Assembly: GCF_000264905.1 (NCBI RefSeq)
Contig: NW_006763135.1
Location: 1-64,000 of the forward strand
Length of the DNA stretch: 64,000 nucleotides
Direction of reading: 5' to 3'
From: Stereum hirsutum FP-91666 SS1
Lineage: Eukaryota > Basidiomycota > Agaricomycetes > Russulales > Stereaceae
Positions 1 through 64,000 of this stretch are shown here, in pieces. Position 1 is the first letter of the stretch. Each line of letters begins with the position of its first letter. Position numbers and translations under genes: made by a program. The notes beneath the pieces were generated by a model. It did no database searches. It had not been told where the DNA came from and saw only the letters and a list, made by a program, of their open reading frames with translations.

Positions 1-63
1 GAAATTGCTCGAGTAGAACATGCATGCATACGTGGAGAGCTGTCTTTGCAGAGTAATCCTTCC

Positions 64-211
64 CAGACGGATTGTACAGTAGGAGTGCTTGCTCGAGTAC
101 CTGATACAAGCCGTCACTGCAGCGTATTCCGTCCTGGACGGATTGTGCAGTGAGCAGCTAGTGCGCACATCTAACGTGATGTGTGTGCTGTGCAATCCGT
201 CTGAGACGGAA
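64..211. repeat. Inverted repeat with a third direct copy of the arm motif
   Basis: A motif of the form CnGACGGATTGnnCAG occurs three times: at 64-79 (plus), 127-150 (plus, preceded by TTCCGTC) and 188-211 (minus). The second and third copies face each other and can pair as a stem of about 24 bp around a 37-bp loop. This is read directly from the bases. It could be the end of a transposable element that continues left of the window, or a small foldback element. No coding sequence overlaps it. Confidence 0.6.
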
Positions 212-302
212 AGTCAGCACTACCATTTACTCTCTGTAATTATTGTGTGACGTGTTTTGCATTATGGTATGTGTGCAGCGTGGGCTGTTGTACAGTGTGT
301 AC

Positions 303-515
303 TCTATAGGGCCCAACCCTAATCTCTAGTTAGGTCTTTACCTAGGGTTTACTATGTAAAAGTTTTCCTAGGATCGGTGAAAGGTGCTCATAACCTAAGT
401 GTCGTGATTGACAATAGGCCAAACCCTAATACAGGGTTAGGTTTCGAGCCCAGGTAACCCTACCCTAGCTACCTACGTCCTGTTTTTTGTCTCATAACCT
501 AACCTAACCTATGCA
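303..515. repeat. Cluster of telomere-like AACCCTA/CCTAA motifs
   Basis: Several copies of CCCTAA or TTAGGG-type hexamers lie in both orientations, for example near 311, 348, 423 and 437, with three tandem CCTAA units near 496-512. They are interspersed, not in a clean array, so this is not an active telomere end. It may be a degenerate interstitial telomere-like tract or simply a sequence rich in these words. Confidence 0.4.
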
Positions 516-1594
516 CGTATTGGGCGGCATATACATGGGACAAGTATGCCTCGTCATTCTCGATCTTTTGAGATATCACCTTTCCTAACGCGGTACAACA
601 CTCTTGTCTCAGGACGTTGTCGTTGTCCCTCGCCAAAAAGCCTACTTTGAGGTTGAAGGAGAAGCCTCCACTTTCGTGTACGTCCTCGGTCTCTTCCTCC
701 ATCATCACCTAACGAACCAATGGTTCTTGATCCCGTAACATTCTTAGCGGTCGATGATGGAACAATGTGGAAACCTTTCTATTGGGAGGTACAGTACGCG
801 GAGTTTACGACAAAGCCGTACTCTGGCGCCCAACAGTCTTTCGAGATGAGATGTTTCTGATAGTATGTAGCTTCCCATCACTCTGGTAATCTACAATGCG
901 CTGACGTTCACCAAGTTCGTGCTCACTTTACGAGGTAACCATGTGCCTGAACTTCGTTCATCAATATTCTCCGTAACTGAAGACCCCGTATCTAGTTCCT
1001 CGACGAAGTACCTGAGCACGTCTACTTCATCAAGGAGTCGCACCTTCTTCAAGCTCGCGATTTCGTCCTCAGCATGCGAGATCGCATGATAGGGTGGCAG
1101 GCCCAGGTACCCGTTGAAATCCTCCTCGACGCGGACAATCTTCCACCGGCGCACGTGATACAGTTCAAGTAAGCTTTCACAACATGTTCCTGGCTTTCTT
1201 CGCCGTAGACAGTAGTGTTGACCATGGGGGACCTGATTTAGTCTTTTGGTTCACACGATTTTGGATCCTCCTTTACTGACCCTTCGCCCAAACCGGTTCC
1301 CTCGCCGTCCCATACGCCGCCACAGCATGTCGAAAGTCTGCCCAAGATATCGCCGCCTGCCTCCGCCAGGGAGAGATGTCCTACAGAGTTCATGTCATTA
1401 GACCCACCCCTACGGGAAATCATCCAATAAATAGATAAGACAATTGGAGTAAGTATCATCTTCCTCGAGCCACAGACTCGGAAAACGGATTTCTCATTCA
1501 CATCCCAACACACACTATTCTTCATCTGCAGACTACCATTGACCTCACTCATCAACCGTGACAATATACACACTATGCCTGCAGCGCATTCCAC
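499..1594 (-). other. Open minus-strand segments, possible unrecognised gene
   Basis: Three open stretches on the minus strand (1594-1238, 1154-891 and 708-499) have protein-like composition, but I could not join them with convincing splice sites and recognise no domain. The middle one is acidic and would code for about 87 residues. They lie downstream of the HEPN gene on the same strand, so a third gene associated with that pair cannot be excluded. Treat as unproven. Confidence 0.2.
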
Positions 1595-1755
1595 ACCCTC
1601 CGGGGCATAATCCTACACGGCTGCAACACGTTTCTATAGCACTGCGTCGATGATTTATGTCCTTCGAGTAGCGATGTGAGCACAAAACATGTCGATGAAT
1701 CGAAGAAAGTTAGAATATCAATAAAACAGATATAGGTGCGGAGAAAAATCATACC

Positions 1756-2249
1756 TCATGGATCCACTACGCCGTTAGCTTTAAGAGCAGCTATGATAGC
1801 AGACTCAATGACAGGCACGTCGTTGAAAATACTATCTGCCACGTCCTGCCACCTGACGGGAAACGTTGTACCGTACTCGTGGGCCAGCCAATTGCGGCGA
1901 GAGATCTGGTCTTTGAGCTTGTAATGGATGTTCGGGTGCGCCTGGGCAATAGGATGCTGCTCTTTGACTGCACGGATGTTTTGGACGAGCGACTGGAGTT
2001 GGAAACCGATACCCGCACGTACACCCTCGATAGTGGCGTCCGGAATCTCACCCGACGTTGAAAAAAGCTAAATAATATGTAGTCAATTAGCCTGGGTTAT
2101 TGATGTGAAGTTGAGTTATGTAAGGGTATGGAGTGTACCTTATGGTCGAGAGTACCTCCAACATTGGCCAGTTGTTCCCTCATCCAGCGGCAGTTACGGA
2201 GTGCATTACGAAGCGCTGCTATTTCATTGGCAGCGGCGGAGGTGGCCAT
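1756..2249 (-). CDS. HepT-like HEPN domain protein (DUF86 type)
   Basis: Two exons, 2249-2139 and 2067-1756, joined in phase 0 across a 71-bp intron with a GT donor, a CTAAT branch-like site and a TTTAG acceptor, give a 140-residue protein. The length and layout fit the DUF86/HepT family: an N-terminal helix with a W-x-R-E-Q segment, a middle helix with a G-V-R-x-G-I-G core, and near residues 95-102 the signature R-N-W-L-A-H-E-Y, that is R-x4-H-x-Y. In bacterial HepT the Arg and His form the RNase site and the Tyr is the residue AMPylated by the partner MntA. The gene lies head-to-head with the nucleotidyltransferase gene starting about 0.9 kb away. The bacterial function is established; action in this fungus is inferred. 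The start was chosen because the family N-terminus begins directly there. Confidence 0.8.
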
Positions 2250-3177
2250 CTTAGAAGGAGATGGAATGGAATGGGTAGAGCGGCTGAGCTGCGATTTAGG
2301 AATACTGCTTGACTTGACGAATGATACCCAGCCGTCTTATAAGTTGCAAATAATGACCGACAGCCTTAGTAGAATGTGTCTGGTGACTGGATACTGGGTT
2401 TCACGGCACTGTAGGCGAGTCTGGTGGGAAGGTTTCTGGTTTCATGCGGATCCTGGAACTTCTGATTTGCTTGGCTGTGAGAGCGAAATCACGATATACT
2501 CACATCGAGCTGCGTTCCCAGACCACGGGGAAACCAATCAATCAGCCTTGTTGCCCATGGAAGATGTTGCTACGTGTATCAGATAGTCCTTATTGTACTG
2601 TTAACGGCCAAACTCACCGAGCTACCCATGCACGACCGCGGAACCACTCTTTAGGGCACTCTAAAGGTAACTCTAAAGCGGTTTCTAAATATTATACATG
2701 GACAACGGAAATAATATTGATTGTAGAGCCAGCTGTACTCCTACTTCGCCAGAATAATTACTACCGAGAGTCCACCTGGAGAAAACAGTAGAAAACCTAA
2801 ACCGCGACCGAACCCATGGCTGGCACCCGCTCACGAAAGAAACAGTCACGGGACTACATGGCTACAGTCAGCTCAAGATCCATAAATACTGTACGACTCG
2901 CAGAAAGCGCGAAATGGTCAACACAAAGACGACTACTTGATACTCAACATCGAGAGCGGAATGGCAAATGCCGAAGATACTGAGTCAAGTCCTCGGGGTC
3001 CCGGGATTATTTCGACCTCCGCACAATTGTCAGTCCGCATACAGTATATATGCCGAACGCAAGGCTACTAGCTCGTTCCTCATGATAGCCACGGTGCGCA
3101 GATCATTCATCCTTCCAGCATTGAGCTTGTGCACCAAGTCTTCGCGATACAGTACTCTCTATTCCGTGTCTCCCACT
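2250..3177. promoter_or_regulatory. Divergent intergenic region between HEPN and MNT genes
   Basis: About 0.93 kb separates the start codons of the two divergent genes. No convincing coding exon is seen. A TATATA at 3045-3050 lies 32 bp upstream of an ATG at 3082 and 128 bp upstream of the ATG at 3178, both in frame with the nucleotidyltransferase. The short open frames in this stretch look random. Confidence 0.4.
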
Positions 3178-4145
3178 ATGTCGATCCCAACATTTGAAGA
3201 AATGCGCTCTCGTCTACAGCCCGTTTGGGAGAAGGAAGCAAATCGAAGTATGATTCTGTGGGCTGGAATCTTTGGCTCCGTCGGACGCGGACGCGCACAA
3301 CAGCACTCTGATGTCGATATTGTCCTGGTAATGAAGAAAGGAGAACATGGTGAACCAGTGGAGCTTGAGGAAGGTGAGAAAAAACCATCATCATTATGCT
3401 GATTCCTCGCATCCAATTATCGTATTCTTGTTCTCAGACTTGAAAGGGGCATGCGCACGCGATGTGTCTTACATTCCTATATGGCGTCACCCAGACGGCG
3501 AAACATGGATGTGGGGTCACGTCCGTGTTGAGGCGCTTCTCTCTGGCCGTACTGTTTACGGAGATCGCGAAGATGTCAAGGATATGAGGCAAGAAGGGAT
3601 CGACGTGCTCGAGAAAGCCAAGGAAAAGTATGACTCCATTGCTGAGGCAGTAGGATCAATCAAATCGTGCGTTTCCCGAGCGCAGACGGTTGAGGTGAGT
3701 CTATGTGGTACTATCTATGTCATATCCATCGATGCATATGCATGTGCTGACTTGCGCCATTGCGCAGTCATTCGTCGGTCCTGGCCATCAAAAGACACGC
3801 CAGGAGTGTCTTTGTGCGCTCCGTACCATTTTACGTCTACTCGACATCCCCTATCTTGCCCATCCTAGCCGAACACTAGTCGACCGGGGTGCATTCGATG
3901 AAGCAGACAAAATACGAGAACTAATCAAGACTCTGCCATCGACTTCCATCGACCTCGAAGCTGCGATGTGGAGAGATATTTGGCCACGGTTACAGAAAGG
4001 TCATAACGCTATGTGGTGTTGGGACATTGGTTGTGCAGGAGCTCGCCTTTATATTGATCATATGTTGGCTTCTGCGAGGCTGGCGGACCACTTCGAAAGG
4101 GGAGAAGTCATCGACGATAGTCTATACGTGGATATTGTTAGGTAG
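3178..4145 (+). CDS. MntA-like minimal nucleotidyltransferase
   Basis: Exons 3178-3373, 3438-3694 and 3768-4145 (introns of 64 and 73 bp with GTGAG donors) code for 276 residues. Residues 33-47 read G-S-V-G-R-G-R-A-Q-Q-H-S-D-V-D, exactly the G-S-x10-D-x-D signature of MNT-fold AMP/NMP transferases such as MntA. A third acidic residue, probably D74, follows in the next strand. A G-R-T-V-Y-G turn near residue 105 also fits the fold. Bacterial MntA modifies and silences the HepT toxin; the HEPN partner gene is divergent next door. The last 125 residues have no counterpart in the short bacterial protein, and I could not assign them. An in-frame upstream ATG at 3082 would add 32 residues rich in Arg, Ser and Thr without acidic residues, resembling a mitochondrial presequence. 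Confidence 0.8.
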
Positions 4146-5487
4146 CTTGTTTGTGGCCCACGCTTACCTTGCGCAATTCTGTACTTTCAAATGTTCCTTG
4201 TAAGCATATGTCCGACTAATCAGCCAGTAGCGAATTCACTAAGGTTTCACTTCATGGCGCTACATTCCGCAGAACAATGATGCCACAGAACCCAGGGCGC
4301 TACTTCAACATTGACAGTAAGCACTTCTTGTTCAGTCTCGTATTATCGGAACCGCGAGGGATACTGTTGGTCTTCGTAAATTGAGCGAGACATTTGTGAA
4401 GGTGTTGGGCGATATAATTAGGAGGTTGGTTTGGTGCCACGAGTGCCACGCCACATTTGATAACATTAGATGGCATTACAGCGAACATCGTTCTTCAGTT
4501 GTTCTTCAGCCTGCGTTCCTCTCAACGACCTCACTGATCTCGATATCCTGCCCGTCACCACTTATGCCCATCAATATCCTCAAACTAGTCTACTGAGCAC
4601 GATCCCAGAGCGAAAGAGTGAATGTTGAGAACGCGTCGATCCAACTGACGAGGCGCTCCATCTCACTCTCACCGAACAACCCACAACAATCGAGCAGCCA
4701 TCTCGCTCAAAGAATAAGAGTCCAAGGAGCCACTAAAGACCTCGGTCGTAGTATCCACGACAACTGCACCTGATAGACTTTCGTTGCCGCGGAAGGTCCG
4801 TCTCGCAACACTTGTCTCTACACTCCATAACTGAGGCAGCAAAACGGTGGACAGTTTACGGTGGAGGAGGCGAGCTCTGAAGCCTCAACAGCCCTCCGTC
4901 GACTCCCGTAAAATTAGGACCTGCACCCCGAGCTTCAAGGCCAGGCTTCCCCTCCTCAACGACCTAGTGTCAAGAGGAGAACCAATGTTGGCCTTGAAGA
5001 TTGTACTGTCGTGGGGAGGCCATTGAAGTCCCCAAGCATGCTTATAGACGTAGTCCAGAGCTTCAGAGTAATACATTACGAGTGGCGGTATCGAGGCCAC
5101 GGACGTCGAGCCAGAGAGATCGATATACAGTTTTCCACTGAGCCAGCCTTCGTGGAAAAGTACGCGCACTACGATTGAGAGAGGTTAACAGTGTTGGCAG
5201 TCACTCCGTGGAGGAACCTTCGGACGAAGGTAAAGCTAGATGTTCTCTATTGCAAGGTGGTGGCGGTAGCGTGCAGAGGACCGTGTATTTTTTTACGCCA
5301 CTTGAAAGTCGTACGAGTGACGGCATGCTTACGTGAGCCAATACGCTTTGGCAGAGGCGCCAAAGTACCGCCCGAACGTTTCTCATCGCCATCCACGTCA
5401 AGACCCTCGCCCTCTCTTTTCTCTCTCCTAACCCCCACGGCGAACATTATTCAGAAGTAGTGGCCGTCGACGACACCGAAGACGGCG
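4146..5487. other. Intergenic region, possible decayed minus-strand gene
   Basis: No confident gene. On the minus strand, 5169-4885 is open for 94 codons, and the reading seems to continue at lower positions only through stops and frame changes, as expected for an old pseudogene. I recognise no domain. Confidence 0.25.
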
Positions 5488-8400
5488 ATGCCGGAGTACG
5501 TGTACGCTCTTCACGACTTCCTTCCGGAGCACGATGACGAGGTCGAGTTTCGTGCGGGAGAGCGGATAGAGGTCGTTGAGAAGGACGATTTGTATGGCGA
5601 TGGATGGTGGCAGGTCAGAATCTATCCTCCTTGCACTATATTCTTCTTTGCTCTCGAAACGATCCAAGTCCTGGCGTTGGAGCGGCTTTCCGTTATCTCA
5701 AACCGGCGTATTCTTCCAGTTCCACTTTCAGTTTCCTGATAGTACTTCTCAACATTTTGGCGGTCCTCGTTCGGTACACCTCCCTCTTCGCTGTTTACAT
5801 CATGACTTGCAGCATGCTATGGAGCCATATCATGTCCAGCGGTGTTGGTCTTGTATTCTGCACCCCCCGCCGCAATCACGTCGGGCTCGTATCCTTAGCG
5901 CCATTTATGATGCGCAAGAGGCTGTCGTACGAAGGACGAGCACTCTGGCGGACCGCCATAGACAAAAACCTGCATCTTTCGGATAGGGGCTGCACGTGTA
6001 GACTTGTCGTAGGGTTTTAGGGCGAATGCGACAAGCGATACGCCTCGCAGACTCATCGAGGACGAGCCACAGCGCCCACTATTCATGGTTTCGTACATAA
6101 CATGTTGCGAGGCCTGCCGTTGCGCTCCTTTTGCTTCCTTTCTTCGTCTCGAGCTCCTTCACCACTTGCTCTCGATTTGAAGGACGCTTCGTCACCCCGA
6201 CCTCTCCTGCCATGTCCTCACGTTTCGGTATACGCAGAAGGCTGACCTCCTTATTTCTCCCTTTCCGTCGCGCTTCTCCTCCCTCCACACAGGGCCGAAA
6301 CTTGTCGGGCAAAGTCGGCCTGTTTCCCCGGTCATACACCCAACCCGCCCCTCCACAACAGCCACAATCCTCGCCGCCCCCCACTGCACCCACAGCCACA
6401 TCTACCGCCAGCGCTTCACATCTAGCCCCGATCGCCACCTCCGCCAACGGCGCGCGCACTCCATCTCCCGAACCCGCCCATCCTCCTACGAGTCCCGGCG
6501 GTCTGCATTCCTTAGCAGAAGAATCGGAGAACGAGTCGGTCGCGCCACCGAAAGTTTCGGTATCTTCGGATGGGACCGATGAAGGGGCGGTGATGCGGGA
6601 GACGATGACGGATGTGCAGCAGGCGATTGAACAATTGGGTCAGAGGCGGAATAATGGCGCTGGTGGACATACGGATGATGAAGGTCGTTCGTTCACCTTC
6701 TCGTCCATGCGCGAGTCGGAGTCGACGGATCGTGAGTCAGATATCGATATGGAGTTGGAGACGGAGGGTGATGAAGGTACGGATGGGGAGGGATGGAATA
6801 ACCAGAAGAACGTGCGGAAGAGGTTGGCAAAGAAGGTTAGCCGGGCAAACGAGGAGGAGAGGAGGGAGAGAGAAAGGGAGGCCCAAATGGAGGTGGTGCG
6901 GGCGAGGGAGAGGGGGAGTATCATGGCGAGTCATATGGCTCCACCGATTGAAGTGGAACTGAGCGACGAGAGCGAGGACGAGGGCGACGATGATCACCAC
7001 CATCGTGTCCACGATCAAGAAGACAAGACGGAGCACGGGAGGGTTGCGAGTCAGAGGTCAAGCTCGCAGATGATTCCGGAGGAGGACGAGGACGATCATC
7101 TGCTCGCCGTTCCTACCGCAACCCGTGGATCGTTCGGCACTCCTCGAGGCTCAGAGCCAATCGTCCCTAGCGAAGATTATATCGTACCCTCGCCAGGCTC
7201 TCACAAGACGGGTTACGATGAGGTCCCTACCGCCACTCAAGCTTCCTTCCCCGTCGCTGCTCCCGCATCCGAACGGACTTCCTCGCCGTATCGATCGGGT
7301 ACGCTTCCTAGCCCAATTTCACCAGGGTTTACGACCGGAACGACCACGGGAACCGGGACTGTTACGGACGATAGCAGGCCGACGTCTACGCAGCCCTCCA
7401 CAGCTTTCTCGAAAACGTTCTCCGTCGGCGATATCGAACCGATCGCTACGCCCATCCCCATCAGTAGTACCGCCAACGCCCCTGGAGAGACCCCGGCCAG
7501 TACCCTCGCCGCCGCTGCCAACCTTCTTCCTTCGCCTGCCGCGTCTTCGGCGATGGGACGTACGACCTCGCCCGTACATAAATCTGGCCTCGCGTTGTCA
7601 CCTTCGAGTCCAGGGAGCGGAGGGCCCAGGACGGGTGGATCTAGTGGTATAGGCAGTGGACACCCGAGCGACTGGACGGTGGATGAGGTCGTGGAATGGT
7701 TGAGAGCGAAAGGGTTCGACGAAGGGGTTTGCGAGAAGTTCATCGGTATGTGCTCCTGTCTTTCTTTGCTATCCTTGTGGGAATTCTTTTTTGTGGCTGA
7801 CGCTCCAAATAGAGCAAGAAATCACCGGCGACGTCCTCCTTGAACTCGACGTCAACCTCCTGAAATCCGAAATCGGCATTCCAGCCTTTGGCAAACGCAT
7901 GCGTATCGCCAACGCCATCATGGAGCTCCGTCGTCCACCATCCGCTCTCTCCTCCAACCACGACACCAACTCCCAAATCAACGGTGCTCCCGGTACCGGC
8001 AGCAGTCAATTCAACGGCGCTGGCAACAACGGTTTCCGTGGTCACTCCCAGAGCCAGAGCCTCGCGATGTCGCACTCCAGCGCGCCACAGAGCCTGAACA
8101 GTCCGTTCATGTTGGCCAGTCCGATCAGTGCGGGTTCAGGACCGGCGAGTGTAGGCGGAGGTGTGGTCGTGACTTCAACGGGGAGTCCTATGGCAGCTGC
8201 GGGGACGATTCCGGCGGAGAGCTTCAGTGCACCGAATACGGGATTGATGGGTATGGGCGCTGGCGAGTCGCCGATGGGGATGGGACTGGTGAGGAGGGAT
8301 TCAGATCCGGGTGTCAGAGCGCCGGGACAAGGGCAGGACGAGGATCAGGTCGGGTTGGGATTGGGTATACCGAGTGCGTTGTTGGCGGGGAAGAATGGGG

Positions 8401-10936
8401 TGAGTTTCGATGTCTCAATCTGGTCCTTCTATATGTTGAATGTTATTGGAAACATGTGCTGACGGGTTGGTTTGGGACTGTGTTAGAAGGGTCGGCCATC
8501 TCAGTTGACGTTGAGCCCAAGCGATAGCGCGCTGGGTGAAAGCGTGAAGGCGGTTGCGGGCGGTGCGTATACGGCGGAAGAGATGGAAGATGACAGGGCT
8601 GTGGCCAGTGAGGTGCGCATTCTTCTGCCTGTCTACTCTGCAATATTCTCGATCTCAATCACACATTCCTTTCATGATTGTAGAACGATGGGGACAAGAA
8701 GCTTAAGACTCGGAAAAGCATGTTCGGTCGTTCAGGATCCAAATCGTCCAAAGACGGCGACTCGGCCAAAGATCCCGTTACCCCCAACTCGATCGCTACT
8801 CCCCAAGAGGACGGTTCCCCTGTTCAGCGGCGAACGAACGGCAGGAGACAAGGTAGCCTGGATGCGAACAAGGGCAATGATCGATTGAGTATCTTCGGTG
8901 GTGCATTCTCTGGGTCGTTGAGCAAGTCGAGGAAACCACCTCCTAGGTACTCTGCGTACGTTCACTTTTTCAAGAAGTTAATAGTTGGTTGATCCTTATT
9001 TCGTTATCTCAGGATGGTCGACAACGCGGATCTTCAGCACGAGAAGAGCAACCCCTTCGCTCTTCTTGGCCGCAGCGGCAAGAAGTCGTCCTCCGGTAGG
9101 CCTTCCACGTCCGACGGGCACTCCACTCACAAGAAGAGCTTCGACCCTGCGGCCACTCCATCGAAGAAAAGTCACAAGGAGAAGGACGAGAAGGCCTCTC
9201 GCGACTCGAAAGACTCGAAAGAACGTCCATCCAAAGAGCAAGCCGTCCTTCGTCGTCGTACATCGTCTCAGGTCTCGAGTCCCACGCGTGGTGGGATTCC
9301 CAACGCGGCTGCGTCTGGTGCAGGCGCGGGTGCAGGTGTGGGTACGGGTACGGGTGCAGGTGCGGGTGCAGCTTCGGGCGGAGAGGGGCAGAAGGCGACG
9401 TTAAAGGCAGGCCAGAGTATCTTGCAGCAGATCGGGCAGCCTGATCATAATGGGTGGATGAGGAAGAAGGGCGATAGGTATAACACGTGGAAATCGAGGT
9501 ATTTCGTGCTGAAGGGGCCACATCTTTATTGGTTGAGGAGTAATTCCGCCTCCGTACGTACCGCTGGTTCTTTGCTCTATCGTTGTTCGTGGTGAAGTGC
9601 ATGCTAATATATAGGATACTGTTCGTGTAGGAGACGAAGATCAAGGGGTACCTCAACATCGCTGGGTATAAGATCATCACCGACGAGAAGGTTGACCCGG
9701 GCAAGTACGGCTTCAAGCTCGTCCAAGAGAACGTCACAACGCACTACTTCTCATCGGAGGAGCAACTCGTCATTCGAGAGTGGATGAAGGCGCTCATGAA
9801 AGCTACCATCGATCGGGATTACACAAGTACGGTTTCTTTTTCGCCACTGTGGCACCACCATTTGTTGCTGACATCTGCGCGTAACTTCAGAACCTGTCGT
9901 TTCCTCCGTTAATATCCCCACGATACCTCTTACCGTCGCTCAGGCTATGAACCCAGCCCCAAGACCACCATCACCTACCGCTCGCGCCGCCACTCAAAAG
10001 GCTCTTCGCCGCGAGAACACGAATCAGCTCTCGACTCGTGACGCTCAGATTCTCATGATGGGTGTTTCTGGTGACGCTACAGATAACGGCAGCAAGATGC
10101 GTCTCGATTCTTTTTTCAACCAAAGCAGCGACACCGCCGGAACTCCAATGCAACGATCGACTCCTGCGCCACTCGGTGCGAGAGCGATGACGCCTAAGGG
10201 ACCAGCGAAATCGCCGCCGCCTATGAGTGTGCCCGCTCCGGCTCCTGCAAGGCCTTCAAGGGAGATGAGAAGGTTGACCAGCGACGGCAGCAATTTGAAG
10301 ATGGATAATGTAGGCCTTCCGCAAGCTGCTATGTTTTCAAGGATCTGAATCATCGTTTCTCTTTCTTCTTTCTTCTCACCTAACATCGTCTTCTCTCTCG
10401 CCTGGGGAAATCTCGCCCCTGTATTTCACACTCTATGCCGTTGTGATACCCCAAAATCCTATCTTTGAACCTTCCTCTCCACTCTACACCCCAAATAGGT
10501 CCCGACTAGCTCGAACTCGGTCGAAACGAATCTCATCGAATGGGCAAACTCTCACCTCCCGCACTCCCTCAGGATCTCCGAGACTACACCCGGCCCCTTA
10601 TACGGTGGTCTTGCCATTCTCCGTCTCTCCGAGTCGATCAAAGGACGTCCAGCATCACCTCCCGTGCCCGACTCTGCCTTCCCCTCAGGCCCGAACGATG
10701 ACAAACTCGACGGTTTATTCCGGTTGTTCGATTTCCTCCTCGATAACGACGTGAAGATGGGGAGCGTTAGTATCAACGACGTGAGAATGGGAAAGAGAGA
10801 CAAGATCCTGCAGTTGTTGAAGGCGTTGAAGGCGTGGGAGGATAAGCGAAGGCAAATTGCGGAGAGCATTGGTTCGGGGGCGAGTGGGCAGGCAGGACCG
10901 TTTATGGCTCCCGTCTCACCGTGGGGACCGATGTAA
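5488..10936 (+). CDS. Boi1/Boi2-like polarity protein (SH3-SAM-PH-CH-like)
   Basis: Nine exons (5488-5613, 6293-7745, 7813-8399, 8487-8612, 8684-8955, 9013-9553, 9631-9826, 9891-10309, 10499-10936) give 1385 residues. Domains in order: SH3 at about 1-59 (split by the first intron between W-W-Q and G-R-N), a long acidic and Ser/Pro-rich linker, SAM at about 499-570, a Gly/Ala repeat, PH at about 1002-1100, and a C-terminal segment (1241-1385) resembling a calponin-homology fold, with I-E-W-A-N and L-Y-G-G-L-A-I-L-R-L motifs. SH3-SAM-PH is the architecture of yeast Boi1/Boi2 and fission yeast Pob1, cortical scaffolds that link Cdc42, formin and exocyst at growth sites. The first intron is 679 bp, unusually long here. 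If the last intron (189 bp, GTAGGC donor) is not removed, translation would stop at 10348 without the CH-like segment. Confidence 0.88.
9325..9378 (+). repeat. GC-rich hexanucleotide repeat inside the Boi-like gene
   Basis: Degenerate tandem units of the GCGGGT/GCAGGT/ACGGGT type code for alternating Gly with Ala, Val or Thr between the SAM and PH domains. This is a likely site of length variation between strains. Confidence 0.6.
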
Positions 10937-11861
10937 GTAGGCGCAGAGATTTTCTGCGGCCATGGACTACTTTGGCTCGGTTGGACTAGTTTCTTGGGTC
11001 AGGCTAAGGGGTGAGAGGGTCTGAAACATTCTTCTTGGCTTTCTCCAGCATATACTCGTGTCGTAGTCACACTCAATCGCACGCTCGTTCTATCTCTGTC
11101 TTGATTTCTCTTCATCTTACTCCGTTTTTCCCTTCCTCTCGTTCGTCTCTGGTCTCTCCTCCTTTCGTTCGTCTTACGCGATACGTCTCCTCCCATCTTC
11201 TTCCCTCATACGTTTCCCTCCGCTCTCCTTTTTCTTATTTGAACGACCACTATCCTCCCTTCGTCCTATTCATCGCACTCTGCTTTACATTCCTCCCCTT
11301 CCTCCCCTTCCTCTCCGTCTCCTTTCTCGTCTATCTCCTCACCTCTGTTTGCGTGGCTATAATCACGCATTACTATAGCACTAGGAGCTCAATAACGGGC
11401 ATCTGTACGGACTTTTCATTTGTGTATCACTTATCCCCTTCGGCACTCTTTTCTTGTAAGTTTCGTTTGCTGTCGCCTTATCACCTCACAACAACATCGG
11501 CCGTCGTGATAGCCTGGATACCTTGAATATAGTCGTACATATCTGCACTCATCGTAAATAGAACTGTGTGTTTTTTGACCCCCAGGACCTCTCAATCCAC
11601 ACGAATGATCTCGCCACACAAAGTGGCGTATCATAGAAGGGAATGTATGCATGGCATGTGAATCCGGGTTTGGATGACGCGCTCGCATGTGAACGAAGGA
11701 TCGTCGGATTCGGAAGACACCCGACCATGACGGAGCAAGGCATGGAGACGCGCTTTCGTCCGGCACTCATCGACATCTCTCTTGACCGCCATCTCCTGCT
11801 CAGCTACTTGTCGTGCTCGCCTACCTTGCAGTCGCCATACCACTGAACTTGACCAAGCGAA
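10937..11861. other. Intergenic, pyrimidine-rich
   Basis: From about 11040 to 11480 the plus strand is strongly C/T-rich, which leaves long open frames without stops. The resulting peptide is low-complexity and has no domain. I see no gene here; the right part is the upstream region of the carrier gene. Confidence 0.5.
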
Positions 11862-13385
11862 ATGTCTGACTCGGTGATCCATTCTATCGCTGGTTCCGCT
11901 GGAGGGATTGTGGCCATGACGGCGACATAGCAAGTCCAATACTCCCATCTTGAGGTGGTTACCCATGAAGGCTGACAAGTCGGCATCGCTACTGTTGGAC
12001 AGTCCCCTCATATTCTTGTCGACTCGCGCTGCGATGGAGACGAAACGCGAGAATAAGGTGCGTTCTAGTGTTTTTGCCACGTCTTCTGGTTCCGTATTGC
12101 CACCCGTTCGATTCGTTAGAGAGGTTTTGAGAGGTCAGATGTTCATTGTACTCTGTGCAACATTCTAGACGATATACCAGGCCGTTCTCGATGTCATCAA
12201 GAAGGAGGGAGCACTGGGGATGTACACCGGTTTGAGCTCAAGTCTCGTCGGGATTGCTGTCACGAATGGGTGAGTTCCATGCATAAAGCCGCTGTAATCT
12301 ATACGACCAACTTCAAGAGATCGATTGCTAACGTTGTGACTGCCGACAGCGTTTACTACTTCTTCTATGAGTATAGTAAGGGCGCTATCCTCCGAGCGCG
12401 TAAGGGTACGAAAGCGCTATCGACGCTAGAGTCCATCCTCGCGGGTTTGATTGCAGGTACGTCAAAATTACCCCTCAATCCTGTTCACCCTATCAATGCT
12501 TGCGAATCAGGCTCGGCAACAACTATAATCAGCAATCCAATCTGGGTTGTACAAACATCCCAAGCCGTCAGCGGCATGAACCACTCGCCAACTCCCTCCG
12601 ATCCTTCCTCTTCGTCCTCAGCGCCAGTCAAACAACAGCGAAAACTTGGAACGATCGAAACCTTCCTCCATATTCTCAATACCGACGGACCAGCCGCGTT
12701 TTTCCGAGGCCTAGGTCCAGCACTTGCGCTAGTGGCCAACCCTGTTATTCAGTATACCGTATTCGAGCAATTGAAGAATGCCGTTGTAAGACGGAGGAAG
12801 GCGAGTGGAGCAGGAGGGAAAGGAAATGTGTTGACGGACTGGGATTTCTTTTTCTTGGGGGCGCTATCGAAACTTGGTAAGTCGCAATTTCTGACGTGCT
12901 CATCGCATGGCCACTGATACTCCATGCGCACGTTCTGCAGTCGCAACTGGGACGACCTATCCATACATGTAAGCCCTAGATTTATCATCATTTCCTCTAT
13001 GTTATTTTCATCTAAGACATCGTCGCCTAATCTCTCCCGCTCTCGCAGTGTCATCAAATCTCGACTGCAGGCTAACCACGAACACGCAAAGCAATACCGC
13101 TCTGCATGGCACGGTATCCGCACCGTTCTCCGTGAAGAAGGCGTCGAGGGTTTATACAAGGGAGCGCCGAGTAAGCTGCTTCAGAGTGTGTTGACGGCGG
13201 CAATCTTGTTTGCGGGTCAGAGAAGGATATACGAGATCACCAAGAAGGTGCGTCTTTCTTTTGTTAACTCTTAACTGCTAGTTAGGCATAAAGTTCCCTA
13301 CCGAGCTCCATCAACGAGAGGATGAAATATTGATTAAACACTTCAACTATATGTCTAGGCGATCTCGACGGTGGGAACGAAGTGA
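11862..13385 (+). CDS. Peroxisomal adenine nucleotide carrier (PMP47/ANT1 type)
   Basis: Eight exons (11862-11929, 12003-12057, 12169-12269, 12350-12456, 12511-12876, 12941-12968, 13049-13247, 13359-13385) give 316 residues. Three mitochondrial-carrier repeats are visible, each with its Pro-containing signature: T-Y-P-L followed by S-T-R; S-N-P-I-W-V-V; and T-Y-P-Y-I followed by K-S-R. These variants of P-x-[DE]-x-x-[KR] are typical of the PMP47/ANT1/SLC25A17 branch, which exchanges ATP/AMP (and CoA or NAD in some members) across the peroxisomal membrane for fatty acid oxidation. The first intron begins with GC (GCAAGT) and not GT; only this splice restores the T-Y-P-L motif. An Asn/Pro/Ser-rich loop near residue 130 is longer than usual. 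Confidence is high for the family, moderate for the last two small exons. Confidence 0.9.
11930..12002 (+). other. GC-AG intron
   Basis: The splice donor reads TA|GCAAGT and the acceptor GGACAG. GT-AG alternatives do not keep the frame or the first carrier signature, and unspliced reading meets a TAG at once. GC-AG introns with an AAGT context are the known minor U2 class. Confidence 0.75.
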
Positions 13386-14582
13386 CGGCTCTTCTTGAAA
13401 CGCGTCGTCGACACCACGTATATTTATTCCTGTTATCAATTCTTATATTTGCGCTTCCTCCGTTCATTATAGCGATATGGTGCCAGTGATGCGCTTAGCA
13501 CCATCAGGGCAAGTATTCGACTGGTTATAATCCATGACCTCGGGTACAGTGGTCAGGATACGTGAACATTGTCCAAGGTTGACAATTACTCCTCATACTG
13601 GGGGTTCACGAGGAGTACAAACGGCCGCGTTCGTTTGTCACGTCGTATACTAAGCTGTGCCGCCGATGGCATCCGCAACGAGTAGCTTTGTCCGTGCACA
13701 TATCTAATGGAACACGTTCCTAGACCAGCTTTTTGCTCCTCTACGTCCATATATCGTCGCTCCTTAACTGTAACGCTTGAAGTCTCGGGCTAGACGGTTC
13801 GGACGAAGTGAATGATATTGAAGTAGTAGGTCGCAAATTGAACTGACTGTATCGACATGTAGACTGCCTACCACTTAATGATCGCAGATCCCTGTTCATT
13901 CGTATGAGTACACGTAGATGAGGACATCGACGGCGACGAGCAGTGCTGTGGAAGATAGTCACAGTAGATTTGTCGCCGTGAGCCTGTGCTGCGAAGCAGC
14001 GCGAGTCGAAAGCTAGACGTAGGTTATATGTAAGAATGGGGTATAAGTATAGTGGTATTACTATGTTGGATTCAGTATCTCAGAGAGCTTGTAAAACGCG
14101 AAGACGCATCGAGAGAGAAAGAGAACAGGAAATCCTTCACGTTGCAGGTTCGTCCGCGATGAGACCCTTGGAGCCGACTTGTGGGGTTCCCGAACGGCGC
14201 CACGCGTCGTACCGTTTCCTCGGCTCGACGACCGGCTCCCCACAGGCCAACCACAGGCCACCCGTCGCTCTTCCTCGAACTCCCAACTTTTCGCTCCACA
14301 CATTCGCATCTGTAATCTATCCCAGGTACATCTTTATGCCTTGCGGATTTTCCGTGATACTAATGAGAATACAGTGCCTCAAGAAGCGCATCTCACAGCT
14401 CACGGCCACATCCATACCAGTCTGCAAAAGATCACTCCATCGACTATCTCGTTTCTCATCAAGTCTACCGCCTGTATCCATATCATTTCTCCTGGATCGT
14501 TGCCTTCTATACCATCTTCCCAAGTTGAATTAAATATATCCAAGACCATCATCGTCTGTGATTCGTCTTTCGCAAACTCGTC
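13386..14582. other. Intergenic region
   Basis: No gene supported. The last 300 bp before 14583 are C/T-rich and contain CAG|GT-like sites, consistent with the promoter and a possibly spliced 5' leader of the phosducin-like gene. Confidence 0.45.
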
Positions 14583-16265
14583 ATGGTACGTCTCATTCAC
14601 AGAATGGTTCTAGACTTATTCTCTCTTGAGTCTTGCGTGTCCTGCTTGGCTTATTGGACTTATGCTTATATTAATATGCTGAAATAGGCCAGTGGAACGG
14701 ATCAGCTCGAACGCCTCGTCCTCTCCGGCGAGCTCTTCAACGGAGCTTCACGCTCCTCATCCCCGTCACGATCACCCTCTCCCGACGCCCAATCAGTCAA
14801 ATGGCCATCAGAAGACTTTGACGACGCAGAATACGAACGAACCACATCCTATATATCCAATCCACGTCGCACCGAGCCCGAAGTACACGCAGACGCACCA
14901 TCTGCTGCATCGTCGGGACCAGGTCGGACAGGTGTGAAGGGCGTCATTCGAGATCGTGACGAGGCAGTTGCATTGGCGCGGAATCAACGTAATAGAGATG
15001 TGGACGAGATGAATAGAGCTATGGAGAGGGCGAACCTCGGCGGGAAGACATGGGCGGAGGAGGAGAGGGAAAAACGATGGCAGGATATACTGGAAGGGAA
15101 CGCTGGGTTAAGTCCAGAGGCCCTGTTCGCTATGGGAATGAGTGGCAGTGGGATGGACAAGATGATGGGTGAAGGCCCGAAGAAGGGGAGGTTCGGCCAT
15201 TTGAGAGAGGTAGGGATGAGAGGGTATGTCTCGGCTGTTGAGGATGAGGATAGGGACGTTTGGGTAGTGGTGCATATCTATGACCCGGTGAGTCTTCGCC
15301 TTCATTGTTTGCGCATTTGGACCTCCACTTTGGAAGATGCATTCGTGGTTCATTTGGCACGATACACTGGTGGGAGCCTGGTCACGTCATCCGATCTGTT
15401 ATTTCCGCCGTTGATATGCCTGCAAGTACCTCACCTAAGTGTGCTTCTTTGCCTCTGTATGCCCAGAGTGAATCCCCATCGATGCGACCTGCAAAGACAG
15501 GGACTTCGAATATGTGGCCAATTGCTAGACTTTCCTAATGCCTCCGTGCGCTCCCGGCTTCCCCGCATCCTGTATCTATTTCTCTAACCCAAAAGCTTAC
15601 CGCCTGTCGTATGGTTTTCCACGTAGTCACTCGATCGATGCGATCGCCTGGACGACACACTTGTTCACCTCGCCCGTAGCCATCCTTCCACCAAATTCGT
15701 CCGCTGCCGAGCCACCGCCATTGGCTTCGCCTCCACAACTCCCTCGACATCTAGGACCACTACATCCCGCACACATCGCCCAACAAGATCACTGCACTCT
15801 TCGTTCCTCGCAAATGACGACGGGTTTGGAGACGGGGAGGAAGACGACGAAGAAGCGGAAGGTGATGGGGACGAGGACAATGTGGATACGGATATGTTGC
15901 CGACGATGCTTGTATATCGGGCTGGTGAATTGGTGCATAATTGGGTGAGGGTAGATTGGGAGGCGGGAAAGGCGGGCGTTGAGGAGTTGTTGCAGAGGTG
16001 TGTACTTCCACTTCTCCCTCTCTTTGCGGTTAGTTCCGGCGTTTCTCCACGCTCAATCGAAAGCATTCATATCTCGTTCGAAACTCTCTTGCTATCGCAT
16101 GTTACCCTGCGCTCGATGTCACTAACTGCATATTCATGTTCGTTGTTCAATTTCGTGTCATATAGGCATCATGTCATCCAACCTCTACGCGTTGGATCTG
16201 ACAATCTCGGTCTTCCAACAGACGAAGAAGAGGAAGAGCTCGGTTTGATCGGATCCGAGGACTGA
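14583..16265 (+). CDS. Phosducin-like protein
   Basis: Four coding exons (14583-14585, 14688-15287, 15627-15997, 16166-16265) give 357 residues. The first coding exon holds only the ATG, followed by a GTACGT donor. The N-terminal half is helical and charged, followed by the family motif G-R-F-G-H-L-R-E-V near residue 165, then a thioredoxin-like domain with V-V-V-H-I-Y-D-P and, after the second intron, D-D-T-L-V-H-L-A-R, a low-complexity acidic insert, and L-P-T-M-L-V-Y-R-A-G-E-L-V. Phosducin-like proteins chaperone G-protein beta-gamma subunits and assist the CCT chaperonin. The intron inside the thioredoxin domain is 339 bp, long for this genome. The acidic Asp/Glu tail is normal for the family. 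Confidence 0.9.
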
Positions 16266-17641
16266 GCAGCATATGGGGCCGCCCTTTGCGAAATGTATCC
16301 CGATATGTTCGCTTGCAGAATAGGCGATGCGCGCCATAGGCGTATTCAGGATAGATGAAACGAACTTTGTTTCGAAATAGAAGTCCGGCAGGATGTACAT
16401 TTCCGTGAATAAACGATTGACTTCCTAGGTTCGGAATTCTCGTGGACATGAGTCGCATTTTCGAAGCGCTGATCTCAAGTGGTATCAATCGTCTATACGA
16501 CTTCTGCTACTCTACTAACAAACACGCCAGCGGTATACACAAGGAACACCCGACCATAAGCAGGCGAGTCATCTTCGTCTCTCTAACCGAGTCACTCCAG
16601 CGTTCATGGATATCGACTTACGCACGTCGTGCTCCATAGCTTTCCCAGGGAATAGGTCGTCAAGGCTTCTTACATCTCCCCTTCTCCCGCGAGAAACGAA
16701 AATTATGAGCCATATCCGAGATCTTTTCGCAACCGACCTTCTCTATCTTTGCGCTCAGTTAAGCTACCAGAGTGGAACACGTCTCCTCTAGGGCCTTCTT
16801 GTCATTGCCATACCTTGTTGTTGCCCTCTCTCTGCTCGCGCGTCTATCTCGGGCACTTCTTCTCCTTTGACATCTCATACTGCCGCGCTACTCAGCGAGC
16901 TTCCCGAGCCTCCTCCTTGTTTGCCTGACTCGATAGTAGGCGCACTATCGACCGCTCGAACCATGACATTGCTGTCCGATCGTTGACCCATACACACACT
17001 GGACATCTCGCGGTTTCCGCCTTCGTTGGTGTTTCCTATGTCTCGTTGTTCCCTTCATTCGAACTGTTCAAGCTCGCGTATAGATCTCTGTCAATTCACC
17101 GTCGGATACTTCGTGGCGTTTTGACTCCTGATTAGTTTCACTGGCGGAGCCGAAGCTGGCACGTCCGCCCTCCCGTCGCTCTATGCACATGAGTGGGAAT
17201 TCCCTCAGTTTATTGACGACGACTGGCCTTACCTAGGTAGGTGGCGTGGGGCGAGAAACCTTGCAGTGCTAATGAGCTTGCCCGGAACTTCGACGAAATG
17301 CATTGTGGACACAGAACCCGTCATTCAGTTCAACGCCACTTACTATCAGTGAAAATGTGTGGTCTCACAGGCTTCTTTCGTCACAGTATCATGCAATCCA
17401 ATTGACGGCTGTATTTTTTGCAGTGTAGGCAATTGCGTCTTTTCCGTCGTGCGGCGAATGTCTCAAACGGCGCCACTCATATTCAAACTCAATGCGGGCG
17501 ATGACGCAATATCTTTGTCAAAAGTGTCGAAAATCAGACTAGAGTTATAACCTTGGTTATGACCATCGCCCCCGAGCTCCTCAGCCTGCCTCCAACCGTT
17601 TTCCACTTCTGATCTTTACACTGGTCTCCCTGTTACATCGG
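16266..17641. other. Region without a confident gene
   Basis: Scattered open segments on the plus strand at about 17000-17100, 17140-17240 and 17359-17550 look like old coding sequence broken by stops. I recognise no family. They may be remnants of an unrelated gene or of the N-terminal part of the HNH pseudogene that follows. Confidence 0.3.
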
Positions 17642-19019
17642 ATGTCTTTGAACGAGGAGTACATCACGCTCATTCTGGACGAACTCGCAGGCCTGAGCGG
17701 GGCCCACCTTGTCATACCGCTCCGTGATATACGCGCAAACTGCTACTACCCAATCAAATATCTGAAGTTCCTCGCCTGGACTATTTATTGGCTCGAAGGA
17801 ACAATTACCTTAGATGGCGAGGTTCTTCAGGTTGAGGACCAGCTAACTTCAAGCTCAGTCTACACCTTCCACTTGGACCCACCCAGAGACCGTAAGTTCT
17901 AGCCGTCTTTAGGTTCGACCGTTTCACCCATTGATATGGCTGGAGCAGTATCAGAAGCTGCACCCGTTAATCCAGACGCCGCTCTCAAGACCGATTCATC
18001 AACCTCTGGTACACGCAACGCTATCTTCATGAGTGGCCTTCTCAAGCGTGACGAAAGCTGTACTTTCACCGGAATGGTAGACTCTCACTGTGATTCCGTA
18101 CATTTGATCCCATTCTCCAAGGGTCCAGACGTACGTTCAACTCTTTGAGCAAACTTATTCACTTGCTCCTGTACTGAGATGATCCGGAGGCAGTTCTTTC
18201 AAGCCGTCGTCGATAGCCGTTCTCGCTCAACCTCACACGTCTGTGAAGAAAACATTCCTTCGCTCGGCGACGAACTCTCCAATGGTATCTTACTCTGTCA
18301 AGAAAATCGCATGTTGATAGATGAGAAGTGGTCAGTAGCAATCATGAAGGTATGGAATAAATAATCCGTACATCAACCTTCTTCGAACGCCGTGCAGAAC
18401 TGTGCCACTGGTACTGACCTACAGCCCTGTTGCAGACTCCTAATCCCATATTGTCCGCAGCCGATATTCCATCTCCTCCGACTTTTCGCATGTTCCTCTC
18501 GAAAGGCATCTGTCCTATCCGCCAGAAGAACGCTACACCCTTCAGCAAATATCTTTGGTCGGCAAGTACCTCACTCACCAAAAAGACTCGGTATGGACAC
18601 CCAATAACGTCGATGCCGCTTGTGTCACGGCGACCGGACTGCCACAACCATCTGTGCTCCTTCTTCACTATCGTTATGCCGCCAACGTCCTGATACTCTG
18701 GGGACGAAACACGGAAAAACTCTCAGAGCTGGAAGGCTCCACCACACGGCGTCCTAAGCCTTGTGTGGGTTCTTCTACGAAACAAACTTCCGAAACATCG
18801 GACGATCGTCTCTCCGCAAATCCACCACACTTCCCAGAGCCTTCGCAAAGAGTCACTCAGGCTGGTGGTGCCTCTACTGAAGCCAAGGATTCCATGGATC
18901 TTCTGCTCGAAATCCCTCACCTCCGTCAAAACATCCTTGACGCACGAGCCGCACGACAGGAAGAGCTCCGAATAGACGTACTCGATTGGCAGAGCAAGAC
19001 CACAGATTCACAGAAATGA
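17642..19019 (+). pseudogene. HNH-endonuclease-like fungal gene, frameshifted
   Basis: Exons 17642-17890, 17950-18130, 18194-18349 and 18436-19019 follow the pattern of the large mushroom family of HNH-domain proteins. An N-terminal beta-rich domain carries P-I-K-Y-L and a Y-W-L-E-G turn. The HNH core has R-D-E-S-C-x3-G, then V-H-L-I-P-F-S-K-G, then N-G-I-L-L. In the last exon the reading frame changes between about 18480 and 18515, with no room for an intron, so the C-terminal half is out of frame with the core. The final catalytic His expected after N-G-I-L-L is replaced (E-N-R where L-H-R is usual). Both points suggest a recently inactivated copy. An annotation or sequencing error at the shift is the alternative. 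The biological role of this family is not established. Confidence 0.65.
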
Positions 19020-19163
19020 CGAGACTCAGCTCGGGCGCAGTGGGTACGAACTGCTTTGTTCTTGATTATGCTACAGTATTCAAGATATACATACGATATA
19101 AGTCTCGACCGAAAGGCCACTAACATAAATAACGGGCAATAATACTGCCGACCCAAAACCATA

Positions 19164-21215
19164 TCAAATATGCCTCTTGAACGCATCCTCTCCTTGTATC
19201 TCTTCGCGCCTTAGGTTATCCATGGAGTGGTGATCTGTCATGTCCCTAAAACCAGTACCTTGTTGTTCCCCAATATCCTGCATTTCATTTCGGTCGACAA
19301 TTGCTCCCACACTCAACTCACAGTCTGTGTCTGTGTGGTCACGATAAAACTTGGGCTGGGCACTGGAAATACTCTGCGGAATCCCCAAACCCTCGGCGCG
19401 GTCGGTCATATCTCGGTATTTGGGATCTATATTCCCTGGCGAGGCCATTCCGTGGACAATGGGTCGTTGTATCGTTTCAAGCTCCACAGTGACAACAATG
19501 GGCTTTCGGTGGTCTGTGCTTGAGAGCGTCCCATGTTGTGCAGTCGAATCGATCTTCTCGCAAACACTGCTCCTGGCCGTGGTATAAACCTGAGAGACGA
19601 GTGATTTGACGCCGCGGACGAGAGCCTACGGCGAGGCATAATATATGAACCTCCCAACATGTGGTACAAGGGAGACGAGTAGCCTACCGGATCTGAAGCA
19701 GCGAGGAGAGCGTAGACCACAGGACGTGCACCATAAAGGAAATCGCCTATATACGCGGAGGTATTTCAAGACTGTCACTGCCAATCATAGAGGTCGATCA
19801 TGCTCACTTAAGAGAAGGATATTGTAGTCCTAGGTAAGATGTGCGTCTCAACACAGACCATTCATGAGGAAGAACGTTTTAAGGCTCACCGTTTGAGACA
19901 CAATACCACTTGTTACAGTGGAGTGTACGGCTGTAAAGATACTCAAGAGATTGATCACACATGACACGAGCGGGTAATATGCTGGGCATATACAAATTAC
20001 AAACGGAGAAGAATAGGATGGTTGAGACAGCTCACCTACGCGCACGATAATGCTTTTGTAGTTGGTGGCATATATACGTTGTGGCAACACGGAGCGGTCA
20101 TGCGCCACATTATTGTGAGATTGTCCTTGTAAGCTTCCAGCACTAGCGGTGTGGAAGCCGCGAGCGAAGCGATGTTTTTGCTGTAACTGAATGAACCATG
20201 AAGACGCCGCTGGATTAGGAACATAGCGGGATCTCTTACGAGTTGAGCGGGGTACCAGCTACGTACCTGATGTTTCCACATGAATATCATGACTGTTGTA
20301 GACGCACATGTCTCAACGAGAACCGTTACCACCATCCAAACTAACTGCGTTCCGATCTTGTTATGGCGTATAAGGAGACGCAAAGCTCGATGATTATCCA
20401 ATAAATTCATACCTGCCACCCCAATCGCTGTACCCTGTTATCGTTCGTATACCAGCAGTCCTTCTCCGACCGGTCCCACCTATGCATCGACGATAAATAT
20501 ATACTAAAACAAACAAACAAAACCGCCCACCCATATTGCCCAGCTGCGTATGCAGGAATTGTTATAAGTGCGCTCATGACGACGGATCCTATCAGGTAGA
20601 ACTTCTCATTCTTTCGACCGTTGTAGCCATGGACGACGACAAGCCTTATTGGGATCAGATAATGCCAATACGATGACGCAGAATATAAGCTTACTGGAGA
20701 TTGAGAGCGACACAGAAAAGCATGAAGTTCGAAAATTCGAGGGTGATCTTTCGACGAGCGTACGTATCTAAGCTGCGACAACATAAGTAGATAAATTATG
20801 GCAGTACATACCTCGAGGACGAATATCGACAGTCCGCAGCCCCAACTTGGACCTGTTAACTCTCCTCCAATGACGCTTGCGGTCCCAAACAATGTGCTGC
20901 ATGGAAGGTAAATGTGCGTCAACGAACAAAAACCTGAAACCACATCGAAATGACATAACATACTTTGCAACCAGTGCGTACATTGCCATGCGAAAACTCA
21001 CTCGGTCAAGATATTTTCGGGACTGTGGGTGTAGCGAAACAATCCCGGCCGTAATAAGTACCAGAAAACACAGCCCTGCGCCAACAGCGGAAAATACAGC
21101 CCAGAGCTGATTACTGTTCGAACGATTTTTATTAGTTCGTAAGCATTAGTTGAAGTGTGGCGAGAATATATACTCACGATGTTATCTCCATGTCGGATGT
21201 AAATTGGAACGCCAT
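19164..21215 (-). CDS. Seven-transmembrane GPCR-like receptor
   Basis: Twelve exons (21215-21178, 21113-20964, 20896-20812, 20747-20695, 20644-20531, 20479-20413, 20356-20267, 20180-20036, 19981-19890, 19829-19808, 19746-19688, 19625-19164) give 458 residues. Seven hydrophobic helices are visible, starting with the segment after N-Q-L-W. Helix 2 follows L-D-R-V-S-F-R, helix 3 follows a W-G-C-G stretch, helix 4 ends at Q-Y-G-W, with C-W-Y-T-N just outside. Helix 7 contains G-A-R-P-V-V-Y-A-L-L. A polar cytoplasmic tail of about 150 residues follows. These motifs match a family of GPCR-like membrane proteins common in Agaricomycetes; the ligand is unknown. Exon 10 is only 22 nt. All twelve exons keep frame with GT-AG junctions, which supports a functional gene. 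Confidence 0.8.
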
Positions 21216-22709
21216 GATGATAGAATGGATCTATCGTGTGTCGGTAAAAGGGGGATGGAGGAGGGGGGGGGCACGGTTGACGCTACAGAGAGCGATAGGC
21301 ATGAATGGAACTTATAGAGTTCAGCGCCCCATGAGAATCAGACCGAGAATAGGAATACGAGAAGTGTTACAGACTCCCAGCGCGCTTTACTGCGAAAAAT
21401 AGTTGCCACACTTCCATACATAGCGGCTCGATGCCATCCATGATGCATTCCAGACGTGTTTAGCCCAGACGGTTCCAATAGTACATCAAATCAGCTGCAG
21501 AGCGTGATGCATTTTGCAAGATTTTACGAGGTCTTCAGAAGAGCAGCCTGAGCCTCAAGAATCAGAAGATCCCTGTAATATAAGCGTCATAGACACAAGT
21601 TATGAGAAACAAGCAGAAAGGTAGGAGCCTACGGATGCGACCCATGGTGGCCAAACCGCCGAAGCTGTAAAAAACATAACTTGAAGGTTCTGCCTTCGAT
21701 GCACTTCAAGCGCAAAAATATTCTTGATTGAGTACAGCCTGTGGTTCTATACCATCTTTACTTTCCATGGGGGTACGGGACTCGATAAGTACCGACCACG
21801 AGATAGCATCAAATGACCCACGCTGTTCTGTGATTCAGGCGGCACCGAGTCAGTGCCTAGGCTGCACAGTGGTAGGAGCGTATCACTCTTGTCAGTACTG
21901 ATATTTATCAAAGATGATTGTCCCCTAATACTGACGAGTTAGCAACGCCATATCCACTTCCACAAGACACGACTGCAAGGGTATGGGAGCGTATAAATTT
22001 ACAGTCAATTCAATATGTGCGATCCCAAAGCGTCGCTAATAGGCAGCGCAGGCGATCATGATTGGGTTAGGAAGGCACCGAGACAATAGGCAAGAATTGT
22101 ACTTGCTACCGCGTACACGTGCGATGGTCTGCTCTCCCATTGGCGAGATTCAGATTGAACTCAGATGATGTTCGCCCGGTCCATGATCATCAGCATAATA
22201 CGGCCGTGCTTGATGAAAAAAGAGGATGCACTGGGTGATGGGGTATCGCCGTATCTGGTTGCAGTAGAACCTTTACAGTTTCGGCGAGCACAGAACTTCA
22301 TCCCGTAGTATGGCATGGCATCAGCTGATGCATATTTGTTCCACCGGTCGGAATAAACACATATCATGTCGAATGGAGCGCGTACCTTTAGTCCGAATAG
22401 CTTTTGTCATGCAAGCTTTAGGAGGTCCGTATGAACATTTTCCGGACAAGGCTTATTATAAGTACTGTGTGTCGAGCCTCTGGGAGCTTGATTTTATGTG
22501 GTTTAATCGCGTATGGACACTCTGCAACCAGCTTCGGTCGAGAAGTGCTGATATCCCTAGTCAAGAAACTGTCGATAACTGTCAGACCTTTCAGCAGTTG
22601 ATTCAACCAAGAAATGCTACGCTCTATCAAAATGCACTCCGATTCTGCTCTTGATCGTACCTCTCTGGTATAACAAGGATTCCAAGCCCGTTGGTACCTG
22701 CACCTTCGC
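21216..22709. other. Intergenic region
   Basis: Contains a G-run near 21260-21270 and a plus-strand open frame of 114 codons at 22310-22654 without a recognisable domain or good start context. Nothing here is supported as a gene. Confidence 0.4.
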
Positions 22710-25700
22710 TCACTGACAGGTGCACGTCCCCCGCCTCTCCCTTCCATTCCCATCTGACACCATCTTCTGTGAGTTTCCCTCCTCCTTTCCGCCGATAACC
22801 ACATCAAAACCCTCAACACAGGTAGTGGAGAACCTTCCTTCTGTCTCCAGAGAACGCTTCCCTTCGAGGAACACGTCTGCTTCATCCACCTCCTGCCTAC
22901 CCTGGGGTTCGAATACCTCTCGATTCAACCTCTCCGTGTCCACATAAACGCTCCCGTCTAACCTTACCCATCCTTCTGCGATCCAATTATCCTCCTTCGC
23001 CCATTCGCTCTCTATCTCCAACTCATTCCAGTCTTCCTCGAGATATACGACAACATTGAAGATCGCACCACCTTTAAACCATGATCCCGGCCAATTAGCC
23101 CCTGGAGATCCACGACCAAGACCGCCCACGCCCGAATTTTCTCTTCCGACATCGTTGTCGTCCGGGTCTGGTCCCGTAGAGAAAGGTTGCATCGTCGCCT
23201 CCCTTCTATCCCGCAGACACAGGATTACCCCTTCGCGGAGCTTCTCGTCGTTGAGAGAAGAGAGAATAGAAGGAGAGAGCGTCACGGAGGAGGCAGAGAG
23301 TTGGGCGTTAGGCGCGCGGGTGAGGATGTGTGTGATGTGAAGGTTCTCAGGCATTAATTGTGTCGGAGGCAACGTGCATGTCGTATGGGATGAATTCGAT
23401 GTGAAGGACGAAGGTAAAGATGGGGTAGTGGTGGAGGATCCGTAGAGATAGAACGGGGTATGAGTAGCCGGGTAATGAACGGCCTGATGACGGGCAGCGA
23501 GTGAGTGCGACCTGACGACGCGGACGTTGGTGAACTGGACGTTCGTCATCAAAAGGTTCCTGGGGTGTAAATAGGTTACGAATCTCTATCAGCATCCCAT
23601 CATCGTTCAGCACGCGAAGCATGAATGTACCTCCCATATATCGTACCCACGGACTGAGCTTCACGCCCACTCGTCAAATCCTCCAGCTTACACATCTCCA
23701 TATCAAGCACGTATACGTCGTCGGGCCACCTCTCACGCGCAGCCACGTACCTCTCCCAATCCTCCTCCACCCGCATTTCGACGCGAAGGATGATTTGTTG
23801 TTTACAATTGACTTCATGGAAGAAGGGACGATAGTCGAGATAGAGGTTTTTGCGGTCTGCCGAACCTTGGAGAACGAATGAGTGAGTCATTGGGCGGGGA
23901 ATGTTGCGATACACGACGTGCTACAATCGGCCGCTCAGTCAGCATATAAGGACCCATACAGTACGTTGAGGGAAGTATGAAAAACGAACTTTCATCTCCT
24001 CCCTCAACACCCTCTCAAACACCGTGGCCACCTCCTTCACAAAGTTCCCCGCAGCCGTCAACGGACTCATCACCACATTCCTCAATACCACATGCCCCTT
24101 TCTCCGAGATACCTCATCTTCGACCTCCAGTCCTAACCTCCTCTTATATTCGACGCCACACTCGCCGTACTCCTCGTCCTCGAACACCGTCATACTCAAG
24201 AACAACTCCACGTCACCGGGGCTCTTGTCTCTCATCGTGACTGAACACCTCTCATATATCCTTCGATTTAAAAAGTTCGCCTCGTCGATGTCGGTGTTCA
24301 ACACCCATCTGATCTTTCCGTCGTCAGTCGTATGGGGAACACGAAAGTTGCAGGCAAAGACATTAATGTTAAGATCGGAGCCCAGGGAGGAGAGGTGTTG
24401 TATGAGCGTTTGGCCGGAGTAGAGGTTTGTGTCGTTGACGAGGGAGGTGTTGGATTTGGGGAGGATGTAGGTGCGAATGAAGGATTTGTACGCTTGGGTC
24501 GAGGGTGAGTCGTGGTCGAACGTTCCCTCCGACGATGCAGAGTCGCATGGGAGTGCGTTGAACGGGACTATGACGAAGGGAGTGAATGCGTCTGAGAGAG
24601 AGGCCCAATGGGCGGATATCTATATGAAATTCATGGCCAAGCGTCAGTTGAGGTACGTCCGGAAGAATAATGAAAAACAACGGGACGTCTAAAGACCAAA
24701 TCCGACCAGACGAACGGCAGTATCACCGAAGACGGGCACGAGAACACCGACAGATACATAAAAGCAATGCAGAATAATACTCACCCGTCTACAGGTAAAC
24801 GAAACCTCTCCCAACAAATTCCCATGCCCATCCTTATGCGGCTCAATGACTCGATGTTGGAGATACGTCGCCACCGCCGGTCCACCAGGTTTACTACAAT
24901 ATATTGATACGCAAAATGAGCATCCAGCGTCAGCGGAGAGCACATCGTAAATCGTGAAATAGCATATAATCGCGCGCAATGGGAGCCAATGGTGACGAAG
25001 AAAGAAGATAACGTACCTTCCCTCTACTCCATACATCCCCAAACTCTCGCCTTTCTTGCCCTTCGCGAGATAGGGCGCTGTCCACGTAACGAGGTACTTC
25101 ATTCTTTCGTCTCTGTACAGCAGGCTGCCCGCGGGGAAGGGAACGTAGCCGGATTTATGGGGATCTATAGGTCGAAGGGTAATAGTATCAGGACTGGGGG
25201 GAAAGCCAGAGAAAGGAAGGAGATGGACGGATGAATAAGGTCAGGAAACGTACCCAAAGTAATACTATCGCACCCCTTCAACGCATGCAACTGTCTCACC
25301 GTCCACTCCCGCATCGTAATCGTCGGCACAAAATCTCGGTCCTTCCCCTCCCTTTTCATCTTGCCGCCATCCTCCCTGTCCACAATTTCCATCCCATTCC
25401 TGCTATTCCTCTCGTAAGCCGATCCGTCGTCCCCGACTGAAGGAGGAGTACCATTTCGCAATGTCAGCGAGGAAGAGGACGAGTTGTTGGTGCTGATCGC
25501 CGAAGTAGTGCGGGATGCTGATTCGTCGTCATCTTCCTCTTCGTCGGGGAAGATAGGTGGTGAATGCATCTCCTCCTTCGTGCGGATCATAGTCGCAAAA
25601 TACCCACCCCATGCCGCGTCCGCATGAACAAGGAAGCTACAACACACCAGTGAAAACGGAACGAATTAACACCCTCCTTCGCTACGATATCATCTACGGA

Positions 25701-27469
25701 ATGAAACGTGAACGCACCTCATACCCCTCGCTGCAAACTCCCTCCTCACCTCCAACACCTCCAACACGGGATCTACAGCCCCTTCCTCCGTACTTCCCAC
25801 CACAACAACAACTGCATATACGGCTTGCTGTCTTTGCAGACGTTCTTCTAGCGCGGCGCGGAGGTGGGGGATGGAGAGACGTGCAGTGAGTGGTTCGATT
25901 GGGACATTAATCATGCGAGAGGACCCGATGCCAGCGAGAGCTGATGAGGTTTAATGAAGCGTTAGCAAATAGACGACATAACTATATGAGAGAGAGGATA
26001 TAAAATAATGGAATGGGGTGGAATGTGGAGATGGCGACGGGAGAAAAAGACGTACAGGCTCCCTTCGGCCAACTATAATGCCTTGTCGACGCGATCAAAT
26101 AATCTGGCTCCACATACCCCCCATCGTCCCCTCTCTCGCAATATCTTCTCACCAACCCCTCCTTCCCACGCGTCTGTATCAAATAAGGCCCTAAGTTCTC
26201 TTCCAACCACTTCGGAGAAATGCCGTATTGGCGGACGAGCCGGCTAGGGATGGAGAGGGTGGTGTACGATGGGAGATTCAGTAGCTGCCAGGGGGTGAGG
26301 GAGATGAATAGTTGGCTTGTGTGATTCGCGGAAATCGGAGGAGAGGTGGGAAGGGTGACACGGAATCTCGGGGCGATGAAGGCGAGGGGTCCGGTGGGCG
26401 ACATCGCCTCATGTAGCGCGAGAGGGTAGAATTTCAGATTACGAGCTGGAAGAAAGCAACGCGTTGTGAGCATGTTAAGGTGGAATGGAAACATTACAAG
26501 CAAATAGTACAACGTAGATGTATGACTCACCAACCCTGCACAACGTCAAAGAAGCAGAACAATAATATCAGCATCCATCTCATCCTTCACGTCGCAAAGG
26601 AGGGAAAACATACCAGATCGACTCCAAATTCGCGATTGTTCCGCCACAAACCATATGTCCCCACCCAACTACGGCGTCCTCTCCTTCCTCGTCGCCGTTG
26701 AGCCTTTCTTTATCCACGTTATATCCAACCATACGACAAAATTGCCTCCCGACTTCCATCTCGACGAGAGTGGTGAAAGGAGAAGATTCAAAAGTGACGT
26801 TATTAGGGTTGAAAATGGTGGCAGATAGCGACCCAAGGATCGAAGGGATCTGAACGAATATCAAACGAGAAGTGAGCGTGTGGCCGTGGAAGCGAGAAAC
26901 GTAGGGAAAATGAGCGAGTAAAACATACCGAGGGCTCCCTGCGACAGAAACCGAAGAATGTCGTGAGCGTCAGTGCAAGAAGATGAAAGATCGTGAAAGG
27001 AAGCGCAAACGCACCATTGGATGTGGCCGTTGTACCTCGGGGAGTAGAACGGGACACAGTACTTGTTGAGAAGTCTGGAAACGTATGCAAACTCTTTCTC
27101 GAGTTTCTCCTGGCTCCTTTTGAAATGTTTCGTCTCTTGCAGACTCGGAGATATGAATTCCTACAAGTCCGCATCAAAGAATGTCGTCAGTCACACCGAG
27201 CGTACAGATGCAAAGCAAACCGCGAGAAAGGCGTAAAGCACACTCACACCGTCCTCGGGATGATACTTCTTCCTCGTCGCCACCTGATCGTGCACAAGCT
27301 TGCTGAGCAGCCTGACGAGTTGGTCGGCGTTCTCGCCCTGCGGACCGAGGAAATAAGGAGAGAGTGCTTCGTGCGTGGAATTTGACGCGTCCGACAAGTC
27401 GGCAGGGGAGGAGGCGGAGGTGTATTCGGGCCGAGCATAAAACGAGTGGAAGACATCGAAGGGAGACAT
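22710..27469 (-). CDS. PLP-dependent aromatic amino acid decarboxylase, long non-canonical type
   Basis: Thirteen exons (27469-27248, 27160-27015, 26938-26929, 26849-26614, 26535-26531, 26445-26056, 25940-25718, 25636-25254, 25164-25017, 24893-24785, 24619-23990, 23920-23631, 23559-22710) give 1213 residues. Group II decarboxylase marks are clear: Y-N-G-H-I-Q-W near the N-terminus, F-N-P-N-N, H415-A-D417-A-A-W for cofactor ring contacts, and D-P-H-K with the Schiff-base lysine at about 542. A Ser/Asp/Glu-rich insert of roughly 60 residues sits between the last two. After the catalytic domain comes an extra C-terminal region of over 500 residues, as in the non-canonical, calcium-activatable decarboxylase described from Psilocybe; by analogy it would make aromatic monoamines such as tryptamine or tyramine. 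Exons 3 (10 nt) and 5 (5 nt) are micro-exons needed to keep the conserved motifs. Substrate is not predictable here. Confidence 0.88.
26531..26535 (-). other. Five-nucleotide micro-exon in the decarboxylase gene
   Basis: Between ...ATC TG|GTATGT and CTTCCAG|CT CGT, the only way to keep the conserved S-I-W-V-A-R-N motif is to include GGTTG, flanked by a TTGTGCAG acceptor and a GTGAGT donor. A second micro-exon of 10 nt lies at 26938-26929. Confidence 0.7.
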
Positions 27470-29141
27470 GGTTGAGAGTGTTTTAGTCGCGAGGGTGTTT
27501 AGGGAAAGAGGGACAGGTAAATTGAACGCGTATCTCGTCGATATTATAACGAAGATCGGTCAAAAATGACGAGGTTAAAACGCTTCATGCGTCACGCAGC
27601 ATTCCTATTTTGTTCGCGTCCTAACCGATCTCGAGCACCTTCGACTGTTCGGGAACGGGCTTAACATCCAACATCGGACACTACAGAGACGCCTCTCCGG
27701 AGACTCTGAAAGTGCTTTGCACGGCAGACAGACAGCGAGCTCGTCGAAGGCGATCGCTGCTCAATGGAGCAAATAGGAGACATCTCATTGGCTGCCGTTA
27801 TGAGTGGCATGAATTGCGGGGACCGCATCGCAACAAGGAAAAGCCTAAACAGACTTTCTGGCAAAGATTCGCAACATTTTGCGACGCTGAACGTCTGAGA
27901 CCAGAAATGCAGAGGAATGGAAGTAATTGCGATGTCTAAAGTTTCATCTCTGCTCAGACCCTGCAAACTTGTTTGCTACCGCGGTTGGGACAAAATCAGT
28001 TTGAAAGCAGTATAGCAGAAATGACGTGCCATAAAGGAGCGTTTGGGATGAGAAGCCCCTTGAAAATGACAGACTTCATGCAATTGACATGCGATGCCCG
28101 TCCATCAACCGACCTCGAGGTAGCACTGCATCATATGCGCTTCTTCGCTGTCTCGGATGAGAGCTATTAGTATGAAGAGTGTCCAGATGTTGAGGCTTGG
28201 TTGATCTTCCGATCGGAGAGGTTAATAGAAGAAAGAAATTGATGCCAGTGAGCAGTAAGATCGAGGCGGTTGTGGTTTGGATGATTCGCTTCAGTGCTCG
28301 GTACAACCGTGACGGACGCGAACGAGTGGGGTTTCGGGTTTGTTTGGCCTTGTTTGCTCATGGTTAGAGTGGCGGTGGCGTCCAGGTTGAAACCTTCAGC
28401 TCAAAGGCATGTACAAGTCACAGCAGGTCACAGCATATATTGTGTGAGTTCTAGGAGCTGTTGCAGTGCATCTAATATCATCATTACGGGTATATACGTC
28501 TTGTCGGTAGAACACCATCCAAACCTGCATTTTACGCTCGGATATCCTTCATACTGCTTGTCAACAGGCTCTTCGCAACCACCCCGTCAGCAATGACTGA
28601 CACATTGCATATTCTGTCGAGCTCCTCGGTTCCATGAAGGTATCTATGCGCCCAGACAGTACCCCGTGGCCTCTCTTTCCCCAAGGGTACACTGCAATTC
28701 GGAAACGATCATATGTTCTATATTGCCCTCGAACACTGAAGCCATTCGATAACCCGACGACCAAAGGCAAACAGCAGTAATTATTTCACCTTACGGCCAG
28801 TGAGGTTGAGCATGAAAGCATATACATAGAAGAGAGCATGTTGGTACGACCAGTAGTTTCAAAAGAGTCCGATGACGAGATAAAAGTAACCAGTCCGCTG
28901 TCGCAGAGAAACGTTAAATACGCAGCACGTCACTTCAAGTCCGGTGGTAAAGAGGTACTCAGGAAGAGGAGGAGGAATGGGATAGAAGTAAGGGGAAGAT
29001 AAGTAGACCGAGGACAGCCCAAGTGAAATGATGAACCAGACACCACTCATCGACTGCCAAACAATGACACAGATCAGATCCTACACAGAAAAGTATTGAT
29101 CACGACGAACGGTGACTGCTCACCGAATGGCTATAAAGTAT
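27470..29141. other. Intergenic region
   Basis: No gene supported. The part next to 27469 is presumably the promoter of the decarboxylase. The remaining short open frames have no recognisable content. Confidence 0.4.
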
Positions 29142-29504
29142 TCACTCCTGCCTCGAAAGATGCCGGAGAGTAGGCTTGTACGACCGTGCTTTGATGACCG
29201 CATCCAACTTGGAGGGCTTCTTAGTCGGGGCGCATGTGCTCGGCGCGACGGAGGGACATCCGATTTCAACGGTCAAGGAAAGCAAAGCGCCGCTGACCTG
29301 TGCATTCGGAGACATAATCGAGAGCAGATCACAGAATGTCGAGGTTTCAAACATGAGATTCGATATCGAGCACTGTATGATTAATATACGGCACCCACCT
29401 CGGCGTAAATACACGGAACTTCCAAGAATTCATAGCTATCCACGTCAAGATAGAATGAAGAATGAGTTGATGGGCATGAAGTAGACGGTGTACGGAGGGA
29501 AATC

Positions 29505-29702
29505 TCACTGGCATCCAAGTCCCTCGGGATGTAACATGCTCATTAGGAGCGAATGGCCATGACTATTGACTTCCGGACATGTACACCTGCATGAGACCGG
29601 ACTTCCCGACGCACGAGGAGCGAGAGCCTCGGCAGCGACACCGTGGTAGGCAGATGTAGCGGCAAGACCAAGAGAAAGGAGTGTGGTGTATGAGAACTTC
29701 AT
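29505..29702 (-). CDS. Small secreted Cys-containing protein, 3' end uncertain
   Basis: The ATG at 29702 opens a frame with a typical signal peptide (M-K-F-S-Y, then a Leu/Ala-rich core ending A-Y-H-G-V-A-A) and a short mature part with C-R-C-T-C-P, a pattern seen in many small secreted fungal proteins. As read without splicing it ends at a TGA at 29507-29505 after 65 residues. The sequence around the stop, CA|GTGAGA, is also a good splice donor, and a Cys-containing open frame at about 29440-29142 on the same strand could be a further exon (possible acceptor near 29441). I cannot decide between the two. A TATAAG on the minus strand at 29841-29836 is a plausible core promoter. The function is unknown. 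Confidence 0.55.
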   Translation of the reverse strand: MKFSYTTLLSLGLAATSAYHGVAAEALAPRASGSPVSCRCTCPEVNSHGHSLLMSMLHPEGLGCQ

Positions 29703-31139
29703 TGTCGTCGGGGAGAAAAGAAAGAGAGTGTGGAGTGGTTGCGTATGTACGAAAGAGTGGAGAGTGGTTAGTCCTCGCGTTGAACAGTGCCAAGGGGGGA
29801 GAGAAACTGAGACGTCTGTGCGCCTGCGCGAGTTACTTATAACCGTTCCTGTTGCACGCACAATGATATGTATTAGGGAGTAATCCTCCTATTACTGGCA
29901 GACAGCGGGAATGAAGTCTAAAATAGCGCTGGGACGTAGGAAAGATGGCGGTGGTAAGCAGTCTTGTCGTCGACAGATGGTTTTCTGATTGCTGTCCCTC
30001 TCAGCCATCCCACCTTGAGCCTAAGGGCGGATTTGTGGATCAGGGCGATGGGAAGTATTCAACAGGATATACAGTACTTCACCGTGGATCCATGGATTTT
30101 TACGGAGTACCGGGACCATCGAAACCTTGGTCGAGGGTCCTCCAGTCCTCAGGCTGACAAGGGCTGATGGTAGCCAGGTCATTCTGCAGCCAACTCATTA
30201 GGTATATGTTGAGATGTGAAGTATGGGCCCATAGAAGAGCGTCATTGAGTTCGGGGAGCGGCAGCAATATTCTAGCACACCGCGTCGAACGGATTGTTAG
30301 CCCTTATAACTTCACGGGAAGCCTGTTTAAAATCTGTCAATCTACCTTCGAGGTGCATGACAGACGAAATTGTGCATTGCCGCCTTTAGGAAACCCTAGG
30401 CCTGGCGCGAGACACCATAAATCCGCCCATGACACTGACAGAATAATTCATCGGTTGAGGGTCCGACGTGAACATTGTCTGATACCTGCGTGTCATACAG
30501 AGCGACCCAGTCGTCCCTTTATGTCGGGAGAGTAAAGTAGAGAAGAGGGCCTGTCACGACTTATATCCTTGAGCTCCTCTACCAAGATCATATGCCCTAC
30601 CGAGGAGAAGTCCAGATAAATTCCGAGTGAGGCATCGAGGGAGTGACCGGTCCTGAAGAAATCAAAGGGGCGCCTGTGTACGCCGTCTGTAGAGAAAACG
30701 ATAGTACTTTTGGGCGGAGTCATTTTTACTGGATAATCCAGTAATTTATTTGCGGATCACTACCGTATTACCCTGTGCGGTGTACGGGATTGACTTCACG
30801 CAGGTAGGGGAGTTAATATATCGCGGGATTTTGTGGTGTTGTTTCTGATGAAGGTCAAGAAGTCGAAACACCGTCGAGTCGCTTGATGGCCATGATCGAG
30901 AAAGGAACCGAATACGATATAGTAGTCCTCGAAAACTGTGGTACCGCCTATCTCGAATGGGTTAACTGCACCTATACTGCATCTAGGGGCATAAGTGTCC
31001 AATAGCAGTAGTATAAGTAAACAATCACGATGTTTGAAAAGAAACCAAAGTAGTAGACGAACAGAGGTTGACGTACTAAGGAAAAATGTGGGAAGGAAAA
31101 AGACAAAAAGAGGGATTAGATTAGACATACCATATCACG
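29703..31139. other. Intergenic region
   Basis: No supported gene. Short open frames on both strands show no domain, start context or splice pattern that I trust. Confidence 0.4.
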
Positions 31140-32040
31140 TCAAACCTGCATTCTTAGATACATACTGCAGTATAATATCGGCCCAAGCTCACCCGTTGAC
31201 ACCCCCTTCCCTCCGCAAAATATCTGTGTGCTACATCCAGGGCACTCGAACGCACTAGCACACGAATGAGAATGTACAGAGGCCATACTCCGATCATGAA
31301 TGAAATGAAGAGTACTTAAGTGCTTCGGGGTTCGATGAGTGAGACGTCGACAAATTAAAGGGGTAGAGGAGGAGGAGGAGGAGGAGGACAAAGGCTACGT
31401 TCACGATCTGTATTTCAATGCTACTACAATTGCTACGAGTGACCATTATACGTACACGTAATTAAGGTGGGTGAGAAAGTGAACGGTGAAACAAAATGCA
31501 CCGCAAGCACGCAGATTGCCAATCCGCTCCTCCAGGGCTAAGGTTGAAATGGAAACCTTCCATCCTTGACGCTCGTACTCGCAAAAAGTTGGAACAAGAT
31601 CTGATGCGCCTGGTCCAAGTTGCACAATACCTTTTCATTGACGAGTAGGATGATCAGCGGTCAGCTTGATCGATTATGGGGAGACAGAACACTTATATCC
31701 TTGAACATGTGGTTGGTTGAGACTGGGAATGTAATTCGGTGGGCGAAGTCAGAGGGTCGGAAGAAAAATGACAAGGAGATGTATCCCACAGGATTGCCCG
31801 GGGTGATCACGTTATTCCTTTCCAGGATCAGGGTCATGCGTTCTACTTGGGAACAAATAATGCATGTGTCGGGACTTGGGAGAGCAGGATTGGTCAAAGA
31901 AACAAAAGTGCGTGAGCGGACAAGCATCGAACAAGCGATTCCGAGGAATGGAGAAGGAGAGCTATGTCAAGAAGAAAGCTACCTATCTCTCAACGCCTGG
32001 GCATCCAAAAGCGGAGAGTAATAGGAACAGTAGCGGTTCC
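31140..32040 (-). pseudogene. Relic of the MFS transporter and its upstream region
   Basis: Two adjacent blocks match separated parts of the intact MFS gene locus to the right. About 31140-31640 resembles 35620-36120 (exon 5 and the end of exon 4, including a nearly identical stretch around 31560-31610). About 31640-32040 resembles 37640-38000, the region upstream of the intact gene. The roughly 1.5 kb between them, coding for the N-terminal half, is missing. Stops and indels break every frame. A GGA/GAG trinucleotide run at 31361-31389 has expanded inside it. This is a duplicated, internally deleted and decayed copy. Confidence 0.8.
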
Positions 32041-32059
32041 CCCCTTGATGAAGACTTAA

Positions 32060-32150
32060 GTTTCTGCGCGGGTCAAATTGCGGGTACCAGAAACCAACCC
32101 GCACCCGTACCCGCATCCGAAAAGATACGTACCCGTACGGGCCCCAGGCA
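32060..32150. repeat. Degenerate ACCCGN hexamer repeat
   Basis: Units of the form ACCCGC, ACCCGT and GTACCCG recur around 32064-32150, partly on the opposite strand as GCGGGTACC. Related imperfect GGTT/AACC-rich words continue to about 32560. Low-complexity DNA of this type is common in mushroom intergenic regions; no gene is involved. Confidence 0.5.
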
Positions 32151-33119
32151 TCTTGAAGTCTGAGAGAAGGGAGGGCATACGAGAAAAAGAAATCATGACC
32201 TAAATACGTCACTGAAAATCGCTTCGCCAGCGCCAGCCAAGTGCCAGAGCCCGTCGTAACAACCGCGGATTCGTCAGTATTTTACAGTTCAAGGTTCAAC
32301 AAACCTAGAACCCCCACCCTCATCCGCACGAAACTAAGCCATATAAAAGCAGGTTGGCCCACACCCGTTCAAAACACTGGATGAAGTTGATCAGTCGCTA
32401 ACGGAGAACGGTGTAATGTAAGCATCTACAGTACTTTTCAATACTTGGGTTCAGTTTTGGTTCAGTTCCATGTCCCAGCCCAAAATTCCGTCGGTTCTGA
32501 GTCCGATGAGCTTCGATTAGGAGTCGAGGTTAACCGGCCAACCCCAACCCTGAAAGAATTTTCCGAAAATAAACCCTTGTATTGAAAATCTCAGCACTTA
32601 CATTGGACGCTGTATGATTATACACTTGTGAATCCAAGTATAATGATTTACGAGGGCAAGCCAAAGAAATGCCTGAGAAGACGAGAAAGCCCGGGACAGA
32701 GATGGAGAGCCGGACCGTGACGAAGGCGAATTTTGGGTATCTAATGCACAGCGAGCAAACAGCGAGGAACGAGTTGTCTTCGGGCGTGAGCGAAAGGTTT
32801 TCTCACGCGTTTGTTGCTCGAACCACGACAACGTCGCCACATTTCGTCGCCGCTCTGCTCTTCAGGTTACCTCGAGGGCCTTGATTCACCCGCCCGCCGC
32901 TCCCAGTTCATCCTTCTTCGCCACCCCCCTGCTCAGAAGTTTCTTGGCACCATACTCCAAAACATCAAAGCCAATTTGGTGCCTGTGAGGGCCCACCCGC
33001 CCTCGCAGCTCGCCTCTTGCCCCCCTCTTGCTCCCAAATTAGACTTCCGTTCAACAAACATCTTGACCTTCTCCCGCACTGAGCTTGTGAGTCATAGAAA
33101 CGGTTAAGTTCCGCTTACC
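32151..33119. other. Intergenic region
   Basis: No gene supported; includes AACC/GGTT-rich low-complexity sequence and short unrelated open frames. Confidence 0.4.
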
Positions 33120-34598
33120 ATGAGGCTGAATACTTGGCAGCTAGTGTCTCTCGGGAACGCTAGCACACTGTTACTGATGCTCATTTTGAATATCCCGCTA
33201 TGTCTGGACAGCTGTTGTAACGGTGCCTAATCCCAAAAGATAGAAAAGCTCTTGGCACTGTTGAGTCAATACGCGCATTGTTGTGTCGTCGCTACGCATC
33301 CTTTCGCAGCCTTTTATCAATTGACATGACCCGACGCACGGTTGTCAATGGGGCCAGCTGCATCGATAGCGGTTGGGACTGGGTATGTCCAAATCCTGCT
33401 TTTCTACATATTATGCCACCTATATCAACCATCTCTAACCTATTGTATTACGGACCAAGGCCTTCAATTCCCTCAACCAAAGTCCTTGTCAAGTCGCTGC
33501 ACTTATTCTCGACGTAAATGTAGGGCCCTTAGGACCAGGATGGGTATATACGGGCCCGAAATCGCCAGGGGATATCTCGAAGCAATGCAACACTGTGGTT
33601 TACTCCCTGTTGAGCGCATGCGCGGGATGTCAAGATTGTGGATGGCAAGAGTGCGTTTTTTATTACCATTTCTCCCCTTCTCTCTACAGATATTCTGAAG
33701 TAAGTAATGGATGGTATAGCTGGGCAACTTGGCGAACGAATTGTGAGAACACTCCACCTGCTGGAAAGTAAGTCTGTCACAAGTCTATCTTATTCCAGAA
33801 GAATTATCATGACACTCACTCAGCCTGGGCTATGATATTCCCCCTGGAGTGGCGATACCGCAATGGGCCTTCAACGACTTCACTGTAAGTTCGACGCCGC
33901 CTCTTATCAGTCTGAAGATGCGACGTGAGATCTGATTTGACCGCTCGATACAAGGCAAAGGGTACTTGGGATAATGCCTCAGCCATTCAGACCGGTGGTT
34001 AGTGTGTATTAGAAATTGCTGGTTCGGACACCCAAGCTGAAACATATTTGTCAGACAACCCAGAGAGCTCTGCAATCAGCACTAGTACAACACAAACAAG
34101 TACTACGTCCGACTCTACCATCAGTTCGTCTTCCTCTGCAACGCTATCGAACACATCGTCCAGCTCTGCACCAACCAACACGAGCTCTCCTTCACCTTTC
34201 AACCGCTCGTCACGCACTGGGGCCATCGCAGGAGGAGTCGTCGGAGGGCTAGTCGCCGTACTTATTGTTGCCGTACTAATCGCCTGCGTTTTGAAGAAGC
34301 GCCGAAAAGTCTGGCGCGGACCTGCGGCGGCATCAGGCGATATGGAAGGGAAACATCCTATGGTGTCTGTTGATCGTCCAAAGCATTATGTACGTCCCGT
34401 TTTATTAACTATATCGTTGCGCAGAGGTAATGCGTATTTTGCTAAAGTTTACTTCATCCCTTGTATCCCTCGTGCGGTCAGGATCCCTCCGACCCAACAA
34501 CTTTCCCAGATACGAGCACTGCAAATTTGGCTGCCGTGAATTCACAAGATCTAAACTTCAGGGCCTCTCAGACATATCATGGGCTTCCGGAAGTGTGA
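33120..34598 (+). CDS. Single-pass surface protein with Ser/Thr-rich stalk
   Basis: Well-supported exons are 33460-33650, 33690-33767, 33824-33884, 33955-33997, 34055-34389 and 34482-34598; all junctions are in frame. They code for an extracellular domain with N-S-L-N-Q-S-P-C and A-C-A-G-C-Q-D-C motifs, then W-A-T-W-R-T-N-C, a Ser/Thr stalk, one membrane helix with the Gly/Val/Ile-rich start A-I-A-G-G-V-V-G-G followed by K-K-R-R-K, and a cytoplasmic tail. This is a family of cell-surface proteins seen in many agaricomycetes; its role is unknown, and a sensor-like function is only a guess from the layout. The 5' end is less certain: an exon ending at 33382 (A-S-C-I-D-S-G-W-D-W) precedes the third exon, and a hydrophobic first exon from ATG 33120 could be the signal peptide, but their junction phase does not fit cleanly. 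Confidence 0.7.
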
Positions 34599-35261
34599 GC
34601 AGGCCTGTACGAAGAGGGTTTCTTCCGAAAAAAGTTGATGTGGGGAGTCATGTCTTCTTCTTGCGTCTTCTGTCTTCCAACGAATCTTTAATGCTCGACG
34701 CCTGCTCAAACTCATAGTTCGAACACCTTGCGCTTTTCTTCTATATTCATAAATAGCGAGTATGCAGCCTGTAAACGATGGGCTGCATCACCATCAGCTC
34801 CAGTATATTGAGGATAGAGCGTGTACAGTGACACGAGGCTTGTGTATAAATTGGGTAGCGAGAAATATACGCAAGTCGGCGTGACTTTCGACTCTCTCAG
34901 GTAACGAGGTTTTTTTTTTCTTTTTTCTTGACTGCGTACTCCGCCACAGTCGCCGACGGGGGCATTGTTTTAGCCTACGTCTCGTAGGTGCAGTGACAGT
35001 AACGATACAATAACCAAAACCGTAACAATTACACGAACCGAACCTAGTAAACTGTAATGTAAACATTCCTAGGCTCCAATACAATAACGGAGCCAATGTC
35101 TATCCAACTACACCAAAAGCTACACGCCAAGCTTCTAGTCCAATATTACAAGCATCGGCGCACGCCACACGACGCCACGCCACCTCAACCCCTCGGAATA
35201 TTCATTGCAGGCGCCAAAGTTCCCACCGCCACAGCCCCCAAACCCCATTGTCCGGCCCACC
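34599..35261. other. Intergenic region
   Basis: Includes a T-run near 34911-34925. No gene supported; the right part is the 3' region of the MFS gene. Confidence 0.4.
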
Positions 35262-37452
35262 TCAACTCCTCGGAATCCGCACCGCAAGCCCCAAAGTGCC
35301 CACCGCCACAACCGCCATAACCCCAAAAACCATCGACCCCCCAAGCTCGCTCCTCAAACCTCGCTCCTCATGCTCCATGAACTTCTTCTCCAGATGCAGT
35401 GAGAACGAGAAGAGCGAGGTGACGATGACGGGCGCGATGGCGCGGGCGGTGGAATGCGCCATTTGTGCGAGGGCGTTGGTCGTGGCGAGGTGTTCGGGTG
35501 GGGAATAGGTCGTTAGGAGGAGTTGCATTGCGCCTGTATGGCGTTGAGAATCGGGATATCGTCAGTTTCCGATATCCAGAGGACGAATGAACGGGAAAAA
35601 CAGACGCACCATAGCAGGTCAACCCCGCAGCATTGCACACATACTGCAACACAATCGCCGCCCACGCCCACCCACTAATCATACCCTCTTCCTCTCCTCC
35701 CATCTCCGTTCCGAGCGCGAAGCTTCCGCGTCCTACATCCCCCGCGCTCGAACGCACGAGCACGCGAATGACAATGTATAGAGGCCATACGCCGATCATG
35801 AGCGCCATGAAGAGAACGTAGGTGCTTCGGGGTCCGATGCGTGAGACGACGAAGGGGTAGAGGAGGAGGACGAATGCTACGTTCATGATCTATCTCCGCC
35901 AGCACCACCGGCACGAGTAAGCATTACATTTACACCCAACAGCGGAGCGTGCACTATAGATGTATGTAGGAAAGTAAAAACAAGGAAACGAGACGCACCT
36001 CAAACACGCCAATGACCACCCCTATCTTCCGCGGTTGAAATCCCAACCCTCCATTCTTGACGCTCGTACTCGCAAAAAGCGGAAACAAGATCTGATGCGC
36101 CTGGTCCAAGAAGCCCAATGATGTGGTATTCATCAGGAGGATGAGCAGCGGTCGGTTCGACAGGACGGTCTTAATCGACGGAGAGGGTGATGATTTTGCT
36201 TGTGCTTTTGAATGAGGCTGAGGGTGTGCTTTTGTGGGCGAAGCGGGAAGGGAATGAGAAGGGGAAGGCGAGGAAGGAGATTTGATGAATGACGACGCTC
36301 TCGATAGAGATTTAGCCCTAGAATAGGTCGGAGTGTTGGGCATGTCGTGGTGGGGAGCGAGGGTGGAGCTGTAGGTCGAGGGAGACGAAGTGTGGTCGAT
36401 GAGGACTGTGCGTTCATCGGCTGAGGGAAGGGAATAGTAGGTCGTCTCTGCGCTGCTAGAGTCGCTGCAGTCTTCTTCTTCTGACAGAGGTTCGGTGTGG
36501 ATGGACGAAGATGCCAGCGCGGATGTCTATAGTTGATTCGGATAAAACTATTATGCATAGCCATAGGAGTTATATGGAAAGATAGACTAACCTCCCTCAA
36601 TCCGAACAAACTGCCCATGAATATGACGAACGTGATGGCGCCCATAATCACACAAGGCAGGAAATACGGATGCTTGATCCAAAAGTCGTTACCGAAGACA
36701 GAGGGCCAGTGTTTAGCAGGACGAGAGAAGTATCCTCCGATCAACGGTCTGTGCCGAATGTGTCACGAATCAGAATTGCAGATATAACAAGAGTGGACGG
36801 GGTTAATGAGACGCACCCGATCGCAGCGCCAACCGTCCAGGTCATTGGGATAGCGCCAAACGCCCTCGCCTTTCTCTTCTCCGTCTGTTTCCTATGCACT
36901 TCATCCTCCTCGTCCTCCCCATGCGTATGTGAACCGGTGCCCATGACGACCTCGCCCAACATCGTCTTCGCACTCCCACTCATATTCCCATTAAACACGC
37001 CCTGTAGAAACCTACTACCGACCATCCACACAAAAACGCCCGTTGAAGCCTTCAGGAACGGGATTACCGGAGGCGAGAGTCCAAAAGAGAGAATAGAAAG
37101 CGAAAGGCCGAGGAGACCGAGAAGGAGAGTGGGACGACGGCCGTAGGCGTCTGAGAGGCGAGCCCAGACGATGACGGAGGAGACTTCGCCGATGAAGAAC
37201 ATTGATTCCTGCAGAGATTTATCTGGTCAATGTAGGATTTGGAGAAGGGAAGAAGGATGAGCGTACGATTATGCCGGCGAAGTATCCCGTCTTGGCGTTA
37301 TCCTCGCCGGTGATGCCGCTCTCGCGGACGAAGGCGTTGATGAAAGGGTAGATGACTGTGGCACAGAGGGGTTCGACCCACATTATGAGGACAATTAGCC
37401 AGAATTCACGCGGGAGGGAACTCGAGTTGCGGCTTTTGCTGATTATAGACAT
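35262..37452 (-). CDS. MFS transporter, DHA1-like (copy 1)
   Basis: Six exons (37452-37267, 37208-36817, 36748-36592, 36526-35999, 35889-35610, 35533-35262) give 604 residues. The start has L-P-R-E-F-W-L-I, typical of ZIFL/YCR023C-like fungal facilitators. Motif A is present as A-R-L-S-D-x2-G-R-R-P between helices 2 and 3. A P-M-T-W-T-V-G-A-A-I-G stretch marks helix 5, and a long polar Ser/Pro-rich loop joins the two six-helix halves. The second half begins with a D-Q-A-H-Q-I-L-F-P-L-F segment. Proton-driven export of small molecules or metals is the family role; the substrate is unknown. A paralogue lies at 60409-62626 and decayed copies at 31140-32040 and about 59570-59770. Confidence 0.88.
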
Positions 37453-38601
37453 GGCGTATGATGATAACGACGAGTGAAGTTAGGGGCTACTGATAGCCCA
37501 AGTGATAAACTATGAAAAGAAAAAAACGAAAGGAATGGTGGTGAAGGCGAGCGGACAGCAGAGATTAGCCAGCGTCGTTGTGGTCGGCGGCGAAGATGAT
37601 GACAGTCAAGAGGAAGATTTGGAAAAAGAAAATGACAAGAGCCGGTTTGCATGACGCTCGATCGAGCGTCGGAGGCAGAGTAGATGACGGAGACATACGA
37701 GGGGTATCGCTCTGGCATGATTACACCGGGTAGGGTGACGTTCTTCCCTTCCAAGATCATAGGTATGGATTCTACTCGGGAACAGAACATGCATGTGTCC
37801 GGACTTTGGAGAGCAGGAATGGTCAAAACTCAGGGAAGGTGAAGCGCTGGTGGTGATCAGAGAATCAGAGCCAGCGGACAAGCGATTCCGAGGAAGGAGC
37901 AAGGCGAGCTGTGCCAGGAAGCGACGAAGAAGTGACAACATGTCCTAGACGCATGTACGTCGAAAAGCGGAGAGCACTGGCAAGAGGAACTAGCAATGAT
38001 GCAACTCGGGCTGACCACACTCAGGCTGGTCGCCAACGCCGAACGTTCTAATTTCAGCGTCCACATCAGATATCGTGTAATTCTCTGCTTGCAAAGCGCC
38101 GCATATAGTCTCTACGAGGACCAGTCGAACAAGGAAGTAAGAAATTGACGAAGCTGGAGCCGGACATGGACAGCTCGAGGAATGCGAATCCAGGACTCGG
38201 AGAGCCTGAACGAAGGTTATGCACCACGTGCGTATGCGAAAACCTCTCCTGCGGCAAACGCCGTAAGCTGTTCAGCTCCGACAACCAACATTCATCAGCA
38301 CAAACTCACAGTGCAATCTCCGTCTTCTACAGCTTGAAAATGACCACTGAACCTTTGAAATATCACCTTATGGATATCCATCCTCGTACCCGCACGATGT
38401 CGCCGCAACGGGCCCGGTAACATTCCCCGCCTGGCAACGACAGATCCTCGGCACCTCTCCGCGTTGATGCTCTATTCGCCTCCAAAAAAGCTCTGACAAT
38501 GCCCATTTTCGTGACCGACGACTTTCGTCGAGATCTTCGCTACCCATGTCTGTAACCAACAAAAGCCTTGGGTTTCTTCCCAAATCCCCTTCGTTCGCCA
38601 A
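37453..38601. other. Shared upstream region, duplicated elsewhere
   Basis: Promoter space between divergent MFS copy 1 and cystathionine gamma-synthase copy 1. About 37640-38000 is similar to 31640-32040, and about 38040-38400 is similar to 43350-43640. No gene of its own is supported. Confidence 0.55.
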
Positions 38602-41030
38602 ATGCCATCCTGGTCTCGTCTACCCACTTCCCTCGGGTCCCTCATCCCTCCGGAGCCACACTCAACATGCGTCTCCCTCCCTGCCTGGTCAGACGTACAC
38701 GGCATCGCGCTCGAAGACCCGAAGGTTCTCGGACAGCTAAAGATGACATACCCGAGGATGTGGATTCATGAGAGCATCGTCAAGGTTCGTCCCTTTTACT
38801 CTCTGTCTGCCCGGTGTTCCTTCCATAGATATGTGAAACAGGGATATTAGAGACGTATACTCATGCGTAATTCTTTTAACTCTACAGCTCGCATCCATCT
38901 TTGAACAAAAATACGCCACCTCTCCCTCCGAACGCGCCCTCCTCCTCCCGTCCTCCCACCTCGCCTCCCTCTCCCAAAAATGGCTCATCGCAAACGCCTT
39001 TTCCTCTAATAATACGTCAAAATCTACCACCGCCACCGCCACCGCGTCTCCAGCTGCTCGCCTCCTCTCATCCGAACAAAACCAGCTCCTTCCAGCCTCC
39101 AGCTACCCCGAGGTTCAAGTCTACGTGGTGATGGTACAGGAGCAATATTGGACACTCGCCATGAGTCTCTGGACGCATTGTGGGTTTGGGGTGAGCAGTC
39201 GGTTGGTGGAGCGGTATTTGACGTTGTTGGAGGCAGAGGAAGAGGAACAGAAGCATGAGCAGGAGGGATTCCGGTTGTTGGAGAAGGGAAATGTGAAAGC
39301 GAAGAGGAACGGAAATGCGCGCGCTACGAACGGGAATGGACATCTATCGAACGGTCATGCCTTCACCAACGGCGATGCAGCTAACATCAACCAATCCATT
39401 GACCCAACGCACCCCTTCTTCAACACCTCCGCCACCTCCGGCGCCCTCATCTCAGCCGGCACGGAAGCTAAAACCGTCATTCGTAGCCGTATCGCCTCGT
39501 TCGCGTCCTCCGAGTCGAATCCTATCGATCCCGAAGACGTCTTTCTGTTTCCGAATGGGATGATGGCGGTGTGGAGTGCGCATAGGTTGGTTATGGAGAG
39601 TATGGGTGAGGGCAGGAGCGTATGTTTTGGGTGGGTGCTTTTCCACCGCTCCGTATCCGCGTCTGTTTGCTTACTGACTATACGACTCTGATTGTAGGTT
39701 CACGTACTGCGATACTATCAAATTCCTTCAGGAATGGGGACCGGGCTGTATCTTCTACCCGGACGGTTCAGAGTCCGACATCGACGCACTCGAAGCACTG
39801 CTCGAGCAGCAGCACCTCAACGCCGATACTCCGGCCGCTCCTCCCATAAAAGCCCTCTTCACCGAAAGGCCCTCCAACCCCCTCCTCCGCACCGCCAACC
39901 TCCCCCGCCTGCGCGAACTCGCGGATCGGTACGGCTTCGTGGTCGTGGTGGATGATACGGTCGGAAGCTGGGTGAATGTGGATGTGATGACGCCGGGGTA
40001 TGCGGATGTGGGGGTTTGTAGTTTGACGAAGTGGTTTAGTGGGCGGGCGAATGTCATGGGCGGGAGGTACGTGTGTTTCCGTTCCCACAACTGTAGCTGC
40101 TATTATCCGCCTTTTTATCCAATTATCGAGCCGCGCGTTCGAAGAGTTGTACTAACTATCGAATTTACGTTTAGTTTGATCCTCAATCCATCCTCGCCAC
40201 ACCACGCCCTCTTACGTTCGACCATGCTCAATACGACCAAAAATCCCTCCGATATCCCCTCTTCGGACATCTTCTTCCCCACCGAAGCCCTCGTCATGGA
40301 ATACAACTCGCGCGACTACCTCCCCCGTATGCGTATCCTCAATCATCGTGCTGCGGTCTTGGTTGAGTTCTTGAGGCGCAAGATGGAGATGGAGGGGGGA
40401 AATGGGGTTAAATGCGCAGGCGTGATCAAGCGCGTTATGTATCCCGATTCACAAACGACGGAGAACTACGAGCTTTGTCGGCGTCGATATCCTCTCGTAT
40501 CTCACCCCTCCAATTGCCCCCTTCCCTCCGACGCCCCATCCTCCCTTTCACACCCGAACAAAGGACAATACAAAATCGAACCAGGCTACGGTCCCCTCCT
40601 CTCACTCCTGTTCCACACACCCGCACAGGCACGCACGTTCTACGACGCTCTCAAGAGTCCGAAGGGAACGTCGTTCGGGACGCCGTTTAGTATGACTTTA
40701 CCGTATGTTTTGATCGTTTATGGGGGTCAGTCTAGTGGAGATGTGGACTCGGTTCAGGGAGAAGGGGACGGCGGAGGGAAGGAAGAGAAGCAGGATTTGA
40801 GGTGGGCGGCGGAGAGGGGGATGGAGGAGGGGTTGGTTAGGGTTTGTGTGGGGTGGGAGGATGAGTGTGAGGGGGGAGTGGAGGAGGATGGGATGGAGCT
40901 GGTTCGGGAGTTCGAGAGGGCGTTGAGGGTCGTTGAGGAGATGGAGGTGGGTGGGAATGCGTGGAAGGTGAATGGCGAGGCGAAGGTGAAGGTGAGTGGG
41001 AATGGGCATGCGAGTACGAATGTTGCTTGA
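38602..41030 (+). CDS. Cystathionine gamma-synthase (PLP enzyme), intact copy
   Basis: Exons 38602-38784, 38888-39630, 39698-40066 and 40175-41030 give 716 residues. The N-terminus carries L-G-S-L-I-P-P-E-P-H and S-L-P-A-W, as in fungal Str2/Met-7 enzymes. The catalytic domain has F-L-F-P-N-G-M-M-A-V-W, F-T-E-R-P-S-N-P-L-L, V-V-D-D-T-V-G-S and S-L-T-K-W-F-S-G with the PLP lysine at about 420. The enzyme joins an activated homoserine ester with cysteine to make cystathionine, a step in transsulfuration towards methionine. Two low-complexity stretches rich in Asn/Gly and Glu/Val make it longer than usual. The start at 38602 is chosen because the family N-terminus follows at once. The first donor is the weak GTTCGT. 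A broken duplicate starts about 5.3 kb downstream. Confidence 0.88.
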
Positions 41031-41379
41031 GGGGACGAACTGTTCTTGTCGTGAAGGCCTTAATAATACTTATATTATCTGGCATGTCCTTTTTCCGCGC
41101 GTGTTTTGGAGCCGTTACCACATGCGATTCGACGTTCTAATCGTAATATGATCTATTCATTCCATCGAGTCGTTACTGTAAGCACACGGATTAACCTCGC
41201 TGGACTCGGAGAATGCCGCTGTGCGACAGAGGAAGGGTGTTGCATTTTTCTGCCCAAAGGACCGGTCGGCGGTTGTCATTGATCACTGTATAGCGTGGGA
41301 ATGTCTAATAAATCTCAATTAAGTGGTATGGCTTTGCGGCGCTCTCCAGTCTCAGGCTCCTACATCGTGCATTCATACC

Positions 41380-42932
41380 ATGACTTTGACCGCGCAAATT
41401 CTTTTTCCCTTGCAACAGTCCTCTGTAGAACTTGAGTATTGTCGTGATCGACCACTTAAATACATTGCGACTAGATATACGGCCACCTCTGGACCATGCC
41501 ACAAGCAAGGCCAGAGCACTTGTACGCTCTTGTTTGCCGGAGGCTTGTCTCTCAGTCAGTAGCACTCGATTCACCACTTCTTCTATTCGAGACTGATGAT
41601 AGCAGGCCAGGAGACATGGATTCCTGTGATTAGACATCTGTACCGCCTCACGTCTGAGGCCGGCAGTCGTGTCACGATAAACTCAGCATGGGTTCTGGAG
41701 CGCCCTAACCATGGTGCAGCTGCGCTCCTAAACGAGGAGATCCTGAAGGAGCATTATTCCGTGATATGTGCGTTCCTGGCTCAACGCTTATTATCTCCAA
41801 TTCCGTCGGTCCACTTGGAAAGCTCATATGGACTGTTTCTGACCGTTGCAGTTCCGAGCCGACAGTACGCCACAATGATACAAAACTTCCTACATTCCGA
41901 CGTGCTTTCAGCCAGAGAGCGTTCGAATCTCATTGGCATCGGCCACTCAGGTGGTGGAGGTTCTCTGTATGTATTCATCAGTGTGTCATTACTTGCTATT
42001 GTAAATCAATGACTCACCTACTTCCTCTCGTACAGGATCCTGGCCTTCGAAGGAGAGACTGTGAATCTTCCTATTCAGCGCTTGATCCTGGTCGAAGCTC
42101 CTCTCATCGGTCCAGAGTGTTGGGGAGAACTACAGCAGCTCTACAAGGGAGTCGTACGTTCAAACGCTCGCCGACAGAAGAACTGGCCTTCGGAAGAAGA
42201 AGCTATGAAGTGGATCAGAACTCACGCCCCTTGGAAGACTTTTCATCCGGACGTTCTCCGCATCATTGCTGTACGTGCGCAGAGCATTAATATATCATTT
42301 ATTCTTGGTTTCTCTCCCTTCTTCATATATGTGGCTGATTGAACTGCTCTGAGTTTGCAGGAAACGTACTTCAGGCCCGATCCAGAACACCCTGGTCGTA
42401 TCACAACTAAGACTACCATCGAGCAGGAGACCGCATCCTTCGTCGATGATGGAACACATCTCAAAGCAACGCCGTACTTGCAATCTATTTTGCATATTCT
42501 TCCCACTCACTTGATAAACGGATCCAAAAAGGATCTATGGTGCGTGATGCTATACTTTTGAATAAACACCGGATACCTTTTCCATATTCGTCAACACGGC
42601 ATACCACCTCTGTGCTAGTGTCTTGATCTAGGCCTGTGTGTACTGGGTGCACTCATTTTCCCCCGAACATATCTATGTACCATAGGACTCCACGAATGTA
42701 TGAACAGATCGAAGATAATCTCGCGCGCGGTCGCCATGCGCTTGCTTCAATAACCACTATTGAGGGCGCAGGTCATTATGCGAGTGATTCCATCTTGCTT
42801 CGCTGCCACGTTTTACTGACGAAAACCTTGTCTGTGCCTCAGATTCCTACCCAGATGCCGGAAGAGCTAGCTAAAGAGATTGCTCATATACTTCAGGTCC
42901 ACGCTGACGAGGGCCATGTAGCTAAATTATGA
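41380..42932 (+). CDS. Alpha/beta hydrolase
   Basis: Seven exons (41380-41554, 41606-41767, 41852-41966, 42036-42270, 42361-42539, 42632-42779, 42843-42932) give 367 residues. The strand before the first loop reads L-L-F-A-G-G, the nucleophile elbow is G-H-S-G-G with Ser at about 145, and the C-terminal histidine lies in E-G-A-G-H-Y at about 337. The enzyme class (esterase, lipase, epoxide hydrolase) cannot be fixed. The last intron, 42780-42842, appears to be of the GC-AG kind (TAT|GCGAGT ... CCTCAG|ATT). It is a multiple of three and free of stops, so a version retaining 21 more residues is possible. The gene is enclosed between the two copies of the cystathionine gamma-synthase duplication. 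Confidence 0.82.
42780..42842 (+). other. Probable GC-AG intron, in-frame
   Basis: Donor GCGAGT and acceptor CCTCAG bound 63 bp with no stop in frame. Removing it places I-P-x-Q-x-P-E-E directly after the catalytic His motif, the spacing usual in alpha/beta hydrolases. Retention would insert 21 residues including Cys. Confidence 0.5.
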
Positions 42933-45900
42933 GGTACTGATGCACTGGTTGGGCACAGTAGTGAGAATCACTTGCTCTAGGTTCGGATGAGGAAGAGCTT
43001 CTGAACAATATATGAACTTTTCGAGTCCTTAGTCCAAAACAGCTTATCGTCGTCGCACATTTCTGAGCTACACTTGAGCCTCGTCGCCAAACTGGATGCT
43101 TCTTCAGCAAGCTCAACTATGTTGACGTGAGATACCACCTGGACCTCCGTAATTGCGAGGCTCACAACGTCCCCTGAGAGGTGTCTATGCCGGAACGTTG
43201 TCAGAACGAGTAAGTAGATAGGATGCATGTGTATTATGGACCGGCTGACCTCGCGGAGCGGCCACCTCCTCCATAGTTAAGGGGCCTATGCTGAGAAACG
43301 ATGGGAACTAATATGCCTGGCACTGTGATAAACCGGACCACAGGTCGCAAACAGGTCAAGTCCACTTCCAACGTCTACATCAGATATCGTGTAATTCTCG
43401 ACTCACAAAGCGCCGCACAAGTTTCTACAAGGACCACAAACAAGGAAGTAATAAATCGATGAAGCTAGAGTCTAACATAGACAGCTCGAGGAAGTAAAAC
43501 TGGGAGAGCTTGAACGAACGATACGCGCCACGTGCGTATACGAAAACCTCTCCTGCGGCCAACGCCGGAAGCTGTTCAGCTCCGACGACCACCATTCATC
43601 AGCACAAGTCTTCTACAGCTTCTCGCCCACTTGAACCACTGGACCTCTGAAATATCACCTTATGGATATCCCTCCTCGTATTCGCGAGATTTAGAGTACT
43701 GATGTCGAGACATGCCGCCAATGGGCCCGGTAACCTCCGCGTTGATGCTCTACTCGCCTTCGAAAATGCTTTGACGATTCCCATTTCTGCGACTGACGAC
43801 TTTCGTCCAGACATTCGCTGCGCATGTCCATAACCAATGAAAGCCTTGTGTTTCTTCCCTAATATCTTCCTTCGCCCTCCACACTTCTCTCAAATGTCAA
43901 CCTAGTCTCGTCTACCCACCTCCTCATAGCTCCTCATCCCTCCCGAACCACACTCAACATGCGTCTCCCTTCCTACCTGGCCATACGTACACGGCATCGC
44001 GCTTGAGGACCCGAAAGTGCTTGGGCAGCTGAAGATGACGTACCCGAGGATGTGGATTCATGAGAGTATCGTCGAGGTTCGTATTTTCTATGTTCTGTCC
44101 TTCCAGTATCCCGTAAACGTTGAAAATGGGGATGTGTGATCCATATACTGATATGATACTCTTCAACGCCACAGCTCGCCTCCATCTTTGAACAAAAATA
44201 TGCCACCTTTTCCTCCGAACGCGCCCTCCTCCTCCCGTCCTCCCACCTCGCCTCCCTCTCCAACAAATGGCTTATCACGAGCGCCTCATCTACTACCAAA
44301 TCTACTACCGCGACCGTCACCGCGTTGCCAGCTGCTTGCCTCCTCTCATCCGAACAAAACCAACTACATCCAGCGTCTACCTGCCCCGAGGTCCAAGTCT
44401 ACGTGGTGATGGTTCAGGAGCAATATTGGACGCTCACCGTGGGTCTCAGGACGCATTGTGGGTTTGGGGTGAGCAGTCGGTTGGCGGAGCGGTATTCGGC
44501 GTTGTTAGATGGACATGGCGAGAAGCACGGGCAGGAGGGACTCAGATCGTTGGAGAAGGAAGGTGTTGTGAAGGCGAAGATGAACGGGAACGGAAATATC
44601 CCCAACGGCCATGTCCTGACCAACGGCGACGCCCCCGCCGTTACTAACATCAACCAATCCATCGACCCGACGCACGCCTCCTTCAACTCTTCCGCCACCT
44701 CCGCCGCTCTCATCTTAGCCGGACCGAAGCCAACAGTATCATTCGCGGTCGTATCGCCTCGTTCGCGTTTTCCGAGTCGAATCCTATCAATGTAGAAGAC
44801 GTCTTTCTGTTTCCGAAAGGGATGATGGCGGTGTGGAGTGCGCATAGGTTCGTTATGGAGAGTATGGGAGAGGGAAGGAGCGTCTGCTTTGGGTGGGTGA
44901 TTCTCCTTCGCCCGGCTAAGAGTGAAAGGCGGAGTCTTCGTTTCTGCTGGCTTACTGGCTCGAGCCCTCTGTTTGCAGGTTCACGTACTGCGATATTATC
45001 AAGTGCCTTAACGAATGGGGACCGGGCTGTATCTTCTACCTGGACGGTTCAGAATCCGACATCGACGCACTGGAAGCACTGCTCGAGCAGCAGCACCTCA
45101 ACGCCAATACTCCGGCTGCCCCTCCCGTAACAGACCTCTTCACCGAAACGCCCTCCAACCCGCTCCTCCGCACCGCCAACCTCCGTCGCCTGCGCCAACT
45201 CGCGGATAGGTTTGGGTTCGTGGTCGTGGTGGACGATACGGTCTGGAGCTGGTGAATGTGGATGTGATGGGGCCGGGGTATGCGGATGTGGGGGTTTGTA
45301 GTTCGACGAAGTGGTTTAGCGGGCGGGCGAACGTTATGGGCGGGAGGTGCGTGCCCTTTCCGTTCCACAACTGCAACTGCTATCCTCTGCGTTTCTAATC
45401 CAATTATTGAGCCGCGCGTTTGACGAGTTGTACTCATTATCGAATTTACATATAGTTTGATCCTCAATCCATCCTCGTCGAACTACTCCCTCTTGCGTTC
45501 GGCCATTCTCAACACGACGAACAGTCCCTCCGATATCCCTTCCTCGGACATCTTCTTCCCCACCGAAGCCCTCGTCATGGAATACAACTCACGCGACTAT
45601 CTCCCCCGTATGCGTATCCTCAATCGTCGTGCTACGGTCTTGGTTGAGTTCTTGAGGCGCAAGATGCAGATGGAGGAGGGAAATGGAGGGAAAGGTACGG
45701 GAGGTGTGGTCAAGGAAGTCATGTATCCCGATTCACAAACGACGGAGAACTACGAGCTCTGCCGTCGTCGGTCTCCTTTACTCCCTCCGCCCGTCATCAC
45801 GCCCCTTCCCTCCGACGCCCCATCCTCCCTTTCGCACTTAATCAATGATGCAGATACAGTCCAACCAGGCTACGTTCCCCTCCTCTCACTCCTGTTCCAT

Positions 45901-46106
45901 ACACCAGCTCAAGCACGCACGTTCTACGACGCCCTCAAAAGTCCAAAGGGGACCTCGTTCGGGACGCCGTTTAGTATGACTTTGCCGTATGTTTTGATCG
46001 TTTATGGGGGTCATTTGGGCGGCTATACACATTCGACGGACGGGCGTGCGGACTCGGATCAGGGCGAAGGAAACGGAGGGAAGGAGGACAAGCAGGATTT
46101 GAGGTA

Positions 46107-46444
46107 TGGTGCAAACGGCTTAGACGCCGCCACTTCTGTACACAACGTTGAGGACGGTGCCGCGGGCCGAGATTTGAGAATTTTCACTATCCCTCTTCCA
46201 GAAACACTCCTTTTGATGTAAGGAAGAGTTCCTCTAGAGGGATTATCCAAATTCTCAAAACTGGCAAAGATGAACTTTTGGATTTGGCCACCCCGCCAAA
46301 TAATAATATTTAATTCATTTGTTTATTATTTTCCGAAAACCAAGGGGGGTGCCAGGAATTTTCTTTCAATAAATGGGGATTTCGACTTTCGCCGACGAAA
46401 TTGGCCGCTGTACAAAAGTGGTGATGACTAAGCCGTTTGCACCA
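46107..46444. mobile_element. MITE with TA target duplication (Tc1/mariner-like)
   Basis: The element begins TGGTGCAAACGGCTTAG and ends with the exact reverse complement of these 17 bases. The inverted arms continue imperfectly to about 35 bp. It is flanked by TA on both sides (46105-46106 and 46445-46446). The intact paralogue at about 40800 shows the empty site, with GAGGTGGGCGGCGG in place of the two flanks. An internal imperfect palindrome lies at about 46174-46260. There is no transposase, so it is a non-autonomous element; the TA duplication points to the Tc1/mariner class. Confidence 0.88.
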
Positions 46445-46616
46445 TAGGCGGCGGAGAGGGGATGGAGGAGGGGTTGGTTAGGGTTTGTGTGGGGTGGGAG
46501 GATGAGGGTGAGGGTGAGGGTGGAGCGGAGGAGGATGGGATGGAGCTGGTTAGGGAGTTTGAGAAGGCGTTGAGGGTCGTTGAGGAGATGGAGATGGAGG
46601 TGGTGCTGGGCGGGCA

Positions 46617-46688
46617 GAAGGTGAATGGCGACGCGAAGGTGAATGGCGAGGTGAAGGTGAATGGACACGCTAAGGTGAACGGTAAGGT
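46617..46688 (+). repeat. Four 18-bp tandem repeats at the 3' end of the broken copy
   Basis: Units of the form nnAAGGTGAATGGCGAnG follow one another four times, coding for K-V-N-G-x-A/V. The intact paralogue has only one to two units here, so the array expanded after duplication. Confidence 0.7.
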
Positions 46689-46923
46689 GCATTCGAATGG
46701 ACATGCGACTCCGTATGTTGTTTGATATGATCAATGATCTTCCTTGTTCGTCGTGAATGTTGTATTTCTTGGCGAGCTGTTGTTTCGCGTACGTTTTGGA
46801 AGGGTAAACGGCTCGGAGCATTGAGGAGGTGCGCTCCCTACCCTCGGTCTCATTCAGGATACATGCCGTCACTAGCACATACGATTCACCGGTCAAGTAA
46901 TTATACCATAGTTTGCTCACTCC

Positions 46924-47694
46924 ATGGAACCGTTGAGCTCACTGGATCCGACAATTTTGTCTCCGTCCGACGCGGCGCAAGTGGCTTTCAGGTATCGGTG
47001 GCGCGAAAACAGCTTATGTCAGGAGCTTTCGATCCTAACACACACAAACAACAGCGACGCGTGCCCATTACTCAATAACCTTGCCTCCCACCTCCGCACA
47101 CCGTCCATGGGCCCACAACCTTCGAAGAGCGTCTTCATCGATTTACGTATCTCTTCATGGAGCACGTTGGAACAATCAGAATCTCTCGACTGTGCACAGG
47201 TCGACTTGAACCTCCGAGTCGAACGCTCGGAACTCGAACTGTCCGACCACTGTTTGGCGCACTGTTTCTTGTGCTGGTGCTGTCTCATAAACTCACAAGA
47301 CTGTGCTGGAGTAGTTTCTCGAGATAAGCTGTGGCTCAAACCTGACGTACTGGTACTCGTCGACACGGTCGTGTTGGAGAGTCACATAGTGTATTGCTTC
47401 AATCCTTGCCTCTGCAGTTTGGACGCCCGAACGTCGTGTTCTCCCATCTACCGTCATCCGACTGGTAACCCCTGTGACGCTACTCGGAACGCTTCTCGGT
47501 TGACCACATACTCCAGGCCTACACCGCTATACTGTCTGGATGTCAGACGCAAGGCCGTCATATATGGGCCTCATGACCCAGAATGCTTTGCCTCAGCGTT
47601 CTACGGTAAGTCGTCATTGCATGATCGACTCTCTATTTTCATTCCCACTTATCACTCATGGGGTCTTTTAGACTCTCTCACTTTCCATTTGTAA
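46924..47694 (+). CDS. Hypothetical open frame, no recognised domain
   Basis: An uninterrupted frame of 256 codons starts with ATG in a clean context and is rich in Cys, Ser and Leu. A strong GTAAGT donor near 47606 and a CTTTTAG acceptor near 47671 bound a 66-bp, in-frame possible intron, which argues for plus-strand transcription. I recognise no fold, signal peptide or membrane helix. The minus strand also holds an open frame at 47366-47019, so either strand or neither may be used. Confidence 0.3.
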   Translation: MEPLSSLDPTILSPSDAAQVAFRYRWRENSLCQELSILTHTNNSDACPLLNNLASHLRTPSMGPQPSKSVFIDLRISSWSTLEQSESLDCAQVDLNLRVERSELELSDHCLAHCFLCWCCLINSQDCAGVVSRDKLWLKPDVLVLVDTVVLESHIVYCFNPCLCSLDARTSCSPIYRHPTGNPCDATRNASRLTTYSRPTPLYCLDVRRKAVIYGPHDPECFASAFYGKSSLHDRLSIFIPTYHSWGLLDSLTFHL

Positions 47695-47699
47695 CGTCT

Positions 47700-48092
47700 G
47701 TTTGACCCTGTCGTTGTCGCCAGTAGGAGCCACAAGGACAGTCGGACCACAGTCAAGTAAGACGGTGTTAGGCTTTTGCTTACTTTCGACGCCTATATCG
47801 GATTTCTCTCTCTTCCATTCTCTTCCAGAACCTTCTCCATCGACAAGGCCGGTGCGATCATTGAATGCAGGGGTGTACGTGTACATGAAATTAATGCTCG
47901 TGGATAGGGCCAGGCGGCGACTTCGTCGCCACAGAAACTAGCAGAGCTCTCGAGCCAGACCCGCGTCACACGTCGCTATTCTTGGAGTTTATGTGGCTCG
48001 TACATCTCTCGCCATATACATACTGTGGGGGACTTTCCCCACGTCCACACCAAATTCTCTCTACCACAACCTTTCTCCCGAGATCCCACAAT
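47700..48092. other. Upstream region of the P450-like gene
   Basis: No gene supported. Short open frames on both strands, none recognisable. Confidence 0.35.
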
Positions 48093-49603
48093 ATGCTTTG
48101 CACCATAGCCTCTATTATTCTATTCTTTCTCATCGTGGTCAAAGGCCTCACATTGATTCCGTCGTAGGTCTTCTCAGCCTCATTTTTACTTACGGTTTCC
48201 CTGACTGCAATGTTTTTCGACCTAGTTGGAACCACGGCCGCCACAACTCGAAGTTACCGTCCCAGAACATACTGCAAGATGCCATCCACACCCTCGCATC
48301 CAGCACCCTCCATGATCGTATCTCCGTGCCCGCCAACAAATCTATCGAAGCTCTCTTTCAAGTGCGAAACCCATTCGTATCATGCTCGTCCGCATTTAAG
48401 CAACACTGGCGTCAAACCCTCCTCCTCCATTTTCTGCACACAAATGCGGGCGACTGGACCGACATCGCTGCAGCTGCTTTATCCGCATTTCGTCCCCTCA
48501 TTGACACTCTCCAGCGCGAAGGTAGCCAGGCGACCTATACAAGAATCGCGGTGCAGGATGTCAGTAGGGACGTCACTTTAGCGGCGGTACTACGGGCACT
48601 CTTCGGTCTCGATAACGTTCCTTCAGCGACACTCACCTACGTCGGGAAAGAAGTACAGGACCTATTCCTCGCGAAGAAGGCTTTCGATGCGTCATGTCGA
48701 CCCGTCGAGGATATTCCTCTTTTACTACGAAAGCGTACGGATGCTCTCATCGCCACACTCCGGACACTCCTCACGTCTTCCAGCATGGATTCAGGATCTC
48801 CCTCCCCGCCTCATTCATCCTTAGTTGAGGCTCTTCTATGCACCTCGTTCGACGACGTTCACGAGGGACAGGCATTTAATCCTTTGAGTCTCATCATTCC
48901 CGCCTTCGAATCATCATGGCGTGTTGCATTCTACACGCTCCTCGCCACACTCCAACCCTCTACAACAACATCGTCGCCAACCTCAGATCATCAACAATAC
49001 GTTCTCGCGCTACGAAATCACCGTCCACATGATAAACCTTCCTCACTCGTCCAGGCCATCATTTCCGAGACACTCAGACTATACCCTCCGGTTCGCCGTC
49101 TCCGCCGCCGCCGCACTTCGAGCTCTGATCCCGACTCTTACGCGGTCATCGACATCGAGCGTATACATCGGGATGAGCAATACTGGGGATCAGACGCTCT
49201 CGACTTTCGGCCTTCGAGATTCCTAGCGGATGATGGGACGTTCAAGGTCCCTGTACTGGTCGGGGGCGGAAGCCGAAGCGGAGGGAATGATCAGAGTGAG
49301 GCGGGAGAAGCTTGGATGCCTTTTGCAGCGGGGAGCGTGAGGTGTCCTTCTGCGAAGGGGTATGCCGTCAGGATGGTGGCGACGGTGGTGGGCGAGGTGA
49401 TGAGGGGTATATTTGCTGGTGATGACAGTGGTGAGCAGAAGATGGTGTGGCGATGGTGGTGGGAAGGACTGGAAGACGAACGTCCTATCGTGGACGAAAC
49501 CTACGGTGATCATAAGGCGGAGGATGTGAGTTCGAATACGCGAGTATTGAAGGCTGGAAGGGATGAGTATGGAGGAGTTGCTCTTTGTGTGACTCGTATA
49601 TGA
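48093..49603 (+). CDS. Cytochrome P450-like protein with altered haem motif
   Basis: Exons 48093-48163 and 48226-49603, joined by a GTAGGT...CCTAG intron, give 482 residues. The N-terminus is a hydrophobic membrane anchor (M-L-C-T-I-A-S-I-I-L-F-F). P450 marks follow: E-T-L-R-L-Y-P-P as the ExxR helix, F-R-P-S-R-F as the PERF-like motif, and F-A-A-G-S-V-R-C-P-S as the haem loop. Compared with F-x-x-G-x-R-x-C-x-G, the Cys is at the right place, but the Arg position holds Val and the last Gly is Ser. The I-helix acid-Thr pair is not evident; the region reads S-L-I-I-P-A-F-E-S-S-W-R. It may be a divergent monooxygenase or a P450 that has lost normal oxygen activation. The single long second exon is unusual for this family. 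Confidence 0.7.
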
Positions 49604-50585
49604 TCTAGCGATTCTGGTGGACGGGCATGAGGTAGGTCGACGATCTATCATCACTACTCGCAAAGTTCAATGCAGTGCTTACCGACATTTCTAGCGATAG
49701 GTTCATCATGAAAGTGTCCTTTTTCTCGAAGTCTTTCAGTCTTCTAGGTCGCAGTCAACTATATTGGACTGGATACTGCACCTGTGGACTCACTTTATTT
49801 TGGACCACACATTTACGATCTGGTTAAGAATGACTACGATTATACCGCCCCTTCGATTTTGGCCCAAGGGCTTCAGAATACTGTTATAATGTGTTCGAGG
49901 TGATGAAAATTGAATCAACACGAAGAGACGACCTGAAGCGCCACGCTGCGGAGCGCTCGAGCGTCTGATGTCTCATGCAGCACAGGAAAAATGGTAACCG
50001 GGCAGTTTTTCCAGACAACGACCTTGACGTGGAGGATAGTTCTCATTACAGGCATTCGGATGTTATGGTTGTCGGTGATGTTATTAATAGGTCGTGATGA
50101 GATACCTGTATAGGAAAAAGCACCAGCAGGCCATATTCAACGCACACTTCGACGGTAGGCCTGGAGGCTGTGGCTTGGAGTGACTTGAAGCAGGGTTCAC
50201 GAACGACGCAAGTCAGATGTTGACGAAGACAATACCCACCCTCATTCATTCGATGCTGAAGTGTCCAAGCTGGGTGAACGACGCATACGGTACGTCCCCG
50301 TTTCATACAGATTCAACAGCGTCTGTATGGCAACGTGACTGACAATTTATGCCCACCATGAGCTTCGGTTCGTTTCAACCATCACTTCTGAAAGAATCGA
50401 AGGCGCATAATTAAAGACCTGGAGGCTATTGTCCAACGTCATGTCTCCACTTCTGTATTCACAGAGCGTCTAACGCCTCCCGAGTCGAACGCATAAATAC
50501 TGACGTCTGCTAGCATTTGCAGAACATCAAACAAGTTTTCAATTAATCCCTCTTCTACAACATCCACTATATCCACAGTTTCACA
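49604..50585. other. Intergenic region
   Basis: No gene supported. The last 100 bp form the promoter of the secreted protein that follows, with ATAAATA at 50493-50499 about 90 bp before its ATG and an A/C/T-rich leader. Confidence 0.5.
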
Positions 50586-51028
50586 ATGAAGTTCTCTTCT
50601 TTGCTCGCCACTATCGCCGGTGCTACCACCATGCTTCTCCTCACCCCCGGGGCCACTGCTCAGAAAGTGGCCTCGAACCCGAGTGAGTCTTCATCAACAT
50701 CATCGACACATTCCAGAATTAGTTCTAGAATATTTATACTAAGAGTACTAGTGCTTATTTCCGTCTCCATAATTTTAGGCGACGCTTGCAACAGCAAGTG
50801 GCACTGCAGCGTCGGAAACTATTGTGCTTGGTACACCGACGGTAACAGCGCTGGCGGCGTTACTGAAGGCAGTAAGTAGAATATTTGTGCTATATCTCGG
50901 GTGTCCCATAAAGCCTTCAAATCCAACGTTTTGCTGACGACCTGGGCGTAGCTTGCCAATTCGCTCCCAGCGGTGGAAACTTGATTTGCGTCGCCGGTGG
51001 CACCCCCAACGGCAAGTGCTCTGGCTGA
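50586..51028 (+). CDS. Small secreted cysteine-rich protein
   Basis: Exons 50586-50682, 50779-50871 and 50952-51028 give 88 residues. Residues 1-25 form a signal peptide (M-K-F-S-S-L-L, hydrophobic core, ending T-A-Q). The mature part has six Cys in C-N-S-K-W-H-C, Y-C-A-W, T-C-Q-F, L-I-C-V and K-C-S-G contexts, suggesting three disulfides. Such proteins are candidate effectors or surface-active peptides in fungi, but this one has no recognised family. The TATA-like box and adenine-rich start context suggest strong, regulated expression. Splice sites are canonical and all phases agree. Confidence 0.8.
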
Positions 51029-52599
51029 AACATACGACAAGCCACTCGGCTGGAATCGGAACCGCTTACCGACTGAACTGTGCGTACTTTTACTGGGCAT
51101 CACATATAGTTCTTATGGCATTGCTAACGTCCGTCATTGCTTTTGGTCTGTAGGATTCGGGAGTTTGGCGCCCGGTTGACGGTGGTCCTCATTGCCTGTT
51201 TGATTCCTAACTATACTTCCATGCGTATGGGTTCCGATGTCTGGAATACATATTGCACCCTGTTGTTTGACCTGTTTTATTAGCTGCGAGCACCGTGTGA
51301 TCATGAAGGTAATACCCCTCATCTTCTGACTCTTCGGAGTGACCGGTGAAATATCGCCAGGAAATGTGGGAGATGCTGATACTGGGATGATCTCGCAGAT
51401 AACCCTGCGCCAAAACCGAGAACATTTCATTGGGGTGACATCTGTATTTTACTCCCTACCGCCCTCGTCTCTCCTGTAACAACATGAACCCAGTGCGTGC
51501 TAATGTAACGCATTGATGATATGCCTGAGGCAGTCCCATCGGAGTCCGTATTCCGGTCAAGATCTATGACGCCTGCCACTTAATTTGATTCATCCGGATC
51601 TTTTATATCTTTTCTGTGTAATTTGGACAACAATGGCCTAGTAAAGGGTGCGTTTCGAGCATGTCGTACAGAACGCACCGAAAGAATGGATGGTCAGAGA
51701 GAGTTCACTCGAGATATCAAAGAAAAATATTCTGCGTCCAGGATATAACCACAACAAGACCTAAACTATTATACTGTTTCTTCCTGAACGTACAATGCCA
51801 TATAGGGAAGCTTATTTGTAGAACGAACTACTCAAGTATATCCGTCGTGGCGGTGGCGTGGTAAAGAGGTACGTCGGAGTTTGTCGACCCAGCAACCTGT
51901 TTTCCCGCGCTACTCAAGCGCTACTATTTAGTCACTCCTGTTTCCAAACTTTTTCACCTTCTGCCCGCCTTCAGTCGAAGAGGCGACGTCGCTCATTTGT
52001 TTTTAAATCCTCGGTGTGCATGATCCCCAATCGTGTGTAATGTGCGTCGTCGACTGAGAATCCGTTAACGGAGGGCCAGGCTGTACCTTGGTCGGTCACG
52101 GCACGAGCTATCCCGTTTACAGAGTTTGGGCGGTATGTAATACAAATGTAGTAGCCGCATGGTCACACAAAGCTAGTGAAATCACATCTACGAAGATTCT
52201 TGATGTAAAAGCTCACACAGGAGACTACCTCTAGCCAACCTCTAGCAATCAAACTTCGCAAGCCTACCTCTGTCTTTCGTCTTCTGAAGCAGGTAAACGT
52301 TTCTTTCACGCTGCTCCTCAATAAACCTGGTTGGAACTATTCACATTGTTTGCAAAACTGCCCCGAACGCTAGCAACGACGATAGTGGTCAATTTCCGAC
52401 GTTAGAATCCCCCAGCGCCATCTTTCATTAGCCTCGCTACATTCGCTCCTTTTCCATGAGCAACAGCTCTTACACTGAGGATATCACTCACAACTTGTGT
52501 ATGGTCATTCCACCTGCTGCTACAAGCTCGGACTGCAACCTCGACTACTTCACCTATCAACTTGACGCAATACTGAATACCTAGGTTGGCTAGATTTTT
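51029..52599. other. Intergenic region
   Basis: No gene supported. Contains only short, unrelated open frames. Confidence 0.4.
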
Positions 52600-53200
52600 G
52601 TAGCCCCTATGTTCGTGGCCGGCACCAGTCGCCATATCGTACCATTCTGATGATGAGAGGAAGGAGCCGCCCGACGGGAAGAATGTAGTCCAAAATGAAT
52701 TCCACTTTGAGAGATACGATCTTGAAGCCAACCTTAGTAACATGACCGAGGTCCGTCCAGGGGATTTGGAATTTTCCTCCATTGATGCGCCTTCTGCACC
52801 TGGTCAGCTCAATCCAGGTCGGCTAGGCTGACGTAGGACTGTACACTAGGCTCAATAATCACCATCTACTGCACCATCCCAGCTCAGCGTCGACAATTGC
52901 GACCTATATCTTTGACTCTGCCCCCAGCACTCCACAGAGAATATATTCGCCGACGTCTCTACCGTCGCCAGGTTCCTCAGACTCAGACAGTCCCTACAAG
53001 GGCGTTAAAATAGTCATACTTGCCGAACCTGACCCTTACCATACAACCCGCACCGCAACGACTGACCTCGTTTGACCGCATCAGTTGCGCCCTTACCATC
53101 CCCGAGGCCTTTTAGCGCTGGTGGCTCTGTCCCGAATATCGCGGGCTCCGCGGATTTGTCGGTACACAAAATGCTGGAGCTATGGCGGGTGGCGTACTAG
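52600..53200 (+). other. Possible unrecognised or decayed coding sequence
   Basis: After a TTTTTGTAG acceptor near 52600, the plus strand is open with protein-like, polar content (Y-H-S-D-D-E-R-K, F-H-F-E-R-Y-D) to about 52830. Another open stretch at 52880-53070 is rich in Ser and Pro, and a third lies at 53080-53200. A minus-strand open frame of 126 codons overlaps at 52782-52402. No domain is recognised and the pieces do not join cleanly, so this may be a remnant. Confidence 0.25.
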
Positions 53201-54939
53201 GTCAGATTTTTGGACCCGCCTTACATAGTATGTCTTCTGTTCCTGCAATGCAGTAGAAAACAAATAGGCACGCAGTAACCAACTTGGACATAGTTGATTA
53301 GTCTAATTTTCTTTAGACCCAAACGAAAGTGATACTGATAGAATGTACCTTTCTAGAGTGTTGTATTTTTTCCGATGTGTCGCACATAGCCACAATTCCG
53401 TTTGCCCGGGCAGGAGGAGACGAGAGGACACCGACGATGCCCCTTCATTGCGGCACCGTAACTTTGTGATGGGACCTGTTTCGTGGGGAGGCAGTAGACG
53501 TGATGATATTTCTTTCGTGAAGACCTTCGTATGCTGACAGTGTCATAAATATATACACGACATAGCCCGGAACAGACGAGAGTGCCATATCACCACTCTC
53601 ACCTCACGCCACGAGGTGACGATAAGATTAGATAAAAGTAAAGAAGAATCATGATCCGTGTCTCCCCGAACCGCTCTCCCCTTAACGTCGACCACGGAGA
53701 ACCGACACACGCACTGGCAGACACTCTTGCTCTCGCTTGGACTTATGGCTTGATCTCCACCTGAAGCCCGTGCGGATAGCGCTCAAGCATGTCATAACTT
53801 GGAGACAGGGTCGACCGTGACTGACGCTTGCAGGCCCCATCGAGGTCACCACTGCTACACGTGTTATCAGTACTTCTTCTCAGATACAAGTGGTGGCTTC
53901 CTCCTCTCCGAGCACTTGTCTCCATGCCCTTCCAATGTGATACACCGAGACATCCTAAATACACTAGAATGTATTAGGATTTATGAGGGAATGTCTTGCC
54001 TAACTGCGTCATACTTCATAGCTTTAGCCCCTATCGGGCTTTGCACAACTGCGAATAGGACCTAAATGCCCTGTACTGAACGAGCTATTTCCCGATAATC
54101 ACGGTGTTTATTTGGGCCCGACCTCCTAGAGACGTGCCACAGGGTTTGTTTTCTGTTTGGGTGACATCTGCAAGCGATAACTAACTGAGCGCTTCTTAGC
54201 CCGGCATCTCTCATACAGACCGTCTTCCCAGCACATAACTGTCCGAAAACACAAGCAACCTCCATAATACGAACAGGGGCCTCATTAGGTGGCAGCTTCT
54301 TGGAATCACTCGCGCATTAGATCGTTCAACTAGCTTACCTATCTCGCGACCGCTCTTACCAGCCCTTCCCAACTCGCGCATTAGCAGAACTTTGTAGACT
54401 GGTATTGATCTCCAAAATATCGTGGCGTGATCCAACGGAACTTTCTCCTTGTCATCAGTGCCACATCTCCTCAACACTTCCTTTCGAGGAGCCATTTCAA
54501 TCTTCAGGCCGCTAACCAGAGAGCCACTATGATGTGGGCGCTGTTTGACTTGCTCCTTGTTTGTCTCCGAGTCTCCGTGTCTCTGTGCCTTGTCCTCCCT
54601 GTCGATGTCGGATACAGCGGCTCGTTACAGTTTATGTCAGAGCACAGCTCTGGATTAGACCCTAGCGCCACCAACGATAGGGCATGGCGAGACTCCAGCG
54701 CATTGGTCCTTGTTGACTATTACTCGACATGGTAGCTATTGGATCGACGGGTGGTAAAAGCGCTGGCTTTTACCCATGCTGTCCCGGTCTTGTGGCTAAC
54801 ACCCAGATTGACTCCAAAATTCCAGATGACACCCTCCCTCTCTCCTATAAAAGACTTCAAAAACAATGAATATCAGACATCCCTTCCTTCTCACATCCAT
54901 ACCAGCTGCGCATTCACCCAAGGCGACCACGACTACACA
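53201..54939. other. Intergenic region
   Basis: No gene supported. The right end is the promoter area of the halogenase gene and contains TATAAAAG near 54845, about 95 bp before its likely start. Confidence 0.45.
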
Positions 54940-57222
54940 ATGGCTATTGGTCCTGTCTCCATTGTCGGTCATCATCCTTACTGCACCATAGACCTACGCT
55001 GACCGTGTATTTGCTCCGTTTTTATAGCCCCAGGAAACTCAGATCCTCGTTATCGGCGGCGGACCTTCTGGATCGTACGCCGCCACTCTCCTTGCTAGAG
55101 GTAGTGATTTTATCGCTCAGATCCGTTTGATTGCTCATCTCCATCTTCTTTTCAATGAAGAGGGTTTCAAAGTCACACTCTTGGAACGTGATGTGTTTCC
55201 GAGGTCAGTACCACAGATCTATCTTCTTTCCATGCGCAAGGGCATGACCAACGTCGTCCACGCAGGTACCACATCGGGGAGAGTATGTTACCGTCAGTTT
55301 CCCAATTTTTGAAGCTCATCGAGGCGGATGGGATCGTCTCCGCTCATGGGTTCACTCCGAAGGTTTGTTTTAGTTGAGCCAAACCTCAGCCCCGATATTA
55401 AATACTTCTGTTTTCAGCCTGGAGCCGCCGTCAAGTTGAATCAGGCCAGCCGCGAAGGATGTAAGCATGACCATCACATTGTTCTTGCCGCGGTGCACCA
55501 CCACTGACGATGTACTGTATACTAGACACCGACTTTAACGCCTTGGACTCGACTACAAAGGCGTGGAACGTTGTACGTCTATGTTGGATCCCTGCCCTTC
55601 TTCCTTCCGTAAATAACCGCAAACCTTCTCAGATTCGATCAGAGTTCGATGACATCCTCTTCAAGAACGCCGCCACCAACGGAGCCTCCGTCCACGACGG
55701 CACGAAAGTCACCGCCATACACTTCATCCCGTCTGATTCCACCACCTACGCTACGGAGCCGGGTCGTCCCATTGCCGCTGACTATGTCTCCAAATCCGGA
55801 GTCTCTGGGACGGTCAAGTTCGACTATCTAGTTGACGCTTCGGGTCGAGCCGGGGTTATGTCGACGAAGTACTTGAAGGAGAACCGAAGGATCAATCAAA
55901 GCTTGAAGAATGTGGCCGTTTGGGGCTATTGGAAAGGCGGGGCGAAGTATGCGCCGGGGACGAAGAGGGAGAATGCACCGTGGTTCGAGTCACTGACTGG
56001 TCTGTCTTACTCTTTCACCTTGCATCCCGGTTCCCTCAAGAGCTCTCGGATGACTTTCTCAACGTCTATTATTTGCCTTCTTCTGTAGATCAATCCGGCT
56101 GGAGTTGGTACATCCCCCTTCACAACGGAACTGTTTCTGTCGGTTTCGTCATGTCTGAGGAATCCAGCATCGCCAAGAAAAAGGCCCTCCGTGCTTCGAA
56201 CCCCGAGTCTAATAAACTATTGAGAGATCACTTCGTCGAGCAACTTCATCACGCACCGGGTCTCCAAAAGTTATTGAAGGATGCGAAATTGGTCGATGTC
56301 GAAGCCGACGATGGAGGCGTGAAGTCTGCCAGTGACTATAGTTACTCGGCCAAGGTGTACGGCGGAGATCATTTCAGGCTCGTTGGGGATGCTGGAGGTG
56401 TGCAGTGTTTCCCAACGTCCATATTTCTGCCTTCGTCATCTGACCGTACACTGATCATCACCCATTCGACGTTCCAGCTTTTATCGACCCCTTCTTCTCC
56501 TCTGGCGTTCACCTCGCGTTCACCTCGGCGCTCTCCGCTGCCTGCACCATCGCTGCCTCCATACGTTCTCAGGCGCCCGAGCATCTCTCCCTCCAGTTCC
56601 ACAACGAGAAGTTCGGAACTGCGTACACGAGGTTCCTATTCGTCGTCCTAAGCGCCTACAAGCAGGTCAGGGCGCAGCAGGAGGCAGTGTTGCAGGATGT
56701 CGACGAGGGAGACTTCGACAGGGCGTTTGACTTGATCCGGCCTGGTGCGTACTTTCCCCTTTGGATACGTTTTGAGGGGTTGATGGCCGAGAGAAGATGC
56801 TGACCTTGCCGTTCCAAACAACAGTGATCCAAGGGGCTGGAGCCGTACCGATGGAGGCCGACTCGCTCACCGAGACCGAGGTCCAGAAGACCATCGACTT
56901 CTGCGCCAAAGTCTTCGGAGGCGGCATGCATCAGCCCAATGGCGTCGCTCCGCCTCCCGCACCCATCTCCGACGAGCCTGAGCTTCTCGCCACGGACGAA
57001 TCTCAACTTCAGACGGACGCGAACGACGAGGAGAAAATGCTCGCGTTGAAGGACGTCACCGCGAGGAAGAAACTGCACGCGGGGATGTACGATATTGCGG
57101 GGCAGTTTGGGATCAGTGACGCGGATGGGGCTAAGGGCAGTGGAAGTGGAGCCGGGGAGGTATTCGTTGGGTTGAGGACTTGCTGCGAGAGGGGGAAGTT
57201 GGGACTCTTGAGGGCTACGTAA
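54940..57222 (+). CDS. Flavin-dependent halogenase
   Basis: Ten exons: a short first one from ATG 54940 (end uncertain), then 55034-55100, 55161-55203, 55266-55362, 55418-55460, 55526-55572, 55633-55999, 56089-56397, 56478-56744 and 56825-57222; about 553 residues. The FAD site G-G-G-P-S-G-S lies near the N-terminus, followed by L-L-E-R-D-V-F-P-R-Y-H-I-G-E-S and F-T-P-K-P-G-A-A-V-K. The halogenase signature W-S-W-Y-I-P (W-x-W-x-I-P, which separates halogenases from monooxygenases) is at about 234-239, and F-I-D-P-F-F-S-S-G follows. The layout matches fungal phenol-type halogenases such as those of Armillaria, which chlorinate free aromatic products. A partner flavin reductase is not seen nearby. 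Nine junctions keep frame; only the first is weak (a GTCTCC- or GTCGGT-type donor). Confidence 0.88.
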
Positions 57223-57617
57223 GCGGTTCGATATGTGCCGAGAAACTATCTCTTCGTTCATTTCCTATGACTTACACTGTATGACTATTGTACAATATAT
57301 GGCCAAATCTATCTGTCTTGACATTTCAACACTTCTGGCCGTGAGCCGGACAACAGGCCAATGACGAGGATGATGACACAAAGGTGGCGAGGAATAACTC
57401 GATGTATGATCACACAGTACCAGGTCGATACCCAGGACTAGGAAAATGTTCATTGATAAGAATGCAATACTGCAGAAGAGGTCGCACAGGGAAGATCAAG
57501 GTCAAGTACGATTAAAATTCCTACCAGCCGAAGATCGTAGTCAGTAAGTATGTAAGTATATCAGACTGATAACTAAGACTTGGATGAAGAGAGAGTAGAG
57601 TAGGCTCTGACATACCT
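57223..57617. other. Convergent 3' region
   Basis: Space between the converging halogenase and secreted-protein genes. It holds only their trailers; no gene seen. Confidence 0.5.
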
Positions 57618-58146
57618 TCAAAGGAGAAACTCGACCGGAAAATTGTTCCAATACCCATGCCTCACATTCGTCAACTCCACATTATCAAAGCTTTGTGCCA
57701 ACGTCGCCTGAATAATCGGACCCTCCGTATGTCCCGGCCCAGTGAGCACCAAGCTCAACTCCCCATTCCCGACATTCCCTTCGATGATATATTCCGTCTC
57801 CGTGAGCTGAGACGTACTGTTGTACGTGAGCTGGATGCTCGTGCTGGTGAACCCGGGGGTGGTGGGGGTGAGCGTGGAGGCGTAGTAGTAGATCTGGCGT
57901 TGGCCGGATTCGTCGACGAGCTCGAAGACGGCGGCGAAGGCATTTCCTTCGATGTTGGAGGAGATGGAGCCGACGGTGGTGGTGGTGCTCTGAGTGGCCT
58001 AACAAGCGGTTAAGAACGCCAGATCAGTCGATATAAGTGTGAGAAATGTAAGAGGGGCATGGCAGGGAAGGACTTACGACTCCGCTGAGGCCCTTGAGGA
58101 GAGTCAACGCAGAGAAGAGGATGCTGGTGCCGAAGCGAAGTTGCAT
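57618..58146 (-). CDS. Small secreted protein, unknown family
   Basis: Exons 58146-58078 and 57998-57618, joined in phase 0 across an 80-bp intron (GTAAGT...TTGTTAG), give 149 residues. The first exon is almost entirely a signal peptide (M-Q-L-R-F-G-T-S-I-L-F, ending L-S-G-V). The mature part has no Cys and is rich in Thr, Ser and aromatic residues in alternating patterns (Q-I-Y-Y-Y-A-S, I-Q-L-T-Y-N, E-Y-I-I-E-G-N), suggesting a beta-sandwich. One N-T-S/T-like glycosylation site is present. TATAAAAG on the minus strand at 58212-58205 lies about 60 bp upstream of the ATG. Unlike most genes here it has no in-frame Met within its second exon, so it is easily missed by ATG-based searches. Confidence 0.75.
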
Positions 58147-58204
58147 TGTTGTGCTTTGGTGCTGGCGAGGGACCGTGAGGACTCCGAGGATGCTTTAGAG
58201 ACTT

Positions 58205-58212
58205 CTTTTATA
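58205..58212 (-). promoter_or_regulatory. TATA box of the small secreted protein gene
   Basis: TATAAAAG on the minus strand, 59 bp upstream of the start codon at 58146. Confidence 0.6.
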
Positions 58213-59569
58213 GCTTGTTATTGAACCCTCCAAGCAGCGGTAGTTGCTGAATTTGTCGGTAAAATATCTACCTCCGGTATACTGACCCCACGTTCGTGAC
58301 GAATGACCTGAATATCGACCGTCTAAATCCCAAGCTGTCTGATCGTTTAGATCAGCGTTAAAATAGAAATTGTCGGCGTTTGCTCACTCTACTCGAAGAA
58401 AGTTTTTCGTCTGCGTCCAGTTGACACATGAATGATGAATGTGGCCGGACGAGATCACGACCTATCACACAAAACAAGTCAAGACACGAGAATGGAAGAC
58501 CCAAATAATACACAGATTCCGAATCAACTGACCTAGGGAGCCGTTCAGCCGTATGCAAAGTGAATGAGCTTGACTTGGAAGACCTATTTTCCTCGTTATG
58601 GAAGTAGCCAAAATAACACGAGGTGCATGTTGGTGTGGGTAGGCGGCGCAGGCAGGTGCCAGGTAAGCCACACATATTTCAATTAGAACCAGTGGGCAGA
58701 GTAGGAGTGAACATAGGCGGTGAAAGCGTTTCTGTGGACTGGAATTCACTGTGTCAGCGCCCCGAAGATAGGCTACATTTACTTAGGAGTACACACGCAC
58801 ATAGATGGCGTACCTTTCGATATCCATTCTCGACCGCTCCTCTCTCGCTCCCCACTGCCCGACATCGGTAGAAACGAGATGCAAATGATCCCGTCAAAGC
58901 GAGAAAACCGTGTCTACCATCATAGCCACTGAGCCTCGAAGTACTGAAATTCAGAGGCCAAGAAGCAATCAACACCCCCGAGACCAAGACACTTCGCCGT
59001 TCTTTCCCCGCTTCAAGAATGATAAGTCAGGATTCGAAGCACCGAACCTGATTTTAGACGTTAGAAGAATAGACACAAACTAGAGTCGTCCGTGACTGAA
59101 CAATGCTCTGTTGCACGAGTCACGCGGCTGTAGGAGCACGGAGGCTGCATGTCGCCCTGAGACTGGGCGATGAAGGGAAGGGTGAGGACAGAAACAAACG
59201 TAGCGCGATCCGTCAACATGAGCAGGGAACATCGAGGAGCTCAAACCTCGTGCACGTTCGTAAATTCAAAATCATAGATACAGACCTTGGCGAAATAGTT
59301 AATGAAAGGTCACCACACGCTATACATAAAAACTTTGTTCAGTTCGTTCTGGAGCTGTCTAAGCTAGGACTAGAGCATAGACAGAGCTGGAGTCCTGGTC
59401 TGTATCCCGAAGAATACGAGAGCCCGAAGAACATGAGAGGCACAAAATGATGTATCACCATGACCACGAGGATTGAAAGCGAGACCATTCGATCGTAGGT
59501 GGCGAGCAGCAACGAGGACGACTGGCGATGATGAGTGACGGTCGTGAGTAAGACTCCCAGGGTGACCTC
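58213..59569. other. Intergenic region
   Basis: No gene supported. Several short open frames on both strands have no recognisable content. Confidence 0.4.
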
Positions 59570-59770
59570 GAAGTCGCTGAATCGATGTTCCATGACCGAC
59601 GACTCAATCCGTAGTCGAACAATCCTCGACGGTCTTACATCCATTTTCATGCCACCCTGCATTTCGTGCTTCCGATCTCCATCGCTTTCGGACGAGGGGA
59701 AAGGCAACGACGACGACGACGGCCCACCTTTCACTATCCACCCGCCAACACCGCGCTCCCTAAGGTGTTC
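59570..59770 (-). pseudogene. Relic of the last exon of an MFS transporter
   Basis: The minus strand here contains W-I-V-K-G-G-P-S-S-S followed by a degenerate polar tail. This parallels the end of the intact transporter just to the right (W-I-P-K-D-G-P-S-S-S, near 60550). At the DNA level, CTCAATCCGTAGTCGAACAA resembles 60409-60431. Only the terminal part is recognisable, so the rest has been lost or has diverged. Confidence 0.65.
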
Positions 59771-60408
59771 ATGTGCCAGGTGGGAAACAACAGGAGTGAG
59801 AGACAAAGATGTTGTCGGACTGCTCCTCGCTATTCTGTGTTCGAACGAGATCATATTGGATCTGCTCAAGACAAAGATGGAGCTCCGTTGTCGTACCGTG
59901 ACAGAAGACCCTCAAGAATACGAGAAATAGTCCGAAGTGTTACGAGGCTCAGAATCCCTGTGTCTCGCTAATTACCGTAACGAGCGAAAACAGCGAGGGT
60001 GGATAGCTTGCAACGACGAGTATGAGCGTAGAGTCCGGCACGGAAGGGGGTTGCAAGGTCGATACGAATCTGCGGCATAGCGCAAATGAAGTTCCTCCGA
60101 AGACTCAGTCTCAGAAACACGAAATTCCCAGATCTGAAGTCCCAGCTCTTCGCCTGTCGAACAAAACCTTGATCGAGACAACCCGCTCATTCGCCTTCAC
60201 CCTCCGGTCACCTTCCTGCTTGTCCTCCTCCAGCAACAACATACCAATCGTTCGATACTCCCTCCCGGTCCGCACCTCACTACAACACCACGCAGCACGA
60301 CCCCCTATCATCGCCTCTCCTCCACTCCCCTCCCTTCCACCCACGTGGCGTTCCCATCGCCTCCACCAGCCCTGACTCACCACTATCGGAGTTCCAAAAA
60401 CTGAAATC
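59771..60408. other. Intergenic region
   Basis: No gene supported; 3' region of the second MFS transporter. Confidence 0.4.
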
Positions 60409-62626
60409 TCAGTCCGTAGTCGAACGATCCTTGAGCACCACGGCTCTCTCATCGCTGTTCCTCCTTTCAAGTTCACCAACGTCGACTTCCTCCTCCTCAT
60501 CTCCTCCCCACGACAACGGCCTAGACGAGGACGGCCCATCCTTCGGTATCCATCCCGCCAACCACGCACTCCCCATCGCCACACCGCCCAACACGACCCA
60601 CACCACCATCCCTCCCACCAATGCACCTCCATCTCCACTGTCGTCACCGCCACGTTGCTTAGATTGCGCCATGCTAAAGGCGAAGAGCGACGAAGCCACA
60701 ACGGGAGCGATAGCCCGAGATATAGATTGTAGCATTTGAGCGAGGGCGTTTATGGTTGCGAGGAGTGCGGGGGAGGGGGAAGCGTGTGTGGATAGGAGGA
60801 GTTGCATCGCACCTGTCAGGGGGAGACATAATCATTTTTAACGGTGATCAGGAATCAAGAAGACGATAGGGAGACATTAGACGATGAAAAATCGAGTGGG
60901 TGCGAGATAGAGACACAAAGAGGGCAGGGGCGGAGAAGGACAAAGTTAAACATGACAAAGGGGGAAAGACGATGTAAGGAAAAGGTAAAGTATCGTAAAG
61001 GGATATGAGAATGGTAGGAATTGAAAGATACGGAAGAGAATGGGAGAAGCGACAAGAGGACGCACCATAACAAGTCAACCCCGCACTCCCACATAAATAC
61101 TGCACCACCAAAACCGCCCAAACCCTCCACCCCAGCCCATCCCCACCATCCCTACTCCGACCACCACCACTTATCAAACCCAATCTCCCCCTCTCCCCCA
61201 ACGCCGCATAACACCCCCAAACACCCACCATCACCCTCATACCCCAGACATACGCCGTTCTCGGGCCTATTCCCGATGAAGAACGATCCATGAGGTGAGG
61301 AAAGAGGAACCAGATGGAGAGGACGTTGAGGAGCTCGAAGGAGGCGAGGGTTAGGCCGATTGCTGAGGGTTGTAGGCCGAGGCCACCGCTGGAGGACGAT
61401 GTGCTTGCGTTGAGGGCGGCGGCGGCGGCGGTGGTGAGAGCGACTGCGGAAGGCGTGGAAGCGAATAATGGGAAGAGGACCTGATGGGATTGGTCGAGAA
61501 ACGCAAGGAGGGTGTATGAAGAGAGAACAACAACGAGTGTTCCGTTTTTGAAGATTCTGCGGAGGGGATGTTGTTGATCGTATCGTTCGTGAGTTTCGGG
61601 AAGGGGTAGTGTGGCGGTGGCGTGAGCACAGGAAGAATAATTCGAGGAAGAGGAAAGCGTGGATGTGGCATCGTAGTATACGGAAGAGTTGGGTCGGGAT
61701 ATAGCGAGGAGAGCGGTGCGTTCGCTTTGGTGCTCAACCTGAGGTGTTGTTACTTCGATATCGACGGGCTTTGCGAGGGCATCACCGTTGTATGATTTGA
61801 GAGGCGAGGTCTGGACGGATATAAACGAACATCATCATAGGACTCTTCGCATGAAACGACGATTCGGAACACGGGCGTACTTCTCGTAGCACTACAACGT
61901 TGACGATAAAAACGAGGAAGGTGATGAAGGCCGCAGTGGCACACGGCAGGAAATAGGGGTTCTGAACGAAAAAGTTCGATTTCGCGAATGAACGAGTGAA
62001 ATGCTGTGCTGGTCTTGAAAGCGTGCCGCCTAGGAAGGGTCTACACCAACCCTTCATGAGCATATTTAGAATATAGAACAATAAACGCGTATACGCACCC
62101 TACGGCAGCACCAACTGTCCATGTGAGCGGAATCGCCCTGAACGCCCTCGCCCTATTTCCATCGTCCGTAATCTCATTCAACACCGTCTTCGCGATCCCC
62201 AAGGATCCGTTGAAACATCCCTGGAAGAATCGACTGATGACCAGGAGGTAGAAGGAGGGCGCAGAGCCGAAGGAGAGTATTGAGATTGAGAGGCCGAGGA
62301 GGCCGAGGAGGAGGATGGGACGACGGGCATAGCGGTCGGAGAGACGGGCGCAGAAGACGACAGAGAGGGATTCCCCGATGTAGAATACAGATTCCTGGAT
62401 TTGGAACGTTGAGAGGAGAGAAAGAGTGGGAAGAGAGAAAGGGACGTACGATGATGCCGGCGTAGTAGCCCGTTTTTGTGTCGTCATCTCCAGTGATTCC
62501 TGACTCGCGGATGAAGGCGTTGACGAAGGGGTCGATGACCGTCGCGCAGAGCGGTTCTGTCCACATTATGAGCACAATCAGCCAGAACTCGCGAGGGAGT
62601 GAAGACCGCGTCGGTGCGTTCACCAT
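60409..62626 (-). CDS. MFS transporter, DHA1-like (copy 2)
   Basis: Five exons (62626-62450, 62394-62099, 62040-61881, 61810-61066, 60812-60409) give 593 residues. It is a clear paralogue of the transporter at 35262-37452: L-P-R-E-F-W-L-I at the start, motif A as A-R-L-S-D-R-Y-A-R-R-P, F-Q-G-C-F-N-G in helix 4, P-L-T-W-T-V-G-A-A-V-G in helix 5, a polar central loop, then F-L-D-Q-S-H-Q-V-L-F-P-L-F. Exon 4 fuses what are two exons in copy 1, so one intron differs. An Ala-rich run lies in the second half, and the C-terminal tail is acidic. Export of a small molecule is likely; no substrate can be named. Its closeness to the halogenase fits, but does not prove, a role in product export. Confidence 0.88.
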
Positions 62627-64000
62627 TTTTTGTCTGGCGGAGAGGAGGAGGACGACGGCGAGGGGTGGCTGAACAACGTCGGTTCTTGAGAGAGCATGTC
62701 GAAGCCGTAGACAGCGCTGTTATCCTCCAATCGAGCGAGAGCATTCACGGATGCGAAGAGCTTTCAACGCCGTCTAAGTCGACACGACAAATTGCAAGAT
62801 AAGCAAGAGTGACAAGATGCATGATGTGGAATCGACAAACGCCAGTCCTTCAGAGAACAGAGCGACTCGAAATCCTGTTGACCTTGGAAAGGTTTGTTTC
62901 GTCATGCAAATAAATATGTGGGGCAGAATGGTGAAGATATCCATGAGACAAATGAGAAGCTGGCAATGACTTGAGCATACTTTGCAGACGACACGGTGAT
63001 GCAGGTTGAGCCCAAACTTCATTCTGGTCGTCATTCCCGATATGGATGGCTTCCCAGCGTGTCGCAGACGTTGGGTGGCGTCCATAGTGGGCGCCACTTC
63101 CACCCTCTCCTTTAACCACGACCACGACGTCAATTTTTGATCTTGCTTGCCTACATACATGCTATCAGAGAGACCACACTGTAACTCCTCTGCTCACTGT
63201 CCTCACCATCTCAACACGCACTGGCCAGCTTCGGTGTAGCTTCTTGTCAGCCTATTGCTTTGGCAGACTCCCGTCGCGACGACTCGCGAGGAAATTGTCA
63301 AGAAGCCCGAGCTGTCGACACGGGATGATACTTCATGGCTCCAGTCTTCTTATTGTTTGTCGCGACCAGATACTTATGCTCTATTTGATGAGTTGGCTTT
63401 CTCGTGGTCCATGTATGCATATCCTCATTCTAAACTAGTGAACGGAACGACTGCGCGCCCCAACCCACAGTTCTCTTGCTTGTACTCGGGGCACTTTGGA
63501 TGTTCCACCTTTCTCGCGGGTGCTCGTAACCGTTCATTTTGTGCTCTTCAGACGTTGTTGTTTGAAGCGCTGAGTTGGATCCCGAAGTCGGGAAAGGGAG
63601 GAGATATGTTCCCGGCATCACATCATCGCCTTCAGACCGCCTCGGTGTGTGTTCTCTTCAAGTAGTGCTAATAATGCCACCACATTTGACCTGACCATAT
63701 ATAATGCATCGTTATATCAGTGCGTTTATTCTACTTTTTCTGACTAAACTTGCCTAACTCCAACGATGTCGAGTGCCGAATACCTAAGGCCAAGCAAATC
63801 ACTCCACCACGCTATCTATATCCCCAGGCCTCCGTCACCATGAAGATGTCGAGACAGGAATAGGGCCGCTACAAATGGTGCAGTTCATTTTGGGGTCATT
63901 ACCGTGGATTTTTGTTCACCTGAGTCACTGCCGCAATTTTCCTCCTTGATCGCCAGCAAACTCTGCGCGCAATAAAACAACTGGACACTCATTGTTGATT
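62627..64000. other. Right end of window, no confident gene
   Basis: A plus-strand open frame at 63255-63665 (136 codons, no early ATG) has a protein-like composition with W-S-M-Y-A-Y-P-H, and could be an internal exon of an unrecognised gene. A minus-strand frame at 63160-62774 overlaps the promoter of the MFS gene and is probably chance. No domain is recognised. Confidence 0.25.

What the first reader, a model, noticed from the sequence alone, without database searches (positions are those of the whole stretch)
1756..4145. A HepT-MntA-like (HEPN/MNT) pair encoded by intron-bearing genes in a fungus
Seen: two divergent genes, one with R-x4-H-x-Y in a DUF86-type helical protein of 140 residues, the other with G-S-x10-D-x-D in an MNT-fold protein. 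Known: in bacteria and archaea this is the signature of the HepT RNase toxin and its AMP-transferase antitoxin MntA, where MntA AMPylates the HepT tyrosine. Inference: a basidiomycete has captured both halves and kept every catalytic and acceptor residue. The three introns rule out simple bacterial contamination. The divergent arrangement differs from the overlapping bacterial operon. A eukaryotic nuclear toxin-antitoxin-like or RNA-defence module of this kind would be new to my knowledge.
Basis: partly seen in the sequence, partly recalled or inferred. Interest (0 to 1): 0.92.

Follow-up and report, generated by a model that had tools for sequence, protein, structure and literature searches.

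The report
Toxin–antitoxin-like gene pair in a mushroom
A wood-rotting fungus carries, side by side and with predicted introns, two genes that match the two halves of a bacterial toxin–antitoxin pair in sequence and in predicted shape; one likely cuts RNA and the other would switch it off by attaching AMP to it.

Summary
In Stereum hirsutum, a 140-aa minus-strand protein (two exons) carries R-x4-H-x-Y, and a 276- or 308-aa plus-strand protein (three exons) carries G-S-x10-D-x-D. The genes diverge, 832 or 928 bp apart. Alone, the first protein hits Pfam HepT weakly (E=0.019). Its family, found in at least four orders of Agaricomycetes, aligns with bacterial HepT along its length (score 34.4; best of 199 shuffles 20.2). 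By VIA-align, the predicted folds have partners of the same HepT–MntA complexes as best matches, with modest Z for the helical one. The second protein belongs to a fungal family with an MntA-like domain plus a helical half that MntA lacks.

Against a strict pair: one HEPN gene was found but five MNT copies (two broken), all near contig ends; only this one has a detected HEPN neighbour. Grifola has both on one contig, 16 locus tags apart, but its HEPN model lacks H and Y. The MNT has a basic, possibly mitochondrial N-terminus. RNase activity, AMPylation and toxicity are untested.

Verdict: most likely a fungal variant of the type VII toxin–antitoxin; prokaryotic origin is inferred.

The parts
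1756..2249 (-). HEPN (HepT-like) gene, 140 aa; exons 2249..2139 and 2067..1756, intron 2138..2068
   Evidence: Splice enumeration; identical public protein STEHIDRAFT_155100; both exons match the fungal HEPN profile, which includes this protein
1873..1896 (-). codons of R95-N-W-L-A-H100-E-Y102 (R-x4-H-x-Y): predicted RNase dyad and predicted AMP-acceptor Tyr
   Evidence: coordinates; conservation R 16 of 18, H 15 of 18, Y 17 of 18 fungal rows (rows are records, some from one gene)
2250..3081 (.). 832-bp divergent intergenic region (928 bp if the MNT starts at 3178)
   Evidence: gene models
3082..4145 (+). MNT (MntA-like nucleotidyltransferase) gene, 308 aa from 3082 or 276 aa from 3178; exons ..3373, 3438..3694, 3768..4145
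   Evidence: same two intron positions in the gene models of paralogues C2start and C2end; Pfam PF18765 29.4 bits and PF01909 24.7 bits, both over cut-off
3082..3177 (+). N-terminal extension of 32 codons, basic, no Asp/Glu, with R-Y-S-T; possible mitochondrial presequence
   Evidence: same 32-codon spacing in paralogue C2start; hydrophobic moment not high
3274..3318 (+). G-S-x10-D-x-D nucleotidyltransferase motif
   Evidence: G, S, D, D identical in 9 of 9 aligned family members
3563..4145 (+). approximate extent of the C-terminal half (contains the second intron), predicted helical bundle, absent from bacterial MntA
   Evidence: coordinates; AlphaFold2 model of Gymnopus homologue P0003; no clear hhalign similarity to HEPN profiles

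Best explanation
The locus encodes a fungal relative of the HepT family beside a two-domain relative of MntA, and the pair likely works like the bacterial type VII toxin-antitoxin: the HEPN protein would cut RNA and the nucleotidyltransferase would silence it by AMPylating Tyr102. Shown here: the open gene models, the family assignments by sequence with agreeing predicted folds, conservation of the R-x4-H-x-Y and GSx10DxD residues, introns predicted at conserved places, purifying selection on the MNT coding region. Inferred: RNase activity of R95/H100, AMP transfer to Y102, physical interaction, shared regulation from the divergent promoter region, ultimate prokaryotic origin. The position near contig ends, the broken paralogues and the patchy spread fit an accessory conflict or defence module (antiviral RNA cleavage or poison-antidote) better than housekeeping; that too is inference.
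Confidence: 0.45

Rival explanations
1. The two proteins are true relatives of HepT and MntA but work apart: the MNT family is a stand-alone, possibly mitochondrial nucleotidyltransferase with an aminoglycoside-transferase-like two-domain layout, HEPN is a solo RNase, and their adjacency is incidental clustering of accessory genes near a contig end.
For: Five MNT copies but one HEPN; no HEPN detected near the other four; basic N-terminal extensions on MNT; kanamycin/ANT(4'') enzymes among sequence and structure hits, though with rmsd about 13 over the whole chain; three named species with MNT only and four with HEPN only.
Against: The best structural matches of the two models are the two partners of the same complexes; linkage in two orders (Stereum; Grifola with a doubtful HEPN model); the acceptor-type Tyr is as conserved as the catalytic residues.
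Confidence: 0.33
2. A domesticated pair: HEPN has become the substrate-binding or regulatory subunit of the nucleotidyltransferase, and RNase toxicity is lost or irrelevant.
For: P0018 loses R and H and P0024 loses H, while both keep E and Y; the 2013 HEPN survey describes such exaptation of HEPN as substrate-binding or regulatory domains (PMC3710099, passages read).
Against: R95 and H100 are kept in 16 and 15 of 18 rows, including the Stereum protein.
Confidence: 0.15
3. Chance: a helical protein with a fortuitous R-x4-H-x-Y beside an unrelated nucleotidyltransferase, or bacterial contamination.
For: Single-sequence Pfam E is only 0.019; Foldseek top hits for the HEPN model are unrelated helical bundles; no HEPN relative among solved structures by sequence, alone or as a family profile.
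Against: Family-level profile alignment beyond all 199 shuffles; 12 of 18 members hit PF01934 at E<=1; introns, a 2.7-Mb contig, and homologues in at least four fungal orders.
Confidence: 0.05

Closest known systems
HepT-MntA (class I HEPN/MNT, type VII toxin-antitoxin), Shewanella oneidensis SO_3166/SO_3165 and relatives
   Same: R-x4-H-x-Y in a HEPN protein of DUF86 type; GSx10DxD in an MNT-domain protein; adjacent genes; best VIA-align matches of both models
   Different: Eukaryotic, with predicted introns; divergent genes 0.8-0.9 kb apart rather than an MNT-first dyad; MNT about twice as long with a helical C-terminal half and a basic N-terminal extension; extra MNT copies without a detected HEPN; shifted third carboxylate
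Class II HEPN/MNT dyads (PF05168/PF01909) of cyanobacteria, Anaerolineales and Planctomycetota
   Same: The four prokaryotic loci that the MNT scan returned are of this type, 4 of 4 with a PF05168 gene beside the MNT
   Different: Their HEPN partners show no profile similarity to the fungal HEPN and belong to another HEPN family
Kanamycin/aminoglycoside nucleotidyltransferases, ANT(4'')
   Same: Nucleotidyltransferase domain followed by a helical C-terminal domain; weak sequence and structure hits
   Different: Whole-chain superposition is poor (rmsd about 13); the sequence match covers the nucleotidyltransferase motif region only
Eukaryotic HEPN RNases (Las1, Ire1/RNase L KEN, Swt1; from PMC3710099)
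   Same: HEPN RNase domains in eukaryotes
   Different: Those are other HEPN families; the same survey lists the DUF86 (HEPN-M) family as Bacteria, Archaea (table passage read)

Membership tests
HepT (PF01934/DUF86, HEPN-M) | Sequence similarity to the family | tested here: met
   Family profile against bacterial HepT is beyond all 199 shuffles and 12 of 18 members hit PF01934 at E<=1; the single protein alone is below Pfam's cut-off (15.1 of 23.5 bits)
HepT (PF01934/DUF86, HEPN-M) | R-x4-H-x-Y motif | tested here: met
   R95, H100, Y102 present; in register with the bacterial motif
HepT (PF01934/DUF86, HEPN-M) | HEPN helical-bundle fold | tested here: inconclusive
HepT (PF01934/DUF86, HEPN-M) | RNase activity and toxicity | not testable with these tools
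   needs bench work
MntA antitoxin | MNT domain with GSx10DxD | tested here: met
   PF18765 and PF01909 over cut-off; 9 of 9 rows keep G, S, D, D
MntA antitoxin | NCBIfam equivalog NF047752 (MntA) over its cut-off | tested here: not met
   28.9 bits against a cut-off of 60 (E 8.2e-7)
MntA antitoxin | Small single-domain protein (<150 aa, as stated in PMC7641770) | tested here: not met
   276 or 308 aa with an extra helical half
MntA antitoxin | Third metal-binding carboxylate (D71 of S. oneidensis MntA) | tested here: inconclusive
   aligned column is Ser; D or E two residues earlier in 9 of 9
HepT-MntA type VII module | Genes adjacent and conserved as a pair | tested here: inconclusive
   Adjacent in Stereum; on a contig of the same length, 16 locus tags apart, in Grifola; 4 of 5 Stereum MNT loci lack a detected HEPN
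HepT-MntA type VII module | AMPylation of the HEPN tyrosine by MNT | not testable with these tools
   needs bench work

The most novel reading that the evidence does not exclude
Mushroom-forming fungi run a nuclear, intron-bearing type VII toxin-antitoxin: a HEPN RNase held off by AMPylation from an enlarged MntA that is made in cytosolic and mitochondrial forms, spread and lost near chromosome ends as a poison-antidote or antiviral module.
Probability: 0.3. Interest if true: 0.9.

Novelty: new variant of a known kind. Interest (0 to 1): 0.72.

Why it matters
[quoted passage not shown] A conserved family of HepT relatives in at least four orders of Agaricomycetes, one of them beside an MntA relative, makes directly testable whether AMPylation-controlled RNase toxins work inside eukaryotic cells, for defence against mycoviruses or as selfish elements. 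My seven literature searches (open-access PMC only) listed no paper that I could recognise, by title, abstract start or the passages read, as describing such a pair in fungi.

Tried and rejected
Bacterial contamination: rejected (predicted introns, 2.7-Mb contig, public Stereum protein, fungal homologues).

HEPN hidden in the C-terminal half of the MNT: no similarity to class-II HEPN or the fungal HEPN. Against class-I HepT, P is 0.009 over 28 columns, a P-value that shuffled HEPN profiles also reach (best 0.0069), although its score of 21.2 is slightly over their maximum of 20.2. Inconclusive rather than excluded. Class I and class II HEPN, which are said to be related, also show no similarity here (P 0.21), so the test is not sensitive.

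A second HEPN gene in Stereum: three protein queries found only the window gene plus two chance-level matches (E 0.07 and 0.84). PF01934 itself found none in the whole genome, not even the window gene, so that profile alone would have missed it.

Prokaryotic donors: the HEPN scan of the genome-contig collection gave 67 pattern matches and 0 relatives; viral contigs 0 relatives for both; the MNT scan gave 4 loci matching the nucleotidyltransferase domain only. These scans need near-exact short peptides, so absence is weak. Plasmid searches gave only E 4–5 matches for HEPN and weak nucleotidyltransferase hits for MNT (E 0.1–0.9). Origin stays open.

Solved structures by sequence: no HEPN relative from the single protein or the family profile. 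PADLOC: no HEPN hit; eight MNT hits to PDC-S09 and PDC-M05A candidates, not pursued. Telomere repeats: no arrays in the outermost 1000 bases of the five contig ends looked at (the C15 start reads N where printed), so 'subtelomeric' is inferred from distance to contig ends. The bound of 2.5e-6 for five copies near ends assumes independent copies. Mitochondrial targeting: no predictor available; the extension's hydrophobic moment (0.26–0.40) is lower than that of the Stereum HEPN N-terminus (0.56), and two of six extensions hold one acidic residue, so composition alone carries that idea. The first attempt at paralogue gene models failed through wrong coordinate ranges; repeated.

Rows dropped or doubled: P0014 and P0015 (apparent intron read-through) were left out of the modelling alignment A4 (16 of 18); P0014, P0015, P0019, P0021, P0025 and P0026 out of the hhalign profile (12 of 18). 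3 of 18 bacterial HepT loci did not fit my motif expression and were left out, so '15 of 15 have the motif' is by construction; two of the 15 rows are one protein (L031, L035), and dropping one left the score unchanged. Counts over the 18 fungal rows are counts of records; P0013–P0015 share one core sequence.

Full report
Identity and gene models. The 140-aa protein encoded on the minus strand at 2249..1756 is identical to STEHIDRAFT_155100 of Stereum hirsutum FP-91666 SS1, of the Russulales; that it is a wood-decay fungus is recalled. The window is the first 64 kb of contig C5 (2.7 Mb) of a 46-Mb, 38-contig genome. The HEPN gene has one intron (2138..2068). The MNT gene on the plus strand has two (3374..3437, 3695..3767) and two plausible starts, 3082 and 3178. 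Two further intact MNT copies in the genome can be read with introns at the same two places (one with a GC donor). Some unnamed homologues look like genomic frames that read through the same introns (P0004, P0010, P0015), which also supports the positions. The introns are inferred from sequence; no RNA was examined.

Copies in Stereum. The genome holds five detected MNT copies: C5:3178, C2:2082, C15:45155, C2:3697469 and C6:about 9170. C5, C2start and C2end are intact as gene models; C15 and C6 carry stops. Each lies within 46 kb of a contig end (contig lengths); if copies were independent, the chance would be about 2.5e-6. C5 and C2start differ with dN 0.24 and dS 1.34, so the protein is under purifying selection; for C5 against C2end dS is saturated. 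A profile of 15 fungal HEPN records found the window gene but nothing beyond chance (best other E 0.33) in the 2–14 kb searched on each side of the other four copies. By contrast, each of 18 bacterial HepT loci, from three genomes, holds an ORF with an MNT motif within 1 kb of the locus centre (17 with exact GSx10DxD; two loci overlap; no chance control was run).

Pairing. For: the only detected HEPN gene lies under 1 kb from an MNT gene (chance about 4e-4 genome-wide, 5e-3 if both are confined to contig ends). In Grifola both annotated proteins lie on a contig of 1,138,767 bases, locus tags 16 apart. Against: four MNT copies without a detected HEPN; 2 of 9 named species with both; a Grifola HEPN model that departs from the family after RRNWL. 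Absence from annotated proteomes is weak evidence, because none of the 8 hits bears the name Stereum although three intact genes can be read.

Localisation. The 32-residue extension from the upstream ATG has no acidic residue in the C5 and C2start copies, nor have the extensions of the Grifola and Leucoagaricus proteins; those of C2end and Leucocoprinus P0007 have one. All six are basic. C5 and C2start have R-Y-S-T, which resembles a processing site (recalled). Their hydrophobic moments are not high. The unnamed relative P0004 lacks the internal Met, so there the extension should be translated. The Stereum HEPN has no such extension. If only the long MNT form is made, the two proteins may sit in different compartments; two forms from two starts would resolve this. 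This is prediction only.

Mechanism. I commit to a HepT–MntA-like working mode with probability about 0.45: HEPN cuts RNA with R95/H100 and MNT transfers AMP to Y102. The step order comes from Shewanella (PMC7641770, passages read). The stronger rival is independent function of two true relatives (0.33), then domestication of HEPN as a subunit (0.15). As membership, HEPN can be filed as HepT-like (DUF86). The MNT resembles MntA by domain and motif but fails two MntA criteria (curated score, size), so I call it an MntA-related two-domain family, not MntA.

Novelty. The HEPN survey of 2013 lists the DUF86 family in Bacteria, Archaea (PMC3710099, passages). A 2014 survey of fungal domains lists Pfam HEPN, without DUF86, among fungal domains (PMC4102429, passages). 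Seven literature searches in the open-access library listed nothing recognisable on a fungal pair; subscription papers are not covered. Fungal poison–antidote systems of other kinds are known (recalled), so the new element is this type in a eukaryotic nucleus.

Noticed in passing
G000 C2:2082, C2:3697469, C15:45155, C6:9170 (L007, L009, L008, L010): Four further copies of the MNT gene, each within 46 kb of a contig end; two intact, two with stop codons.
   Followed up: yes
L009 about 4980: The C2end copy appears to use a GC-AG second intron where C5 and C2start have GT-AG.
   Followed up: partly
window 3082-3177: Basic, acid-free N-terminal extension of the MNT followed by a second in-frame start, suggesting two forms, perhaps mitochondrial and cytosolic.
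   Followed up: partly
proteins P0018 and P0024: Fungal HEPN relatives that have lost R and H, or H alone, of the RNase motif but keep the Tyr: possible inactive or regulatory forms.
   Followed up: partly
genome G004 (Roseofilum, via L018): 16 HepT-like matches in one cyanobacterial genome, each with an MNT-motif ORF near by.
   Followed up: partly
window 58-220: Short repeated motif around GACGGATTGT-CAGT, in direct and inverted copies near the contig start (seen by eye).
   Followed up: no
window 12120-12917, 39678-41030, 47942-49603: Pieces of ordinary genes: mitochondrial carrier, Cys/Met-metabolism PLP enzyme, cytochrome P450 (3 of 10 long ORFs with a Pfam hit).
   Followed up: partly
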